DNA of 64,000 bases from Bosea sp. RAC05 (lineage in GTDB: Bacteria > Pseudomonadota > Alphaproteobacteria > Rhizobiales > Beijerinckiaceae), in assembly GCF_001713455.1 (NCBI RefSeq), contig NZ_CP016464.1, positions 743,501-807,500 of the forward strand, read 5' to 3'. Position 1 is the first letter of the stretch. Each line of letters opens with the position of its first letter. Shown here piece by piece: positions 1 through 64,000 of the stretch. Both the position numbers and the translations under genes were made by a program. The notes beneath the pieces were generated by a model. The model did not search any database, was not told the origin of the DNA, and was given only the letters and a program-made list of their open reading frames with translations.

Positions 1-16
1 GATCAGGGAGGTTATA

Positions 17-1054
17 ATGCAGACGCAGTCCTGGCTCCGGGCCGGCCTCTTCGCCGCGCTCGCCACCGCTTCCTTCGGGGCCGCTCCGGCCCAGGCGCAG
101 GGGTCCCTCGTGCTCTACTGTTCCGTTCAGGAGGAGTGGTGCCGGCCGATGGCCCAGGCCTTCGAGAAGGAGACCGGCATCAAGGTTTCGATGACTCGCA
201 AGAGCTCCGGCGAGACCTATGCCCAGATCAAGGCCGAATCCTCGAACCCCCGTGGCGACATCTGGTGGGGCGGCACCGGCGATCCCCATCTCCAGGCCGC
301 CGAGGAGGGCTTGAGCGAGGCCTATGAGAGCCCGCGCAACGCCGATCTGCACGACTGGGCTGTGAAGCAGTGGAAGCAGTCCAAGGGCCGTACCATCGGC
401 GTCTATGCCGGCGCGCTCGGCTTCGGCTTCAACACCAAGCAGGTCGCCTCCCGCAAGATCGACGAGCCGAAATGCTGGGCCGACCTGATCAAGGCCAATC
501 TCAAGGACGAGGTCCAGGTCGCCGATCCGAACTCGTCGGGCACCTCTTACACGATGCTGGCCACGCTCGTGCAGCTGATGGGCGAGGACAAGGCCTTCGA
601 CTACCTCAAGGCCCTACACAAGAACATCAACCAGTACACCAAGTCGGGCGCCGCGCCGGCCAAGGCGACGAGCCTCGGCGAGACCACCGTCGGCATCACC
701 TTCATGCACGACATGGTGACGATGGTCGTCGATGGCGGCCCGGTGAAGGTCGTCGCCCCCTGCGAGGGAACGGGCTACGAGATCGGCTCGATGTCCATGA
801 TCAAGGGCGCCCGCAATCCCGAAAGCGCCAAGAAGTTCTATGACTGGGCGCTGACGCCGGCCGCTCAGGCCCTGGCGACGCAGGCGAAGTCCTTCCAGGT
901 GCCGTCCAACAAGAGCGTGGTGCCGCCCCCGCAGGCGCCGAAGCTCGAGGAGGTCAAGCTGATCGACTACGACTTCGCCAAATACGGCTCGTCGGCCGAG
1001 CGTACGCGCCTGCTCAGCAAGTGGGACCGTGAGGTCAAGGTGCTGCCGAAGTAA
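17..1054 (+). CDS. ABC transporter periplasmic substrate-binding protein (AfuA/FbpA-like)
   Basis: Extracellular solute-binding protein of the ferric-iron/spermidine-like class, 345 aa, with a signal peptide of about 27 residues ending near AQAQG. The mature part opens with the LVLYCSVQEEW segment typical of Fbp/Afu binding proteins and continues with the IWWGGTGDPH region. A GGGAGG-type ribosome site lies just before the ATG. It is the first gene of a three-gene importer (binding protein, fused permease, ATPase). The partner permease is one long fused protein, as in AfuABC, whose binding protein in Actinobacillus takes sugar phosphates rather than iron; FbpABC-like iron uptake is the other reading. 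The ligand cannot be decided from sequence alone. Anything upstream is outside the window. Confidence 0.85.
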   Translation: MQTQSWLRAGLFAALATASFGAAPAQAQGSLVLYCSVQEEWCRPMAQAFEKETGIKVSMTRKSSGETYAQIKAESSNPRGDIWWGGTGDPHLQAAEEGLSEAYESPRNADLHDWAVKQWKQSKGRTIGVYAGALGFGFNTKQVASRKIDEPKCWADLIKANLKDEVQVADPNSSGTSYTMLATLVQLMGEDKAFDYLKALHKNINQYTKSGAAPAKATSLGETTVGITFMHDMVTMVVDGGPVKVVAPCEGTGYEIGSMSMIKGARNPESAKKFYDWALTPAAQALATQAKSFQVPSNKSVVPPPQAPKLEEVKLIDYDFAKYGSSAERTRLLSKWDREVKVLPK

Positions 1055-1092
1055 GCACGGCGACGCAGGGCGGACGACGGGGGGAAGCCGCG

Positions 1093-3300
1093 ATGCGCGG
1101 AACGACGAAGCTCGTGCTCGTGATGGGCTGGCTCGGCTACGGCCTGCTGCCCTGGTATCTCGTCGAGCGTGCGAGTCTCGTCAGCGTCGCCTGGCTGAGC
1201 GGCTATCCCTTCGGCCGGGCCGGCACGGCCCTGGCGCTTGCGCTCTCGGGCGGGGCGCCCTGGCTGCTGCCGGTCGGACTGGCGCTGCTGGCCGCGACGG
1301 TGGCGAGCGGGCTGCGCGACGAGAAGATCGTGGCGCGCATCCTGATCCTGGCGGGGGCGGCCGGCATCGCGCTGTTCTTCGCGCAGGGCTTCGCCATCGG
1401 CATCCGCGGCCAGGGCATTCCCGGGCTGGCGGCGCTGCTCGGAGGGGCCGGCGCGGCCCAGCCGGGCATGGGGGCCGGCGCCTTTCTCTGTGTCCTGTCG
1501 CTGCTGCTGCTGCTCTGTCACGGCCTGGCCTATCGCGGCTATTGCCGCGGCGACCTGTTCACCACCAGCGCCATCGGCATCATCGTGCTGCTGATCGGGC
1601 TGTTCATCTTCTTCCCGGTCGTGACCGTGCTGGAGAGCGCGCTGATCGACCAGAACGGCGCCTTCGCGCTCTCGGCCTTCACCAGCCGCTTCTTCGATTC
1701 CTCGATCTGGGGCCTGGGCTGCCTCACCGCCAACACCAATTGCGGCGTGGCCTGGAACACGCTGTTCCTGGCGGTTCTCTGCGGTGTCATCACGACGCTG
1801 CTGGGGCTCGCCTGCGCCCTGCTGATCCTGCGCACCGGCATGCCGGGCAAGCGGGTGATGCGGGCGCTGACCGTGCTGCCGATCATCACGCCGCCCTTCG
1901 TCATCGGTCTCGCGCTGATCCTGCTCTTCGGCCGCTCGGGCATGGTCTCGAACCTGATGTATGAGTGGTTCGACGTCCCCCGCTCGCGCTGGATCTACGG
2001 CCTTCCCGGCGTGCTGTTGGCGCAGGTGCTGGCCTTCGCGCCGATCGCCTTCCTGGTGCTGATCGGCGTCGTGCAGGGCATCAGCCCGAGCCTCGAGGAA
2101 GCCTCGCAGACGCTCGGCGCCAAGCGCTGGCAGACCTTCCGGACCGTGACCTGGCCCCTGCTCAAGCCCGGCATCGCCAACGCCTTCCTGCTCGGCTTCG
2201 TCGAGAGCATGGCCGATTTCGGCAACCCGCTCGTGCTGGGCGGCAATTACGAGGTGCTCTCGACCAAGATCTTCTTTGCCGTGGTCGGAGCCTCGCACAA
2301 CCAGGGCCAGGCGGCCGTGCTGGCGATCGTGCTGCTCGGCTTCACGCTCGGAGCCTTCTGGGTCCAGCAGCGCTGGCTCGGCGGGAAATCCTACACGACG
2401 GTGACCGGCAAGGGCGATTCCGGCCTGCCGACGCCGCTGCCGCGGCGCGTCTCCTGGCTCGCCGGCCTCGTCATCCTGCCCTGGGTCGCGCTGACCTTCG
2501 TGATCTACCTGGTCATCCTGATCGGCGGCTTCGTCAAGGCGATGGGCCGCGACTACACGCCGACGCTGGAGCATTACCGCACCGGCTTCTCGATCGACTG
2601 GAGCCGCGGCCTGTTCTTCGAGGGAGCGGCCTGGGATTCCTTCTTCACCACGATCAAGATCGCCGCCATCTCGGCGCCGCTGACGGCGGTGATCGGCCTG
2701 ATCACGGCCTATCTGCTGACACGGCAGCGCTTCGCAGGGCGCTCCGCGCTCGAATTCGCGACGATGCTCTCCTTCGCGATTCCCGGCACCGTGATCGGCG
2801 TCGCCTACATCCTGGCCTTCAACGTGCCGCCGATCGAGATCACCGGCACGGGGCTGATCCTCGTGCTCGCCTTCGTCTTCCGCAACATGCCGGTCGGCGT
2901 CCGCTCCGGCATCGCCGGCCTGTCGCAGATCGACAAGAGCCTCGACGAGGCCTCGACCACGCTGCGGGCCCGCTCCTTCACCACGCTCTGGCGCATCATG
3001 CTGCCGCTGCTCAAGCCGGCGCTCGTCTCGGCGCTGGTTTATTCCTTCGTTCGCGCGATGACGGCCGTCAGCGCCGTGATCTTCCTGGTCTCGGCCGAGT
3101 ACAACCTCGCCACCGCCTACATCGTCGGGCGCGTCGAGGCCGGCGAGTTCGGGCTCGCGATCGCCTATTCCTCGGTGCTCATCGTCTTCATGGCGTTCGG
3201 CATCGGCCTGATTCAGTTGGGCGTCGGCGAGCGCAAGCTCGGGCGCCGGAAGGCCGTCGCGGCGGTGGCCACGCCGGTGCCCGCTCCGGCGGTCGGATAA
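1093..3300 (+). CDS. ABC transporter permease, fused double-domain (AfuB/FbpB-like)
   Basis: Inner-membrane permease of 735 aa carrying two complete binding-protein-dependent transport domains in one chain. The first EAA-type loop is EEASQTLGAKRWQTFRTVTWP at about residues 335-355 and the second is DEASTTLRARSFTTLWRIMLP at about 617-637. Each lies inside a set of hydrophobic segments, and extra N-terminal membrane segments (roughly residues 1-180) precede the first domain. The gene starts 38 nt after the binding-protein gene and ends 13 nt before the ATPase start, so the three are one operon. A fused permease fits AfuB and the long FbpB-type proteins. The substrate is unknown. Confidence 0.88.
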   Translation: MRGTTKLVLVMGWLGYGLLPWYLVERASLVSVAWLSGYPFGRAGTALALALSGGAPWLLPVGLALLAATVASGLRDEKIVARILILAGAAGIALFFAQGFAIGIRGQGIPGLAALLGGAGAAQPGMGAGAFLCVLSLLLLLCHGLAYRGYCRGDLFTTSAIGIIVLLIGLFIFFPVVTVLESALIDQNGAFALSAFTSRFFDSSIWGLGCLTANTNCGVAWNTLFLAVLCGVITTLLGLACALLILRTGMPGKRVMRALTVLPIITPPFVIGLALILLFGRSGMVSNLMYEWFDVPRSRWIYGLPGVLLAQVLAFAPIAFLVLIGVVQGISPSLEEASQTLGAKRWQTFRTVTWPLLKPGIANAFLLGFVESMADFGNPLVLGGNYEVLSTKIFFAVVGASHNQGQAAVLAIVLLGFTLGAFWVQQRWLGGKSYTTVTGKGDSGLPTPLPRRVSWLAGLVILPWVALTFVIYLVILIGGFVKAMGRDYTPTLEHYRTGFSIDWSRGLFFEGAAWDSFFTTIKIAAISAPLTAVIGLITAYLLTRQRFAGRSALEFATMLSFAIPGTVIGVAYILAFNVPPIEITGTGLILVLAFVFRNMPVGVRSGIAGLSQIDKSLDEASTTLRARSFTTLWRIMLPLLKPALVSALVYSFVRAMTAVSAVIFLVSAEYNLATAYIVGRVEAGEFGLAIAYSSVLIVFMAFGIGLIQLGVGERKLGRRKAVAAVATPVPAPAVG

Positions 3301-3313
3301 GGACAGCGTGACC

Positions 3314-4381
<1,068 letters not shown>

Positions 4382-4526
4382 GCACAACCGCCGCCGGATG
4401 AGGCAGTTTCCCGCGCCGTGCCGCAACATCAGCACATTCTGCGCGCAAGAGAGCTAAGTTGGCTAATGAAAAAGCGGCCATGATGCGGTAGTTTCGCCAT
4501 CCGAAGCGGAGAAAGACCCGGCTGCG

Positions 4527-6251
4527 ATGACCACCAACGACAGCGCGACGATGATCCTGTTCCACCTCGCCGGCGGCGTCGCGCTGCTGATCTGGTCGGT
4601 GCGGCTGGTCCGGACGGGGGCGATGCGCGCCTTCGGCGCTTCGCTCAGGCAGGCCTTGCAGAGCTTCACGCGCAACCGCTTTGCCGCCTTCGGCAGCGGC
4701 GCCGCCGTCACCATCGTGCTGCAGAGCTCGACCGCGACGACCCTGCTCGTCTCCTCCTTCGCCGCCCGCAAGCTCATCGCACCGGCGATGGCACTGGCGG
4801 TCCTGCTCGGCGCCAATCTCGGCACCTCGCTCGCGGCCTTCGTCATCTCGATGGACCTCGGCTGGCTCTGGGGGCTCTGCCTCGCCATCGGCGTGGCGCT
4901 CTATCTCGGCCACGAGGCGATGGACCGGGCGCGCAACATCGGCCGCATCCTGGTCGGCATCGGCCTGATCCTGCTCGCCTTGATCGAGCTGAACGGCGCG
5001 GCGGCACCGCTCGCCCAGTCGCCGACCTTCCGCACCCTGCTCACGGCGCTGGGCAGCGAGCCGCTGCTGGCGGTCGTCGTCGCGGCGGCCGCGACCTGGC
5101 TGACGCATTCCAGCATCGCCATCGTGCTGCTGATCGTCACCTTCGCCTCGTCGGGCCTCGTCCCACCGGCGACGGCGCTGACGCTGGTCGTCGGCGCCAA
5201 TCTCGGCAATGCGCTGATCCCGGTGCTGGACCAGCTCGGCGCGCCCGTCGCGCAGCGCCGGGCGGCCGTCGCCAATCTGGCGACGCGGCTGCTGCTGGCG
5301 CTGATAGTGCTGCCCTTCGTGGCGCCCCTGTCGAAATGGCTGCTGGGGCTGCCGTTTGCGGATGCGCGGCTGGCCATCGAGTTCCATCTCGCCCTCAACC
5401 TGGTGGGCGCGCTGGTCTTCCTGCCCTTCGTGCATCCGATCGCCGCCCTCGTCTCGCGTCTCATGCCGGATCGTGCCGTTGCCGAGACGGTGGTGGCGCC
5501 TCGCTATCTCGACACCAACGCGCTCGACAGCCCGACCGAGGCCCTCGCCTGCGCCATGCGCGAGGCGCTGCATCTCGGCGACCGCGTCGAGGGCATGCTG
5601 CGCGACACCATGACCCTGCTGGAGAAAGACGAGCTCAGGCTCTCGCGCGCGATCGCGGAGGCCGATGACGGCGTCGACACCATCCATGAATCGATCAAGC
5701 TCTATCTCGTGCGGGTCTCGCGCAACGAGCTGACCGACGAGGAGGGGCGCCGCCTGCTGGAGATCATCACCCTGATCACCAATCTCGAGCATATCGGCGA
5801 CATCATCGACAAGAATCTGCGCGAGCTGGCCGAGAAGAAGATCCGCAAGCGCTACTCCTTCTCGCCCGAGGGGCTGGCGGAGATCCGCGACTTCCACCAG
5901 CGCGTCGCCGCGGGGCTCGGGCTGGCGCTCAACGTCTTCGCGACCCGCGACCTCGCCCTCGCGCGCCAGCTCTTCGCCGAGAAGGCGACGATGCGGGAGG
6001 CCGAGCGCCGGGCCACCGAAAGCCATTTCGAGCGGCTGCGCGACGGGCGGCCGGAATCGATCGAGACCAGCGCCATCCATCTCGACATCATCCGCGATCT
6101 CAAGCGCATCCACGGCCATGTCGCCTCGATCGGCTATCCGATCCTGGAGGGCGCCAATGTCCTGCGCGAAAGCCGGCTGATGGAGAGCAAGGAGGGTCGC
6201 GCGAGGCAGGAGCGCGATGCGCTGCTGCCGGCGCCCCAGACGGGCCGGTGA
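4527..6251 (+). CDS. Na/Pi cotransporter family protein with C-terminal PhoU-like domain
   Basis: Integral membrane protein of 574 aa related to NptA/YjbB sodium-phosphate cotransporters. The two inverted Na/Pi repeats are visible: QSSTATT with GANLGTS at about residues 66-100, and THSSIA with GANLGNA at about 193-230. Membrane segments fill the first ~310 residues. The remaining ~250 residues are helical and charged, resembling PhoU (LITNLEHIGDIIDKNL). Family members move phosphate with sodium, often outward. It is a single gene with no operon partner: 145 bp separate it from the ABC operon, and it converges on the Nudix gene 19 bp downstream. No phosphate-regulon site was recognised upstream. 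Confidence 0.9.
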   Translation: MTTNDSATMILFHLAGGVALLIWSVRLVRTGAMRAFGASLRQALQSFTRNRFAAFGSGAAVTIVLQSSTATTLLVSSFAARKLIAPAMALAVLLGANLGTSLAAFVISMDLGWLWGLCLAIGVALYLGHEAMDRARNIGRILVGIGLILLALIELNGAAAPLAQSPTFRTLLTALGSEPLLAVVVAAAATWLTHSSIAIVLLIVTFASSGLVPPATALTLVVGANLGNALIPVLDQLGAPVAQRRAAVANLATRLLLALIVLPFVAPLSKWLLGLPFADARLAIEFHLALNLVGALVFLPFVHPIAALVSRLMPDRAVAETVVAPRYLDTNALDSPTEALACAMREALHLGDRVEGMLRDTMTLLEKDELRLSRAIAEADDGVDTIHESIKLYLVRVSRNELTDEEGRRLLEIITLITNLEHIGDIIDKNLRELAEKKIRKRYSFSPEGLAEIRDFHQRVAAGLGLALNVFATRDLALARQLFAEKATMREAERRATESHFERLRDGRPESIETSAIHLDIIRDLKRIHGHVASIGYPILEGANVLRESRLMESKEGRARQERDALLPAPQTGR

Positions 6252-6270
6252 GGCCGGGCGCCTCGGGCGG

Positions 6271-6714
6271 TCAGGCCGCGGAGGCGAGGCTGACGTTGCG
6301 GATCGCCGAGGCGAGTTCCGGCTCGTCGACGAGGTCGGCGGCATCCTCGGGGCTGAACCACCGGCTCTCGCGCTGGCCCTGTTCCGCCCAGGTCGGCAGC
6401 TGCCGCTCGACGTCCAGCAGGAACAGCGTCACTTCGCACAGCACGAAATGGTCGGACATGCGCTTCCAGTAGCTGTAGCGCCCCGCGGGTTCCTTGACGA
6501 TGTGGCCGACGACGCCGGCCTCCTCATAGGCCTCGCGCGCCGCCGCCTCCGGATCGGTCAACCCCTTGATCGGCCAGCCCTTGGGGACGATCCAGCGGCG
6601 GGTGGTGCGCGATGTGACGAGCAGAACCTCCAGGCCGCCCCCCGGCAGGCGCCGGATCGGCATGGCCGCGATCTGCGACCGGATCGTGCCGGGAAGGCCC
6701 TTCTTCTTCTTCAT
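6271..6714 (-). CDS. Nudix hydrolase family protein
   Basis: Nudix-fold protein of 147 aa that would hydrolyse a nucleoside-diphosphate-linked compound. The Nudix helix is recognisable as REAYEEAGVVG, preceded by PKGWPIKGLTDPEAAA. The first glutamate of the G-x5-E-x7-REUxEExGU box is replaced: the residue eight before the REU arginine is Leu, not Glu. The metal-binding REUxEE core is intact. This VPKGWP form is, from memory, common in alphaproteobacterial diphosphoinositol-phosphatase-like (DIPP) Nudix proteins, so it is likely a subfamily trait and not damage. A very basic N-terminus (MKKKKGLP) follows the start. A perfect palindrome lies about 86 bp upstream. Substrate unknown. Confidence 0.85.
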   Translation of the reverse strand: MKKKKGLPGTIRSQIAAMPIRRLPGGGLEVLLVTSRTTRRWIVPKGWPIKGLTDPEAAAREAYEEAGVVGHIVKEPAGRYSYWKRMSDHFVLCEVTLFLLDVERQLPTWAEQGQRESRWFSPEDAADLVDEPELASAIRNVSLASAA

Positions 6715-6799
6715 CGGTCGCTGCTGCCCTCGCCCCTAAGGGCGGCTGCGGCTGATTCGGCCCGCCGCCTCGATGGTTCAAATATTGCGCCAACGCGCT

Positions 6800-6823
6800 C
6801 ATATGGAAAGCATATTCCATATG
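6800..6823. promoter_or_regulatory. Perfect palindrome upstream of the Nudix gene, possible operator
   Basis: Two 9-bp arms, CATATGGAA (6800-6808) and TTCCATATG (6815-6823), are exact inverted copies around a 6-bp spacer. The site is AT-rich in a GC-rich neighbourhood and sits in the 173-bp gap between the peptidase gene (6888-8177) and the start of the Nudix gene (6714), both read leftward. A dimeric regulator controlling the Nudix gene would fit. It has no T tract and is not GC-rich, so a terminator is less likely. The cognate protein is unknown. Confidence 0.5.
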
Positions 6824-6887
6824 TCGCTCTGACGCATTTGGGGGCTGGGCCGGATGAAACAAGAGGCGGCTGCGTCGCAGACGTCGC

Positions 6888-8177
6888 TCAGGCGGAGAGG
6901 GGCTCGACCCCGCACCATTCGGCGACGAACAGGGCCATGGCGCCGGTGATGCGCTTGACCGAGGCGAGGCTCACCCGCTCGTCGAAAGCGTGGATGTTCT
7001 CGCCCATCGGCCCGTAGCAGAGCGCCGGTATCTTGTCGTAGAGCGCATGCACGCGGGCATCGAGATAGGCCGGCGTCATGAAGGATTGCAGCGGCTTGCC
7101 CAGAGCCGCCTCATGCGCCCGGCCGAGCACGGCCTCCGCCTCGCTGCCGGGCTCGAGCACATAACCCTCGGCCCAGAAGCCGTTGAAGGTCACCTTGGGC
7201 GGGTTGTTGGCGAGGAAGCTGTCGGCGCGGGAGGCGGTGCGGATGCAGTCCTCGATGCGCTGGGCGATCTCCGGCGCCGTGACGCCGGGATAGAGCCCGA
7301 CGCGGCAATCGACGCGGCACCAGCACGGCACGGAGGAGGCCCAGTCGCCGCCCTCGATCTTGCCGATGTTCAGGTTGATCGGGTGGGCCTGGTCCTCGAA
7401 ATGCGCGCGCCCGGCCTTCTCGGCGTTGAGCTCCTCCTCGAGCCTGCGCAGCGCGGCGATCACCCGGTAGGCGGCGTCGATCGCATTGGCGCCGGCCCCC
7501 ATCTCGCGCACATGCACGGGCACGCCGCGCACCTCGAACTGGAACCAGATCACGCCGGCATTGGCGCGGCACAGCATCTCGTATTCCGGCTCGGGAATCA
7601 GTGCGGCCTGCGCACGATAGCCGCGCAGATGCGTCATCAGCGCGCCATTGCCGGTCGATTCCTCCTCGACCACCGATTCCAGATAGAGCGTCGCCGCCGG
7701 CTGCAGCCCGATCCGCCGAAGCGCGTCGAGGCAGGCGAAATTGGCGCCGTGGCCGGCCTTCATGTCGGCGCTGCCGCGGCCGTAGAGCCAGTCGCCCTCG
7801 ATCACGGGATCGAAGGGCGCATGGGTCCACTGATCGACCGGGCCGGTCGGCACCACGTCGACATGCGCCTGCAGGATGAGCGAGCGCCCAGTCTCCACGC
7901 GCGGATGGTGGATGCCGACCACGATCGGCGCATCGGAATGATGCTCCGAGAATGGTCCGCCGCCGGGATGGGCCTTGATCGCCGCCTCGTCCATCTTGAA
8001 GCGGTCCAGCGTGAAACCACGCTCCTTCAGCGCCCGGAAGACGAAGTCCTGGCAGGCATGTTCTTCACCCCGCAGCGAGGGAAAGCGGATCAGTTCCTGC
8101 GTGAAGGCGATCTGCTCGGCGAAGCCGGCCTCGACCGAGGCGAGGATCCTGTCACGCAGGGCGGGGGCGAGAGGCAT
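6888..8177 (-). CDS. M20-family deacylase/peptidase (ArgE/DapE-like)
   Basis: Metallopeptidase of 429 aa of the ArgE/DapE/ACY1 family, which removes acyl or aminoacyl groups from amino-acid-like substrates using two zinc or cobalt ions. The metal-site motifs are present in order: HVDVVP (first His/Asp), LYGRGSADMKAG (bridging Asp) and ESVVEEESTGNG (catalytic and ligand Glu). A dimerisation lid domain spans roughly residues 205-330. It stands alone: the cytochrome gene reads away in the same direction from 8706, and the gap to the Nudix gene is 173 bp. It is too generic to separate acetylornithine deacetylase from related N-acyl-amino-acid deacylases. Confidence 0.88.
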   Translation of the reverse strand: MPLAPALRDRILASVEAGFAEQIAFTQELIRFPSLRGEEHACQDFVFRALKERGFTLDRFKMDEAAIKAHPGGGPFSEHHSDAPIVVGIHHPRVETGRSLILQAHVDVVPTGPVDQWTHAPFDPVIEGDWLYGRGSADMKAGHGANFACLDALRRIGLQPAATLYLESVVEEESTGNGALMTHLRGYRAQAALIPEPEYEMLCRANAGVIWFQFEVRGVPVHVREMGAGANAIDAAYRVIAALRRLEEELNAEKAGRAHFEDQAHPINLNIGKIEGGDWASSVPCWCRVDCRVGLYPGVTAPEIAQRIEDCIRTASRADSFLANNPPKVTFNGFWAEGYVLEPGSEAEAVLGRAHEAALGKPLQSFMTPAYLDARVHALYDKIPALCYGPMGENIHAFDERVSLASVKRITGAMALFVAEWCGVEPLSA

Positions 8178-8313
8178 GGGCGGGGCTCCGTCGCGAGGGA
8201 GCGCCGAGTTCGGGGCCTTCCAGAGACCGCGTCAACCCACGCCGTCGAGGGGGTGCGATGCCGCCAACGCGCTGGCACCGCGCCGCCCCCGGTCGCCGTC
8301 CGGAAGGGGCGGC

Positions 8314-8706
8314 TCAGAGCTTCTTGCCGTCCTTGTCGAACTGCTTGAGGAAGGCCGTCAGATCGGCGATTTCCTTCTCGTTCTTGATGCCGGCGAAGAC
8401 CATCTTGGTGCCCGGGATCTTGGCGCGCGGGTCCTTGATGTACTCGGCGAAGACCGCCTCGTCCCAGGTGATGCCGGAGTTCTTGTTGGCGACCGAATAG
8501 CTGTAGCCCTCGACCGTGCCGGCCTGGCGCCCGAACAGCCCGTTGAGCTGCGGACCGACGATGTTCTTGGCGGTCTCGCCGATCTGGTGGCAGGCGCGGC
8601 ACTTGTTCCAGGAGCGCTCGCCGGCGGCGACGTCCTGGGCCGTTGCGGGCGCGGCGAGGGCGGGGGCGAACAGGGCGGCCAGCAGGGCGAGGCGAATGGC
8701 GGTCAT
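8314..8706 (-). CDS. Class I c-type cytochrome, periplasmic
   Basis: Small exported electron carrier of 130 aa. The signal peptide is residues 1-23 (MTAIRLALLAALFAPALA...). The single haem site is CRACH at residues 36-40, and a KMVFAGIK segment supplies the methionine axial ligand, as in cytochrome c2/c550 proteins. The ORF extends upstream in frame to 8772, but the ATG at 8706 has AAGGACC before it and gives a clean signal peptide, so the shorter start was taken. No oxidase or dehydrogenase lies beside it, so its redox partner is unknown. Confidence 0.9.
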   Translation of the reverse strand: MTAIRLALLAALFAPALAAPATAQDVAAGERSWNKCRACHQIGETAKNIVGPQLNGLFGRQAGTVEGYSYSVANKNSGITWDEAVFAEYIKDPRAKIPGTKMVFAGIKNEKEIADLTAFLKQFDKDGKKL

Positions 8707-8823
8707 GCGAAGGTCCTTGGCGTTAAGGCGCGGGATCGGCGAGCGGCCGTCCCTCGGATTGGCATAATCCAAAGAGAGAGGCTGCCTAGGGGCTAATTCG
8801 CCGCGCCCCGTTCCGGTTCCGCG

Positions 8824-9654
8824 TCAGTCCAGCCGGCCGATCCAGTCGGCCACCGTCGAGGTGAAGGCGTCCGGCCGCGAAATCGGGAAGAGATGCCCGC
8901 CGGAGTCGAGCATGGTCTTGGCGCAGCCGGGCAGTGCCGCCGCCAGATCCTCCTGCAGGAAGGCGGGCACGACCATGTCGTCGCGGGCGCCGAGCACGAG
9001 CACCGGCAGGGCGAGTGCGGCGGCCTGCGCGGTCCCGTCGAAGGCGAGCAGCGCGTCGATGCGCTCGGCCATCACCGACTGCTGCTGCACCGTCAGCGGC
9101 GCCGCGGCCAGGGCCGCCTCGTAGATGTGCCAGTTCGCCTCGATCCAGGCCGGAGGATAGGCGCAGAGCACGGACGTCGCGGCATAAGCCTGGGGATGGC
9201 TCCCGAGGATATCGCGGCGTGCGCCGAAATAGGCGGCCATGTAGCGGCTCGGCTTCAACCAGCTCCCACTCAGGATCAGCCCCTCGACGCGCCCCGGTGC
9301 GAGCTGCGCGAGCGACAACGCGATGCAGCCCCCGGTCGAGTGGCCGAGCACCACTGCCTGCTCGATACCGGCCTCGTCGAGCACGCTCACGCAGTCCTGG
9401 GCCAGCGTCTCGATGCTGCAAGGCGCTTTGCCGCGCGTGCTGGCGGCGAGTCCGCGCTGGTCGAAGCGCAGCACGCGGAAGGACCGCGCCAGCGTCTCGG
9501 AGATGCTCGCCCAGAAGCCGGCGGTTCCGCCGAGGCCGGTCACCAGCAGCAGCGGTCGGCCCCGGCCCTCGGCAAAGACGCGCAGCACGGCGCCATCGGC
9601 CGTCCGCGCGTCGAACTGGGCCGGCACGGGCCGGTCGCTCGGCTGTGGGTTCAT
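8824..9654 (-). CDS. Alpha/beta-fold hydrolase
   Basis: Cytoplasmic alpha/beta hydrolase of 276 aa. The nucleophile elbow is GHSTGG with Ser at about residue 106. The oxyanion region is TGLGGTAGFW near residue 40, and the late GGH motif (DSGGHLFPIS) carries the catalytic His. The family includes 3-oxoadipate enol-lactonase-like esterases and other small-ester hydrolases. The ORF is open upstream to 9837, but AAGGAGGT directly before the ATG at 9654 settles the start. It is divergent from the FecR gene with a 243-bp gap. Substrate unknown. Confidence 0.87.
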   Translation of the reverse strand: MNPQPSDRPVPAQFDARTADGAVLRVFAEGRGRPLLLVTGLGGTAGFWASISETLARSFRVLRFDQRGLAASTRGKAPCSIETLAQDCVSVLDEAGIEQAVVLGHSTGGCIALSLAQLAPGRVEGLILSGSWLKPSRYMAAYFGARRDILGSHPQAYAATSVLCAYPPAWIEANWHIYEAALAAAPLTVQQQSVMAERIDALLAFDGTAQAAALALPVLVLGARDDMVVPAFLQEDLAAALPGCAKTMLDSGGHLFPISRPDAFTSTVADWIGRLD

Positions 9655-9897
9655 GGGGCAACCTCCTTCGACGCCGGTGCGCTGCGGCCCGGACTTGCGC
9701 CAAGGATGACGCAGGCGGCGGGGTGCCGCCATGGTCGCAGCGGCAGGGGAGAGACGCAGTCGGCGCAGGGCGGTGTCGCTTGAACCGTGCAGCGCTCTCG
9801 AGCGACCGAAGAAGGATCGGCGCCATCCCGCGCGCATCGCTTGACCGCGTGCCGTCGATCATGGGCAACTGCGTCCGGGCGAACGAAGGCGACGAGC

Positions 9898-10560
9898 ATG
9901 GCTGCGAGTGACGATGGAGTGGTCGGTCCGGGTGACGGTGCGCTGGACCGGCGCGCCCTGGTGCGGGTGGCCATGCTGCTCGGCCTGGGCGGCCTGCCGC
10001 TGCCGGCCCTGGCCCAGGCCACGGGGGATCGCGCCCCGGCCGCCGGGATGGTGACGGATCTGCGCGGGGACGCCATGGCCGAGCTCCGGGAGACCCGTCG
10101 CAGGCTCGCGACCGACGGCCCCGTCTTCGTCGGCGACCGGGTCGAGACGGGCGAGGACGCCCGCGCCGGCTTCCGGCTCGGCCGCGCGACCGAGCTGCGC
10201 CTGGGCGAGAAGGCGCGCATCACCATCGACCGCTTCATCGTCGATGCCGGCGGCACCATCACGCTCGGGGCGGGTGCGCTGCTGGTCGACAAGGCTCCCG
10301 GCAGCGAAGCCGGTCGCATCCGGATCCGCTCCTCCTATGGCCTGATCGCCGTGCGCGGCACGCGCTTCTTCGCCGGGCCGAGCAACGGCGTCTTCGGCGT
10401 CTTTGTCGAGCGCGGCGAGGTGGCCGTGCGGGCAGCCGGCCGTGAGGTCCTGCTGGCGGCTGGCGAGGGCACCGACATCGCCCGCCGCGGGGCCGCGCCC
10501 ACCCCGGCACGACGCTGGGGCGAGGCGCGCATCGCCGCGGCACTGGCCCAGGTCGCCTGA
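9898..10560 (+). CDS. Exported FecR-domain protein
   Basis: Protein of 220 aa with a FecR-type beta domain. After about 20 polar residues comes a hydrophobic export signal (RRALVRVAMLLGLGGLPLPALAQA), so the body is probably periplasmic. The FecR core lies at about residues 50-200: a VxGDRVETGEDARAGFRL segment and the RGTRFFAG...VFVERGEVAVR repeat. Unlike classical FecR it has no cytoplasmic anti-sigma domain and no sigma factor beside it. The ATG at 9898 has GAAGG upstream; the ORF itself opens at 9787. It is the first gene of a FecR-Crp-cyclase operon, 3 bp from the next gene. A ligand-binding role for the cyclase's sensor domain is inference. Confidence 0.82.
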   Translation: MAASDDGVVGPGDGALDRRALVRVAMLLGLGGLPLPALAQATGDRAPAAGMVTDLRGDAMAELRETRRRLATDGPVFVGDRVETGEDARAGFRLGRATELRLGEKARITIDRFIVDAGGTITLGAGALLVDKAPGSEAGRIRIRSSYGLIAVRGTRFFAGPSNGVFGVFVERGEVAVRAAGREVLLAAGEGTDIARRGAAPTPARRWGEARIAAALAQVA

Positions 10561-10563
10561 GCG

Positions 10564-11262
10564 ATGGAGCCGGGCTCGATCGCGGCGCTGCTGGCCGAGG
10601 CCGGCTTCTTCTCGGGCCTCTCCGCCGAGGCTCTTCAGGATTGTGCCGCCGCGTTTCGCGAGCAGCGCTGCGACCAGGGGCAGATGCTGTTTGCCCGCGG
10701 CGATGCCGGAGATCGACTGCTGCTCGTCGCCGAAGGGCGCGTGCGGCTGGCCGTGACGACCGAGGATGGCCGCGAACTCAGCGTGCGCCACGCGGCCCGG
10801 GGCGATCTGCTGGGCGAGATCGCCCTGCTCGACGGCGGTCCGCGCAGCGCCGACGCCGTGGCGATGACGCCCGTCCTCGCCTATGGCCTGCGCCGCGCCG
10901 CGCTCGAGCAGTTGATGGCGCGCCATCCGGAGCTGGCGACCGGGATCATCGCATTCCTCTGCCGCCGGCTGCGCCAGACCACCGACCAGCTCGAGGGCAT
11001 CGCGCTGTATTCGATCGAGGTCAGGCTGGCCCGCTTCCTCCTGGTCGGGCTCGCCGGCCGCCGGGCGGCGCCGGGCAAGCGGGTTCCGCTCGACATGGCG
11101 TTCTCGCAGGGCGAGCTGGCGCAGCTGCTGGGCGCCAGCCGGCCGAAGGTCAATGCGGCGCTCGGTTCGCTCGAACAGGCGGGCGCGATCCGCCGCACGG
11201 CCGACCGGCTCTTCTGCGATCCCGACCGGCTGGCGGCCTGCGCCGGAATGGCCGATGGCTGA
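10564..11262 (+). CDS. Crp/Fnr-family transcriptional regulator
   Basis: DNA-binding regulator of 232 aa. An N-terminal cyclic-nucleotide-binding beta-roll (about residues 10-125, including GDLLGEIALLDGGPRSADAV) is followed by a dimerisation helix and a Crp-type winged helix-turn-helix (FSQGELAQLLGASRPKVNAAL, about 180-200). No Fnr-type cysteine cluster is seen. The phosphate-cassette segment GEIALLDGGPRSA resembles true cNMP binders. The gene overlaps the cyclase start by 8 nt, so a cyclic nucleotide made by that cyclase is the natural effector candidate; this is inferred from gene order. Target sites are unknown. Confidence 0.88.
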   Translation: MEPGSIAALLAEAGFFSGLSAEALQDCAAAFREQRCDQGQMLFARGDAGDRLLLVAEGRVRLAVTTEDGRELSVRHAARGDLLGEIALLDGGPRSADAVAMTPVLAYGLRRAALEQLMARHPELATGIIAFLCRRLRQTTDQLEGIALYSIEVRLARFLLVGLAGRRAAPGKRVPLDMAFSQGELAQLLGASRPKVNAALGSLEQAGAIRRTADRLFCDPDRLAACAGMADG

Positions 11263-13180
11263 GAGAAGGCTGCGGCTGTCGCGGCCCGTCGCCGCGGGTG
11301 GCCTGGCCGGCCTCGTGGTCATTCTGTTCGTCTTCCTCGCCCCCGCCTCCTGGCGCGAGACGCAGCGCGAGCAGATCTTCGATCTGATGCTGGCGCAGGT
11401 CGCCGACTGGCGCACCCATCCACCGGCGCCGAAGCTCGCCATCGTCGCCATCGACGCGGCGAGCCTCGAGGCGATCGGTCCCTGGCCCTGGCGGCGCGAG
11501 ACGCTGGCGCGGCTGGTCGGGGCGGTCAGCGCGGCCAAGCCCGCGGCCGTCGCTCTCGATCTCCTCCTGGCGGGCGAGGATACGCGCTCCCCCGCCGCTC
11601 TGGCCCGCCGGCTCGCCGCCGAGACCGGGAATGCCGCACTCGCCGCGCTGGCGCCGACTCTGGAGGATGGTGACGGTCTGCTCGCAGACGCCCTCGCCGC
11701 CGGGCCGGTCGTGCTCGGCTGGGTGCTCGACCCCCGTGGTCGCGATGCCGTCGCCGACGTCCCCGTGCTGGCGCGCGAGGGGACTGCCGTCCCCGCGCTG
11801 TGGCGCGAACAGGGGGCGAGCGCGCCGCCCGCGACCCTGGCCATGGCCGCGGCCGGCGCCGGGACGCTGTCCCTGCCGGGAGACGATGACGGGCTCGTTC
11901 GCCGTGTCCCGCTCTTCGTCGCGGTCGGGGACGCGATGCACCCCGGGTTGGCGCTCGAGGCCATGCGTCTGGCCGCCGGCGCCTCGGGCTATCTGCTCTC
12001 CGCCGATCCGCTGCGGCTGACCATCGGCGAGACGACGCGACCGTTGCCGCCGGACGGCCTCCTGCGACTGGTGCCGGCCGGGCCCGCGGTCCCCGTCATG
12101 CGCGCATCGGACCTGCTGCGGGGCGGGGCCGATCCCGCCACTCTGGCGGGCGCCATCGTCTTCATCGGCGGCGTCGCGCCCGAACTGGGCGCGCTGCGGG
12201 CGAGTGCCCGCGACCCGCTGACGCCCTCGTCGCTGCTCCACGCCCAGGCGGTGCGCCAGATCGCGACCGGCGTGATGCCGCTGCGGCCGGGCTGGGCTGC
12301 CGGCGCCGAATGGGCGCTCGCGCTGCTCGCCACGGTAGCCGCGGTCACGCTGGCGCGCGCGCTTCGCCCCGCTGTCGCCGCCGTCGCGCTGGTCGGCGGG
12401 CTCGCGCTCGTGGCGGCCGGCGCGGCGGGCCTGGCGGCAGGCGATCGGCTGATCGACCCGCGCCTGCCGATGGCCGCCGCGACCCTGGCCTTTCTCGCGA
12501 CCTCGCTGACGGCCTTCTCGGAATCGCGCTGGCGCGAGGCGCGGTTGCGCCGCCGTTTCGAGCAGCATCTGGCGCCCGGCGTGGTCGAGCGGATCGTCGC
12601 CGATCCCGGCAGCCTCAAGCTGACGGGTGAGCGACGCGAGGTCACGGCGCTCTTCACCGATATCGAGGGGTTCACGCAGACCACCCGCGAGGCCGGTCCC
12701 GAGCAGCTCGTGGCGGTGCTCGACGGCTATTTCGAGGGTGTCACCCGGATCGTCGGCGAGCATGGCGGCATGGTCGACAAGCTCGTCGGCGACGCCGTCC
12801 ACGCCCTCTTCAACGCGCCGCTCGACCTCGGGGAGCATCCGCGGCGCGCGCTCGCCTGCGCGGTCGCGATCCTCGACTGGACGGAGGCGTACCGTGCCGT
12901 CGGTCTGGCGGCCAAGATCGGGCTCGGTCGCACGCGGCAAGGGCTGGAAACCGGCATCGCCATCGTCGGCGACGTCGGCGTCGGCGCCAAGCTCGACTAC
13001 ACCGCCCATGGCGAGGCGGTGAACATGGCGGCGCGGCTCGAGGCGCTCAACAAGGAGCTCGGCTCGTCGATCTGCGTCGGCCCCGTCGCGGCGAGCCGCT
13101 GCGACCCGGCGCGGCTGCGCCCGCTCGGCACGGTCGAGCTGCGCGGGGTCGGGGCCGTCGCAGTGTCCACGCCGGCCTGA
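11255..13180 (+). CDS. CHASE2-domain class III adenylate/guanylate cyclase
   Basis: Membrane receptor cyclase of 641 aa. It has an N-terminal membrane anchor (about residues 12-30) and an extracytoplasmic CHASE2 sensor (about 45-350, beginning KLAIVAIDAASLEAIGPWPW). Three membrane segments (about 350-425) follow, then a C-terminal class III catalytic domain from about 460. Catalytic features are visible: the first metal-binding aspartate in LFTDIEGFT, the second in KLVGDAVHALF, and the DYTAHGEAVNMAARLE loop. The substrate-selecting position is not diagnostic by eye, so cAMP or cGMP is possible. The ATG at 11255 overlaps the Crp/Fnr stop. The trio reads as sensor, effector enzyme and cNMP-responsive regulator. 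Confidence 0.88.
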   Translation: MAERRLRLSRPVAAGGLAGLVVILFVFLAPASWRETQREQIFDLMLAQVADWRTHPPAPKLAIVAIDAASLEAIGPWPWRRETLARLVGAVSAAKPAAVALDLLLAGEDTRSPAALARRLAAETGNAALAALAPTLEDGDGLLADALAAGPVVLGWVLDPRGRDAVADVPVLAREGTAVPALWREQGASAPPATLAMAAAGAGTLSLPGDDDGLVRRVPLFVAVGDAMHPGLALEAMRLAAGASGYLLSADPLRLTIGETTRPLPPDGLLRLVPAGPAVPVMRASDLLRGGADPATLAGAIVFIGGVAPELGALRASARDPLTPSSLLHAQAVRQIATGVMPLRPGWAAGAEWALALLATVAAVTLARALRPAVAAVALVGGLALVAAGAAGLAAGDRLIDPRLPMAAATLAFLATSLTAFSESRWREARLRRRFEQHLAPGVVERIVADPGSLKLTGERREVTALFTDIEGFTQTTREAGPEQLVAVLDGYFEGVTRIVGEHGGMVDKLVGDAVHALFNAPLDLGEHPRRALACAVAILDWTEAYRAVGLAAKIGLGRTRQGLETGIAIVGDVGVGAKLDYTAHGEAVNMAARLEALNKELGSSICVGPVAASRCDPARLRPLGTVELRGVGAVAVSTPA

Positions 13181-13266
13181 GTCCCGGCTGCCGCAGCGTC
13201 TGGCACGGGGCTGTTCCGCCGGAGACAGTCATGGCGGTGCGGCTGCTGCAATCTCTCCTCACACCG

Positions 13267-13288
13267 ATCCTTCCGGAGCAGGAAGGAT
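13267..13288. terminator. Stem-loop between the cyclase gene and the OmpA-like gene
   Basis: Exact 8-bp inverted repeat ATCCTTCC (13267-13274) / GGAAGGAT (13281-13288) with a 6-nt loop, 87 bp after the cyclase stop and 25 bp before the next start. No T run follows. It could be a weak terminator, an mRNA end-stabiliser or a leader structure for 13313. The right arm lies 8 nt before the AAAAGGAG ribosome site. Confidence 0.4.
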
Positions 13289-13312
13289 TGCTCGGGAAAA
13301 GGAGATGACGCT

Positions 13313-14581
13313 ATGGTTCAGCACTCGATCGACCTTCGTCGCAATCCGGCTGAGGAGCAGGGCGGCGACAGGCCTTGCCGGAGCCGCCTGATGTCCCTGC
13401 GTACCGTCACCACCGCCGTCATGCTCGCGCTCGCCACGGTCGGCAGCGCGCCGGCCGCCATCGCCCAGCCCGTCGCCGCCGCGCGGGCCCCCGCGCTGGT
13501 GCCGCTCGAGCAGGCCTTCATGAAGGCCGCGACGGACCTCTTCGCCAAGCTTCCGGCGAGCGCCGGCGAGGTCACCGTCGTCATCGATCCGCTGATCGAC
13601 GGCGTCACCGGCATCCAGTCGGCGGCGACGCGCGGCTTCGATCGGCGCATCGCCGAGCTGGTGGCGGAGCGCTATCCGCATGTGAAGATCCTGGCCTTCA
13701 CGCCCGACAACGTCGCCAAGGCCCGCTTCGTCTTCATCGGAACCTTCAACACCATCAACAATGCCGGCCAGCCCGGCGGCGATCGCGACGCCTTCTGGAT
13801 CTGCTTCGCCCTGGTCGAGCGCGAGGCCAAGACGGTCTATGCCCGCAGCGTCGCGCGCTCGACCGTCGGCAATGTCGACATCGCCCCGGCGGCCTCCTAT
13901 GCCGACACGCCGGTCTGGGGTCTGGACGCGGCGACCCGCGCTTATATCGAGGCCTGCCAGAAGTCGCAGCCCGGCACGCCCGTCTCGCCCGCCTATATCG
14001 ACCAGCTCGGCGCCGCCGCCCGCATCCGCGAGGCCGGCGCCGCCTATGAGGCCGGAGACCACCGTCGCGCCCGCGATCTCTATCGCGAGGCCCAGGCCCA
14101 GCCGGGCGGCGACCAGCTGCGTGTGCTCAACGGCCTCTACCTCTCCTATGCGGCGCTGGGCGAGACCAGCGAGGCCGACCAGACCTTCGGCCGAATGGTC
14201 GAGCGCGGCTTCGCCCTCGGCCAACTCGGGGTGAAGTTCCTGTTCGAGCCGAACTCCACCGCCTTCAATGCCGACCGCAAGCTCTCGGCCAGCTACCCGG
14301 CCTGGCTGCGCGAGATCTCGGCGCGGGCGACCAAGGCCGGCGTCTGCCTCGATGTGGTCGGCCATGCCAGCCGCACCGGGCCCGAGGCGCTGAACGACAG
14401 GCTCTCGCGCGAGCGCGCCGAGCGCATCGTGGCGCTCATGGCCGCGGCGGCGCCGGGCATGTCGCAGCGGCTGCGCCCCTCCGGCGTTGGCTTTCGCGAG
14501 GCGCTGGTCGGCCTGCCGCGCGACGACGCCAGCACGGCGGTCGACCGCCGCGTCGAATTCAAGACCGCGCCCTGCGCATGA
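13313..14581 (+). CDS. Exported protein with C-terminal OmpA-like peptidoglycan-binding domain
   Basis: Protein of 422 aa with an unusually long n-region before an export signal (about residues 27-52, MSLRTVTTAVMLALATVGS...AIAQ). The middle part (about 60-230) resembles curli-assembly CsgG-like or penicillin-binding-activator-like lipoprotein folds only loosely, and I do not assign it. Short helical repeats follow at about 240-300 (AAYEAGDHRRARDLYREAQ). The last ~100 residues are an OmpA-like domain with VVGHASRTGPEALNDRLSRERA, which would hold the protein to peptidoglycan. AAAAGGAG supports the ATG at 13313. The stop overlaps the next start as ATGA, so the two are co-translated. Linked to the cyclase operon by proximity only. 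Confidence 0.72.
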   Translation: MVQHSIDLRRNPAEEQGGDRPCRSRLMSLRTVTTAVMLALATVGSAPAAIAQPVAAARAPALVPLEQAFMKAATDLFAKLPASAGEVTVVIDPLIDGVTGIQSAATRGFDRRIAELVAERYPHVKILAFTPDNVAKARFVFIGTFNTINNAGQPGGDRDAFWICFALVEREAKTVYARSVARSTVGNVDIAPAASYADTPVWGLDAATRAYIEACQKSQPGTPVSPAYIDQLGAAARIREAGAAYEAGDHRRARDLYREAQAQPGGDQLRVLNGLYLSYAALGETSEADQTFGRMVERGFALGQLGVKFLFEPNSTAFNADRKLSASYPAWLREISARATKAGVCLDVVGHASRTGPEALNDRLSRERAERIVALMAAAAPGMSQRLRPSGVGFREALVGLPRDDASTAVDRRVEFKTAPCA

Positions 14582-15726
14582 GCGCCGCGGCCCCCGTATC
14601 CGCGCGGCGGCCCGCCGGTCGGCGGGCCGCCTTCGGCGCGGCACTGGGCGCGCTGAGCCTTGTCCTGCCGGTCGCGGCCCTGTCGCAGGCGCCGCCGCCG
14701 TCGGGATCGGCCTCTACCGGCCCCACCCTGAAGCTCACCCCGCTGGCGCCGCCGTGGGACCCTGCCGCCGAGATGGTGGCGCGGATCGCTGCCACCACGG
14801 ACCGGGCGGCCCTGCTCGAACTGCTCGCGGCGGGGGTCGACAAGCGCCGGGTGACGGCACGGCTCGCCGCTCTGGGCTATGTCGATCTCGCGGCCGACGG
14901 CAAGCGGCTCTGGGTCAAGCCGGGTTCGGGCGAGAGCTTTCGCGATTGCGCCGATTGCCCGGAGCTCGTCCTGGTGCCTGACGGCGATGTCCGCATGCAG
15001 CTCTCGACCGGCGCGACGCCGCGCCAAGTCGAGGTCGCGCTGCCGCAACCTTTCGCGGTGGGCCGCTTCGAGGTCACCCGGGCGCAGTACCGCGTCTTCG
15101 TGCAGCAGTCCGGCCATGTCGTCGAACTCGGCTGCCATGTCCGCGCGCCGGTCTGGAAGCTCGATCCCACCCTGTCCTGGCAGGACCCGGGCTTTCCGCA
15201 GACCGACAGCGACCCGGTCGCCTGCGTCAGCCATGGCGACGCCAAGGCCTATCTCGCCTGGCTGTCGAAGCGCACCGGCCAGCGCTACCGCCTGCTGACC
15301 GACCCCGAATGGCACCATGTCGCCGCCGCCTCGGCGAAGGACATGGCCGATCCCGCGCGCCTCTGCGCGATCGGCAACGGCGCCGACGAGACCGCCAAGC
15401 AGGCGATGCCCTCCTGGACCGTGGCGCCCTGCCGTGACGGCTTCCGCACCACCGCGCCCGTCGGCAGCTTCGCGGCCAGCCCCTGGGGCCTCTCGGATCT
15501 CAGCGGCAATCTCTGGGAATGGGTCGACACCTGCCCGCCCGACCCCTCCGTGCCCGGTCAGCCGTTCCCGCCGCCGATCTGCCGCGAGGAGGAGGGCCGC
15601 ATCCTGCGGGGCGGCTCCTGGGCCGATCCGCCGACGGCGCGGCGGCTGGATTCCCGGATCGTCAGCGAGCCCGGCATCCGTGATCAGGTCGCGGGCTTCC
15701 GCGTCGCCCGCGATCTCGGCAACTGA
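14578..15726 (+). CDS. Exported formylglycine-generating-enzyme-like (SUMF1/EgtB/PvdO) domain protein
   Basis: Protein of 382 aa with an N-terminal hydrophobic export segment (about residues 20-42) and a SUMF1-fold domain over the last ~260 residues. The family core is clear: GRFEVTRAQYRVFV, the RLLTDPEWHHVA helix, the GLSDLSGNLWEWVDT loop and ILRGGSW...AGFRVARDL at the end. True formylglycine enzymes carry two active-site cysteines shortly after GGS; here that stretch reads GGSWADPPTARRLDSRIV and has none. Sulfatase activation is therefore unlikely, and a binding or structural role is more probable. No sulfatase gene is nearby. Start ATG overlaps the preceding stop (ATGA). Confidence 0.8.
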   Translation: MSAAAPVSARRPAGRRAAFGAALGALSLVLPVAALSQAPPPSGSASTGPTLKLTPLAPPWDPAAEMVARIAATTDRAALLELLAAGVDKRRVTARLAALGYVDLAADGKRLWVKPGSGESFRDCADCPELVLVPDGDVRMQLSTGATPRQVEVALPQPFAVGRFEVTRAQYRVFVQQSGHVVELGCHVRAPVWKLDPTLSWQDPGFPQTDSDPVACVSHGDAKAYLAWLSKRTGQRYRLLTDPEWHHVAAASAKDMADPARLCAIGNGADETAKQAMPSWTVAPCRDGFRTTAPVGSFAASPWGLSDLSGNLWEWVDTCPPDPSVPGQPFPPPICREEEGRILRGGSWADPPTARRLDSRIVSEPGIRDQVAGFRVARDLGN

Positions 15727-15734
15727 GGGCCGCC

Positions 15735-17651
15735 TCAGCTGGCGCGGGCCGCGCGCGGACCCGGCGCGCGCGTGACCCAGAGCCAGACGGCCGTGGCCGC
15801 GAGCAGCGCCAGCCCCGCCAGTTGCGTCACCGCGAAGGGCAGGAAGAGCCCGATCCCGCCCGCCCCCAGCAGCACGCGGGCGGCCAGGCCGAGGCGGGAG
15901 AACAGATAGCCCTCGATCGCGGCGTTGAGGGCGATGACGCCCAGTGCCACCGCCGCGACGGACAGGACCGTCTGCCAGACCGGTCCGATCATCAGCAGCG
16001 ACGGCTGATAGATGAAAACGAAGGGCAGGATGAACGCGACCATCGCGATCCGGCAGGCGACGACGGCGATCATCACCGGATTGGCTTTCGCGATCGAGGC
16101 CGCCGCGAAGGCCGCGACCGCGACCGGCGGCGTGATCGCGGACATCGAGGCGATGTAGACGATGAAGAGATGCGCCGGCAGCACCGCGATGCCCAGCGCG
16201 ATCAGGGCCGGCGCCGCCAGCACCGCCGAGAGCGCGTAGACCGCCGGGGTCGGCATGCCCATGCCGAGCACGATGATGACGAAGGCGGCGACGAGAATGG
16301 TCAGGATCGGGCTGCCGCCGGACATGTGGAACAGCCCAGAGCTGATCTTGCCCGTCAGGTCGGTCATCGAGAGCGTCCCGACTACAAGACCCGCGATGGC
16401 GCAGGCCACGCCGACGCCGATCATGCCCCGCATGCCGTCGCTCAGGCCGAAAAAGACCGTCTTGACCAGCCGGACCGGGTCGGGATGGCGCAGCAGGGCG
16501 ACCGGGAGCAGGGCGGCGCAGGCGATGGCTCCCGCGAAGGCGGGCCGGTTCAGGCTCAGCACGCCCCAGACCAGAAGCCCGATCGGCAGGAGATAGGCCC
16601 AGTCGCGCCGCAGCACGGCCAGGATCGAGGGCGTCTCGCCCTCCGACATCGGCGAAAGCCCGTCCCGATGCGCCTTGAAATGCGCCGCAAGAAACACCGA
16701 CTGGTAGTAGAGCAGGGCGGGGATGAGGGCCGACAGCGCGATCGTGGCATAGGGAATGCCGGTGAAGTCCGTCATCAGGAACGCGGCCGAGCCCATCACC
16801 GGTGGCAGCAGGGCGCCGCCCGTCGAGGCCGCGGATTCGATCGCGCCGGCATAGGTCCGGCTTGTCCCGGTCTTGATCATCAGGGGGATGCTGAAGGAGC
16901 CGGTGGTCACGACGTCGGCCGTCGGTGAGCCCGAGATCGATCCGTAGAGGCCCGACGAGACCACCGCGACCTTGCTGGCCCCGCCGACCTGCTTGCCGAC
17001 CAGGCTGTTGGCGATGTCGTAGAAGAAATCGGCGCCGCCGATCCGGTCGAGCAAGGCCCCGAAGACGACGAAGACGACGACCAGAAAGGCCGCGACCTCG
17101 AGCGCCGGGCCGAACAGCCCGTTGGTCGAGAACACCAGATGGTCGACGATCTCCTGCGTGCTGAAGCCGCGATGGGCGAAGGAGCCGGTCAGCTTGCTGC
17201 CGAAGATCGCGTAGGCGAGGAAGGTCGCGACCAGCACGACGAGGATCATCCCGATGCAGCGCCGCGTCGCCTCCATCACCAGCGCGATCAGCACGATCGA
17301 GGCGGCGATGTCGGCGGTGGAGAGTTCGTCGATCATCGGCAGCCGCATCTCGTGGACCGGCTGCATCGCCACGAAGTAGCCGCAGGAGGCGATCGAGAGC
17401 GCGACCAACCCCCAGGCAAACCAGGAGCGGCCGGTCGGCCGCAGCGGGTTGGCCGTCGTCGTCAGGAAGGCCAGGGCGAGAACCGCTCCGAGGAACAGAA
17501 ACAGGGCGATCTCGCGCTTGACATACCAGCCGAAGGAGATGGCGATCAGCAGCACGGCCGCTGCGAAGCCGACGACATGCACCGTCCACTGCTCCGGCGC
17601 GCCGAGCTGTCGGGATCGTCCCGGTGCGATCAGCTTCAGCAGGGCGAGCAT
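15735..17651 (-). CDS. TRAP transporter fused permease (TAXI type, 4TM-12TM)
   Basis: Integral membrane protein of 638 aa in which the small and large TRAP permease subunits are fused, as in TAXI-TRAP systems. The first ~170 residues form the small-subunit part. The rest is the large DctM-like part, with glycine-rich motifs such as GAASGVASG-like SAASTGGALLPPVMGSAAF and GMGMPTPAVYAL. Transport uses an ion gradient and a periplasmic binding protein. The gene lies 49 bp downstream of the TAXI binding-protein gene and shares its strand, so the two form an operon. It converges on the SUMF1-like gene with only 8 bp between stops. Substrate unknown; many TAXI systems take dicarboxylates such as glutamate. 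Confidence 0.9.
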   Translation of the reverse strand: MLALLKLIAPGRSRQLGAPEQWTVHVVGFAAAVLLIAISFGWYVKREIALFLFLGAVLALAFLTTTANPLRPTGRSWFAWGLVALSIASCGYFVAMQPVHEMRLPMIDELSTADIAASIVLIALVMEATRRCIGMILVVLVATFLAYAIFGSKLTGSFAHRGFSTQEIVDHLVFSTNGLFGPALEVAAFLVVVFVVFGALLDRIGGADFFYDIANSLVGKQVGGASKVAVVSSGLYGSISGSPTADVVTTGSFSIPLMIKTGTSRTYAGAIESAASTGGALLPPVMGSAAFLMTDFTGIPYATIALSALIPALLYYQSVFLAAHFKAHRDGLSPMSEGETPSILAVLRRDWAYLLPIGLLVWGVLSLNRPAFAGAIACAALLPVALLRHPDPVRLVKTVFFGLSDGMRGMIGVGVACAIAGLVVGTLSMTDLTGKISSGLFHMSGGSPILTILVAAFVIIVLGMGMPTPAVYALSAVLAAPALIALGIAVLPAHLFIVYIASMSAITPPVAVAAFAAASIAKANPVMIAVVACRIAMVAFILPFVFIYQPSLLMIGPVWQTVLSVAAVALGVIALNAAIEGYLFSRLGLAARVLLGAGGIGLFLPFAVTQLAGLALLAATAVWLWVTRAPGPRAARAS

Positions 17652-17700
17652 CGTGGCGCCTCGTCCTCTCGATGGCGGAAAGGGAGGGACGATGCGCGCC

Positions 17701-18684
17701 TCACTTCAGCAGGCCGGCTTTCCGATAGGCGGCCTCTGCGCCGGGATGGAGCGCCAGCGGCGCGGTCTGCGTCAGGTTGACCGGCTCGAGCCGGGCCATC
17801 ATCGCATGCGCCTGCCGCAGATAGTCGAAATGCTTGATCATGCCGTCGACGATCAGGGCGGCATCCTCGTTCTTCATCTCGGCCGAGGCGAAGAGAACGA
17901 CGCTACCGGTGATCGTCGGCACCGCCGCCGGCTGGAAGGCATAGGTCCCCGCCGGCACGGTGATCGGCGCCGTGCCGAGCAGGGCGCCGAGCTTGGCGGT
18001 CGCGTCCGGCGAGATGCCGAGCATCTTGACCTTCATTTCGCGCGTCGCGCTGTTGATCTGGCCGGAGGGGAAAGCGAGCATGTTGATGATGACGTCGACC
18101 TGGCCGTTCTTCATCATCTCGAGGCCGGCATTGTAATCGACATGGTGGATGCGGCCGCCCCAGCCCTCGATGTCCTTGGCCGTGATGCCATAGGCCTTGA
18201 ACACCTCTTCGCCGGTCACCGCCATCAGCGTGCCGCGCTGGTTGAGCGCGATCCGCACCGGCTTCTTCGCGGCGAGGATGCTCTCGAAGCTCTCGATGCC
18301 GGCGTCCTCGCGGACGAGGATCTGCACCGCCGCCTGCGGGTCGATCAGCGCAATGGCGCGCAGATTGGTGATCGGCGCCTTGAAGGGTTCCTCGCCGGCC
18401 TGCGCCCGCTTCACCAGCTGCGCATGGGCGATGCCGAGCTCGACCTTGCCGGTCGAGACCAGCTGGATGTTCGCGGCCTCGCGCCCCGGCTCATAGCCGA
18501 AGGCGGCGCCCGGCGATTCCCGTCGGATGGTTTCGCCGATGGCGTTGCCGATGGCGCTCCAGGCGCCGCCGACGGAGCCGCCGGTCAGGGTGATCTTCTT
18601 TGCCGGTGCGGTCTGTGCCGCCGCCGGAAACGCCCCGATTGCCAGCGCGGCCGCGACGAGCGTCGTGAAAGCCAGTCTCTTCAT
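17701..18684 (-). CDS. TAXI-family TRAP transporter solute-binding protein
   Basis: Periplasmic binding protein of 327 aa with a signal peptide (MKRLAFTTLVAAALAIGAFPAAAQ). The mature N-terminus KKITLTGGSVGGAWSAIGNAIGETI is the hallmark of the TAXI class. The ORF is open upstream to 18933, but the ATG at 18684 follows GGGAGGGG and starts the signal peptide, so it is chosen. First gene of a two-gene operon with the fused permease. It is divergent from nadC across a 449-bp gap. That gap, and the lack of other neighbours, raises the possibility that the transported ligand relates to the nadC-side genes; nothing in the sequence proves this. Confidence 0.9.
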   Translation of the reverse strand: MKRLAFTTLVAAALAIGAFPAAAQTAPAKKITLTGGSVGGAWSAIGNAIGETIRRESPGAAFGYEPGREAANIQLVSTGKVELGIAHAQLVKRAQAGEEPFKAPITNLRAIALIDPQAAVQILVREDAGIESFESILAAKKPVRIALNQRGTLMAVTGEEVFKAYGITAKDIEGWGGRIHHVDYNAGLEMMKNGQVDVIINMLAFPSGQINSATREMKVKMLGISPDATAKLGALLGTAPITVPAGTYAFQPAAVPTITGSVVLFASAEMKNEDAALIVDGMIKHFDYLRQAHAMMARLEPVNLTQTAPLALHPGAEAAYRKAGLLK

Positions 18685-19133
18685 GGTTCCCCTCCCAGCC
18701 TCGTGTCGGACACGGCCCGGAAGCGGGCCGCCAACCGAAGGCCGCCGGCCGATAATGCCGGCGGATGATCTGACGTAGCTGCCGTTTCCCGGCGGCTTCA
18801 AGCCGCCTTGTCGAATGCTGACTTGCGCAGCACGATGGGGAGTTTGTTGGTGTGCATATGGGTTGTCAATGCTGCTCATCGCCCAAACGGGGAGCGTGCA
18901 CTGCAGCAAATTTTTGCAACCTGCGCGGGACAACTATGATTGTCGTGCTGAAATCGTCGGCTGCTGCGCGAAGCCGGGCCTCGGCGCAACACATCGACCA
19001 ATCCTTGCTTGACACATCCGGGCCCGCTTCGCATCGTTGGTACACAAACGGTCATCGGATCGGGCCATCCGTGCTATTCGCTCCCCATGGCGAAGCCCGC
19101 ACGCGCTGGCGGGGCACAGGGCAGGGGCTGAGA
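18685..19133. promoter_or_regulatory. Divergent regulatory gap between TAXI-TRAP operon and nadC operon
   Basis: 449 bp without a convincing gene, more AT-rich than its surroundings. On the plus strand TTGACA at 19009-19014 could be a -35 box for nadC; the hexamer 17 bp on (CATCGT) is a poor -10. On the minus strand a TTGACA lies within the stretch around 18850-18875 and could serve the TRAP operon. Two GTTGGT half-sites, one near 18846 and one near 19035 (the latter within TTGGTACACAA), recall GntR-type sites but do not form a strict palindrome. No structured RNA was recognised. Confidence 0.35.
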
Positions 19134-19967
19134 ATGTATGACCGTTTCACCACCCAGCGGCTGATCGATCTCTGGCTGAGCGAGGACATCGGCTCCTGCG
19201 ACCTGACCGTCCAGGTCATGATCGAGCCGACGGAAACCGGCGCCTTCCGCATGAATGCCCGCGAATCGATGGTGATCGCGGGGCTCGACGTGGCGGCCGC
19301 CGTCTTCGCCCGCTACGAGCCGCGGCTGTCGGTCAAGGTCGAGGCCGCGGATGGCGACCGCGTCGAGAAGGGCGCGACGCTGATCCTGGTCGAGGGTCCG
19401 GCCCAGGGCATCCTCACCGCCGAGCGCACGGCGCTGAACATCGTCCAGCGGCTCTCGGGCATCGCCACCGAGACGGCGCGCTATGTCGACATCATCAAGG
19501 GCACGCGCGCCCGGTTGATCGATACCCGCAAGACCACGCCCGGCCTGCGCATGCTGGAGAAGCATGCGGTCGCCTGCGGCGGCGGGCTGAATCACCGCCT
19601 CGGGCTCGATAACGGCGTGATGATCAAGGACAATCACATCGCCGTCTGCGGCGGCATCGCCGAGGCGGTCGAGCGCGCCCGCCGCAAGCTGCCCGTCCTG
19701 ACCAAGCTCGAGGTCGAGTGCGACCGGCTGGAGCAGGTGCGCGAGGCGGTCGCCGCCGGAGCCGACGTGATCATGCTCGACAACATGCCCGTGCCGGAGA
19801 TGACGGAGGCGGTCGCCTATGTCGCCGGCCGCGCCAAGCTGGAAGCGTCGGGCGGCATCCGCTACGAGACGATCCGCGCCGTCGCCGAGACCGGCGTGGA
19901 CTACATCTCGACCAGCAAGATCACCCAGTCGGCGCCCGCCGTGGACATCGGGCTCGACGAGGCCTGA
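19134..19967 (+). CDS. nadC: Nicotinate-nucleotide pyrophosphorylase (quinolinate phosphoribosyltransferase)
   Basis: Cytoplasmic enzyme of 277 aa joining quinolinate to PRPP to give nicotinate mononucleotide, CO2 and pyrophosphate in NAD synthesis. Family signatures are intact: ERTALNIVQRLSGIAT, the DTRKTTPGLR loop, a KHAVACGGGLNHRLGLDNGVMIKDNH stretch (about residues 140-165) and the C-terminal EASGGI phosphate site. The ORF opens at 18852, but residues before MYDRF are non-conserved, so the ATG at 19134 is used. nadA and nadB are absent here, and the next gene, 16 bp on, is the PhnN-phosphorylase fusion. ModD-like proteins are close paralogues and cannot be wholly excluded, as an unusual NadC away from nadAB could use another pyridine acid. 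Confidence 0.85.
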   Translation: MYDRFTTQRLIDLWLSEDIGSCDLTVQVMIEPTETGAFRMNARESMVIAGLDVAAAVFARYEPRLSVKVEAADGDRVEKGATLILVEGPAQGILTAERTALNIVQRLSGIATETARYVDIIKGTRARLIDTRKTTPGLRMLEKHAVACGGGLNHRLGLDNGVMIKDNHIAVCGGIAEAVERARRKLPVLTKLEVECDRLEQVREAVAAGADVIMLDNMPVPEMTEAVAYVAGRAKLEASGGIRYETIRAVAETGVDYISTSKITQSAPAVDIGLDEA

Positions 19968-19983
19968 AGGCGACCGGAACTCC

Positions 19984-22038
19984 ATGCGGCCAGGCATCCT
20001 CTTCGTCGTCGTCGGGCCGAGCGGGGCCGGCAAGGATACGCTGATGGACGGGGCCCGGCGGGCCCTGGCGCAGGGCGGGCGCTTCGGCTTCGCGCGGCGC
20101 CTGATCACCCGCCCGGCCGATGCCGGCGGGGAGGACCACGAGGCGATCGACGAGGCCGGCTTCGCCGCGCTCGCGGCCAAAGGTGGTCTTCTCGTCTCAT
20201 GGCAGGCGCATGGGCTGCACTACGGGCTGCGCGCCGCGCTGCGGGACGATCTCCTCGCCGGCCGCCACATCGTCGCCAATGGCTCGCGCGGGGTGCTGGA
20301 GACGCTCGCCGGCGCCGTGCCGCGGCTGATCATCATCAACGTCACCGCCTCGCCCGAGACGCTCGCCCGCCGTCTCGCCTCCCGCGGACGCGAGACAGCG
20401 CAGGACATCGCCGCGCGCCTCGCCCGCAAGCCGCCGCAATGGCCAGACGGCATCGAGACCATCGCGGTCTCCAACGATGGCACGGTCGAAGAGGGCATCG
20501 AGCATTTCCTGGCCGCCATCGACGCCGCCACCCGCCGCCTGTCGCTGAAGCCCGTTCCGATCGATGGCTGGCGCGACAGCATCGCCTATCTGCCTGGTGA
20601 CAGCCTGCTCGGCGTTTCGGATTTCGACGGGCCGGGCAAGGTCGACGTCGCCGGCCCAATCGACGCGCAAGGAAAGCGAAGCAGTATCCGCGCCCGCGTC
20701 AACGTCGTCGAGGCCGGCTGGCTGCTGGAGCCACATGAGATCGGCCTGTCGCGCGAGGCCTTCGCGCAGCTTGGCCTGCCCGAAGGCAGCGAGATCACGC
20801 TGACACGCACCCCGCCGCAGCACAGCCGCGACGCGCTGCGCGCCAAGATCCAGGGCGCCGAGCTTGGCGCCGCCGACTACGCCATGCTGCTGCGCGACAT
20901 CGTCGAGGGCCGCTACCCGGAAGGCGAGATCTCCGCCTTCCTCGTCGCCGCGACGCGCTCGCTCAGCGATGCCGAGGTCGCGGCGCTGGCCAGCGTGCGA
21001 GCCGGCTTCTCGACGCCGCTGCGCTGGGACGAGCCGATCGTCGTCGACAAGCATTCGATGGGCGGCATCCCCGGCAGCCGCATCACGCTCATCGTCGCGC
21101 CGATCGTCGCCGCCCATGGGCTGGCCATGCCCAAGACCTCCTCGCGCGCCATCACCTCGGCCGCCGGCACGGCCGATGCGATGGAGGTGCTGGCCAGGGT
21201 CGACCTGACGGAGGACGACGTCCGCCGCACGGTGGCGCAGGCGCGCGCCTGCATCGCCTGGAACGGCCGCCTCAATCACTCCGCCGTCGACGACGTGATG
21301 AACGCGATCACGCGCCCGCTCGGGATCGATTCCAACCGCTGGTCGGTCGCCTCGATCATCTCGAAGAAGCTGACGGCAGGCTCGACCCATGTCGTGGTCG
21401 ACCTGCCCTATGGCCGCCGTGCCAAGCTCCACAGCGAGGCCGAGGCACGCGAACTCGGCGCGCTGTTCGAGAGCGTCGGGCGGTCCGTCGGCCTGCAGGT
21501 CGAGGCGGTCGCGACCTGCGGCGCCGGGCCGATCGGCCGCGGCATCGGGCCGGCGCTCGAGGTCCGCGACGTGCTCTGGGTGCTGGAGGGCGATGCCCAG
21601 GCCCCGGCCGATCTGCGCGAGAAGGCGCTCGACTTCGCCGGCCGAATCCTCGCCTGGGACCCGGCGATCGGCTCAGCGGTAGCGGGTCGCGCCCGGGCGG
21701 CCGAACTCCTGGCCTCGGGCGCGGCGCGCGCCGCTTTGGACGGGATCATTGCCGCCCAGGGACGCCGCGACATCGTCGCGAAGCCCGCAGCCCTCACCCA
21801 CACCATGCGCGCCTCCCGCGCCGGGCGGATCAGCGAGATCGACGGCTGGCGCATCGCCGGCATCGCGCGCCGCGCCGGAGCCCCCTTCGACAAGAGCGCC
21901 GGCATCGACCTGCTGCGCGCCGTCGGCGACGACGTCACGGCCGGTGAGGGGCTCTTCACCATCCACGCCGCGGCGGCGCCCGATCTCGAGGCGGCAGTCG
22001 CGCTAGCGGCTGCGGATGAGGGGTTCGTCTTGGCCTGA
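19984..22038 (+). CDS. Fusion: PhnN-type ribose 1,5-bisphosphokinase + AMP/thymidine phosphorylase-like enzyme
   Basis: 684-aa two-enzyme fusion. Residues 1 to ~185 are a PhnN-like kinase (Walker A GPSGAGKDT at about 10-18, lid region RLASRGRETAQDIAARL) that would turn ribose 1,5-bisphosphate plus ATP into PRPP. From ~195 to the end it matches the archaeal-type AMP phosphorylase branch of the thymidine phosphorylase family. It has an N-terminal small beta domain, the phosphate motif KHSMGG at about 356, and PKTSSRAITSAAGTADAMEVL at about 383-403. That enzyme would make ribose 1,5-bisphosphate from a nucleotide and phosphate, the substrate of the other half. No stop or frameshift separates the domains. 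The upstream 55 codons of the ORF overlap nadC and were excluded. No C-P lyase genes are present. Confidence 0.85.
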   Translation: MRPGILFVVVGPSGAGKDTLMDGARRALAQGGRFGFARRLITRPADAGGEDHEAIDEAGFAALAAKGGLLVSWQAHGLHYGLRAALRDDLLAGRHIVANGSRGVLETLAGAVPRLIIINVTASPETLARRLASRGRETAQDIAARLARKPPQWPDGIETIAVSNDGTVEEGIEHFLAAIDAATRRLSLKPVPIDGWRDSIAYLPGDSLLGVSDFDGPGKVDVAGPIDAQGKRSSIRARVNVVEAGWLLEPHEIGLSREAFAQLGLPEGSEITLTRTPPQHSRDALRAKIQGAELGAADYAMLLRDIVEGRYPEGEISAFLVAATRSLSDAEVAALASVRAGFSTPLRWDEPIVVDKHSMGGIPGSRITLIVAPIVAAHGLAMPKTSSRAITSAAGTADAMEVLARVDLTEDDVRRTVAQARACIAWNGRLNHSAVDDVMNAITRPLGIDSNRWSVASIISKKLTAGSTHVVVDLPYGRRAKLHSEAEARELGALFESVGRSVGLQVEAVATCGAGPIGRGIGPALEVRDVLWVLEGDAQAPADLREKALDFAGRILAWDPAIGSAVAGRARAAELLASGAARAALDGIIAAQGRRDIVAKPAALTHTMRASRAGRISEIDGWRIAGIARRAGAPFDKSAGIDLLRAVGDDVTAGEGLFTIHAAAAPDLEAAVALAAADEGFVLA

Positions 22039-22085
22039 CCGTCAGGGCAACGAGCGCTTCAATGTCAGGATGCTGACCCACCACC

Positions 22086-22188
22086 GTCATCCTGGGCGGC
22101 CGCAGGCCGACCGGGATCCATCATCGGGCGCGACGGCTCTCTATGATGGATCCCGGCCTGCGCCGCTTCGCGGCTTGTCCAGGATGAC
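22086..22188. repeat. 103-bp palindromic intergenic repeat (REP/BIME-like), possible bidirectional terminator
   Basis: Imperfect large palindrome between two convergent genes. Outer arms are GTCATCCTGG (22086 on) and CCAGGATGAC (ending 22188). Inner arms CCGGGATCCATCAT and ATGATGGATCCCGG are exact inverses. Between them are GC-rich arms (GGCCGCAGGCC, GGCCTGCGCCGCTTCGCGG). The design is like REP/BIME elements found between genes in many Hyphomicrobiales. A single GTCATCCTGAA fragment recurs near 34857. It may end transcription of both the 19984 and 22212 genes. A genome-wide count would confirm repetition; only one full copy is in this window. Confidence 0.7.
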
Positions 22189-22211
22189 GCGGGAGGTGGG
22201 TGGCGTTGCGA

Positions 22212-22712
22212 TCACGGCCTCGGCATCTTCAGCGGGTCGATCGAGATCGCGCGCTTCAGCGTGCGCAAGCCGAAGGTCGTGCGCGTCTGGCGGATGCCGG
22301 GGATGCGGTAGAGCGTCTCGCGCAGGAAGCGCTCATAATGGTCGGTGCCGCTGACCACGACCTTGACGAGGTAATCGTATTCGCCGGTGACGAGATAGGC
22401 CTCGACCACCTCCGGAATCCGCGTCAGCGCCTCGCCGAAATGGTCGAGGATCTTGTCGTCATGCTTGTCGAGCGTGATCTCGACGAAGACGACATTGCCG
22501 AAGCCCAGCGCCTTCTGGTCGAGCACCGCGACGTATTTCTCGATCGCCCCGCTCTCCTCCAGCCGCTTCACCCGTGTCCAGCAGGGCGAGGGCGAGAGCC
22601 CGACCTTCTCGGCGAGTGCATTGACGGTCAGGCGGCCGTCCTCCTGAAGGGCGGAGAGAATCCGCAGATCGGTGGCGTCCGGTTCATCGCTCCGGCGGTT
22701 GCGTGGTATCAC
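22212..22712 (-). CDS. bkdR: Lrp/AsnC-family regulator, divergent from the bkd genes (BkdR-like)
   Basis: Transcription regulator of 166 aa with an N-terminal helix-turn-helix (DLRILSALQEDGRLTVNALAEKVGLSPSPCWTRVKRLE) and a C-terminal RAM ligand-binding domain (YLVTGEYDYLVKVVV). It reads away from the branched-chain oxoacid dehydrogenase operon across 226 bp, the arrangement known for bkdR in Pseudomonas, where an Lrp-type protein activates bkd in response to branched-chain amino acids. By analogy it probably does so here. The start used is GTG at 22712; no good ribosome site is visible, so the exact start is uncertain. Confidence 0.85.
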   Translation of the reverse strand: MIPRNRRSDEPDATDLRILSALQEDGRLTVNALAEKVGLSPSPCWTRVKRLEESGAIEKYVAVLDQKALGFGNVVFVEITLDKHDDKILDHFGEALTRIPEVVEAYLVTGEYDYLVKVVVSGTDHYERFLRETLYRIPGIRQTRTTFGLRTLKRAISIDPLKMPRP

Positions 22713-24168
<1,456 letters not shown>

Positions 24169-24172
24169 CGCC

Positions 24173-25188
<1,016 letters not shown>

Positions 25189-25189
<1 letters not shown>

Positions 25190-26508
25190 TGGCCGAGCGC
25201 ATCGTCAAGCTCCCCGATGTCGGGGAGGGCATCGCCGAGGCCGAGCTGGTCGAATGGCACGTCAAGGTCGGCGACATCATCCGCGAGGATGATTTGCTGG
25301 CCGCCGTGATGACCGACAAGGCGACCGTCGAGATTCCCGCCCCCGTCGACGGCAAGGTCACCTGGATCGGCGCCGAGATCGGCGACACGGTCGCGATCGG
25401 CTCGGCGCTGGTCAGGCTCGAGGTCGCGGGCGAGGGCGCAGCCACCGAAGCGCCGGCCGAGGACGCCGCGCCAGAACAGACTGCGGAGGCACCCGCAGCA
25501 CAAGCGCCGGCCGCGTCGGCTCCCCGTCAGCCCGAGACGGCCGAGGAACCGCCGCGCGCGATGACCGTGCCGCGGCCCGCCAAGGCACTGGCGGGTGCCG
25601 CTGCTCCCGCTCCGGCCCTGCCGCGGCGCGCGCCGGGCGAACGGCCTCTGGCCTCTCCCGCTGTGCGGCTCAAGGCCCGCGAGGCCGGCATCGATCTGCG
25701 CCAGGTCGCCGGCACCGGCCCGGCCGGGCGCATCCTGCACGAGGACCTCGACGCCTTCCTGCTGCGCGGGCCCGAGGCCGAGCGCAAGCCCGGCCTCGCC
25801 GAGAAGACCGCCGTCAGCGAGGTCAAGGTCGTCGGCCTCCGGCGCAAGATCGCGGAGAAGATGGCGCTGTCGAAGGCGCGCATCCCGCACATCACCATCG
25901 TCGAGGAGGTCGACGTCCAGGCGCTGGAGGATCTGCGCGCGGTCCTCAACAGGAAGCCGACGCCCGAGCGCCCAAAGCTCACGCTTTTACCCTTCCTGAT
26001 GCGCGCCATGGTCAAGGCCCTGGCCGAGCAGCCCAACCTCAACGCGCTCTATGACGACGAGGCGGGCATCGTGCGCCAGCATGCCGGCATCCATCTGGGC
26101 ATCGCCACGCAGACGCCGGGCGGGCTGATGGTCCCCGTGGTGAAGCATGCCGAGGCGCGCGACATCTTCGGCTGCGCGCTGGAGCTCAACCGCATCGCCG
26201 AGCGCGCCCGGCAGGGCACCGCCACCCGCGACGAGCTGACCGGCTCGACCATCACCATCACCTCGCTGGGCACCATGGGCGGCATCGCCACCACGCCGGT
26301 GATCAACCACCCGGAGGTCGCCATCGTCGGCGTCAACAAGATGATGATCCGCCCGGTCTGGGACGGCACCACCTTCGTCCCGCGCAAGATGATGAACCTG
26401 TCCTCCAGCTTCGACCACCGCGTGGTCGACGGCTGGGACGCGGCCGTCTTCGTCCAGCGGCTCAAGGAGCTGCTGGAGAACCCGGCGACGCTGTTCATCG
26501 ATGTCTGA
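25189..26508 (+). CDS. bkdB: Branched-chain 2-oxoacid dehydrogenase E2 (dihydrolipoyl acyltransferase)
   Basis: E2 core subunit of 439 aa. Domains in order: one lipoyl domain (residues 1-80) with the lipoylated Lys at about 44 in [10 protein letters not shown]; an Ala/Pro-rich linker (about 82-145); an E1/E3-binding peripheral domain ([23 protein letters not shown], about 150-185); and the catalytic acyltransferase domain to the end with the FDHRVVDG active-site His. It moves the acyl group from E1's ThDP to CoA. The single lipoyl domain is usual for BkdB. The start overlaps the E1 beta stop. The E3 gene follows after 15 bp. Confidence 0.93.
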
Positions 26509-26523
26509 GGGCGGAGCCGCATC

Positions 26524-27923
26524 ATGATGACCGAGATCACCTGTAAGCTGCTCGTCATCGGCGCCGGGCCGGGTGGCTATGTCTGCGCCATCCGCGCCGG
26601 GCAGCTCGGCCTCGACACCGTCATCGTCGAGGCCGGCAAGCTCGGCGGCACCTGCCTGAATGTCGGCTGCATCCCCTCCAAGGCGATGATTCATGTCGCC
26701 GAGGAATACGAGAAGGCCGCCCACGCGGCCGCCGGCAGGACGCCCTTCGGCCTGACGGCGGGTGCGCCGGCGCTCGACTTCGCCAAGGCTGTCGCCTGGA
26801 AGGACGGCATCGTCGGCCGCCTCAACAACGGCGTCGCCGGTCTGCTTCGCAAGGCCAAGGTCAAGATCGTCCAGGGCCGCGCCCGCTTCCGTGATGGCAA
26901 GACCGTCGTGGTCGAGACCGAGACCGGCCCGAAGGTGATCCGCGCCGAGCGCATCGTCATCGCCACCGGCTCCGGGCCGGTCGAATTGCCCTTCCTGCCC
27001 TTCGGGGGCCGGTGATCTCCTCGACCGAGGCGCTGTCCCTTGCGGAAGTCCCGGAGCGTCTCGCCGTGGTCGGCGGCGGCTATATCGGGCTCGAACTCGG
27101 CATCGCCTTCGCCAAGCTGGGTAGCAAGGTCACCATCGTCGAGGCGAAAGGCCGCATCCTGCCGCTCTACGACGCGGAGCTGACCGCCCCCGTCGGCAAG
27201 CGGCTGACCGCCCTCGGCGTCGAGGTGCTGCTCGGCGCCAAGGCGCGCGGCGCCACGCCCGCGGGCGACGCGCTGCGGGTCGAGACGGCGGACGGGCAGG
27301 AGCGCCGCATCGCCGCCGACAGGATCCTCGTCACCGTCGGCCGGGCGCCGGCCACCGAAGCCCTCGGGCTGGAGGAGCTGGTGCTGGATCGGGACGGCCG
27401 CTTCATCCGCATCAACGACCGCTGCGAGACCTCGATGCGCGGCATCTTCGCGATCGGCGACGTCACCGGCGAGCCGATGCTGGCGCATCGCGCCATGGCG
27501 CAGGGCGAGATGGTGGCCGAGATCGCCGCCGGCCTGCCGCGCGCCTGGGACAAGCGCGCGATTCCCGCGATCTGCTTCACCGACCCCGAGATCGTCTCGG
27601 TCGGGCTTTCGCCCGAGGAGGCGCGGCGCACGGGGCAGGAGATCCGGATCGGCCAGTTCCCCTTCGCCGCCAATGGCCGGGCCATGACGCGCGATGGCGA
27701 GCTGGGCTTCGTCCGCATCGTCGCCCAGGCGCAGAACGGGCTGGTGCTCGGCATCCAGGCCGTCGGCTCCGGCGTCTCGGAACTCTCGACCGCCTTCGGC
27801 CTGGCGATCGAGATGGGCGCGACGCTGGAGGATGTCGCCGGCACGATCCACGCCCATCCGACGCAGGGTGAGGGCTTCCAGGAAGCGGCGCTCAAGGCGC
27901 TCGGCCACGCCATCCACATCTGA
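26524..27923 (+). pseudogene. lpdA: Dihydrolipoyl dehydrogenase (E3) of the bkd operon, split by a one-base frameshift
   Basis: FAD-dependent E3 that reoxidises the E2 lipoyl group. The first reading frame (26524-27015, 163 aa) has the FAD site VIGAGPGGYV and redox cysteines in GGTCLNVGCIPSK (C44, C49). It stops right after LPFLPFGG. The second (GTG at 27012 to 27923, 303 aa) supplies the NAD site [12 protein letters not shown] and the C-terminal [10 protein letters not shown] with the catalytic His. Together they equal one normal ~465-aa enzyme. The break is at a run of five G (27004-27008); six would restore [12 protein letters not shown], the sequence expected of LPD-Val-type enzymes. The two frames overlap by 4 nt (GTGA). 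A sequencing or assembly error, a real mutation, or slippage are all possible; the rest of the gene is undamaged. Confidence 0.8.
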
Positions 27924-27976
27924 GCCGGCTGCGGCAAACCGTCCCGGCGCCGCGCGGCGAGGGATCATGCGGCGCG

Positions 27977-28102
27977 ATGGCCCGTTGTTTCGACGAGGTG
28001 CGGGGCGTGGCAACGCCGATGCAGCCCGGCGATGCGCGCGCGGTGATTGCCTTTGACGGTCACGGCGCCCATCTCGAGCGAGTGCCCATTTTTGCGGCAT
28101 AG
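27977..28102 (+). CDS. Candidate small ORF, 41 aa, unknown
   Basis: An ATG-to-TAG frame of 41 codons in the 193-bp gap between the E3 gene and the DUF983 gene. The C-terminal half reads VIAFDGHGAHLERVPIFAA, which looks protein-like, but no family is recognised. The nearest ribosome-site-like GAGGG lies 13 nt before the ATG, which is too far. It could be a remnant or chance. Otherwise the gap holds no clear promoter. Confidence 0.2.
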   Translation: MARCFDEVRGVATPMQPGDARAVIAFDGHGAHLERVPIFAA

Positions 28103-28116
28103 TCTGGGAGAATGAG

Positions 28117-28521
28117 ATGTCCGGCGAACACTGGCCGACCCTGTCGCCGCTGCAGACCGGCCTGCGCGGCCGCTGCCCGCGCTGCGGCAAGGGCCATCTC
28201 TTCGACGGCTTCCTGAAGATCAGGCCCTCCTGCGAGGTCTGCGGCCTGGACTATTCCTTCGCCGATCCGGCGGACGGTCCAGCCTTCTTCGTGATGATGT
28301 TCGTCTGCGTTCCCGCGGTCGCCTTCCCGCTCTGGCTCGAACTCGCCTACCAGCCGCCGACCTGGGTGCATCTGGTCACGACGCTGCCGCTCATCCTGCT
28401 GACCTGCATCCCGCCCCTGCAGCCGCTCAAGGGCTGGCTGGTGGCGGCGCAATATGTCCACAAGGCGGAAGAAGGGCGCCTCGCCCGCGCCGACGAGCCG
28501 CTGCCGCCGCCGCCGGCCTGA
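28117..28521 (+). CDS. DUF983 family membrane protein
   Basis: Small protein of 134 aa. The N-terminus has two CxxC pairs, CPRCGKGHLFDGFL and CEVCGLDYSF (about residues 20-45), that look like a zinc ribbon. Two membrane segments follow (about 55-105: FVMMFVCVPAVAFPLWLELA and LVTTLPLILLTCIPPLQPL). The family is widespread in alphaproteobacteria, often near cytochrome oxidase genes, and its role is unknown. Here it stands alone, converging on the Fec-type ATPase gene with 15 bp between stops. Confidence 0.85.
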   Translation: MSGEHWPTLSPLQTGLRGRCPRCGKGHLFDGFLKIRPSCEVCGLDYSFADPADGPAFFVMMFVCVPAVAFPLWLELAYQPPTWVHLVTTLPLILLTCIPPLQPLKGWLVAAQYVHKAEEGRLARADEPLPPPPA

Positions 28522-28536
28522 AGCAGCGGGCCGGCC

Positions 28537-29313
28537 TCACGCCACCTGCCGGCTCGACCCCTCGACCAGCACATAGGGCTCGCCGCCTGCCAGAGTTTCG
28601 ACGCGGGCGCGAACGCCATAGACCTCATCGAGCAGGGCCGGCGTCACGATGGCGCGCGGGTCGCCCATCGCGATGAGCCGCGCATGGGCCAGGACCATGA
28701 CCCGGTCGGCGAAGCGCAGCGCCTGGTTGAGATCGTGGATCGAGATCAGCACCAGCATGCCGCGCTCGCGCGCCAGCCGGCGCACCAGGCTGAGAACCTC
28801 GAACTGCCGGTGCAGGTCGAGCGCGCTGGTCGGCTCGTCGAGCAGCAGAACGTCGGGCTCGCGCACCAGCGTCTGCGCGATCGAGACGAGCTGGCGCTGC
28901 CCGCCGGAGAGTTCGCCCAGGCCCCGGAACGCCAGATCCTCGATCTCGAGGTCGCGCAGCACGCTGTCGATGCGGCGCAGCTCCTCGTCGCTGACCGACC
29001 AGGTGCCGCCCTGCTTGAGCGCGAGCAGGATCGATTCATAGACCGTGAGCACGGCATTCACCGCCGTATCCTGCGGCAGGTAGCAGCATTGCGGCGTGGC
29101 CCGGCCGGCGACGCGGCTGGTGCCGCCGAGGCTGACCGTGCCGTCCCCGGAGGCCAGCCCGGCGATGCGCCGGAACAGGCTCGATTTGCCGGCGGCATTG
29201 GCGCCGATCAGCGCCACGACCTCGCCGCCGCGCAGATCGGCGGCGTCCACGTCGCTGAGGACGCGGCGCCTGCCATAGGCGACGCCGACGCCGCTGAGGG
29301 TGAGCTGGACCAT
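28537..29313 (-). CDS. Siderophore/haem-type ABC transporter ATP-binding protein (FecE-like)
   Basis: ATPase of 258 aa of the iron-chelate/cobalamin class. Walker A is GANAAGKSS, a variant still keeping GxxxxGKS; signature LSGGQRQL; Walker B VLLLDEPTSALD; switch His in ISIHDLNQALR. Last gene of a binding-protein, permease, ATPase operon read leftward, starting 7 bp after the permease stop. Would energise import of a ferric siderophore, haem or B12; the Irr-box-like site at the head of the operon favours iron. Confidence 0.88.
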   Translation of the reverse strand: MVQLTLSGVGVAYGRRRVLSDVDAADLRGGEVVALIGANAAGKSSLFRRIAGLASGDGTVSLGGTSRVAGRATPQCCYLPQDTAVNAVLTVYESILLALKQGGTWSVSDEELRRIDSVLRDLEIEDLAFRGLGELSGGQRQLVSIAQTLVREPDVLLLDEPTSALDLHRQFEVLSLVRRLARERGMLVLISIHDLNQALRFADRVMVLAHARLIAMGDPRAIVTPALLDEVYGVRARVETLAGGEPYVLVEGSSRQVA

Positions 29314-29320
29314 CAGAGCC

Positions 29321-30385
29321 TCACCATGACCGTTTCCGGCTCGTCATGATCAGGCTGAAGAAGAACGGCACCCCGATCAGCGCGGTGACGATGCTGATCG
29401 GGAAGATCAGGCCCGGGATCAGCGACTTCGACACCACCGAGGAGGCCGAGAGGATCGCGGCTCCCGCCAGCGCCGAGGCCGGCAGGAAGAAGCGCTGGTC
29501 CTCGCCGATCACCATGCGCGCGATATGGGGGCCGACGAGCCCGATGAAGCCGATCGTCCCGACGAAGGAGACCGGCACGGCGGCGAGCAGGCTGACCAGC
29601 AGCATGATCTCGAGCCGTAAGCGGCGGACATTGATGCCGAAGCTCGCCGCCTTGTCGTCGCCCAGCCGCAGCGTCGTCAGCGCCCAGGCCCGGCGCAGGA
29701 AGAAGGGCAGGGTGAACAGCAGCACCGCCGTGGTGATGCCGAGCTTGTGCCAGTTCGCCTTGGTCAGCGAGCCCATGGTCCAGAACACGACCGCGCCCAG
29801 CGCCTGCTCGGAGGCGAAGAACTGCAACAGCGAGAGCAGCGCGTTGAAGGTGAAGACCAGCGCGATGCCGAGCAGGATCACGGTCTCGGTCGTCACCCCG
29901 CGCTGCTGGCTCAGCACATGGATCAGCATCGCCGCGCCCATCGCCATGATGAAGGCGTTGATCGGCACGATGTAGTCGACCGCGAAGGGTACCAGCGCGA
30001 CGCCGAAGACCAGCGCCAGCGCCGCCCCGAAGGAGGCCGCCGCCGAGATGCCGAGCGTGAAGGGGCTGGCCAGCGGGTTGTTCAGGATCGTCTGCATCTG
30101 CGCGCCGGCGATCGCGAGCGCAGCCCCGGTCACCACCGCCATCAGCGCCACCGGCAGCCGGATGTCCCAGATCACCACGCGCAGCGCCGCCGGCGCTTCC
30201 GAGGGGTTCATCAGCGTCGCCAGCACCTGGCCGGCGTCGTAGCGCGCCGGGCCCAGCATCAGGTCGACGACGAGGCTCGCCAGCAGCAGGCCGAACATCG
30301 CCAGCAGGATCAGCCGCCGCCGCAGCGTCAGCGCGCGATAGGCGATCCCGGCCGGCCGGCCCGCGGCGGCGACGGTCGCGCTCAC
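29321..30385 (-). CDS. FecCD-family ABC transporter permease
   Basis: Integral membrane permease of 354 aa with about ten hydrophobic segments, of the BtuC/FecCD/FhuB family for iron chelates and B12. Family signatures include RLPVALMAVVTGAALAIAGAQMQTILNNPLASPFTLGIS and GFIGLVGPHIARMVIGEDQRFFLPASAL. A start codon overlap (ATGA) couples it to the preceding binding-protein gene. A longer frame in another register over the same DNA (29313-30443) is an artefact of GC bias. Present as a single subunit, so it likely works as a homodimer. Confidence 0.9.
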   Translation of the reverse strand: MSATVAAAGRPAGIAYRALTLRRRLILLAMFGLLLASLVVDLMLGPARYDAGQVLATLMNPSEAPAALRVVIWDIRLPVALMAVVTGAALAIAGAQMQTILNNPLASPFTLGISAAASFGAALALVFGVALVPFAVDYIVPINAFIMAMGAAMLIHVLSQQRGVTTETVILLGIALVFTFNALLSLLQFFASEQALGAVVFWTMGSLTKANWHKLGITTAVLLFTLPFFLRRAWALTTLRLGDDKAASFGINVRRLRLEIMLLVSLLAAVPVSFVGTIGFIGLVGPHIARMVIGEDQRFFLPASALAGAAILSASSVVSKSLIPGLIFPISIVTALIGVPFFFSLIMTSRKRSW

Positions 30386-31521
30386 TTGCGGTCCACCGTG
30401 ACCCAGTAGCCCGGCTGGTAGGGCAGGGGCAGGAAGCGCTCATGCAGCGTCTTCAGCGTCGCCTCGGCATCGAGGTCCTTGAACAGCTCCGGATGCAGCC
30501 AGGTCGCGATCTCCTGGATCGCCACGAACTGGTAGGGGCTGTTGTAGAACTGGTGCCAGATGGCGTGCACGCGCCCGTCCTTCACCGCCTTGGTCTGGCT
30601 GAAGGCCGGCCGCCTGGCGAGGCCCGCCAGCTTGCGGCGCGCTTCGATCAGGTCGCTGCCCGGCCCCAGGCCGACCCAGGCCCCGCCCGGCACATAGGCG
30701 CCCCAGTTGCCGCCGGTGATGACCACGACGTCGGGGTTGGCGGCGACGACCGCCTCGGGATTGACCGTGCCGAAGGTGCCCGGGATCAGGTCGGAGGCGA
30801 AGTTCTTGCCGCCGGCGATGTCGACCATCTTGCCGAAATTCTCGTTGCCGAAGGACATGCAGCAATCGTCGCTGTAGCCGCCGGCCCGCTCCATCATCAC
30901 CAGCGGGCGCTTCAGCCCCTGGACCTTGGCGAGCCGGTCGGTGACACGGGCGATCTCGGCGGCGCGGAAGGTGATGAAGTCCTCGGCGACCTTCTCCCGG
31001 CCGAAGAGCTTGCCCATCAGCCGCAGCGACGGCTCGGTGTTCTGGAAGGGCTTCTCGCGGAAATCCACATAGACCACGGGGATGCCGACCGAAGCCAGCT
31101 TCTCGACCAGGCTGGCCTCGTCGCTGGCGACCTTGGCCTCGATGTTGAGCAGCAGCACGTCCGGCTTGAGCGCGATCGCCTGCTCGATGTCGAAGGCGCC
31201 TTCCTTCATGCCGCCGAAGCTCGGCAGCTTCGCGATCTGCGGGTAGCGGGCGAGATACTGCTTGTAGCTGTCGGGATCGGCCTTGGGCAGGTCGTCGCGC
31301 CAGCCGACGACGCGCTTGAACGGGTCCTCCTTGTCGAGCGCGGCGACGACGTACATCTGCCGGCCCTCGCCGAGGATGACGCGGCGGACCGGCGCCTCGA
31401 CCTCGACCTTGCGGCCGAGCACATCGGTGACAGTGACCGTCTCGGCGAAGGCGGACGGGCCGCCGGTCATGAGCGAGGCGGCGACCGTAGCGGCAGCGAG
31501 CAGGGCGCGAAGGAAGGACAT
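30382..31521 (-). CDS. Siderophore-type ABC transporter substrate-binding protein (FecB/BtuF class)
   Basis: Periplasmic binding protein of 379 aa with a signal peptide ending near PSAFAE. The class III binding-protein fold starts VTVTDVLGRKVEVEAPVRRVI, continues with the conserved EAIAALKPDVLLLN-like segment (IEQAIALKPDVLLLN), and ends IWHQFYNSPYQFVAIQEIATWLHPELF. The central segment includes ERAGGYSDDCCMSFGNENFGKMV with a double cysteine. First gene of the operon; its promoter should lie in the 206-bp gap toward the divergent methyltransferase gene, which holds an Irr-box-like site. Ligand unassigned. Confidence 0.88.
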   Translation of the reverse strand: MSFLRALLAAATVAASLMTGGPSAFAETVTVTDVLGRKVEVEAPVRRVILGEGRQMYVVAALDKEDPFKRVVGWRDDLPKADPDSYKQYLARYPQIAKLPSFGGMKEGAFDIEQAIALKPDVLLLNIEAKVASDEASLVEKLASVGIPVVYVDFREKPFQNTEPSLRLMGKLFGREKVAEDFITFRAAEIARVTDRLAKVQGLKRPLVMMERAGGYSDDCCMSFGNENFGKMVDIAGGKNFASDLIPGTFGTVNPEAVVAANPDVVVITGGNWGAYVPGGAWVGLGPGSDLIEARRKLAGLARRPAFSQTKAVKDGRVHAIWHQFYNSPYQFVAIQEIATWLHPELFKDLDAEATLKTLHERFLPLPYQPGYWVTVDRK

Positions 31522-31585
31522 CGACGATCTCCGGCAAAAGTGGCCGGCTCGTAGATCTGACCCAGTACAGGGTCAAGATTTATCT

Positions 31586-31602
31586 TTTAGAATTATTGCA
31601 AA
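31586..31602. promoter_or_regulatory. Irr/ICE-like iron control box
   Basis: The sequence TTTAGAATTATTGCAAA matches the rhizobial iron-control-element consensus TTTAGAA-N3-TTCTAAA at 12 of 14 defined positions; the two mismatches are in the right arm. It lies in an AT-rich island between the divergent iron-chelate importer (start 31521) and the methyltransferase gene (start 31728). The position fits control of either or both by Irr, the haem-responsive iron regulator of Hyphomicrobiales. Consensus recalled from general knowledge; not tested here. Confidence 0.5.
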
Positions 31603-31727
31603 CAAAAAGCGTGGTAGCGTTTTCGCGAGTAATCGACCGTACAAGGGCCGTTGCGGTCGAAACGACTTGCAGCGTCCCGGTTTCCGTGGTTTTCGCAGGC
31701 GACAGCCCCGGATCGGAAGTGCCGGCC

Positions 31728-32510
31728 ATGACGACCCTGCATCACAATCTCAGCCTCAAGGACGAAATCCGCGACTTCTGGTCGATGCGGTCCGAAACCT
31801 TCGACACCATGCCCGGCCACGAGATTTTCTCCGTGGCGGAGCGGCAGGCCTGGCTCGCCCTGTTCGCGCGCCATCTCGGCCGCCCGCCGGCCGGCGCCAA
31901 GGCGCTCGACCTCGCCAGCGGCACCGGTGTCATCTCCCTGCTGCTGGCCGATCTCGGCTATGCCGTCACCGGGCTCGACCTGTCCGAGCCCATGCTCGCC
32001 CGCGCCCGCGCCAAGACGGTCGGCAAGCCGATCCGCCTCTATGCCGGCGATGCCGAGGATACGCTGGAAGCCTCCGACAGCTACGACGCCGTGGCGACGC
32101 GCCATCTCGTCTGGACCCTGCCCGATCCACCGGCCGCCTTCCGCGAATGGCATCGCGTGCTCAAGCCCGGCGGCCGCGTCGCCATCGTCGATGTCGACAT
32201 GACCAATCCGCGCCCCGGCAACGGCAAGGCCCTGCGGCTGCTGGCGAAGCTCGCCCGCGTGGTCTCGGCGCCGAAACCGCCGCCGCCCTACAAGGCGGCC
32301 CATGACGACATCGTCTCGCGCGTCTATTTCGCGAAGGGCTGCCGGCCGGAGGAGATCGCCCGGCTCTTGGCCGAGGCGGGCTTCGTCGATGTCGCGGTTG
32401 ATCGCGACCTGCGCGCCATTCACCGGGCGCAGGGGCGCTTCATGCCGCTGCATCAGCGGCTGGAGCGCGCCAGTCAGGACCGCTTCATCGTCTCAGCCCG
32501 CAAGCCCTGA
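31728..32510 (+). CDS. Class I SAM-dependent methyltransferase
   Basis: Methyltransferase of 260 aa with the Rossmann motif I DLASGTGVISLLLADLG (about residues 62-78), motif II YAGDAEDTL and post-motif WHRVLKPGGRVAIVDVD. Related to UbiE/small-molecule methyltransferases. The ORF opens at 31596, but conservation begins at MTTLHHNLSLKDEIRDFWSM, so the ATG at 31728 (GGAAG upstream) is used. It shares the Irr-box-like control gap with the iron-chelate importer, so it may modify the imported ligand or a degradation product. That link is inference from position. Confidence 0.82.
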   Translation: MTTLHHNLSLKDEIRDFWSMRSETFDTMPGHEIFSVAERQAWLALFARHLGRPPAGAKALDLASGTGVISLLLADLGYAVTGLDLSEPMLARARAKTVGKPIRLYAGDAEDTLEASDSYDAVATRHLVWTLPDPPAAFREWHRVLKPGGRVAIVDVDMTNPRPGNGKALRLLAKLARVVSAPKPPPPYKAAHDDIVSRVYFAKGCRPEEIARLLAEAGFVDVAVDRDLRAIHRAQGRFMPLHQRLERASQDRFIVSARKP

Positions 32511-32520
32511 GGCGCGGGGG

Positions 32521-33162
32521 CTACCAGCGGAGCAAGCGCGGTCCGGCGAGCGCCCCGAGCCCCCCGGCCACGGCCATCGCCAGCGGATACCAGGTGGCGA
32601 GGAAGGGCACGGCGTCTTCCGGACAGTGCAGCGCGTAGGCGAGCGTCGCCAGCCCCGCCGCCCCGACCCCGGCCGCGATCCCCGTCAGGCGCGGGCGCAC
32701 CGGCGCGCCGCGCCGGGCCAGGACGAACAGCCCGGCCAGCGGCAGCAGCGCATAGAGCGGCACCAGCACGAGGCAGGCGGACCAGCTTTGCCCGAGCATG
32801 AGCGCGGGCCAGGCCGGCATCGGCTGGGTCACCAGCACGGCAACCGCCCAGGCGAGCACGGCCGCGACCGGCAGCAGGACGAGCGTGAGCACGCCCGCCG
32901 CCGCCCGGCCCGGCCGCAGGCTGCGCTGGAAGGCGATGAGCGCGAGCCCGGCCACGGTGGCGCCCAGGGCGAATTTGGCGAGAACGGGCAGCGTCATGGC
33001 CGCCGCGGCGAGATCGAGCCGCGGCCCGACCATCACCAGGACGGCCGTCGAGCAGGCGGCGAGCCCGGCCAGCGCGGTCAGGCCCGTCGCGCGGGCGAAG
33101 CCCGCCATCTCGACGGGGCCGGTGTCGCTGGCGAGAAGGGTGACGAGATCGTCGGTTTTCAT
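32521..33162 (-). CDS. NrsF/DUF1109-family membrane anti-sigma-type protein
   Basis: Membrane protein of 213 aa with about six hydrophobic segments after a short cytoplasmic start (MKTDDLVTLLASDTGPVEMAGFA). This is the DUF1109/NrsF family, which in Caulobacter holds the ECF factor SigF inactive at the membrane until metal or oxidative stress. It lies 88 bp downstream of an ECF sigma gene on the same strand and has an ECF-type promoter sequence of its own just upstream. A cysteine pair known to matter in the Caulobacter protein was not assigned with confidence here. Confidence 0.85.
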   Translation of the reverse strand: MKTDDLVTLLASDTGPVEMAGFARATGLTALAGLAACSTAVLVMVGPRLDLAAAAMTLPVLAKFALGATVAGLALIAFQRSLRPGRAAAGVLTLVLLPVAAVLAWAVAVLVTQPMPAWPALMLGQSWSACLVLVPLYALLPLAGLFVLARRGAPVRPRLTGIAAGVGAAGLATLAYALHCPEDAVPFLATWYPLAMAVAGGLGALAGPRLLRW

Positions 33163-33204
33163 GGCGCTGTCGAAACCTGCGGGGGCCTGCTGCTGGTCTG
33201 GAAG

Positions 33205-33230
33205 TTCGGCGGCGGTGCGGAAAAGGTTAC
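33205..33230 (-). promoter_or_regulatory. ECF (SigF-type) promoter upstream of the nrsF-like gene
   Basis: On the minus strand GTAACC (33225-33230) and CGAA (33205-33208) are separated by exactly 16 nt. This is the SigF (ECF16-type) promoter pattern GTAACC-N16-CGAA as I recall it from Caulobacter. A transcript would begin around 33198, giving a leader of ~36 nt before the NrsF-like start at 33162. No matching sequence was found upstream of the sigma gene itself. Confidence 0.55.
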
Positions 33231-33250
33231 GCGGCTCAGGGGGCGAAAGA

Positions 33251-33880
33251 TCATGGCGTCCGCGTCCCGCGGCGGCTGAGGACCTTCGCCATCGCTTTCA
33301 GACCACGATGCAGCGCGACCTTGGCGGCGTTTTCGGTCATGCCGGTGGCCTGGGCCGCTTCGGCGAGGCTCCCGCCCTGGAGCTTCACGCGATCGATCAG
33401 CGTCCGCGTCCGTTCCGGCAGGGCGGCGAGAGCGCGCGCGACATCGAGCCTGGCATCGCTGGCGGCTCCGCCGGGTTCCGGCTGGGAGAGCGCCTCGTCG
33501 TCGATCGGCAGATGGCCGCGATGCCGGCCGGAGCGGCGCAGATGGTCGATCAGCTTGTAGCGGGCGATGGCATGCGCCCAGGCCGAGACGGGCACCGCCG
33601 GGTCGTAGGTGTGGCGCGACAGATGCAGCGCCAGCAGCGTCTCCTGCAGCACGTCCTCTGCCTCCTCGGCGCTGGCGAGACCGGCCCGCGCCAGATGCCC
33701 GCGCAGGAAGCCGCGCAGCCGCCCCCCGATCAGGTCGAGAAAGCGGCGATAGGCGGCAGCGTCGCCCTCGAGCCCGGCCATGAAGGCGGGGTGCAGCACG
33801 GCTTCGAAATCGTCGAGCGACACGGGCGGTGAGGGGTCCGGAACGGGGAGGCAGACCTTCTCCTTGCACGGCTTTTCCAC
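33251..33880 (-). CDS. ECF-type RNA polymerase sigma factor (SigF/ECF16-like)
   Basis: Sigma-70-family factor of 209 aa with region 2 (RRFLDLIGGRLRGFLRGHLAR...EDVLQETLLALH, about residues 45-90) and region 4 (LPERTRTLIDRVKLQGGSLAEAAQATGMTENAAKVALHRGL, about 155-195). The partner downstream is an NrsF/DUF1109 anti-sigma-type protein, as in Caulobacter SigF, which responds to metal and oxidative stress. The GTG at 33880 is used, but a GTG at residue 20 is also possible, since the N-terminal 19 residues look unconserved. It is divergent from the esterase gene at 33983. Confidence 0.87.
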   Translation of the reverse strand: MEKPCKEKVCLPVPDPSPPVSLDDFEAVLHPAFMAGLEGDAAAYRRFLDLIGGRLRGFLRGHLARAGLASAEEAEDVLQETLLALHLSRHTYDPAVPVSAWAHAIARYKLIDHLRRSGRHRGHLPIDDEALSQPEPGGAASDARLDVARALAALPERTRTLIDRVKLQGGSLAEAAQATGMTENAAKVALHRGLKAMAKVLSRRGTRTP

Positions 33881-33982
33881 CGCTCACAAGCCGGCGAGCG
33901 AGCCTCGCGGTCGCGCCCGAACGCCGCTAGCGTCGGCTTCGGGCGCGGCCGGCGATCGGCGGGCCGGCCATGGAGCCGATCG

Positions 33983-34834
33983 ATGATCAGCCGCTGGCCG
34001 CTCTGGCTCGCTCTCGCCGGCCTTGTTCTGGCCGGCCCCGGCCGCGCCGATCCGGTCGAGGCCTGCCCGGGCGAGCGGGGCTGCCAGGTCGAGGGCGGGC
34101 ATTACCGGCTGGTCCTGCCCGATGCGGCTCCTGCGGCTCCTCTCGCGGCGCTGATGTTCTTCCATGGCTGGCAGGGCTCGGCCGAGGAAACGGTAGCCGA
34201 TCCTGGCCTGCGGGCGCTGGCGACGCGGCTCGGCATCGCGCTGATCGCGCCCGACGGCGCCGGGCGCACCTGGTCCTATCCCGGGTCGCCGGGCCGGCAC
34301 CGCGACGAATTCGCCTTCGTCGGCCGGGTGCTCGACGATGTCGCGGCGCGCTTTCCGGTCGATTCCCGCCGGATCATGGCGAGCGGCTTCTCGCAGGGCG
34401 GCTCGATGGTCTGGTATCTCGCCTGCCGGACGCCGGAGCGCTTCCGGGCCTTCGCGCCGGTCGCCGGTGCCTTCTGGGAGCCGTTGCCCGCCTCCTGCAC
34501 CGGGCCACGGCCCGCCCTGATCCACACCCATGGCACGGCGGATGGGACCGTGCCGCTCGCCGGCCGCGCCCTGCGCAGCGGCTTCCGCCAGGGGGATGTC
34601 TTCAGGAGCCTCGCCATTCTCGATCCGCAGGCGAAGGCGGTGACGGTGGCGGATTTTGCCCCCTCGCCGAATGCGCTCTCCTGCCTGCGGCTGAGCGCGG
34701 CTAACACGACGCCCTTCGAACTCTGCCTGCACGCGGGCGGCCATGTCGTCGATCCCGCCTGGATCGAGCGGGCCTGGCGGCTGACGATGGGCGGGCCGGA
34801 GCCACGCGCCGATCACCTTTCCGTGAAGCGGTAA
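33983..34834 (+). CDS. Exported PHB-depolymerase/LpqC-like esterase
   Basis: Secreted alpha/beta hydrolase of 283 aa with a signal peptide (MISRWPLWLALAGLVLAGPGRA). The nucleophile elbow GFSQGGS lies at about residues 135-141, after FFHGWQGSAEET (oxyanion region), and the late part has HTHGTADGTVPLAGR and a HAGGHVVDP catalytic His. Such proteins hydrolyse polyhydroxyalkanoates, feruloyl esters or similar. CPGERGC near residue 30 may form a disulfide. Divergent from the ECF sigma gene with a 102-bp gap. Substrate unknown. Confidence 0.82.
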   Translation: MISRWPLWLALAGLVLAGPGRADPVEACPGERGCQVEGGHYRLVLPDAAPAAPLAALMFFHGWQGSAEETVADPGLRALATRLGIALIAPDGAGRTWSYPGSPGRHRDEFAFVGRVLDDVAARFPVDSRRIMASGFSQGGSMVWYLACRTPERFRAFAPVAGAFWEPLPASCTGPRPALIHTHGTADGTVPLAGRALRSGFRQGDVFRSLAILDPQAKAVTVADFAPSPNALSCLRLSAANTTPFELCLHAGGHVVDPAWIERAWRLTMGGPEPRADHLSVKR

Positions 34835-34907
34835 CCGCGGGAGGGGCCGCCGCGATTGTCATCCTGAATCGCCGGCTTGGGCGCTTCGCCTGCGAGGAGT
34901 TGCCTGC

Positions 34908-36551
34908 ATGACGATCCAGACCCCACCGCCAGCCCCTATGACGGCCGGCACGGCCACGCTGACGGGCGCCGACATCATCGCGGCGAGGCTGGCGGCGGCA
35001 GGCGCGACCCATGCCTTCGGCATCCCCGGCGGCGAGGTGCTGGCGCTGGTCGATGCACTCGGGCGCGCGGGCATCCGCTTCGAACTCGCGCGGCACGAGA
35101 ACGCCGCGGGCTTCATGGCCGAGGGGCTCTGGCACGTCACGGGCGCGCTGCCCGTTCTGGTGGCGACGCTGGGGCCCGGCGTCAGCAACGCCGTCACCGC
35201 GGTCGCCCATGCCCAGCAGGACCGGGTGCCGCTGATCTTCATCACCGGCTGCGTCGATCAGGCGCTCGCCGAGAGCTACACCCACCAGGTCTTCGACCAT
35301 CAGGCGGTGCTGCGCCCGCTGGTCAAGGCGAGCTTCCGCGCCGCGCCCGGCACCGAGGCGCTGGTCGTCGACAAGGCGCTCGCCATCGCCCGCTCCGGCC
35401 GGCCGGGCCCGGTTCATATCGACCTGCCCATCGCCGTCGCCGAGGCGCCCGCCACGGCGCTTCCGCCGCCGCCGGCCGCCCCGGTGGCTGTCGGCGTGCC
35501 CGCCGATCTCGACCGCGCGGTGGCGCTGCTCGCCGGGGCACGCCGGCCGCTCGTCCTCGCCGGGCTCGACCTCGTCAACGAGAGCGCCGCCGCCTCCCTC
35601 GCCCGGCTGATCGACCGGACCGGCGCGCCGCTGCTGACCACCTACAAGGGCAAGGGGTTGCTGCCCGAGGACGATCTGCGCGTCATCGGCGGCGTCGGCC
35701 TCTCGCCAAAGGCCGACGCGCTGGTCCGCCCGCTGATCGAAGCGGCCGACCTCATCGTGCTGGCGGGCTATGACCCGATCGAGATGCGCCAGGGCTGGCG
35801 CAACCCCTGGCCGGCCGACAAGCCGGTCATCGACATCGTCGCCCAGGCGCTGCCGCATGGCATGCACCGCGCGACGCTGACGCTCGAAGGGCATGTCGGC
35901 ACGATCCTCAACCGGCTGGCCGAGCGGCTCTCGCCCGCGCCGGTCTGGGAGCGGGGCGAGCCGGCGGCGGTCCGCGCCGCCTTCCGCCGCGCCTTCGCGG
36001 CCCCCGACGGCTGGGGCCCGCATGCCGTCTTCGAGACGCTGCGGGCGGTCGCCCCATCCGGCACGGTCGCGACGGCGGATTCGGGCGCCCATCGCATCCT
36101 GCTCTCGCAGCTCTGGTCCTGCGACGGGCCGCGCCGCCTGCTGCAGTCGACCGGGCTCTGCACCATGGGCTGCGCCCTGCCGCTCGCAACCGGCGCCGCG
36201 ATGGGCAGTGGACAGCCGACGCTCTGCTTCGTCGGTGATGCCGGGCTCGAAATGGTGCTGGGCGAACTCGCGACGCTGCGCGATCTCGCTGTGCCCGTCG
36301 TCGTGGTCGTGCTGGTCGACGAGGCGCTCGGCCTGATCGCGTTGAAGCAGAAGCAGATGGGGCTGGCCCGCGCCGGTGTCGATCTCGGCCTCAGCGACTT
36401 CGCGGCGATCGCGCGCGCCTTCGGCGGCCATGGTGCGACGGTGGGAGATCGCGCGACGCTCGCCCGCGAGGCGGCCGCCGCCTTCGCGCGGCCCGGCTTC
36501 AGCCTGCTCGCCTGCCGCATCGACGCCGCCGCCTATGAGGGGGCCTTCTGA
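34908..36551 (+). CDS. ThDP-dependent enzyme, acetolactate-synthase-like
   Basis: Thiamine-diphosphate enzyme of 547 aa with three domains: Pyr (about 15-180), central (about 195-330) and PP (about 375-540). The activating Glu is in RHENAAGF (about residue 64). The ThDP-Mg motif begins GDAGLEMVLGEL, but the usual closing NN is replaced by DE in VVVVLVDEALGLI; the first Asp ligand is kept. It resembles the IlvB-like group with benzoylformate decarboxylase/oxalyl-CoA-type relatives, not true AHAS. No ilvH partner. GAGGAG supports the start. The stop overlaps the next start (TGATG). The reaction cannot be named. Confidence 0.82.
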   Translation: MTIQTPPPAPMTAGTATLTGADIIAARLAAAGATHAFGIPGGEVLALVDALGRAGIRFELARHENAAGFMAEGLWHVTGALPVLVATLGPGVSNAVTAVAHAQQDRVPLIFITGCVDQALAESYTHQVFDHQAVLRPLVKASFRAAPGTEALVVDKALAIARSGRPGPVHIDLPIAVAEAPATALPPPPAAPVAVGVPADLDRAVALLAGARRPLVLAGLDLVNESAAASLARLIDRTGAPLLTTYKGKGLLPEDDLRVIGGVGLSPKADALVRPLIEAADLIVLAGYDPIEMRQGWRNPWPADKPVIDIVAQALPHGMHRATLTLEGHVGTILNRLAERLSPAPVWERGEPAAVRAAFRRAFAAPDGWGPHAVFETLRAVAPSGTVATADSGAHRILLSQLWSCDGPRRLLQSTGLCTMGCALPLATGAAMGSGQPTLCFVGDAGLEMVLGELATLRDLAVPVVVVVLVDEALGLIALKQKQMGLARAGVDLGLSDFAAIARAFGGHGATVGDRATLAREAAAAFARPGFSLLACRIDAAAYEGAF

Positions 36552-37738
36552 TGGCTGCGCCGGCACCCACCTCGAAGCGCCCGCGCGACGAGCGCCTCGA
36601 CCTGTTTCGCGGCATCACCATGCTGATCATCTTCGTCGCCCATGTGCCGGCGAACAGCTGGAACGCCTGGATTCCCGCCCGCTTCGGCTTTTCGTCCGGT
36701 GCCGAACTCTTCGTCTTCTGCTCCGGCTTCGCCAGCGCGCTCGCTTTTGGGGCGACCTTCGTCCGGAGGGGCTGGTGGCTCGGTACGGCGCGCATCCTGC
36801 AGCGCCTCTGGCAGGTCTACTGGGCCCATGTCGGCCTCGTCGTGGCGCTGGTGGCGCTCGCCACGCTGCTCGACACGCTGGTCGGCAGCGCCGAGCTGGG
36901 GCGCCAGTTCGCGCCGCTGATGACGGATCCGGAGAGGGCCCTGTTGGGCCTCGTCACGCTGACCTGGCAGCCCGACTATCTCGACATCCTGCCGATGTAT
37001 CTCGTCATCCTGGCGCTCATCCCGCTCGCCATCGCACTGCGGCGGCTTCACCCCTGGCTGCCCTTCCTGATGGTGGCGCTGCTCTATGCCCTGGTCTGGA
37101 CGGAAGGGCTCAACCTCCCCGGCAACCCCTGGAACGGCGCCGGCTGGTTCCTCAATCCCTTCGCCTGGCAGGCGATCTTCTTCATCGGCTTCTTCATCGC
37201 GATGAAGTGGCTGCCCGTGCCGCCGCTGCGCCGGCCCGTCCTGCTGCTGGCGGCGGCTGTCTTCGTGATCCTGTCCGTCCCCTTCTCCTTCTGGGGCATC
37301 CTGGAGCATTGGCCGGCGGGCCGGGAGCTGCGCGAGCTCGTGCTCCCGGCGGCCTCGGAGAAGAGCAACCTCCACCCGCTGCGGATCCTGCATTTCCTGG
37401 CGCTCGCCTACCTCGTGCTGAGCGCGATCGAGCCGGTTCGCGATCGGCTCGACGCCGGTCTCGGCCATCTGTTGATTCTGATCGGCCGGCAGTCGCTCGC
37501 GGCCTTCCTCGCGAGCATCGTGCTCGCGCGGCTTGCCTGGACGGCGTCGGAGATCGCGGGGCATGACGGGCTCGCCGTCGCCCTGCTCAACCTCGCGGGC
37601 TTCGCCGCCATCCTCGGCGTCGCCTGCGTCGTCGCGTGGTTCAAGCGCGCGCCCTGGGCCGGCTCGCCGCCCGCGCCGCGCGAGATGCCGGCCGAGAGGC
37701 CTGCGACGGCCCCATCACGCCTGCGTGAAGCAAGTTGA
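36551..37738 (+). CDS. OpgC-domain membrane protein
   Basis: Integral membrane protein of 395 aa with about ten hydrophobic segments and the OpgC start RDERLDLFRGITMLIIFVAHVPANSWNAWIPARFGFSSGAELFVFCSGF. OpgC proteins succinylate osmoregulated periplasmic glucans, and the family overlaps with acyltransferase-3-like membrane enzymes. Translation is coupled to the ThDP enzyme by a TGATG overlap, yet no glucan-synthesis genes (opgG/opgH or ndvB) are nearby, so its acceptor is open. The C-terminal ~30 residues are a Pro/Ala-rich tail. Confidence 0.85.
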   Translation: MAAPAPTSKRPRDERLDLFRGITMLIIFVAHVPANSWNAWIPARFGFSSGAELFVFCSGFASALAFGATFVRRGWWLGTARILQRLWQVYWAHVGLVVALVALATLLDTLVGSAELGRQFAPLMTDPERALLGLVTLTWQPDYLDILPMYLVILALIPLAIALRRLHPWLPFLMVALLYALVWTEGLNLPGNPWNGAGWFLNPFAWQAIFFIGFFIAMKWLPVPPLRRPVLLLAAAVFVILSVPFSFWGILEHWPAGRELRELVLPAASEKSNLHPLRILHFLALAYLVLSAIEPVRDRLDAGLGHLLILIGRQSLAAFLASIVLARLAWTASEIAGHDGLAVALLNLAGFAAILGVACVVAWFKRAPWAGSPPAPREMPAERPATAPSRLREAS

Positions 37739-37815
37739 ACGGCGGTTGATCGCGCCGCTGCGAACTCCTCTTTGAGCGGCGAGGTCGGGCTTCGCCGGAA
37801 ACGAGAGTGAGCCCC

Positions 37816-39198
37816 ATGTTCTTCGACCTCTGCGGCAACAGGATCGGCGTCGCCAATGATGCAGCCAGGCTCGCCTGGGATGAGACGCTGGAAGCGGTGC
37901 TGGCCCATGCCGCGTCCGCGCCCGAGCACCTCGCCCGGACGCTCGCCGCCGATCCGGGCTTTGCGCTGGCTCATGCCGCCAGGGGGCTGATGCTGCTCTC
38001 GCTTGCCCGGCCCGAATTGCTGGGCACGGCGCGCGACTGCCTCGCTCAGGCCCGCCGCGCCAGCGCCGAGCGGCCGGTGACGCCGCGCGAAGCGCGGTTC
38101 GTGGAAGCCCTCGGCCTCTGGCTCGACGACAGGCCGCGCCGCGCCGCCCAGGCGCTGGAGGCGGTACTGGCCGAGCATCCCCACGACGTGCTGGCGCTCA
38201 AGCTCTCGCACGGCATCCGCTTCATGCTCGGCGACCAGGGCGAGATGCTGTCCTGCCTGCGCCGGGTCGTGCCGCATTTCTCGGCCGGGCACCGGCTGAG
38301 CGGCTATGTCTTCGGCTGCTACGCCTTTGCGCTAGAGGAGCGCGGCTTCTACCGCGAGGCCGAGGCCGCCGGGCGCCGCGCCGTCGAATGGGCGCCGCGC
38401 GACGCCTGGGGGCGCCATGCCGTCGCTCATGTGCTGGAAATGACGGGACGTACCGAGGAAGGTGTCGCCTGGCTGGCCGACAGCGCGGGCTGGGCCCATG
38501 CCAACAACTTCCGCTTCCACATCACCTGGCATCTCGCCCTGTTCCGGCTCGAGCGCGGCGAGACGGCGGAGGTGCTGCGCCTCTATGACGAGGGCATCCG
38601 GGCCGAGCAGACCGACGATTACCGTGACATCGCCAATGGCGCCGCGCTGCTGGCCCGCCTCGATTATGCGGGCGTCGATGTCGGCTCGCGCTGGGAAGAA
38701 CTGGCGACGAAGGCCGAGGCGCGCATCGACGACCGCCGCCTCGTCTTCGCCGATCTGCACTATGCGCTGGCCCTGCTCGGCGCCGGGCGCGACGGAGCGG
38801 CCGGCACCATCGCGCGGGGGCTTGCCACCGACGCACACGGCCATGCCAGCGGCGAGCGGCGCGAGGCCGCCCGCAGCGGCGCGCTCGCCGCCCACGGGCT
38901 GATCGCCTTCCACGAAGGCGACTATGGCGAGGCCGCACGCCTGCTGGGCGCCGCGCGGAGTGGCCTGGGTGCCATCGGCGGCAGCCATGCCCAGCGCGAC
39001 CTCTTCGAGCAGGCCTATGTCGAGAGCCTGATCCGCTCCGGCGCACAGGACCGCGCGTCCTCTGTGCTGCGCGAGCGGCTGGCGCGCCGCGGCGGGCACA
39101 ATCTCTTCGCCAGCCGCCGGCTCGCCCGCCTGGGCAAGGCCCGCACGGGGCTGGCGGCGCTCGCCCTTTCCGCCATCCCGATCGCCATCGCGCACTGA
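37816..39198 (+). CDS. TPR-repeat protein, TTC38-like
   Basis: Protein of 460 aa built of helical tetratricopeptide-like repeats, matching the TTC38 family known by its WxxH and HAVAHVLEMTGRTEEGVAWL motif at about residues 200-220. Other recognisable repeats are FALEERGFYREAEAAGRRAVEWAPRDAWG and LIAFHEGDYGEAARLLGAA. No signal peptide. A GTG at 37807 is an alternative start three codons up; the ATG at 37816 with GAGAGTGAG before it is preferred. Function unknown in bacteria. It is followed after 18 bp by the YHS-domain gene. Confidence 0.83.
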   Translation: MFFDLCGNRIGVANDAARLAWDETLEAVLAHAASAPEHLARTLAADPGFALAHAARGLMLLSLARPELLGTARDCLAQARRASAERPVTPREARFVEALGLWLDDRPRRAAQALEAVLAEHPHDVLALKLSHGIRFMLGDQGEMLSCLRRVVPHFSAGHRLSGYVFGCYAFALEERGFYREAEAAGRRAVEWAPRDAWGRHAVAHVLEMTGRTEEGVAWLADSAGWAHANNFRFHITWHLALFRLERGETAEVLRLYDEGIRAEQTDDYRDIANGAALLARLDYAGVDVGSRWEELATKAEARIDDRRLVFADLHYALALLGAGRDGAAGTIARGLATDAHGHASGERREAARSGALAAHGLIAFHEGDYGEAARLLGAARSGLGAIGGSHAQRDLFEQAYVESLIRSGAQDRASSVLRERLARRGGHNLFASRRLARLGKARTGLAALALSAIPIAIAH

Positions 39199-39216
39199 CC
39201 CCAGGAGGCCGACGCC

Positions 39217-39711
39217 ATGATCTCTCACCGCTCCGCGCTGATCGGCCGTCGCGGGCTGCTGGCCCTGGTCGCGCTCCTGGCCCTGCCGGGCGTCGCCGCC
39301 GCGCCGGCCATGACCGGAAAGCCCGTGAACACGCTGGGCTCGGCGGAAGGCATCGCGATCCGCGGCTATGACCCCGTCGCCTATTTCCGCGATGGTGGCC
39401 CACGCCGGGGCTCGCCCGAGCACGCCGTCCGCCATGACGGCGCCACCTGGCATTTCGCCACCGCCGCCAACCGGGCGCTCTTCCTGGCCGATCCGGAGCG
39501 CTACAAGCCGGCCTATGGCGGCTTCTGCGCCTATGGCACCTCGCGCGGCTATCTCGTGAAGATCGAGCCCGAGGCCTGGTCGATCGTCGAGGGCCGCCTC
39601 TACCTCAATTACGATCTCGACGTGCGGGACACCTGGTCGAAGGACACTAGGACCTATCTGGCGCGCTCCGACCGGAACTGGAAGCATCTCACGGCGCGGG
39701 ACATCCGTTGA
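39217..39711 (+). CDS. Exported YHS-domain protein
   Basis: Protein of 164 aa with an export segment (about residues 10-30, RRGLLALVALLALPGVAAAPA) and a YHS-like domain from about 45. The domain includes IRGYDPVAYFRDGGPRRGSP, a TWHFATAANRALFLADPERYKPAYGGFCAYG stretch (about 72-105) and a C-terminal NWKHLTARD. YHS domains are suspected to bind metal, but the function of this exported type is not settled. AGGAGG precedes the ATG. Likely co-transcribed with the TPR gene upstream. Confidence 0.83.
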   Translation: MISHRSALIGRRGLLALVALLALPGVAAAPAMTGKPVNTLGSAEGIAIRGYDPVAYFRDGGPRRGSPEHAVRHDGATWHFATAANRALFLADPERYKPAYGGFCAYGTSRGYLVKIEPEAWSIVEGRLYLNYDLDVRDTWSKDTRTYLARSDRNWKHLTARDIR

Positions 39712-39720
39712 AGCGCGCGC

Positions 39721-39945
39721 TCAGTCGGCCGTCAGTGCCTCGACGGCTCGCCGGATGAACGGCGCCGCGAAGACCACCACGGGCAGCATCATCGCCCAGG
39801 ACAGAAACCAGGCCGACAGCCAGCGCTGCAGGACAGGGGCGGCCCCCGGACCGGCCATGACGGCAACGCCCGAGGCGACGGCCGAGGTCAGTCCGGCCTG
39901 GATCACGCCGAAGAGGATGTGTGCGTAACGCCTGGGAATGGCCAT
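39721..39945 (-). CDS. DUF2798-family small membrane protein
   Basis: 74-aa protein with two membrane segments (about residues 10-32 and 44-64) around a polar turn, matching the DUF2798 pattern (YAHILFGVIQAGLTSAVASG ... FLSWAMMLPVVVFAAPFIRR). The longer reading in another frame here is an artefact of GC bias. Converges on the YHS gene. Function unknown. Confidence 0.75.
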   Translation of the reverse strand: MAIPRRYAHILFGVIQAGLTSAVASGVAVMAGPGAAPVLQRWLSAWFLSWAMMLPVVVFAAPFIRRAVEALTAD

Positions 39946-40007
39946 GACTGCGGCTCCGCGGTGGGATCGAAGCCACTGAAAGCCACTTTCATGCCAGGGA
40001 TGGCGCG

Positions 40008-40709
40008 TCAGATCGAGCGCGTCAGCCCGCCATCGACGCGGATGTTCTGGCCGGTGATGTAGCCGGCATCCGGCGACAGCAGGAAGGCGATGGTGCCGGC
40101 GATCTCGTCGCTGCGGCCATAGCGCTGCATCGGCACGCGCTGGCGCCGCTCCTCCGTCGCCGGCAGGCTGTCGATCCAGCCCGGCTGGACGTTGTTCATG
40201 CGGATGTTGTCGGCGCCATACTGGTCGACAAAGATCTTGGTGAAGGTCGCGAGCCCCGCCCGCGCCATCGCCGAGGTCGGGAACATCGCCTCGGGCTCGA
40301 AGGCCCAGGCCGTGGTGATGTTGACGATCGCGCCGGATTTCTGCGCCTGCATGATCGGTGTCACCAGCCGGATCGCCCGTAACGCGCTCAGGAAATAGAC
40401 GTCGAGCCCGCGCTGCCAGTCCTCGTCCTTGATCTCGAGCAGCGGCCCACGAGGCCCGTGGCCGGCGCTGTTGACCAGCGCGTCGACGCGGCCCCAGCGC
40501 TCCATCGTGAGGTCGACCAGGCGCTTCACGTTGTCGCCGGAGAGGTTCGAGCCGGTGACCCCGAGCCCGCCCAACTCTTGCGCCAGCGCCTCGCCCTTGC
40601 CGGATGAGGAGAGGATCGCGACGTCGTAGCCGTCCTTCGCGAGGCGGCGCGCCGTCGCCGCGCCCATGCCGCTGCCGCCCGCCGTGACGATCGCCACCTT
40701 CTTGGTCAT
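40008..40709 (-). CDS. SDR-family protein lacking the canonical catalytic Tyr/Lys
   Basis: Short-chain dehydrogenase/reductase fold of 233 aa. The NAD(P)-binding motif TAGGSGMG (residues 9-16) and NSAGHGPRG are normal, and NNVQPGWIDSLP and the C-terminal GQNIRVDGGLTRSI are typical. Where YxxxK is expected the sequence reads SAMARAGL: Tyr becomes Ser and Lys becomes Arg, and the preceding Ser is Thr (NITTAW). Ordinary reductase chemistry is therefore doubtful. AGGAG supports the ATG at 40709; the ORF opens at 40922. Divergent from the aap operon. Confidence 0.85.
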   Translation of the reverse strand: MTKKVAIVTAGGSGMGAATARRLAKDGYDVAILSSSGKGEALAQELGGLGVTGSNLSGDNVKRLVDLTMERWGRVDALVNSAGHGPRGPLLEIKDEDWQRGLDVYFLSALRAIRLVTPIMQAQKSGAIVNITTAWAFEPEAMFPTSAMARAGLATFTKIFVDQYGADNIRMNNVQPGWIDSLPATEERRQRVPMQRYGRSDEIAGTIAFLLSPDAGYITGQNIRVDGGLTRSI

Positions 40710-40891
40710 GTCGGTCTCCTCGCTTGTCTCGCGCTCGTTGTAGCAAATAGGCTGCCGTTGCGGATAGGGGCTCTCGTCAGGATGCAGGCCCGGGCGGAAC
40801 GTCGTTGCGTCGCCCGATACGCCTGTTGCGAGTGAGCGGAGCCCTCGCCCGGCCTCGGATGCCCAAGACGCCGACCGCGGCGAGCCGCGGC

Positions 40892-40907
40892 TGGCACGAG
40901 CCTTGCC
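40892..40907 (+). promoter_or_regulatory. Sigma-54 (-24/-12) promoter for the aap operon
   Basis: TGGCACGAGCCTTGCC matches the sigma-54 consensus TGGCACG-N4-TTGC perfectly, with GG at 40893-40894 and GC at 40905-40906. The expected start of transcription is near 40917, about 50 nt before the aapJ start. Nitrogen-regulated expression through NtrC would fit the known biology of rhizobial aap. No clear NtrC enhancer site was identified upstream. Confidence 0.75.
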
Positions 40908-40966
40908 TCGGATAAAAGCCACCCAGAATGGCCTTCACAAATCAAAAAACAGGGGAACGAAGACCG

Positions 40967-42007
40967 ATGCAGATGCCGAATCTCAGGAAGACCGCCGCGC
41001 TCCTGGCCTTCGCGGCCGCCACCATCGGCCTGTCGATGGAAGCCTCGGCGCAGGCGACGCTCGCCCAGATCAAGGCGAGGGGCGCCCTCAACTGTCAGGT
41101 CGGCCCGTCGACGGCGGGCTTCTACTCGCTGGGCGCCGACGGCAGCTGGTCGGGCATGGACGTCGACATCTGCCGCGGTCTGGCGGCGGCGATCTTCGAC
41201 GATCCCAAGAAGGTCCAGTACCAGTCGGTGACCTCCGCCGTGCGCTTCACCGCGCTCGCCAACGGCGAGTCCGACGTGCTTTCGCGCACGACGACCTGGA
41301 CGGCGGTGCGCGACACCCAGCTCGGCCTCGAATTCGCGGGCGTGAATTTCTACGACGGCCAGGGCTTCATGGTGCCCAAGGCCTCGAACATCAAATCCGC
41401 CAAGGAGCTCAACGGCGCCACCGTCTGCGTGCTGACCGGCACGACGACGGAGCTCAACCTGGCCGACTATTTCCGCGCCAACAACATGACCTTCAAGCCG
41501 GTCACCAACGAGAACATCAACGTTCTCGTCGAGACCTATCTGTCGGGCGGTTGCGACGCCTACACCAACGACAAGTCCAGCCTCGCCTCGCGCCGGTCGT
41601 CGCTGGCCAAGCCCGACGAGCACATCCTCCTGCCCGAGACGATCTCCAAGGAGCCGCTCGGTCCGGTCGTCCGCCATGGCGACGCCAATTGGGGCGACAT
41701 CGTCCGCTGGACGCTGTTCGGCATGATCGAGGCCGAGGAACTCGGCGTCACCTCGGCCAATGTCGCCGAGATGGCGAAGTCGGCGAACCCCAACATCCGC
41801 CGCCTGCTCGGCGTCGAGGGCAATATCGGCGAGGGAATGGGTCTGCCCAAGGACTTCATGGCCCGGGTGCTGAAGCATGTCGGCAATTACGGCGAGAGCT
41901 ACGAGCGCAATGTCGGCGTCAAGACGCCGGTCAACATCCCGCGCGACGGCTCGCTGAACGCCCTCTGGACCAAGGGCGGCATCCTCTACCCGATGCCGTT
42001 CCGGTGA
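40967..42007 (+). CDS. aapJ: General L-amino acid ABC transporter binding protein (AapJ-like)
   Basis: Periplasmic polar amino-acid binding protein of 346 aa with a signal peptide (about residues 1-29, ending EASAQA). The mature start [23 protein letters not shown] and the [24 protein letters not shown] segment are typical of the AapJ/BztA group. The ATG at 40967 follows AGGGGAACGA. It heads the aapJQMP operon and is preceded by a sigma-54-type promoter. A strong stem-loop follows its stop, which would raise its level relative to the membrane subunits. Confidence 0.9.
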
Positions 42008-42045
42008 TCGCGGCGGCTGCTCCCGCACGCGCAGCCTGACCGGCC

Positions 42046-42086
42046 AACCGTCTTCCGCGCCCGTCCAGGGCAGGCGGAAGACGGTT
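42046..42086 (+). terminator. Stem-loop between aapJ and aapQ (partial terminator/mRNA stabiliser)
   Basis: An exact 13-bp inverted repeat, AACCGTCTTCCGC (42046-42058) and GCGGAAGACGGTT (42074-42086), with a second short stem GCCC/GGGC inside the loop, followed by T. It sits 39 bp after the aapJ stop, within the 158-bp gap before aapQ. Such hairpins between binding-protein and permease genes commonly let the binding protein be made in excess. Confidence 0.8.
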
Positions 42087-42165
42087 TGTCCGCGCAATCA
42101 TCTCTTCCGTCTGCCGGCGCAGACCGCCTTCGGCGGTTGCATGAGCCCATCGGCGCGAGGTCTCC

Positions 42166-43365
42166 ATGGCCCTTCTCGACATCACGGCACAGGCAGGGCC
42201 GGGCGCGCGCCTGATGGCGCTGCTGAACAATGCCCGCTTCCGCTCGGTGCTGTATCAGGCGCTGACGCTCGGCTGCGTGGTCCTGCTGTTCTGGTACCTC
42301 GTCAGCAACACGATCGAGAACATGTCGCAGCGCGACATGTCGGCGGGGTTCGATTTCCTCGGCGTGTCCGCGGGCTTCGGCATCGGCTTCACGCTGATCC
42401 CCTACCGCGAGGGCGACACCTATCTGCGCGTCTTCATGGTCGGCATCGCCAACACCCTGCTGGTGGCGGTGGTCGCGATCGTGCTGTCGACCCTGCTCGG
42501 CCTCGTCGTGGGGCTGGCGCGCCTCTCCAGCAACTGGGTCATCCGCAACGTCGCGCGCTGGTACATCGAGATCCTCCGCAACACGCCGCTGCTGCTGCAG
42601 ATCATCGCCTGGTATTTCGGCGTCTTCACGCTGCTGCCGCGACCGCGCGACAGCGTCGGCTGGCTCGATGCCGTGTTCCTCAACAATCGCGGGCTCTACA
42701 TTCCGGCGCCGCTGGTCGACAGCGGCTTCACAGTTGCTCTCGTCGCGCTGCTTCTGGGGATTGCCGGTGCCTTTGCCTGGACGCGCTTCGCCCGCCGCGA
42801 GCGCGAGCAGGCCGGCCGGATCAGGCCCGTCATCGCTCCGGTCCTGGCGCTGCTGGTCGTGCCGCCCCTGCTGGCGGCGTTGGTCGCCGGGGCGCCCCTG
42901 GCCTGGGACATGCCGCAGCTGCGCGGGTTCAACTTCGTCGGCGGCATCAACATCCCGCCCTCCTTCTGCGCGCTGATCATCGCGCTCTCGATCTACACCT
43001 CCTGCTTCATCGGCGAGAATGTCCGCTCCGGCGTGCAGTCGGTCAGCCGCGGGCAGACGGAAGCGGCCAGGGCGCTCGGCGTGCCGCCCGGCCGCACCAT
43101 GCGCTCGATCATCCTGCCGCAGGCATTGCGGGTGATCATTCCGCCGCTGATCAGCCAGTATCTCAACATCACCAAGAACTCGTCGCTGGCCATCGCGATC
43201 GGCTTCCCCGATCTGGTCAGCGTCTGGATGAACACCTCGCTGAACCAGTCCGGCCGCGCCATCCCGATCGTGGCGATGACGATGGGCTTCTATTGTCTGG
43301 TCAGCCTGGCGGTCTCGCTGGCGATGAACCGCTACAACCGCGCCATCCTGATCCGGGAGCGCTGA
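42166..43365 (+). CDS. aapQ: General L-amino acid ABC transporter permease (AapQ-like)
   Basis: Inner-membrane permease of 399 aa, of the long His/Glu/Gln/Arg/opine family (AapQ/BztB size). Membrane segments run throughout, with an extra periplasmic or membrane insert at about residues 165-260. The motifs [18 protein letters not shown] and [29 protein letters not shown] are the family's ends of the transport domain. 3 bp from the next gene. Forms the heterodimeric channel with AapM for broad amino-acid uptake. Confidence 0.9.
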
Positions 43366-43368
43366 GCG

Positions 43369-44742
43369 ATGGCCAACACCTCGAGCTCTATGGCCGCCTC
43401 GTCCGGCCTGCCGCCCGCCGAGATCTTCAAGCCCAAGCCGGCCCGGGCCGCACCCGCCAGCACGCTCGGCATCCAGGGCTGGATCCGCCAGAACATGTTT
43501 TCGAGCATTCCCAGCGCCGTGGTCACGCTGCTGGGGCTCTGGATCGTCTATGCCTTCCTCGATGCGATCCTCACCTGGGCGGTCGGCAATGCCGTCTGGG
43601 AGGCCTCCAACCGGCGCGAATGCCTGGACCAGGTCGGTCGCTCCGGTGCCTGCTGGCCAGGCGTCGTCGCCTGGATTCCCAATCTGATCTACGGCCTCTA
43701 TCCCAAGGACCAGGTCTGGCGGATCAATCTCGCCGCGCTGGTCCTCCTGGTGTGGGCGGTGCCGCTCTGGCTGCCGCGCGTCCGCTCGAAGGTCCAGATC
43801 GGCCTGTCGCTGGTGCTCCTGTTTCCCTTGCTGGCGTCCTATCTCTTCCTCGGCGGCGAGAAGGGGGCGATCTGGAGCGCCCTGATCGCGCTCGGGCTCG
43901 CCGCCTTCCTCTGGGCGCTGCTGACGACGGCGACCGAGATGACGACCGGGCTGAGCTTCACCCGTTTCGTGGTCGGCGCCCTCGGCGCGACCGGCCGCAG
44001 CGAGGAGGCGAGCCGCCGCATCGGCTTCGCCGCGCTGCTTCTCGTCTACGCGGTCGCCCTCGTCGCGGTGCACGCCATGGCGTTGTCGCTCGTCCAGACC
44101 CGCCTCTGGGGTGGGCTCTTCCTGACGACGGTGATCTCGGGGATCGGCATCGCCTTCTCGCTGCCGGCGGGAATCGTCCTGGCGCTGGCGCGGCGCTCGC
44201 GGATGCCGCTGATCAGCCTGCTGGCCACGGCCTTCATCGAGCTGTTCCGGTCGGTACCGCTGATCACCATCCTGTTCATGTTCAACACGATGCTGCCGCT
44301 GTTCCTGCCCGTCGGCGTCGAGGTCAACCAGCTGCTGCGCGCCATCGTCGCCGTCTGCCTGTTCGCGGCGGCCTATATGGCCGAGGTCGTCCGCGGCGGC
44401 CTGCAGGCGATTCCCCGCGGCCAATACGAGGCGGCCTCGGCGATGGGGCTGGGCTTCTGGCAGGCGACCGGCTTGGTAATCATGCCGCAGGCGCTGAAGA
44501 TCATGATCCCGACCATCGTCGGCAACTTCATCGGCCTGTTCAAGGATACCACGCTGGTCTCGATCATCGGCCTGTTCGATCTGCTCAGCATGGCGCGCGC
44601 GGTCGGCGAGGACACGCGCTGGCTCGGGCTGTTTCTGGAGCCCTTCTTCTTCGTGACGATGATCTATTTCATCGCGTGTTTCGGCATGTCGCAATACAGC
44701 CTCAACCTCGAACAGCGCCTCTCGGCGGGAGAGCGCCGATGA
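43369..44742 (+). CDS. aapM: General L-amino acid ABC transporter permease (AapM-like)
   Basis: Permease of 457 aa, partner of AapQ. After a polar N-terminus come several membrane segments. The transport domain lies at about residues 255-450, with [26 protein letters not shown] and [34 protein letters not shown]. The protein is longer than the ~385-aa rhizobial AapM I recall, the extra being in the N-terminal half (about residues 70-190). Its stop overlaps the aapP start (ATGA). Confidence 0.9.
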
Positions 44743-45488
44743 GCGAGGCCGTTGCCGGAGCGCCGCCGATCGAACTGATCGGGCTGAACAAATGGTTCGG
44801 CGCCTTCCATGTCCTCAAGGATATCGACCTGCGCGTGCAGGAGGGCGAGCGCATCGTCGTGTGCGGGCCGTCGGGCTCGGGCAAATCGACGATGATCCGC
44901 TGCATCAACCAGCTCGAGAGCCATCAGGAGGGGACGATCCGCATCCATGGCCGCAGCTACGGCCGGGATGTGCGCGAGAACGACGCCATCCGGCGCGAGA
45001 TCGGTATGGTCTTCCAGTCCTTCAACCTGTTCCCGCACCTGACCGTGCTGGAGAACTGCACCTTCGCGCTGACCTGGGTGCGACACATGCCAAAGCAGGA
45101 GGCCGAGGACCTCGCCATGTCCTTCCTCGCCCGCGTGCGCATCCCCGAACAGGCGGACAAATATCCGCTGCAGCTCTCCGGCGGCCAGCAGCAGCGCGTC
45201 GCCATCGCCCGGGCGCTCTGCGCGCGCCCGCGCATCATGCTGTTCGACGAGCCGACCTCCTCGCTGGATCCCGAGATGATCAACGAGGTGCTCGACACGA
45301 TGGTGGAACTGGCCGAGAGCGGCATGACCATGGTCGTGGTGACCCATGAGATGGGCTTCGCCCGCAAGGTCGCCGACCGGGTGATCTTCATGGACCAGGG
45401 CGAGATCGTCGAGGAGGCGCCGCCCGAGACCTTCTTCGGCGCGCCGCGCTACGACAGGACGCGGCTGTTCCTCAGCCAGGTGCTCTGA
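44739..45488 (+). CDS. aapP: General L-amino acid ABC transporter ATP-binding protein (AapP-like)
   Basis: ATPase of 249 aa. Walker [10 protein letters not shown], signature LSGGQQQR, Walker [16 protein letters not shown] and the switch His in [11 protein letters not shown] are intact. Last gene of the aap operon, translationally coupled to aapM. A very long reading frame (42141-45488) runs through the operon in this register, but only its end is real; the aapQ and aapM parts are artefact. A strong hairpin follows at 45532-45560. Confidence 0.93.
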
Positions 45489-45531
45489 CGCCTGAACGAG
45501 GTCGCGGCAACGCTGCCACGGATAGAACAAT

Positions 45532-45560
45532 GCCGCCGATGCGCAGGGCGCATCGGCGGC
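45532..45560. terminator. Stem-loop terminator after aapP
   Basis: Perfect 13-bp stem GCCGCCGATGCGC (45532-45544) / GCGCATCGGCGGC (45548-45560) with a 3-nt loop. It sits 44 bp after the aapP stop and 57 bp before the stop of the convergent small gene, so it can serve both directions. No T tract follows; the stem is nevertheless very stable. Confidence 0.75.
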
Positions 45561-45616
45561 AGGATGGCTGGTCAAGGCTTCAGGGCGGGCCGTGCGAGGC
45601 CGGGCCGAAGCGCTCC

Positions 45617-45946
45617 TCAGTAGCGGTCGTAACGGCGATAGCCATAGCCCGGACGCGGCCCATAACCGGGCCGGGGGCCGTAGCCGGGCCTGGGGCCATA
45701 GCCTCGGCCGTAGACGGGGCCGCGCCCATAGCCACCGCCGCCATGACGCTGCGGCCGCGCCGCTTCCTGCATCATGTAGAGCCGGCGCCGCTTGGCGGCG
45801 GTCATGCTGTAGTCGGCCTCCTGGAGGTCGAGGCGCAGGGCCGTCTCGGTGGGCAGCGCCTCCGTGGCGGAAGCGGGCGTGAGCGTTCCGATCCCGGCCA
45901 GAGCAAGGGCGCCGATGATGCCGGCGAGGAACGAGGACCGTGTCAT
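45617..45946 (-). CDS. Small exported Gly/Pro/Tyr-rich protein
   Basis: 109-aa protein with an export signal (MTRSSFLAGIIGALALAGIGTLTPASA). The C-terminal ~35 residues are of very low complexity: tandem GYGPRPG units repeated three times, then YGYRRYDRY. The middle, ETALRLDLQEADYSMTAAKRRRLYMM, may be a short helix. The ORF opens at 46048, but the ATG at 45946 with AAGGAA before it begins the signal. Similar small Gly/Tyr-rich proteins are common in Hyphomicrobiales; the function is unknown. Confidence 0.7.
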   Translation of the reverse strand: MTRSSFLAGIIGALALAGIGTLTPASATEALPTETALRLDLQEADYSMTAAKRRRLYMMQEAARPQRHGGGGYGRGPVYGRGYGPRPGYGPRPGYGPRPGYGYRRYDRY

Positions 45947-46099
45947 GAAAATTCCTTTCGCGCCGCGCCTGCGCGGCTGAAGATCAACCGCGAGCCCGAC
46001 GAATCGTTCCCGCTCCACGACATTGCGGGTGATCGCCGTCATCGGCAACGCCGGCCGGTGTGGGCACGCCCGATCCGGCCGGCGGGCCGGCGAGCCGTT

Positions 46100-46885
46100 T
46101 CAGCCGCGCGCGGCGTCCATGAAGCGCCGGCAGAGATCGAGATCCCAGCGCAGCACGTCGGAAGCCGCGGCGTCCTTGCGCATCAGGGCCGTCGAGACGA
46201 TCACGCCGTCGGCGGCGGTCAGCGCCTCGCCGACATTGCCGGTCGTCACGCTGCCGCCGAGCAGGATCGGCCGCTTGATGCCCGTCTCGCGGGCGCGGCG
46301 GATGCGGGACAGCGAATCCGCCCAGTCCGCTCCGGTCAGGATCAGCCCGTCGGCGCCGGTCTTCTGCGCCCATTCGGCGGCGAATTCCGGAGTCTCGGAC
46401 GACATCGGCACGGCGGTGCGGTCATGCACGTCGGCGAGGATCGCGATGTCGTCGCGGCCCAGCGCGTTGCGGAAGGCGAGCGCCTGCGCGCCCATGCCGG
46501 TGCGCGGCCCCTGCGCCGTCATCGCGGCCCCGACGAAGACCTTGAGCCGCACGAAATCGGCCCCCGCCGCATGGGCGATCGAGAGCGAGGCGACCGGATC
46601 ATGCGCCTCGACGATGATGCCGAGCCCGATACCGGGCACCTCGGCCCGCAGGAAGCGGGCGAGCGCGGCGGTGATGGCAAGCGAACTCGCCGCCATCGGT
46701 CCGGCCTCGCGAGTCTGGTCCTGCAGCTTGATGTAGGGAACGCCGGCCTGCGCGAAGACCCGGGCATTGGTCGCCACGTAATCTTCCAGCCAGGCCATGC
46801 TCTTGTCGCGCATCCGGCCGAAATCCGGCAGGTGCAGCGCGGCGATGACGAGGGGGCGGGCGGCGAAGACGCGGAGCGTGGTCAA
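46100..46885 (-). CDS. BtpA/SgcQ-family protein
   Basis: Cytoplasmic TIM-barrel-like protein of 261 aa of the BtpA/SgcQ family. The signature pieces are VIAALHLPDFG at the start, PYIKLQDQT, GIIVEAHDPVASLSIAHAAGADFVRLKVFVGA, ILADVHDR, and LLGGSVTTGNVGEAL at the end, which resembles a phosphate site. The start is the rare TTG at 46885, with AGGAAG upstream; no ATG is available. Last gene of the SIS-PfkB-BtpA operon. SgcQ-type proteins occur with sugar-uptake genes, but their reaction is not known. Confidence 0.78.
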   Translation of the reverse strand: MTTLRVFAARPLVIAALHLPDFGRMRDKSMAWLEDYVATNARVFAQAGVPYIKLQDQTREAGPMAASSLAITAALARFLRAEVPGIGLGIIVEAHDPVASLSIAHAAGADFVRLKVFVGAAMTAQGPRTGMGAQALAFRNALGRDDIAILADVHDRTAVPMSSETPEFAAEWAQKTGADGLILTGADWADSLSRIRRARETGIKRPILLGGSVTTGNVGEALTAADGVIVSTALMRKDAAASDVLRWDLDLCRRFMDAARG

Positions 46886-46929
46886 GGCTGGCTTCCTGGG
46901 CGGCGAGGGACGGGTCAGGCGGACAAGGA

Positions 46930-47985
46930 TCAGGCGGACAAGGGTCGGGCCGGCATGGGCGCGCGGGCGAGGGAGGAGGTCAGGCGCGCCAACATTTCGC
47001 GGCAGGCGGCGCGGTCGATCGGCAGCGCCCCGTCGGCGCCATGGCGGCTGACGATGAGCGAGGCCGAGACGGCGCCGTAGGCGGCCGCAAGGACGGGATC
47101 GCCCGTCTCGACGAGCCCGGCGAGGAAGCCGCCGCAGAAGGAATCGCCCGCGCCCGTTGGGTCGATGGCACGGGTCGGGATCACCGGCACGGCGACCGGC
47201 GCGTCGGCCACCTTGTCCCAAACGAGGCAGCCGCGCGGCCCGAGCTTCACCGCCGCCGTGCCGCGGCAGCGCGCTGCGGCGAGCGCCAGCGCCTGCTCGA
47301 TCGGCGCGCCGGGGACGAGCGCGGCGAGCTCGATCTCGCTCGGCAGGAAGGCATCGACCTGCGCGAGGAAGGGCGAGAGATCGTCGAGGGAGAGTTCCGC
47401 CAGCTGCCAGCCGGCATCGAGTGTCACCACCATGCCGCGCCCGTTGAACAGGGGCAGCAGGTCGGCCAGCACCACCGGGCGGCTCGGCGCGCAATGGGCC
47501 CCGCGGGCGCGCAGATAGTGCTCCGGCACCTGCGCGGCGACCATCGGATGCGTGTCGCGGAACTGCGAATAGGAGAGCTCGCCGCCGTCGCCGCGCCGCC
47601 GCAGATGCGCCTGCCAGTCATCGACCTGCTGCAGCGTCAGCCGGTCGGTCGGGAAACCGGCCTGCGCCAGCTCCTCGGGGCGGCTGGTCAGCCGCTCGCT
47701 GCGGTGGCCCTCGTCGTCGTAGATGAACCAGTTGCCGCTCTCGAGCGCGACATCGACCATGACGACGCCATCGAGCGCGACGCCGTTGTCGCGAAGTCGC
47801 GCCAGCGTCTCGCGCGGATAGCTCGCCACGGCGACGCTGACGAGGCCGACATGCTCGCGCCAGCACAGGGCGCCGACGCTGGAATAGGCGCCGTTGCCGC
47901 CGACCCGCGCCAGCGCGACCGTCCCGTCGGCCGAGATCACATGATCGACCGTCAGCCCGCCCGCGGTGACGAGCTCCGGCGTCAC
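46930..47985 (-). CDS. PfkB-family carbohydrate kinase
   Basis: Sugar kinase of 351 aa of the ribokinase/PfkB family. It begins LVTAGGLTVDHVIS and GGNGAYSSVGALCW near the N-terminus (substrate-binding Asp/Gly region). The ATP/anion-hole motif is DPTGAGDSFCGGFLAG at about residues 280-295, with the catalytic Asp in GAGD. The start is GTG at 47985, overlapping the SIS stop (GTGA); upstream in-frame codons belong to the SIS gene region. Between SIS and BtpA genes it fits phosphorylating the sugar before SIS-dependent cleavage or isomerisation. Substrate unknown. Confidence 0.85.
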   Translation of the reverse strand: MTPELVTAGGLTVDHVISADGTVALARVGGNGAYSSVGALCWREHVGLVSVAVASYPRETLARLRDNGVALDGVVMVDVALESGNWFIYDDEGHRSERLTSRPEELAQAGFPTDRLTLQQVDDWQAHLRRRGDGGELSYSQFRDTHPMVAAQVPEHYLRARGAHCAPSRPVVLADLLPLFNGRGMVVTLDAGWQLAELSLDDLSPFLAQVDAFLPSEIELAALVPGAPIEQALALAAARCRGTAAVKLGPRGCLVWDKVADAPVAVPVIPTRAIDPTGAGDSFCGGFLAGLVETGDPVLAAAYGAVSASLIVSRHGADGALPIDRAACREMLARLTSSLARAPMPARPLSA

Positions 47986-49115
47986 GCAGCGAGGCCGCCG
48001 AGCCGCGGGGCGCCGAGGCCGAGCGCGTCGCGCGCCTTGGTCACGTGGTAGCCGAACAGATGCAGCGGCACGCTGTAGACCAGCGGCGCCAGCTCGATCC
48101 GCACCGGCGGCAGATGCCAGACATGGGCGCAATAGGGGCCGAAATCGGTCTCGCCCTCCGGCACCAGGGCGATGGTGTGCCCCTCGACGCCCTTGCCGAC
48201 GATGGCGGTCTCCAGCGCGCGCTGCCGGCTCGCCTGGTCGGGCGCGATCAGGAAGAGAGGGTCGCCGGCCTTCTGCGTGCGGTAATGGTGGTATTCCTCC
48301 AGCGGGAAGGCGATGGCGTGGATCGGCGCCAGCTCCTTCAGCTTGGCTGCACCGAAGGCGGCGGGCGCCAGATGCGGGCCCGCGCCGGCCAGCAGCATCA
48401 TATCGCTGCGCGCGAGCTCCACGCCCAGCGCCTTCGCCTTGTCGTAGAAGCCGGTTGCGACGGCATCCATCACGGCCGGCAGCGCCGCGAGATCGGCCGC
48501 CAGGCCGGGGGCCTTGGCCTCGCCGAGGCCCTTCGCCTTGGCGATCGCCAGTGCGAGCGCAATCAGCAGGGCCATGGCGGCGGTGCTGGATTGCGTCGGC
48601 CAGCCGCCGCGCGTGGCCTGGATCAGCAGGGCGGACGGAAACTCCCGCATCATCGCCGAGGTCGCGGTGTTGGTCAGCGCGACGGCATAGCCGCCCTGCG
48701 CGATCGTGGCCTTCAGGCTCGCGCTCACCGGCGCCGTGTTACCGCTCGAGCTCAGCCCGATCATCAGCGTGCCGTCGTCGACGAGGTCGAGCCCGTACTG
48801 CTCGAGGTCGAAGGCCTCATAGGGCTCGCAGGGCACGCCGAGCAGCCGCTCATAGGCCAGCCTGACGCCGATGCCGGCGATCCAGGAATCGCCGCAGCCG
48901 GTGATGACGACGCGCCGCAGCGGCTGCGCGGCGATCTCGCTGGCGATGCGCTGGACCGCCTCCGCGGTGGTCGCGAGCGTGCGGCTCATCGCGTCGCCCT
49001 GGGCCATCATCTCGGTATGCGTCAGCTCCACGCGCCGGAAGCGCTCCGGATCTCCGGGCGCATCCGACGAGGATTCGCGCTTGAGGGCTTTGAACTGCTG
49101 CATGTGGTCGGCCAT
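47982..49115 (-). CDS. SIS-domain sugar isomerase/deglycase-like protein
   Basis: Protein of 377 aa with two SIS domains, like GlmS/AgaS/FrlB. Evidence: VVITGCGDSWIAGIGVRLAYERLLGV (about residues 75-100) and MIGLSSSGNTAPVSASL in domain one, and LLAGAGPHLAPAAFGAAKLKELAPIHAIAFPLEEYHHYR in domain two. The latter region corresponds to the GlmS KHGP loop. It lacks the glutaminase part of GlmS. The ATG at 49115 is preferred over the in-frame M at 49163. First gene of the SIS-PfkB-BtpA operon, divergent from a DeoR regulator. An amadoriase-like role, splitting a sugar-amine phosphate, is one hypothesis. Confidence 0.85.
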   Translation of the reverse strand: MADHMQQFKALKRESSSDAPGDPERFRRVELTHTEMMAQGDAMSRTLATTAEAVQRIASEIAAQPLRRVVITGCGDSWIAGIGVRLAYERLLGVPCEPYEAFDLEQYGLDLVDDGTLMIGLSSSGNTAPVSASLKATIAQGGYAVALTNTATSAMMREFPSALLIQATRGGWPTQSSTAAMALLIALALAIAKAKGLGEAKAPGLAADLAALPAVMDAVATGFYDKAKALGVELARSDMMLLAGAGPHLAPAAFGAAKLKELAPIHAIAFPLEEYHHYRTQKAGDPLFLIAPDQASRQRALETAIVGKGVEGHTIALVPEGETDFGPYCAHVWHLPPVRIELAPLVYSVPLHLFGYHVTKARDALGLGAPRLGGLAA

Positions 49116-49226
49116 GCTGGTCCCGTCCTGTCGATCGTCTGGTCGCGGTCCGCTCGTCGGCACCGCAATCTGGACTTTCGATATCCTTCATTTTATCTGG
49201 TAACGCAAGTGACATCGAAGCCCGCC

Positions 49227-50042
49227 ATGCCCCAGACGCAAGCCCTGCCCGACCTCGCCCGCGGCCGCACATTGCCGCGCCACGAGCGCATCATCGAACA
49301 GCTCGCGAGCAAGGGCGTGGTCGAGGTTGCGGCGCTGGCCGAGGAGCTCGGCGTCTCCGCCGTGACGATCCGCGCCGATCTCGATGCGCTGGAGAAGCGG
49401 CAGCTCATCCGCCGCATCCGCGGCGGCGCCATGGCGCTGCGTCCGGCCCGCTTCGAGCGCCCCGTCGATCTGCCGAGCCAGTCCTTCTCCGAGGAGAAGC
49501 AGCGCATCGCCGATCATGCCGCCGCTCTCGTCCGTGACGGCGAAACCGTCATTCTCGACGCCGGCACAACCACGCTCGCCATCGCCCATGCCCTGCCGGA
49601 GGCGCTCACCGACGTCGTCGTCGTGACCAACGGGCTCGACATCGCCCTGGCGCTGCACGCCCATCCCGGCGTGACCGTCATCGTCACCGGCGGGCGCCTC
49701 AAGCGCGGCGGGCGCAATGCCCGCGCGAGCAGCCTGATCTCGCCCTTCGGCACGACGCTGCTGCGCGAGATCAACGCCGATCTCGCCTTTCTCTGCTGCG
49801 CCGGCGTCGATGCCGCCCGCGGCTTCACCAACGGCAACTGGGAGGAGGCGGAGGTCAAGAAGGCGATGATGGCCTCGGCCCGCCGTGTCGTCTTCGTCGC
49901 CGATCACGGCAAGATCGGCCATGTCGGCAGCGCGCGGATCGCCCCGTTGGGCCAGGCGGATCTGCTGATCACCGACAATGGCGCCGCTGCCGCCGACATC
50001 CAGGCGCTCGAGGCGGCGGGGGTTCAGGTCACCATCGCGTGA
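49227..50042 (+). CDS. DeoR/GlpR-family transcriptional regulator
   Basis: Repressor-type regulator of 271 aa with an N-terminal DeoR helix-turn-helix (RHERIIEQLASKGVVEVAALAEELGVSAVTIRADLDALE, about residues 17-55). A sugar-phosphate-binding DeoRC domain follows, carrying DAGTTTLAIAHAL and the FTNGNWEEAEVKKAMM...VVFVADHGKIG pattern. The upstream reading frame overlaps the SIS gene and was excluded; GTG at 49209 is an alternative start. It lies between the SIS operon (divergent) and an ABC importer (same strand) and probably controls both, released by a sugar phosphate. Confidence 0.87.
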   Translation: MPQTQALPDLARGRTLPRHERIIEQLASKGVVEVAALAEELGVSAVTIRADLDALEKRQLIRRIRGGAMALRPARFERPVDLPSQSFSEEKQRIADHAAALVRDGETVILDAGTTTLAIAHALPEALTDVVVVTNGLDIALALHAHPGVTVIVTGGRLKRGGRNARASSLISPFGTTLLREINADLAFLCCAGVDAARGFTNGNWEEAEVKKAMMASARRVVFVADHGKIGHVGSARIAPLGQADLLITDNGAAAADIQALEAAGVQVTIA

Positions 50043-50184
50043 GCGCTCGAAAAATCGGCGGGGTCTGGCTAAGTTTTATGCTTGCGATTGTTTTCGTTTG
50101 TCCGCAAATTGAAAGCGACACCAGCGCCGCCTGCGCTTTTCGCGCGGGCACCGATCCGATGCAGCCAGGCCGGGGAGATCCTCC

Positions 50185-51228
50185 ATGACGACTTTGTCTC
50201 GACGCCATTTCCTCGGGGCTGCCGCCGGCAGCGTCGCGATTGCCTCGCCCTCCGTGCTCCGGGCCCAGGCCCGGGAGTTGGTCATGATCGGCTATGGCAG
50301 CGCCCAGGACGATCCGCTGAAGCGCGCCGGCGAGATCCTCGCCAAGAAGTATCCTGGCGTCTCGCTGCGCATCATCGGCGGCCTCTCGGCCGAGGCGATC
50401 GCGCAGATCAAGGCCTCCCGCGGCGCCTCGCCCTATGATTTCGCCGTGATGGGCTCGCCCGCGATCATCAACGCCGTCGACGAGGGCGTGCTCGAGCCGC
50501 TCGATCTCGCCAAGGTGCCCAACGCCAAGAACATCGACCCGCGCTTCCCGCCCTACGCCTATGGCATGGGCGTTCCGATCAGTTATGCCGGCATCGGCAT
50601 CGCCTACAACAAGCAGATGGTGCCGAACCCGCCCAAGACCTGGGCGGACCTCTGGAAGCCGGAATATGCCGGCAAGATCGGGCTCTCGCGGCCGCAGTCC
50701 AATCTCGGCCTCGCCTGCGTCGCCATCGCGGCCGCCGCCTTTGGCCGGCCGGATTCCGACACCGATTTCGGCCTCGCCAAGTGGAAGGAGCTGAAGCCGC
50801 TGGTCGGGCGCAATCCCAACCTGCTGCAGCAGATGCTGGAGCGCGGCGAGATCGGTCTCTGCCCGCTCTGGCACGACAACACCGGCATCGCCATCGCCAG
50901 CGGCCTGCCGCTCGGCTACGCCAAGGTCACCGGCCCGGGCCCGCTGATCCTGCCGACGATGATCGTCAAGTTCGCCCGCACCGCCCATAACGACCTGATC
51001 CACGAATTCGCCGACATCCTGCTCACCAACGAGAGCCAGACCTTCGCCGCCCAGCCGCCCTATTACTTCGGCACCACGGTGAAGGGCATCGTCGCCCCGG
51101 CGGGAGCGGCCGCCTTCCTGCCTTCCACGCCGGAGGAGATCGCGTCGATGGTGTCGGTCGACTGGCCGAAGGTCGCGCCCAACCGCGGCAAGATCGTCGA
51201 GGCCTTCGACCGGATGTTCGCCGGGTGA
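50185..51228 (+). CDS. ABC transporter substrate-binding protein, Tat-type signal (PotD/FbpA class)
   Basis: Periplasmic binding protein of 347 aa. The N-terminus MTTLSRRHFLGAAAGSVAIASPSVLRAQA has an SRRHFL twin-arginine motif, so Tat export is likely. The body belongs to the PotD/FbpA-like class II fold (YDFAVMGSPAIINAVDEGVLEPLD, GIGIAYNKQMVPNPPKTWADLWKPEY). First gene of a four-gene importer whose neighbours are a sugar-type regulator and sugar kinase/SIS genes, so the ligand may be a sugar conjugate and not a polyamine. The 142-bp gap before it includes a TTTTCG-containing AT-rich patch near 50085-50100. Confidence 0.85.
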   Translation: MTTLSRRHFLGAAAGSVAIASPSVLRAQARELVMIGYGSAQDDPLKRAGEILAKKYPGVSLRIIGGLSAEAIAQIKASRGASPYDFAVMGSPAIINAVDEGVLEPLDLAKVPNAKNIDPRFPPYAYGMGVPISYAGIGIAYNKQMVPNPPKTWADLWKPEYAGKIGLSRPQSNLGLACVAIAAAAFGRPDSDTDFGLAKWKELKPLVGRNPNLLQQMLERGEIGLCPLWHDNTGIAIASGLPLGYAKVTGPGPLILPTMIVKFARTAHNDLIHEFADILLTNESQTFAAQPPYYFGTTVKGIVAPAGAAAFLPSTPEEIASMVSVDWPKVAPNRGKIVEAFDRMFAG

Positions 51229-52316
51229 CCACCGCGGCTGCGCCCATCCCGGCGACCGGGACGGCGGAAGCCGCCCCGGTCGTGGCGATCCGCGATGCGG
51301 TCAAGCGCTTCGCGGGCCTCACCGTGCTCGACCGCTGCTCGCTCGTCGCGCAGGAAGGCGAGATCCTGACGTTGCTGGGCTCGTCGGGCTGCGGCAAGAC
51401 CACGCTGCTGCGCTGCATCGCCGGCTTCCTGACGCCCGACGAGGGCGAGATCCTGATCGACGGCCGGGATACGATCCCCGTCCCGGTCAACCGCCGGTCC
51501 GTCGGCGTTGTCTTCCAGAGCTATGCGCTCTTTCCCCATCTCACCGTGGCTAAGAATGTCGGCTATGGCCTGCGCATGCGTGGCGTCCCCGCGGCCGAGA
51601 TTGGCCGTCGCGTTGCCCAGGCGCTGCAGACGGTCTCGCTGACCGGCTTCGAGGAGCGCTACCCGGCCCAGCTCTCGGGCGGGCAGCAGCAGCGCGTCGC
51701 GATTGCCCGCGTGCTGGTGCTGGAGCCGCGCGTGCTCCTGCTCGACGAGCCCTTCAATGCGCTCGATGCCAAGCTGCGCGGCACCATGCAGATGGAGATG
51801 CGCCAGCTGATCAAGCGCCTCGGCATCACCGCGATCTTCGTCACGCACGACCAGGAAGAGGCGCTGACCATGTCGGACCGCATCGCCGTGATGCGCGCCG
51901 GCCGGATCGAGCAGCTGGACACGCCGGAGGCGGTGTTCGACCGCCCCGCCAGCGCCTATGTCGCCGATTTCGTCGGCGCCTCGAATTTCTGGAACGGCCT
52001 GGCGAGCCAGGGCCGGGTCGTGCTGCCGGACGGACAGAGCGTTCCCACCGCGCTCGACGGCGAGGTCCGCGTCATGCTGCGCCCCCACAACGTCCTGATC
52101 GAGCCGGCCGGCGCGGACCAGGCGGGCTGGCGCGGGAGCGTCCGCTTCCGCCGCCATGTCGGCGCGCTGATGGAGTACGAGGTCGAGCTCTCAGACGGGG
52201 CCTCGCTCCGGGTCGTGGCGCTGCGCGACGAGACCCTGGCCCGCATCGACGTCGGCGACCGCGTGGCCCTGCGCCTGCGCGATCCCGCCGCCTGCATCGC
52301 CTTTCCGCGCGCATGA
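51225..52316 (+). CDS. ABC transporter ATP-binding protein (PotA/FbpC class)
   Basis: ATPase of 363 aa with Walker A GSSGCGKTT, signature LSGGQQQR, Walker B VLLLDEPFNALD and switch FVTHDQEEALTMSDRIAVM. A C-terminal TOBE-like domain follows from about residue 245 (VRVMLRPHNVLIEPAGADQAGW...). The start is a GTG overlapping the binding-protein stop (GTGA), and its stop overlaps the permease start (ATGA). Part of the importer starting at 50185. Confidence 0.88.
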   Translation: MTTAAAPIPATGTAEAAPVVAIRDAVKRFAGLTVLDRCSLVAQEGEILTLLGSSGCGKTTLLRCIAGFLTPDEGEILIDGRDTIPVPVNRRSVGVVFQSYALFPHLTVAKNVGYGLRMRGVPAAEIGRRVAQALQTVSLTGFEERYPAQLSGGQQQRVAIARVLVLEPRVLLLDEPFNALDAKLRGTMQMEMRQLIKRLGITAIFVTHDQEEALTMSDRIAVMRAGRIEQLDTPEAVFDRPASAYVADFVGASNFWNGLASQGRVVLPDGQSVPTALDGEVRVMLRPHNVLIEPAGADQAGWRGSVRFRRHVGALMEYEVELSDGASLRVVALRDETLARIDVGDRVALRLRDPAACIAFPRA

Positions 52317-53218
52317 CCCGCCGGCCCCTCCTGCTGCGGCTGGTCGACGAGCTCCTTTCGGGGCGCGGAATCTGGCCGGCCGTGCCGGCCATCGTCGTCC
52401 TCGTCGTGGTCGCCGTTATTCCCTTCGGCGTCCTGCTCTCGCTCGGCTTTTCGGACATCGTGGTGTCGCGCGGTGTCATCGTCTCGCAGGAATTGTCGCT
52501 GCGTCATCTCACGACCGCTCTCGCCGACCCGCTCTACCACACCACCTTCCGGCGCTCCCTGACGCTGGCGCTGACCACGACCTTCTTCTGCAGCCTGCTC
52601 GGCTTCCCCGTTGCCTATCTCTTCCTGATCGGCGGCCCCTGGGTGCGCCGCATCATCCTCGTGCTGACGATCGCGCCGATCCTGACCAGCGGCATCGTCC
52701 GGACCTATGCCTGGATCGTCATCCTCGGCGGCCGCGGCGTGGTGAATGCGACGCTGATGGAGTTCGGGCTGATCTCGCAGCCCCTGCGCATCATCAACAC
52801 GCATTGGGCGGTACTGATCGGCATGGTCCAGATCCATCTGCCGATCATGATCCTGCCGCTGATCGCGGTGATGAGCCGGCATGATTCCAGGCTCGAGGAG
52901 GCGTCCGCCAATCTCGGCGCGAGCCGGCTTGCGACGCTGCGGACGATCATCCTGCCGCTGAGCGTGCCAGGCCTCGGCACCGGCGCCGCGCTCGTGTTTA
53001 CCCTGAGCTACACCACCTTCGTGGTGCCGCAGCTCCTAGGTGGAGGCAACTATCTCAACGCCGCGACGATGGTCTACGAACAGGTCGTCTACTCGCTCGA
53101 ATGGAGCAAGGGCGCGGTGACCGCGATGATCCTGATGGCGACCTGCCTCGCCGTCCTGCTGGTCTTCGCCTGGCTGACGCATATCGGGACGCGCTGGACA
53201 CGGGTGGCGCAGCGATGA
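52313..53218 (+). CDS. ABC transporter permease (PotB-like)
   Basis: Permease of 301 aa with about six membrane segments and the EAA-type loop EEASANLGASRLATLRTIILP at about residues 195-215. The N-terminal ~30 residues are cytoplasmic. Class: spermidine/putrescine-like (PotB). Coupled to both neighbours by ATGA overlaps. Partner of the next gene in the membrane channel. Confidence 0.87.
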   Translation: MTRRPLLLRLVDELLSGRGIWPAVPAIVVLVVVAVIPFGVLLSLGFSDIVVSRGVIVSQELSLRHLTTALADPLYHTTFRRSLTLALTTTFFCSLLGFPVAYLFLIGGPWVRRIILVLTIAPILTSGIVRTYAWIVILGGRGVVNATLMEFGLISQPLRIINTHWAVLIGMVQIHLPIMILPLIAVMSRHDSRLEEASANLGASRLATLRTIILPLSVPGLGTGAALVFTLSYTTFVVPQLLGGGNYLNAATMVYEQVVYSLEWSKGAVTAMILMATCLAVLLVFAWLTHIGTRWTRVAQR

Positions 53219-54030
53219 AGCGGATCGACCGCGCCGAACTCCTCGACCGGCTGGGCATCGGCTTCATCATCGCGCTCGCGGTGCTGGCGCTGGCCCTGCT
53301 GCTGCTGCCGGCGGTCATCGTCGTGATGATGTCCTTCGACACGCGCGGCTATATCAGCTTCCCGCCCGTGGGCTTCACGCTCGACTGGTACGTCAAGGTC
53401 TTCAACCAGCCCGTGCTGGTGAATGCGATGTGGACCAGCATCAAGGTCGGGCTCTACGTCACTGCGCTCTGCATTCTGCTCGGCGTGCCGACCGCGCTGG
53501 CCTGCGCGCGGGGCGATTTCCGCGGCGCCACCGCGCTCTCGGTCTTCGTGCTGGTGCCACATATGGTGCCGGGCATCGTGCTCGGCGTCGCCGTGCTGTT
53601 CTCGGGCGCGCTGCTCGGCATCGGCCCCTCGATCTGGCTGCAGTCGGTCTCGCTCTCGGTCTATGTCATGGCCGTGATGGTGCGCACCGTGATGGCCCGC
53701 CTCCAGCGGCTCGATCCGCTGCTGGAACAGGCGTCGGCCAATCTCGGTGCCAGCCGCTGGCAGACCTTCCGAACCATCACCCTGCCGCTGCTGCTGCCCG
53801 CGATCCTGGCGGGTGCCGTGTTCACCTTCATCGAGGGCGTCGACAATCTTTCGGTGACGATCTTCACCCATGGCTATCGCGACCGGCCGCTGCCGATCGA
53901 GCTGCTCGCCATCGTCCAGAACAGCAACTCGCCGCTGGTCGCCGCCGTCTCCAGCGTGCAGATCATGCTGGCGATGCTCGCCTTGCTCGCGATCTCGCTG
54001 ACGATCGGCCTCGACCGCGTCAACGAGTAA
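53215..54030 (+). CDS. ABC transporter permease (PotC-like)
   Basis: Permease of 271 aa with six membrane segments and the EAA-type loop EQASANLGASRWQTFRTITLP at about residues 170-190. The ORF opens at 53101, but that part overlaps the preceding gene; the ATG at 53215 shares bases with its stop (ATGA). Fourth and last gene of the importer. A 263-bp gap follows before purU. Confidence 0.87.
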   Translation: MKRIDRAELLDRLGIGFIIALAVLALALLLLPAVIVVMMSFDTRGYISFPPVGFTLDWYVKVFNQPVLVNAMWTSIKVGLYVTALCILLGVPTALACARGDFRGATALSVFVLVPHMVPGIVLGVAVLFSGALLGIGPSIWLQSVSLSVYVMAVMVRTVMARLQRLDPLLEQASANLGASRWQTFRTITLPLLLPAILAGAVFTFIEGVDNLSVTIFTHGYRDRPLPIELLAIVQNSNSPLVAAVSSVQIMLAMLALLAISLTIGLDRVNE

Positions 54031-54293
54031 TCGGTCTTAACGCTTTGATCGCGCCGAGGCGCCCGCTGCGGCGCCCGGCCGCGACCAAACGCGCTTGACG
54101 ACGAGCCCGCCCATGGGCGTTGTGGGCGGGTGATGGGTGCTGCAGAGCGATGACCTTGCAGGTGAGCAAGTGCGGGAACGGGACGGGCCTTGCCCGTTGG
54201 CAACGGCCTGAACGCGGCCGAGGTTGAAGGCTGCGCGTTGCGCGCTCCCCACCCTCCGTTCTCCCGCAATCTGTTCGACCAGGGACCCGCCCA
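54031..54293 (+). other. 263-bp gap before purU with possible structured leader
   Basis: No convincing gene. It contains short GC stem-loops, among them ACGGGC-CTT-GCCCGT near 54180-54195 and GGCC...GGCC pairs around 54203-54220, then an AGGGA ribosome site at 54281-54285. A folded leader or a terminator of the ABC operon are both possible. No known riboswitch class was recognised by eye. Confidence 0.3.
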
Positions 54294-55172
54294 GTGCGGG
54301 CCAGCCTCATGTCCGCATCCACGATGATTCTCGCCCTGTCCTGCCCCGATCGGCCCGGCATCGTCGCCGCCGTCTCGACGCTTCTCGCCGAAGCCGGCTG
54401 CAACATCCGCGACGCCCAGCAATTCGACGATCTCGAAACCGGCCGCTTCTTCATGCGCGTCGTCTTCGACCGACTGCCGGGCGCCGCCTCGCCCGATGTG
54501 ATCGGGACCCGCATCGACGACCTCGCCTCGCGCTTCGCCATGGCCGTCTCGCTGCGCGATGCGGCCGAGCGCAAGCGCGTGCTGCTGCTGGTCTCGAAAT
54601 TCGACCATTGCCTGGCCGACCTGATCTATCGCTGGCGCATCGGCGAACTGCCGATGGACATCACCGCGGTGGTCTCGAACCATGCGCGCGAGCACATCGC
54701 CTCGACCGATCTCGGCGATCTGCCCTTCCATCACCTGCCGGTCGACCGGGCCAACAAGGCGGAGCAGGAAGCGGCGATCTGGCGGCTGGTCGAGGAGACG
54801 CGCAGCGACCTGGTCGTGCTCGCCCGCTACATGCAGATCCTGTCGGATGCCTTCTCCGCCCAACTGGCCGGCCGCTGCATCAACATCCACCACTCCTTCC
54901 TGCCGGGCTTCAAGGGGGCCAAGCCCTATCACCAGGCGCATGAGCGCGGCGTTAAGCTGATCGGCGCCACCGCCCATTACGTCACCTCCGATCTCGACGA
55001 GGGCCCGATCATCGAGCAGGACGTCGAGCGCATCTCGCATCGCGACATGCCCGACGATCTCGTCCGCAAGGGGCGCGACATCGAGCGGCGCGTGCTCGCC
55101 CGCGCCGTGCGCTATCATCTGGAGGATCGCGTCCTGCTCAACGGCCGCAAGACCGTCATCTTCACGGACTGA
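54294..55172 (+). CDS. purU: Formyltetrahydrofolate deformylase
   Basis: Cytoplasmic enzyme of 292 aa hydrolysing 10-formyl-THF to formate and THF, balancing one-carbon pools. An N-terminal ACT domain ([24 protein letters not shown], about residues 15-90) precedes the formyltransferase-fold catalytic domain. That domain has [11 protein letters not shown], the [35 protein letters not shown] stretch (about 197-230, with the catalytic Asn/His) and [15 protein letters not shown]. The GTG at 54294 has AGGGA 8 nt upstream; the ATG at 54309 is the alternative. Stands alone; converges on the YeeE gene. Confidence 0.9.
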
Positions 55173-55184
55173 GGCGAAGCCCGG

Positions 55185-56255
55185 TCAGCGGCGGAAGATC
55201 TGGCGGATCGAGCCTTCCATCAGGAAGGCGATGCCCAGCCGCGCACCGACCATCATGCCGAAGATCGCCAGCGGCCAGGACAGCGCCATCATCGAGCCGG
55301 CCGTGATGCCCTGTCCGATCGTGCAGCCGCCGGCGAGGATGCCGCCCCCGCCCATCATCACCGCGCCGACCAGATGGCGGCGCATTTCATGGTGGTCGTC
55401 GAAGGCCTCCCAGCGCAGTTCGCGGTCGACCAGCGCCGACAGGAACGCGCCGAGCACGACGCCAAGGACCGAGCCGATGCCGAAATCCAGCAGGCCGTCG
55501 GGCGTCGTCAGGACGGCATAGAGTGCGCGTCCGACGGGCGAGACGAAGGTCAGGCTCTGGGGGCGGGTGTGAAGCGAGAACGCATCGACGGCCACCCCCG
55601 TCGCCCACCATCCGGCGACGACACCGAGGCCCAGCGTCAGGCCCGCCAGCAGCAGGCGCGGCGAGCGGCGCAGTCGCCTGTCGAGGGCGACGGCGAGGAT
55701 GAGCAGGCTGGCTGCGGTGACGACGATCGCCAGTCGCCAATCGCCGAAGTCCAGCCAGGCCAGCAGCGAGGGCAGGTCTCCCCGGGCGGCGCCGGGCACG
55801 GGCAGGGCGATCGCCTCCAGCCGGTCGATGCGCAGTGGCGCCAGGATGCCGCGCAGGGTCGCATAGGCCGTGGCACCGAAGACCATCATCACGATGAGGC
55901 TGCGCAGGTCGCCGGTGCCGAGCCGGATCAGCGAGCCGAAGCCGCAGGTGCCCACCAGCGCCATTCCGAGGCCAAACAGCGTCGATCCGAGCAGGATCGC
56001 AAGCCAGGGAAGGGCGGTGGGAACATAGTTCGTCAGCGCCGGATCGAGCGCCCCGCTCCAGACCATGGCCTGCGTGCCGAGCAGGGCGACGCCCAGCGCC
56101 AGCCCGAAGATCCGCAGCCGACGCGTATCGCCGCCGATCCAGACGTCCTCGATCGCACCGAACGAGCACAGCCGCGCCCGCCGCGCGGTGAAGCCGCAGG
56201 CCACGCCGATGGCGATGCCGACGAGTGCGACCGACCAGGCGGGCAGCGGCCCCAT
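55185..56255 (-). CDS. YeeE/YedE-family sulfur-compound transporter
   Basis: Membrane protein of 356 aa with about ten hydrophobic segments, of the YeeE/TsuA group that takes up thiosulfate. Cysteine-containing loops typical of the family are seen: FTARRARLCSFGAI near the start, ALVGTCGFGSLIRLG in the middle and LAGGCTIGQGITAGS near the end. It shares strand with the ArsR-type regulator and SoxS-like genes (36-bp gap), placing it in the sox locus, where it may import thiosulfate or move a sulfur intermediate. Confidence 0.85.
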   Translation of the reverse strand: MGPLPAWSVALVGIAIGVACGFTARRARLCSFGAIEDVWIGGDTRRLRIFGLALGVALLGTQAMVWSGALDPALTNYVPTALPWLAILLGSTLFGLGMALVGTCGFGSLIRLGTGDLRSLIVMMVFGATAYATLRGILAPLRIDRLEAIALPVPGAARGDLPSLLAWLDFGDWRLAIVVTAASLLILAVALDRRLRRSPRLLLAGLTLGLGVVAGWWATGVAVDAFSLHTRPQSLTFVSPVGRALYAVLTTPDGLLDFGIGSVLGVVLGAFLSALVDRELRWEAFDDHHEMRRHLVGAVMMGGGGILAGGCTIGQGITAGSMMALSWPLAIFGMMVGARLGIAFLMEGSIRQIFRR

Positions 56256-56290
56256 CGATCAGGGCAGGAGCGGTGGGCGGCGCGGCGACA

Positions 56291-56668
56291 TCACTCTGCG
56301 GCCGGCGGCTTCGGCGGGCCGCAGAAGATGTCGTAGATCACCGCGATCATTCGGCGGACATCGTCGTTGGCAAGGCTGTAGTAGACCGCCTTGCCGTCAC
56401 GCCGCGTCGTCACGAGCTGGTCGAGCCGCAGTCGCGCCAGCTGCTGCGACACCATGGGCTGGCGCAGCGAGAGAATGTTCTCGAGTTCGGTCACGGTCCG
56501 CTCTCGCTCGGCGAGCAGGCACAGCAGCAGCAGGCGGTTCTCATGCGACAGCGCCTTGAGGAAGTCGCTCGCCTTGCGGGCCTTGCGCATCAGGACGTCG
56601 AGTTCGGCGGAGAACTCCGCGCCGTCGCGCAGTTCGTCTTCGAGAGCCTTTGATACGATCGCGCTCAT
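56291..56668 (-). CDS. ArsR/SmtB-family regulator of the sox locus (SoxR/BigR/SqrR-like)
   Basis: Winged-helix repressor of 125 aa. The DNA-binding helix is LSLRQPMVSQQLARLR and the wing is TTRRDGKAVYYSLA. Two cysteines are placed as in the persulfide sensors SqrR/BigR: C50 in LLLLCLLAE and C116 in DIFCGPP. Metal-ligand sets of ArsR or SmtB are absent. In related species such proteins (SoxR) repress sox genes until a sulfur compound forms a polysulfide bridge. The ATG at 56668 is used; a TTG two codons up is open. It follows the SoxS-like gene with 2 bp overlap-scale spacing (TTGACCATG). Confidence 0.85.
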   Translation of the reverse strand: MSAIVSKALEDELRDGAEFSAELDVLMRKARKASDFLKALSHENRLLLLCLLAERERTVTELENILSLRQPMVSQQLARLRLDQLVTTRRDGKAVYYSLANDDVRRMIAVIYDIFCGPPKPPAAE

Positions 56669-56670
56669 GG

Positions 56671-57078
56671 TCAATCCAGTCTCGCGGCGGTGCCGCTCCG
56701 GTGAATGGGCTGTGGCACGTCAGCAAGCATCTTGCCAAGCAATCCCCAGAAGGCATCGTCGCCCTGATAGCCGGTGATGCGGCCCGTTTCGCGGCCATCC
56801 TCGAACAGCACGAAGGTCGGCGCGGCGATGACGGGCGCCGCGAGCCCGGCGAGGGTGGACCCGCCGGGCCTGAGCTCGACGCGCCGCAAGGGCGCCAGCC
56901 GGCCTTCTTCCGTCAGGTGATAGGCGGGTGCGACCTCGCGCTCGAAGCGCGCGCACCAGGGGCAGCCATCACGTGTGAACATGACGAGCTCCGCCGCCCC
57001 GGCCACCGGCACCAGGCCGGCGCAGAGGAGGGCGAGGAACGCCAGGAGCGCCCATGCGCGAGAACGGATCAAACCCAT
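56671..57078 (-). CDS. soxS: SoxS-like periplasmic thioredoxin
   Basis: Exported thioredoxin-fold protein of 135 aa. The signal or anchor is residues 1-28 (WALLAFLALLCAGLVPVAGAA), and the redox motif CPWC lies in FTRDGCPWCARFE (about residues 38-41). The cis-Pro segment is IAAPTFVLFEDG. In Paracoccus, SoxS reactivates SoxYZ; the position beside the regulator and divergent from the SoxW-like gene supports that name. It is the first gene of a leftward operon with the ArsR-type regulator. Confidence 0.75.
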   Translation of the reverse strand: MGLIRSRAWALLAFLALLCAGLVPVAGAAELVMFTRDGCPWCARFEREVAPAYHLTEEGRLAPLRRVELRPGGSTLAGLAAPVIAAPTFVLFEDGRETGRITGYQGDDAFWGLLGKMLADVPQPIHRSGTAARLD

Positions 57079-57084
57079 TGCGGT

Positions 57085-57106
57085 AACATAGTCGTATTCG
57101 TATGTT
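57085..57106. promoter_or_regulatory. Candidate operator between soxS-like and soxW-like genes
   Basis: The 76-bp divergent gap is AT-rich and carries AACATA (57085-57090) and TATGTT (57101-57106) as exact inverse arms 10 bp apart, with ATTCGTA inside (57096-57102). A related ATTCATA occurs at 59271-59277 in the soxA-soxY gap. These could bind the ArsR-type regulator; the GATTC-N8-GAATC pattern recalled for SqrR is not present, so this is tentative. Confidence 0.35.
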
Positions 57107-57154
57107 TATGCCAGTCACAGGCTGGCGGCTGCTGCCGCGCCCGGGAGTTTGGCC

Positions 57155-57724
57155 ATGCAGACGCGCCGCACGATCCTCGCCGCCGGCCTCTGTGTCGCCC
57201 TTCCGGGCGCCGCCTCTGCGCGGGCCACGCTGGGTGAGGATGGCCTTTACAAGCTCGACTGGTATCTCGAGAGCTTCCTCGACCTCGCCGACGATCTCGC
57301 GGCGGCAACGGCCGCCGGCAAGCGCTTCGCCATCCTCTGGGGTCTCAAGGGCTGCCCGGCCTGCCGCCGGATGCACGAGGTCCATCTCGCCAACCCGGCG
57401 ACGGAGCGCTATATCCGCGAGAATTTCGAGATCCTGCATCTCAACATTCTCGGCCAGCGCCCGGTCACCGATTTCGACGGCAGCAAGCCTGGCGAGAAGG
57501 CGTTCGCCGCGCACTATGCGATCGAGGGAACACCCTCGATCCAGTTCTTTCCCGAAACCGCCGAGGGGCTGGGCGCGAGGGCGCCCGCCGCCCGCGAGGT
57601 CGCGCGGATGCCGGGCCTGCCCGATCCGCGCGAGTTCCTCGCCTGGTTCCGCTTCGTGCGCGAGAAGGGCTACGAACGCGGCGCCTTCGCCGACTGGCCC
57701 GGGAAGAAGCCAGCCGGCGGCTGA
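57155..57724 (+). CDS. soxW: SoxW-like exported thioredoxin
   Basis: Thioredoxin-fold protein of 189 aa with an RR-containing export signal (MQTRRTILAAGLCVALPGAASA) and the redox motif CPAC in GLKGCPACRRMHEVHL. The segment IEGTPSIQFFPE holds the cis-Pro. SoxW proteins reduce periplasmic Sox components. GGGAG lies 8 nt before the ATG. Only 5 bp separate its stop from that of soxX, which runs toward it. The electron-feeding membrane protein SoxV/CcdA expected with SoxW is not in this window. Confidence 0.8.
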   Translation: MQTRRTILAAGLCVALPGAASARATLGEDGLYKLDWYLESFLDLADDLAAATAAGKRFAILWGLKGCPACRRMHEVHLANPATERYIRENFEILHLNILGQRPVTDFDGSKPGEKAFAAHYAIEGTPSIQFFPETAEGLGARAPAAREVARMPGLPDPREFLAWFRFVREKGYERGAFADWPGKKPAGG

Positions 57725-57729
57725 AGCGC

Positions 57730-58344
57730 CTATTTGTTCACCGGCGATTCGGGATCGAACAGATAGGCCATCACATCCTTGATCTGCTGCTCGTCGAGCA
57801 CCTTGTTGGTGCCGAAGCGCGGCATGTTCGAGCACGGCACCACCGCCATCGAATTGTAGATCTTGGTGTAGGCGTCCTTCATCGCCTCGGCGTCGTATTT
57901 CCGGTCCTTGCCATAGGCCGAGAGGCTGGGGCCGAGCGTGCCGTAGCTGACCTCCTTGGGGTCGAGCTGGTGGCAGGCGAAGCAGTTGCCGCCGGCGACG
58001 GTGCCCGGCGGATCGGAGAACTGGCCGCCCCGGCCGTTGTTGGCCACCGCATAGCCCTTCTTCCAGTCGCCGAGCAGCTTGCCGTCGGCCGGATAGGTGA
58101 CCTTGGCCAGTTCGCGCTTGATGATCGCCTCCGAATCCGCGGAGGAGACGTTGTTGCGTGTGGTGTTGCAGACAGCGAGCGACTCGTCGGGCGTGATGCG
58201 GGCCTGCCATTCGGGCGAGGCCTTGCCGAAGGTCGATTTGACATAGGCCTCGATCGTGGCCTGGCTCGGCTTCTGCTGCGCCAGCGCCGGGCCGGCGATC
58301 AGGAGCGCGGCGCAGGCCGCGGCGGCGAAAGCGGTTCTGGTCAT
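57730..58344 (-). CDS. soxX: SoxX c-type cytochrome subunit
   Basis: Periplasmic monohaem cytochrome of 204 aa, the small subunit of SoxAX, which joins thiosulfate to SoxY. Signal peptide residues 1-22 (ending ALAQ). Haem site CFACH (in GGNCFACHQLD) at about residues 120-124, axial Met in CSNMPRFG near 175. Additional N-terminal cysteine in LAVCNTTRNN. The C-terminal LDEQQIKDVMAYLFDPESPV is the usual SoxX end. It follows soxA by 13 bp on the same strand. Confidence 0.9.
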   Translation of the reverse strand: MTRTAFAAAACAALLIAGPALAQQKPSQATIEAYVKSTFGKASPEWQARITPDESLAVCNTTRNNVSSADSEAIIKRELAKVTYPADGKLLGDWKKGYAVANNGRGGQFSDPPGTVAGGNCFACHQLDPKEVSYGTLGPSLSAYGKDRKYDAEAMKDAYTKIYNSMAVVPCSNMPRFGTNKVLDEQQIKDVMAYLFDPESPVNK

Positions 58345-58357
58345 CGGTTCCGTCCTC

Positions 58358-59191
58358 TCAGCGCTTGATCGAAGGCACGGCGATCTCGCCGCCGGCGGCC
58401 TGCTTCTGCAGGAAGACGGTCAGCGCGGTCAGGCTGTCGGAGCCGTATTCGGGCACCGGCCAGCGCTGCTGGCGGTAGCAGTCCCAGAGCCGGTGCTGCA
58501 TCGTGCGCAGCGCGCTCTGCGAGACGCGGTAGGTCGGCCAGGACGCCATCGTCGCCTGCGCCGTGGCGCCTGCGACCGACAGGTTCGGCAGGCCCTGCAG
58601 ACGGATGCGCTTGCCTTCCTCGGCGTGGCAGGTGGCGCAGGAGAAATCCATCACGCCGCCGCGGCGGTAGAACAGCTCCTCGCCGACCGCCGCCATCTCG
58701 ATCTCCTTGGGATGGCTGAGCTGCGGCTGGATTTTCATCCCGCTCGACTTGTTGGCGATGAAGGCGGTGAGATCCTCCATGTCCGACGCGACGCCAGGCC
58801 CCGAGAAGCGGCGCTTCAGGACGTCGGCGGTGTCGAGCCCCTGCAACGTGACCATGCACCAGAGCAGGCGCTGTTCGGTGTCCATGACGCGGTCGGCATC
58901 GGCGAAATAGCGCGGCAGCTTGGCGAAGGCGCCATCGAGCTTGCCGGGTCCCTCGCCGAGATCGCAGGCCTCCAGCGACGCCTTCTTGGCGCCACGCGGC
59001 TCGGCCCAGAGCACCTCGCCGCGGTCGACCGCGAGGAAACCGGGATTCGAGAACGGGTCCGACAGCATCTGCCGGTAGCGCTCGATCTCTTTCTCGCTGT
59101 CGTCCTGTGGCGGGGCCTGTGCGGTCAGGTGCCCGGCGGCCAATGTCATGGCGGCCGCCAGCACAGCCGCTCCGATGGTGGGGAGCTTCAT
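58358..59191 (-). CDS. soxA: SoxA c-type cytochrome subunit, monohaem type
   Basis: Catalytic subunit of SoxAX, 277 aa. Signal peptide to about residue 26. One haem site CATCH in [13 protein letters not shown] (about 180-185). The active-site cysteine is in [11 protein letters not shown] (about 233). The N-terminal half has paired cysteines (ACDLGEGPG and LLWCMV) where dihaem SoxA has its second haem, so this is the monohaem (type II) form seen in Starkeya. First gene of soxAX, divergent from soxYZBCD. Confidence 0.9.
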
Positions 59192-59366
59192 CCCTTGCCC
59201 TTTCGTTTCCTCAGGCGGCCGCGGTTTTGCGACCTTCGTTGCACGCCCCTCTCTGTCGGAGGGACTTTACATTCATAGAAAACAATATCACGATACGTGC
59301 AAATGATGATCGCGTGGCGGCCCCGTCGTCAAGAGCGGAACACGAACATTTCCAAGGAGGAAGCCG
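59192..59366. promoter_or_regulatory. Divergent sox control region (soxA / soxY)
   Basis: 175 bp between soxA and soxY with an AT-rich core (about 59268-59310) including ATTCATAGAAAACAATAT, then GGAGG 8 nt before the soxY ATG. Promoters for both operons should lie here. ATTCATA echoes ATTCGTA of the soxS-soxW gap. No strict palindrome was found. Confidence 0.4.
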
Positions 59367-59831
59367 ATGCCATCCCCGATCGCGGGCCTGACCCGCCGCA
59401 GCACCCTCACGGCCGGCGCGCTCGCCGCTTTCGCGACGCTTCTCGGCTCGCGCCTCGCCTTCGCCGATGAAAAGGCGGTCATGGCGGAGATCAAGAAGCT
59501 CTATGGCGACAAGCCGCTGGGCGAGGGCAAGATCAAGCTCGACGTGCCCGAGATCGCCGAGAACGGTCTCGTCGTTCCCGTCAATGTCGAGGTCGAAAGC
59601 CCGATGACGGAGGCCGACTACGTCAAGGCCGTCCACATCTATGCCGACGGCAATCCGCAGCCCGGCATCGTCAGCTACAGCTTCACGCCCGCCTGCGGCA
59701 AGGCCTCGGCCGCAACCCGCATGCGCCTCGCCCAGACGCAGAACATCGTCTGCGTCGCCGAGATGTCGAACGGCGCCCTCCACATGGCCAAGGCCAACGT
59801 CAAGGTCACCATCGGTGGTTGCGGCGGCTGA
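59367..59831 (+). CDS. soxY: SoxY sulfur-carrier subunit
   Basis: Carrier protein of 154 aa that holds the sulfur intermediate on its C-terminal cysteine. The end reads VKVTIGGCGG, the conserved GGCGG swinging arm. A twin-arginine-type signal (LTRRSTLTAGALAAFATLLGSRLAFA) exports it with SoxZ. AAGGAGGAAG is a strong ribosome site. First gene of soxYZBCD, 51 bp before soxZ. Confidence 0.95.
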   Translation: MPSPIAGLTRRSTLTAGALAAFATLLGSRLAFADEKAVMAEIKKLYGDKPLGEGKIKLDVPEIAENGLVVPVNVEVESPMTEADYVKAVHIYADGNPQPGIVSYSFTPACGKASAATRMRLAQTQNIVCVAEMSNGALHMAKANVKVTIGGCGG

Positions 59832-59882
59832 CCGTCGCTGCTCCCGCCCCACAAAAAAACGACTTCAGGTGAGGACAACGCC

Positions 59883-60212
59883 ATGACCACCAAACCCACA
59901 CCGCGCGTGCGCGTGCCGGCCAAGGCTGCAGCCGGCGAGCTGATCGAGATCAAGACCCTGATCTCCCACGAGATGGAATCGGGCCAGCGCAAGGATGCTC
60001 AGGGCAAGACCATCCCGCGCAAGATCATCAACAAGTTCAGCGCGAGCTTCAACGGCAAGCCCGTCTTCGCCGCCGACTGGCACCCGGCGATCTCGGCCAA
60101 CCCCTACCAGTCGTTTTTCTTCAAGGCGACCGAGTCGGGCGAGTTCACCTTCGTCTGGAAGGATGACGACGGCTCCGAGTACAGCTCGAAGAACAAGCTG
60201 ACCGTCGGCTGA
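59883..60212 (+). CDS. soxZ: SoxZ sulfur-carrier partner subunit
   Basis: Immunoglobulin-like partner of SoxY, 109 aa with no signal peptide of its own; it is carried out by SoxY's Tat signal. The whole family pattern is present: RVRVPAKAAAGELIEIKTLISHEMESG, FSASFNGKPVFAADWHPAISANPYQSF and FVWKDDDGSEYSSKNKLTV. GAGGACAACGCC precedes the ATG. Two stem-loops follow before soxB. Confidence 0.95.
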   Translation: MTTKPTPRVRVPAKAAAGELIEIKTLISHEMESGQRKDAQGKTIPRKIINKFSASFNGKPVFAADWHPAISANPYQSFFFKATESGEFTFVWKDDDGSEYSSKNKLTVG

Positions 60213-60217
60213 ACGAG

Positions 60218-60279
60218 CCGGCCCGCCGGGCCGGCGACACTCCTGATGACGCGACGCGCGATGTCCAGGAGGACATCGC
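60218..60279 (+). terminator. Tandem stem-loops between soxZ and soxB
   Basis: Two exact hairpins in the 105-bp gap: GCCGGCCC/GGGCCGGC with a 3-nt loop (60218-60236), and GCGATGTCC/GGACATCGC with AGGA loop (60258-60279). No T run follows either. They may stabilise soxYZ mRNA or weaken read-through, giving more SoxYZ carrier than SoxB enzyme. Confidence 0.65.
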
Positions 60280-60317
60280 CGGTGGGCGGCGCTCGGCGTT
60301 CGCCCAGAGGGTGAATC

Positions 60318-62015
60318 ATGGTCACGAGACGCGAATTCCTCCAGGCGACGGCCGCCGCCGCAGCGATTGCGACAGCCTCCGGACTCGGCCCGCTCGGGCG
60401 GGCGGCGGCACAGCAGAAGCTGGCGCAGAGCGACATCCTGCGCTTCGATCCGCTGGGCACGCTGACGATCCTGCATGTCACCGACATCCATGCGCAGCTG
60501 ATGCCGCTGCATTTCCGCGAGCCCTCGATCAATCTCGGCGTCGGTCCTGCCAGGGGGCAGCCGCCGCATCTCGTCGACGCCGAGTTCCGTGCGCATTTCA
60601 AGATCGCCGCCGGCTCCGCCGACGCCTTCGCCCTGACCTCGGACGACTTCGTCGCCCTGGCGAAGACCTATGGCCGGATGGGCGGGCTCGACCGCGTCGC
60701 GACACTGGTCAAGGCCGTCAGGGCCGAGCGCGGTGACGACAAGGTGCTGCTGCTCGACGGCGGCGACACCTGGCAGGGCAGCTGGTCCTCGCTCCAGACC
60801 AAGGGGCAGGACATGGTCGACGTCATGTCGGCCCTGAAGACCGACGCCATGGTCGGGCACTGGGAGTTCACGCTCGGTGCCGAGCGCGTCAAGGAGATCG
60901 CCGAGAGCGCACCCTTCGCCTTCCTCGCCCAGAACATCCGCGACCGGGAATGGAACGAGCCGGTCTTCCCGCCGCGCAAGGTCTTCGAGAAGGGTGGCGT
61001 CAAGGTCGCGGTGATCGGCCAGGCGCTGCCGCGCACGGCCATCGCCAATCCGCGCTGGATGTTCCCGGACTGGGAGTTCGGCATCCGCGAGGAGGAGATT
61101 CAGAAGCAGGTCGACGAGGCGCGGGGCGAGGGCGCCGCCGTGGTCGTGCTGCTCTCCCATAACGGCTTCGACGTCGACAAGAAGCTCGCCTCGCGGGTCA
61201 AGGGCCTCGACATCATCCTCACCGCCCACACCCATGACGCGATGCCGGGCCTGATCCGCGTCGGCGACACCGTGCTCGTCGGCTCGGGCTCGCATGGGAA
61301 GTTCGTCTCGCGGCTCGACATCGCCACCAGGGACGGCAAGCTCGCCGACATCCGCTTCAAGCTGATGCCGGTCTTCTCGGACGCGATCGCCCCCGATGCC
61401 GACATGGCCGCGCTGATCACAAAGGTGCGCGCGCCCTATGCCGCCGATCTCGCGAAGGAAATCGGCCGGACGGATTCGCTGCTCTACCGGCGCGGCAACT
61501 TCAACGGCACCTTCGACGATCTGATCTGCGAGGCCATGCTGGAGCAGCGCGACGCCGAGATCGCGCTGTCGCCGGGCTTCCGCTGGGGCGGCACGCTGCT
61601 GCCGGGCGACGCCATCACCTGGGAGGCGATCACCAACGCCACGGCGATGACCTACCCCAACTGCTACCGCAACGAGATGACCGGCGCGCAGCTCAAGGAG
61701 ATCCTCGAGGACGTTGCCGACAACATCTTCCACCCCGACCCCTATTTCCAGGGCGGTGGCGACATGGTCCGCATCGGCGGCATGGGCTACGCGATCGACG
61801 TCGGCAAGCCGATGGGCAGCCGCATCTCCGGCCTGACGCATCTGAAATCGGGCCAGCCGATCGATGCCGCGCGGAAATATGTCGTCGCCGGCTGGGCCAG
61901 CGTCAACGAAGGCACGCAAGGCCCGCCGATCTGGGACGTGGTCCGCACCCATGTCGCCGCGCGCAAGACCGTCAGCATCCGCCCCAACGACGCCGTCAAG
62001 GTCAGCGGCGCCTGA
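60318..62015 (+). CDS. soxB: SoxB sulfate thiol esterase
   Basis: Periplasmic hydrolase of 565 aa that releases sulfate from SoxYZ-bound thiosulfonate, using two Mn ions. Tat signal TRREFLQATAAAAAIA. Metallophosphoesterase motifs DIHAQLMP, LDGGDTWQGS, VGHWEFTLGAER (GNHE-like), LLSHNGFD and LTAHTHDAMP are in order, and a 5'-nucleotidase-like C-terminal domain follows from about residue 385. The start has GGGTGAATC ahead. Next gene is soxC after 46 bp. Confidence 0.95.
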   Translation: MVTRREFLQATAAAAAIATASGLGPLGRAAAQQKLAQSDILRFDPLGTLTILHVTDIHAQLMPLHFREPSINLGVGPARGQPPHLVDAEFRAHFKIAAGSADAFALTSDDFVALAKTYGRMGGLDRVATLVKAVRAERGDDKVLLLDGGDTWQGSWSSLQTKGQDMVDVMSALKTDAMVGHWEFTLGAERVKEIAESAPFAFLAQNIRDREWNEPVFPPRKVFEKGGVKVAVIGQALPRTAIANPRWMFPDWEFGIREEEIQKQVDEARGEGAAVVVLLSHNGFDVDKKLASRVKGLDIILTAHTHDAMPGLIRVGDTVLVGSGSHGKFVSRLDIATRDGKLADIRFKLMPVFSDAIAPDADMAALITKVRAPYAADLAKEIGRTDSLLYRRGNFNGTFDDLICEAMLEQRDAEIALSPGFRWGGTLLPGDAITWEAITNATAMTYPNCYRNEMTGAQLKEILEDVADNIFHPDPYFQGGGDMVRIGGMGYAIDVGKPMGSRISGLTHLKSGQPIDAARKYVVAGWASVNEGTQGPPIWDVVRTHVAARKTVSIRPNDAVKVSGA

Positions 62016-62061
62016 GCGCGCCCCGCCGATCCTGGGCACCACAACCACGGGACATCCGCCG

Positions 62062-63339
62062 ATGAGCTCAGACCCGAAGACCGAACCGCTCGACCGCAGG
62101 CGCTTTCTCGGCGCCGCCGGCCTCGCCGGCGCGGGGCTCGCCGCCTCCGCGCTGCCGCTGCGGGCGCAGGAGGCCAAACCCGATCCGCTGATCACCGAGG
62201 TTCAGGACTGGAACCGCTATCTCGGCGAGGGCGTAGACAAGCGCCCCTATGGCACGCCGTCGCCCTTCGAGAAGCACATCGTCCGCCGTGACGTCTCCTG
62301 GCTGACGGCCTCGCCGGATTCCTCGGTGAATTTTACGCCGCTGCATGAGCTCGACGGCATCATCACCCCGTCGGGCCTGTGCTTCGAGCGCCATCATGGC
62401 GGCATCGCCGAGATCAACCCCGCCAATCATCGGCTCATGATCCATGGCCTGGTCGACAAGCCGCTGGTCTTCACGATGGAAGACATCCGGCGGATGCCGC
62501 GCCAGAACCACGTGCACTTTCTCGAATGCGCCGCCAATTCCGGCATGGAGTGGCGCGGCGCGCAGCTCAACGGCTGCCAGTTCACCCACGGCATGATCCA
62601 TAACGTCATGTATACGGGCGTGCCGCTGAAGCTGCTGCTCGCCGAGGCCGGGCTCAAGCCCAGCGCCAAATGGCTGATGCTGGAGGGCGCCGACGCCTCG
62701 GGCATGAACCGCTCGCTCCCGGTCGAGAAGGCGCTCGACGACGTGCTGATCGCCTTTGCCATGAATGGCGAGGCGCTGCGCCCCGAGCAGGGCTACCCGC
62801 TGCGGGCCGTGGTTCCCGGTTGGGAGGGCAATATCTGGGTGAAGTGGCTGCGCCGCATCGAGGCCGGCGACAAGCCCTGGCAGGCGCGCGAGGAAACCTC
62901 GAAATACACCGATCTCCTGGCTGACGGCCGCTCGCGCCGCTACACCTTCATCATGGACGCCAAGTCGGTGGTGACGAATCCCTCGCCGCAGGCACCTCTG
63001 AAGCACAAGGGCCGCAACGTGCTCTCGGGGCTCGCCTGGTCGGGCCGCGGCACGATCAAGCGGGTCGACGTCACGCTAGACGGCGGCAGGAACTGGCAGT
63101 CCGCCCGCATCGACGGGCCCGTGCTCGAGAAGTCGCTGACTCGCTTCTATGTCGATTTCGACTGGGCCGGGCAGGAACTGCTGATCCAGTCCCGCGCCAT
63201 GGATTCGACCGGCTATGTCCAGCCGACCAAGGACGAGCTGCGCAAGGTCCGCGGCGTCAACTCCATCTACCACAACAACGGCATCCAGACCTGGCATGTC
63301 CGGCCCAACGGGGAGACCGAGAATGTCGAGATCGCTTAA
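62062..63339 (+). CDS. soxC: SoxC molybdopterin sulfur dehydrogenase subunit
   Basis: Sulfite-oxidase-family molybdenum subunit of 425 aa, forming Sox(CD)2 with SoxD to oxidise the sulfane sulfur. Tat signal DRRRFLGAAGLAGAGLAASALPL. The molybdenum-ligating Cys lies in HFLECAANSGMEWRG (about residue 156). The C-terminal Mo-co dimerisation domain includes GLAWSGRGTIKRVDVTLDGG. The ORF opens at 61864 inside soxB; the ATG at 62062 with GGGAC before it is the conserved start. Overlaps soxD by 17 nt. Confidence 0.93.
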   Translation: MSSDPKTEPLDRRRFLGAAGLAGAGLAASALPLRAQEAKPDPLITEVQDWNRYLGEGVDKRPYGTPSPFEKHIVRRDVSWLTASPDSSVNFTPLHELDGIITPSGLCFERHHGGIAEINPANHRLMIHGLVDKPLVFTMEDIRRMPRQNHVHFLECAANSGMEWRGAQLNGCQFTHGMIHNVMYTGVPLKLLLAEAGLKPSAKWLMLEGADASGMNRSLPVEKALDDVLIAFAMNGEALRPEQGYPLRAVVPGWEGNIWVKWLRRIEAGDKPWQAREETSKYTDLLADGRSRRYTFIMDAKSVVTNPSPQAPLKHKGRNVLSGLAWSGRGTIKRVDVTLDGGRNWQSARIDGPVLEKSLTRFYVDFDWAGQELLIQSRAMDSTGYVQPTKDELRKVRGVNSIYHNNGIQTWHVRPNGETENVEIA

Positions 63340-64000
63340 GCCCGTCCTGCTGTCATGCCTGGCCGCTCTCGCCATCATCGGCGCCGGCCCGCTGATCGCC
63401 CAGACCGCCAAAACGCCTCCGGCGGAGAAGGCGGCCCCGGCCGCCAGCGCCCAGGCGCCGGCAGCCACGCCTGCCGCCCCGGCGAAGCCCGCGCCGCTCG
63501 GGTTGGGCCGCCTCGCGCTGCCGGCCGAGATCAAGGCCTGGGACATCGACGTCCGCCCCGACGGCGTCGGTCTGCCGCCGGGCAAGGGCACGGTCCGGCA
63601 GGGCGACGAGCTCTTCCAGGCGCAGTGCGCCAGCTGCCATGGCGAGTTCGGCCAGGGCAATGGCCGCTGGCCGGTGCTGGCGGGTGGGCAGGGCACGCTC
63701 ACCGCCGACCGGCCCGAGAAGACGATCGGCTCGTTCTGGCCGGATCTCTCGACCGTCTACGACTACATTCACCGCGCCATGCCGTTCGGCAACGCCCAGT
63801 CGCTGAGCCCCGACGACACCTACGCGCTGACGGCCTATCTGCTGTTCCTCAACGACATCGTGAAGGACGAGGACTTCGAATTGTCGGACAAGAACTTCAC
63901 GTCGGTGAAGCTTCCCAATGCCGGCGCCTTCTACGACGATGATCGCGAGACGGCTGAGAAGGCGTTCTGGGGCAAGGAGCCCTGCATGACGAACTGCAAA
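63323..64000 (+). CDS. soxD: SoxD c-type cytochrome subunit (truncated by window end)
   Basis: Start of soxD, 226 codons without a stop up to the window edge. The ATG lies inside the soxC end (17-nt overlap). Signal peptide MSRSLKPVLLSCLAALAIIGAGPLIAQ, an Ala/Pro-rich linker (about residues 30-65), then a cytochrome domain with haem site CASCH in QCASCHGEFGQGNG (about 103-107) and Met-containing YIHRAMPFGNAQSL. The last visible part, EKAFWGKEPCMTNCK, leads to the second domain. SoxD passes electrons from SoxC. Not a truncated gene as far as can be seen. Confidence 0.9.
   Translation, partial: MSRSLKPVLLSCLAALAIIGAGPLIAQTAKTPPAEKAAPAASAQAPAATPAAPAKPAPLGLGRLALPAEIKAWDIDVRPDGVGLPPGKGTVRQGDELFQAQCASCHGEFGQGNGRWPVLAGGQGTLTADRPEKTIGSFWPDLSTVYDYIHRAMPFGNAQSLSPDDTYALTAYLLFLNDIVKDEDFELSDKNFTSVKLPNAGAFYDDDRETAEKAFWGKEPCMTNCK

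What the first reader, a model, noticed from the sequence alone, without database searches (positions are those of the whole stretch)
19134..22038. nadC followed by a PhnN-AMP phosphorylase fusion: a possible AMP-to-PRPP-to-NAD module
Seen: nadC, 16 bp, then one 684-aa protein joining a PhnN-like kinase to an AMP/thymidine phosphorylase-like enzyme. Known: AMP phosphorylase makes ribose 1,5-bisphosphate from AMP and phosphate; PhnN makes PRPP from it; NadC uses PRPP. Inference: the fusion channels ribose 1,5-bisphosphate to PRPP for NadC, outside any C-P lyase cluster, and the divergent TAXI importer may feed a ligand.
Basis: partly seen in the sequence, partly recalled or inferred. Interest (0 to 1): 0.8.

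Follow-up and report, generated by a model that had tools for sequence, protein, structure and literature searches.

The report
Quinolinate-to-nicotinate module with PRPP recycling
Two neighbouring bacterial genes look like a small cycle that turns the pyridine acid quinolinate into nicotinate for breakdown while regenerating the sugar-phosphate helper it uses, which would be a new route for consuming quinolinate.

Summary
In detail: nadC (19134-19967) is followed after 16 bp by one 684-aa gene (19984-22038) joining a PhnN kinase to a type-2 'thymidine/AMP phosphorylase'. The pair is conserved: nadC lies beside the fusion in 27 of 27 genus genomes with a full fusion, 22 of 23 named loci (the other is off-contig) and 3 of 3 plasmid records. 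The interpretation needs changing. 24 of 27 fusion-bearing genus genomes, the window's own included, show no nadA, and the pair recurs with nicotinate-catabolism genes: a same-strand run nicA/nicB-like, hnr, UPF0280, nadC, fusion in two alphaproteobacterial MAGs; nicC-nicA-nicB-nadC-fusion in Trinickia; hnr or enamidase beside it in Bosea and Zwartia. It recurs with four transporter types; one (Variovorax) has a binding protein closest to Bug27, a published quinolinate binder. The phosphorylase half misses the AMP-phosphorylase cut-off and has a changed predicted base pocket. Best reading: NadC makes NaMN + CO2 from quinolinate and PRPP; the phosphorylase splits NaMN into nicotinate and ribose 1,5-bisphosphate; PhnN rebuilds PRPP. 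No activity was measured; NaMN as substrate is inference. A 2024 paper noted nadC-phnN-bug27 linkage, without the phosphorylase half.

The parts
19134..19967 (+). nadC: quinolinate phosphoribosyltransferase, 277 aa
   Evidence: TIGR00078 329.8 bits (cut-off 198.4); PDB sequence matches are quinolinate phosphoribosyltransferases, segment DTRKTTPGLR shared with 1x1o, (its catalytic role is recalled)
19984..22038 (+). PhnN-phosphorylase fusion, 684 aa
19993..20523 (+). PhnN (ribose 1,5-bisphosphate phosphokinase) domain, residues 4-180, P-loop GPSGAGKDT
   Evidence: TIGR02322 185.1 bits, cut-off 156
20539..20823 (+). region before the catalytic phosphorylase domain, about residues 186-280, like the N-terminal part of archaeal-type enzymes; missing in the betaproteobacterial forms listed as evidence
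   Evidence: profile match from residue 229; in-frame gaps in L104, L134-L136, L138-L141, L148
20827..22026 (+). type-2 nucleoside(-monophosphate) phosphorylase catalytic domain, residues 282-681
   Evidence: NF003338 592.2 bits; 4ga4 rmsd 1.8 over 412 columns
21259..21315 (+). predicted base-pocket segment, residues 426-444 (WNGRLNHSAVDDVMNAITR), where fusions differ from stand-alone phosphorylases
   Evidence: 440 and 443 align with Tyr and Arg of pyrimidine nucleoside phosphorylases
17701..18684 (-). TAXI-family TRAP solute-binding protein (start placed at the signal peptide by eye), candidate pyridine-dicarboxylate binder
   Evidence: TIGR02122 149.9 bits; start read; conserved beside nadC-fusion
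15735..17651 (-). fused TRAP permease
   Evidence: TIGR02123 568.4 bits; conserved beside nadC-fusion
18685..19133 (.). 449-bp divergent intergenic region between importer and nadC
   Evidence: no regulator site tested

Best explanation
The importer (here TAXI TRAP), NadC and the fusion form a quinolinate-to-nicotinate module. NadC joins quinolinate to PRPP and decarboxylates it to nicotinate mononucleotide (NaMN). The phosphorylase half splits NaMN with phosphate into nicotinate and ribose 1,5-bisphosphate. The PhnN half uses ATP to turn ribose 1,5-bisphosphate back into PRPP. Net: quinolinate + Pi + ATP -> nicotinate + CO2 + PPi + ADP, with PRPP as a recycled carrier; nicotinate then enters ordinary nicotinate catabolism (nicotinate hydroxylase, then Hnr/enamidase or NicC/NicX). 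Shown: gene structure, families, neighbourhoods, co-occurrence, altered pocket residues. Inferred: NaMN as substrate, quinolinate as import, direction of flux.
For: (1) nadC adjacency: 27 of 27 full-length fusions among 61 genus genomes, 22 of 23 named loci, 3 of 3 plasmid records, 5 of 5 fusion genomes in a 398-genome phylum draw. Control: a nadC hit in 1 of 57 named stand-alone phosphorylase loci (L178) and 0 of 24, 0 of 30 and 0 of 15 others, many with short flanks. (2) Nicotinate-catabolism neighbours in separate lineages: L128 and L129 nicA/nicB-like, hnr, UPF0280, nadC, fusion on one strand; L148 Trinickia nicC-nicA-nicB-nadC-fusion with divergent nicD-nicX-nicF; L140 Zwartia; L122, L124 Bosea, L247, L072-L080. 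Identities: enamidase 2vun 3.6e-106, NicX 7cn3 1.6e-120, NicC 5eow 2.3e-168, hnr by plasmid annotation. (3) Genus: hnr in 26 of 27 fusion genomes vs 9 of 34 others. Named genomes: hnr in 14 of 23; 7 of the other 9 have a NicX-like protein at 47% or more (the NicX query came from one of the seven). (4) nadA absent in 24 of 27 fusion genomes; neither nadA nor 3-hydroxyanthranilate dioxygenase in 15 of 27, including the window's own. (5) Four transporter types beside the pair; the Variovorax binding protein's best PDB match is Bug27 (2qpq, 4.8e-136), a sub-micromolar quinolinate binder (PMC11452294). (6) Pocket positions: N427 50/50, H432 49/50, N440 50/50, T443 43/50 in fusions vs G 71/71, L 71/71, I 67/71, E 70/71 in stand-alone relatives; the archaeal enzyme has G, L, I, E. 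(7) Fusion-type phosphorylases are one side of a branch, SH-aLRT 100.
Against: No activity, growth or expression data. In the window itself and its nearest relatives the nicotinate cluster is not adjacent (about 2.4 Mb away in the window's genome). Two of 23 named genomes lack both hnr and a convincing NicX (G480, 33% identity; G486, none, a 2.4-Mb genome); the three plasmid records by themselves show hnr in 0 and NicX in 1. One fusion genome of the genus, G031, shows no hnr (92% complete). The genus correlation is not corrected for relatedness. 11 of 27 fusion genomes have 3-hydroxyanthranilate dioxygenase, so internal quinolinate is possible there. A PhnN-like gene also lies divergent from a stand-alone phosphorylase without nadC in two genomes of one other genus (L095/L037, L099/L050), so the kinase-phosphorylase pairing is not unique to the pyridine context. 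The pocket argument rests on alignment; no ligand-bound model was made, and the 50 rows include near copies.
Confidence: 0.68

Rival explanations
1. One reading: the phosphorylase cleaves AMP or other nucleoside monophosphates and the kinase makes extra PRPP so that NadC can make NAD from quinolinate.
For: Closest solved relative is the archaeal AMP/NMP phosphorylase; Sorci et al. 2024 read the Variovorax nadC-phnN-bug27 linkage as PRPP supply to quinolinate phosphoribosyltransferase; a PhnN-like gene beside a stand-alone phosphorylase without nadC in one genus suggests nucleotide-to-PRPP pairing exists.
Against: AMP phosphorylase cut-off missed; pocket residues differ from stand-alone relatives; no nadA in 24 of 27 fusion genomes and no nadC at all in 26 of 61 genus genomes; pair sits in gene runs that destroy nicotinate; in the 12 stand-alone loci examined, PRPP-synthetase-like or beta-CASP nuclease genes are frequent, while those gene clusters did not appear in the fusion loci clustered.
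Confidence: 0.17
2. Same reactions, other purpose: quinolinate is turned into nicotinate or NaMN mainly as an NAD vitamin source or to remove excess quinolinate, not as carbon and nitrogen food.
For: 15 of 27 fusion genomes lack both tested quinolinate-making enzymes, so imported quinolinate could be a vitamin, as in Bordetella (PMC11452294).
Against: NadC alone already gives NaMN for NAD; splitting NaMN would be wasteful. nicA, nicB, hnr, nicC lie in the same gene runs.
Confidence: 0.1
3. The phosphorylase half is a thymidine or deoxynucleoside phosphorylase and the kinase half serves phosphonate breakdown.
For: Family names of the best models.
Against: The genome has a separate DeoA-type thymidine phosphorylase; the Arg of pyrimidine phosphorylases aligns with Thr443; no phn gene other than the fusion is annotated within 15 kb in the two annotated plasmid records, and the profiled window neighbours are not phn genes.
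Confidence: 0.03

Closest known systems
Archaeal AMP (NMP) phosphorylase, Thermococcus kodakarensis TK0352 (PDB 4ga4-4ga6)
   Same: Fold and phosphate-side motifs; product would be ribose 1,5-bisphosphate
   Different: 34-40% identity in structure alignment, below the family cut-off; pocket G, L, I, E replaced by N, H, N, T; fused to a kinase; bacterial, with nadC
PhnN ribose 1,5-bisphosphate phosphokinase (Escherichia coli phosphonate operon; recalled)
   Same: Passes the PhnN equivalog model; P-loop GPSGAGKD
   Different: Fused to a phosphorylase; beside nadC, not in a recognised C-P lyase cluster
Quinolinate salvage by NadC with Bug69/Bug27 binding proteins in Bordetella and other betaproteobacteria (PMC11452294)
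   Same: NadC in bacteria without the upstream NAD steps, quinolinate-binding protein linked to nadC; Variovorax and Jezberella bug27 beside nadC and phnN were already noted there
   Different: That work reads it as NAD biosynthesis; 'phosphorylase' and 'kinase' each occur 0 times in its main text (find), and the passages read do not mention nicotinate catabolism or PRPP recycling
Nicotinate catabolism: Azorhizobium/Eubacterium type (hnr, enamidase) and maleamate type (nicABCDXF; names recalled)
   Same: Genes lie beside or in one same-strand run with nadC-fusion in several lineages
   Different: In the passages read (PMC3511419, PMC9304392) bacterial pathways start from nicotinate or 6-chloronicotinate; none starts from quinolinate through NadC

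Membership tests
Quinolinate phosphoribosyltransferase NadC (TIGR00078) | Score above curated cut-off | tested here: met
   329.8 vs 198.4 bits; alignments to 1x1o, 3paj
De novo NAD pathway nadA-nadB-nadC | nadA in the same genome | tested here: not met
   No nadA (E<=1e-20) in the window genome nor in 24 of 27 fusion genomes; nadB not searched
PhnN ribose 1,5-bisphosphate phosphokinase (TIGR02322) | Score above curated cut-off | tested here: met
   185.1 vs 156 bits
PhnN of a C-P lyase operon | phnGHIJKLM beside it | tested here: not met
   Immediate window neighbours profiled are NadC, TAXI, TRAP permease and Lrp; no other phn gene within 15 kb in annotated records L103 and L105. Other neighbours were not all profiled and phnJ was not searched genome-wide
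AMP phosphorylase (TIGR03327) | Score above curated cut-off | tested here: not met
   381.9 vs 535 bits
AMP phosphorylase (TIGR03327) | Activity on AMP, CMP or UMP with phosphate | not testable with these tools
   needs an assay
Type-2 'thymidine phosphorylase' subfamily (NF003338, TIGR02645) | Score above curated cut-off | tested here: met
   592.2 vs 434 and 451.5 vs 434.6 bits; name is not a tested function
TAXI-type TRAP transporter | Binding protein TIGR02122 and fused permease TIGR02123 above cut-offs | tested here: met
   149.9 vs 84.35 and 568.4 vs 320.65 bits
Quinolinate transporter | Binds quinolinate | not testable with these tools
   Only the Variovorax-type neighbour was compared with, and resembles, a measured quinolinate binder, Bug27

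The most novel reading that the evidence does not exclude
The module is a phosphoribosyl cycle: PRPP is a recycled carrier that is loaded on quinolinate to let it decarboxylate, then removed by a new enzyme activity, nicotinate-mononucleotide phosphorylase, and re-energised by the fused kinase, so that a cell can burn quinolinate through nicotinate without draining PRPP. This would be a new catabolic pathway, spread as a cassette between alpha-, beta- and possibly gammaproteobacteria.
Probability: 0.6. Interest if true: 0.88.

Novelty: new variant of a known kind. Interest (0 to 1): 0.78.

Why it matters
If true, it gives a function to a fusion now annotated as 'phosphonate metabolism protein PhnN', explains nadC genes in bacteria that lack NadA, and adds an enzyme activity (NaMN phosphorylase) and a catalytic use of PRPP in breakdown. 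Quinolinate is a neuroactive tryptophan metabolite and a pyridine dicarboxylate, so a defined pathway would also be a tool for removing or sensing it. It is directly testable with two proteins in a tube.

Tried and rejected
Considered and rejected: AMP-to-PRPP-to-NAD as the main role (missing nadA, pocket residues, catabolic neighbours); C-P lyase role (no phn neighbours recognised); thymidine phosphorylase role (separate DeoA). Kynurenine-derived quinolinate as the sole source: 3-hydroxyanthranilate dioxygenase in only 11 of 27 fusion genomes, so rejected as general.

Led nowhere: the nadA comparison by itself is not significant (3 of 27 vs 7 of 34, Fisher p 0.49); what matters is that the seven nadA genomes without the fusion carry another nadC, 48-51% identical to the window's, within 2 kb of nadA. 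A literature hit on fungal 3-hydroxyanthranilate and nicotinate clusters (PMC7842363, passages) proposes joint action of the two pathways but gives no phosphoribosyl step in the passages read. The predicted model came without coordinates I could use, so no docking or distance was measured. I could not weigh the hnr correlation by phylogeny.

Dropped or uncertain rows: L126 (contig end cuts the fusion), L132 (contig begins 139 bp before the match, nadC side unseen), L133 (nadC partly off-contig), L136 (a MarR-like gene lies between nadC and the fusion), L131 (kinase and phosphorylase are two frames overlapping at ATGA; counted among the 23 and in the fusion group), L127 (the molybdenum hydroxylase genes upstream are only 41% and 30% like nicA/nicB; not counted as nicotinate evidence). 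G467 has nadC plus the first 73 residues at a contig end and is not counted among the 27. Samples overlap: for example G466 is both L118 and L124, four of the 23 named loci are Bosea, and the phylum-draw locus L248 has the contig length and genes of L138. Weak TTT binding-protein hits (27-33%) in L139 and L140 were not counted as transporters. In the 385-genome class draw fusions were picked by open-frame length and tblastn, not by a kinase search of all 84 matching genomes. In the phylum draw 45 genomes matched; 5 are fusions, 30 of the other 40 showed no PhnN or nadC hit in the fetched stretch and the last 10 have frames of 537 aa or less.
Full report
What is there. nadC occupies 19134-19967 and the fusion 19984-22038, same strand, 16 bp apart. 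By curated profile scores the fusion is a PhnN (185.1 bits, cut-off 156) joined to a type-2 'thymidine phosphorylase' (NF003338, 592.2, cut-off 434); the AMP phosphorylase model is matched but not reached (381.9, cut-off 535). NadC passes its model and aligns with solved quinolinate phosphoribosyltransferases. Divergent from nadC lie a TAXI TRAP binding protein and a fused permease. AlphaFold2 gives a confident model (pLDDT 90.5, pTM 0.76) whose best PDB matches are AMP phosphorylases 4ga5 and 4ga4.

The nadC link is real and wide. Among 61 genomes drawn from the genus, 27 carry a full-length fusion (26 as one match, G466 as two matches in one open frame) and all 27 have nadC directly upstream on the same strand. 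In named genomes, 23 of the 80 kept loci carry the fusion type (L120-L141, L148); 22 have nadC beside it and the last, L132, begins 139 bp before the match. Three plasmid records whose match covers at least 80% of the query also have it: Variovorax sp. SRS16, Paraburkholderia sp. 22B1P and Pacificitalea manganoxidans. In a 398-genome phylum draw 5 genomes carry the fusion (G000, G466, G841, G768, G712), all nadC-linked. As a control, stand-alone phosphorylases of the same superfamily have a nadC hit in the fetched stretch in 1 of 57 named loci (L178, 52% identity), 0 of 24 phylum loci, 0 of 30 class loci and 0 of 15 others, though many of these stretches have only about 1.5 kb of flank. Fusion-linked NadCs of Variovorax E3, Cupriavidus and a Pseudomonas-labelled genome are 71-77% identical to the window's NadC, while the NadC of seven genus members that have nadA and no fusion is only 48-51% identical: this looks like a cassette moving between classes. 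In L131 kinase and phosphorylase are two frames overlapping at ATGA, a possible unfused form, or an assembly slip.

What travels with it. In Bosea-genus relatives nadC is divergent from hnr, UPF0280 and two PF06684 genes (L072-L077, L079), or the pair is followed by ferredoxin-reductase-like, ferredoxin and enamidase genes (L078, L080; L078 also has genes that look like electron-transfer flavoprotein, named by eye). Enamidase is recognised through 2vun (3.6e-106), hnr through plasmid annotation. In two alphaproteobacterial MAGs (L128, L129) nicA-like, nicB-like, hnr, UPF0280, nadC and fusion lie on one strand in that order (nicA/nicB only 34-44% like the Neorhizobium ones); in Trinickia mobilis (L148) nicC, nicA, nicB, nadC, fusion, with nicD, nicX, nicF divergent; in Zwartia (L140) enamidase, hnr, UPF0280 and nicA follow the pair; in L247 nicC, nicA and nicB flank it. 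NicX and NicC of L148 are recognised through 7cn3 (1.6e-120) and 5eow (2.3e-168); nicD and nicF are named from fold family and place. These genes destroy nicotinate; a pure NAD role for nadC would not predict them.

Co-occurrence. In the genus, hnr (E<=1e-60) is present in 26 of 27 fusion genomes and 9 of 34 others (Fisher p 1.3e-8, uncorrected for relatedness; two of the nine, G018 and G467, have a remnant or a contig-cut copy of the pair). In a 385-genome class draw hnr occurs in 68; the four fusion genomes recognised there (G000, G125, G415, G441) all have it. In the 23 named fusion genomes, 14 have hnr (E<=1e-40); of the other nine, seven have a NicX-like protein at 47% identity or more (one of them is the source of the query), one (G480) only at 33%, one (G486) none; of the three plasmid records alone, none has hnr and one has NicX. 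The window's own genome has an enamidase-MarR-nicA-like-nicB-like-hnr-UPF0280 cluster about 2.4 Mb away.

Where quinolinate comes from. nadA is absent in 24 of 27 fusion genomes; 3-hydroxyanthranilate dioxygenase is absent in 16 of 27; 15 of 27, the window's genome included, have neither. So quinolinate is most likely imported. The pair is accompanied by different importers: TAXI TRAP in the window, eight fetched close relatives (L064-L071), L085, L086, L105, L117, L120, L126, L131, L137, L246; SsuA-like ABC in L078, L081-L084, L104, L121, L125, L130, L135; a TTT (Bug) binding protein in L103, L123, L127, L136; an MFS-like carrier in L134, L138, L248. Changing transporters around a constant enzyme pair suggests one constant substrate. 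The Variovorax E3 binding protein's best PDB match is Bug27 (2qpq, 4.8e-136), and Bug27 binds quinolinate in vitro in the sub-micromolar range (PMC11452294, abstract and passages). For TAXI, ABC and MFS the ligand is inference.

Why not AMP. I aligned 50 fusion-type phosphorylase rows (near copies included), 71 stand-alone relatives and the T. kodakarensis enzyme. The fusions have Asn427 (50/50), His432 (49/50), Asn440 (50/50), Thr443 (43/50) and Arg339 (50/50), where stand-alone proteins have Gly (71/71), Leu (71/71), Ile (67/71), Glu (70/71) and Met (70/71), and the archaeal enzyme has Gly, Leu, Ile, Glu and Met. Positions 440 and 443 align with a Tyr and an Arg of pyrimidine nucleoside phosphorylases; Arg171 of E. 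coli thymidine phosphorylase interacts with the C-4 substituent of the base (PMC5238616, passages), and that it is the same Arg is recalled homology. Loss of the Glu and gain of Asn and His would suit a carboxylated pyridine (inference). The fusion-type phosphorylases are one side of a branch with SH-aLRT 100 (37 of 109 rows, quick tree). Stand-alone relatives sit in another context: of 12 fetched loci examined, 6 have a PRPP-synthetase-like gene and 8 a beta-CASP nuclease gene, one member of each family recognised by Pfam, as expected if they use nucleotides from RNA. In two genomes of one other genus a PhnN-like gene (37% identity) lies divergent from a stand-alone phosphorylase without nadC (L095, L099): kinase and phosphorylase can pair for another purpose.

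Mechanism. NadC: quinolinate + PRPP -> NaMN + CO2 + PPi (established). Phosphorylase: NaMN + Pi -> nicotinate + ribose 1,5-bisphosphate (inferred; the archaeal relative phosphorolyses AMP, CMP and UMP, PMC9700705 passages). PhnN: ribose 1,5-bisphosphate + ATP -> PRPP + ADP (established for the family). Sum: quinolinate + Pi + ATP -> nicotinate + CO2 + PPi + ADP. A catabolic flux through NadC would otherwise consume one PRPP per quinolinate, which would explain why kinase and phosphorylase are tied together and to nadC. Nine betaproteobacterial-type forms (L104, L134-L136, L138-L141, L148) lack the region of residues about 185-280; in the archaeal enzyme the N-terminal 84 residues contribute to multimer formation (PMC8376864, passage), so that part is probably dispensable for catalysis.

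In print. Sorci et al. 2024 report bug27 orthologues of Variovorax and Jezberella beside nadC and phnN, read as a role in NAD metabolism with PRPP supply (passages). My searches for PhnN with thymidine/AMP phosphorylase, PhnN with fusion and phosphorylase, PhnN with NadC, 6-hydroxynicotinate reductase clusters, and quinolinate or quinolinic acid with nicotinate degradation or catabolism listed no paper whose listing describes this cycle; the library holds open-licence papers only and listings were seen as titles and abstract starts.

Limits. Everything rests on sequence. No activity is shown, the pocket reading has no ligand model, the correlation is not phylogeny-corrected, samples overlap, and the window's own nicotinate cluster is distant.

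Noticed in passing
L086, L103, L104, L121, L127, L135, L137, L138, L148; also L246, L248: An FRG-domain protein (PF08867) lies in the fetched stretch of 9 of 52 nadC-fusion loci and of 0 of 68 stand-alone phosphorylase loci, whose stretches are often shorter (Pfam confirmed on 7 proteins and on L246; L248 by BLAST). Its role beside a pyridine module is unexplained.
   Followed up: partly
L087, L090-L100: Stand-alone type-2 phosphorylases lie beside a PRPP-synthetase-like gene (6 of 12 loci) and a beta-CASP/RMMBL nuclease gene (8 of 12), suggesting an RNA-to-PRPP recycling set (one member of each family checked by Pfam).
   Followed up: partly
L095:7504-9598 and L099:8092-10261: In two genomes of one genus a separate PhnN-like gene (37% identity) is divergent from a stand-alone phosphorylase, without nadC nearby.
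   Followed up: partly
L178:10283-13269: The one stand-alone phosphorylase locus with a nadC hit (Novosphingobium arvoryzae, nadC 52% identical, about 1 kb downstream) among 57 named loci; context not read.
   Followed up: no
L102 (G018), 3584-4135: One close relative keeps only the PhnN half (82% identity) at the same syntenic place; the phosphorylase half and nadC are gone although hnr remains: a decayed locus.
   Followed up: yes
G002, G004, G011 and 23 other genus genomes: 26 of 61 genus genomes show no nadC at E<=1e-20; they probably live on NAD salvage. Salvage genes were not searched.
   Followed up: no
L131:9157-12039: nadC, then PhnN and phosphorylase as separate frames overlapping at ATGA, beside TAXI genes: a possible unfused form, or an assembly error.
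   Followed up: partly
L103:14159-17154 and L105:14116-17082: Public annotation calls the whole fusion only 'phosphonate metabolism protein/1,5-bisphosphokinase (PRPP-forming) PhnN'; the phosphorylase half is not named.
   Followed up: yes
window 22212-26508: Downstream, an Lrp-type regulator and genes that look like a branched-chain keto-acid dehydrogenase operon (named by eye, no profile run) were found beside the pair only in the window's close relatives among the loci, so they are probably unrelated.
   Followed up: partly
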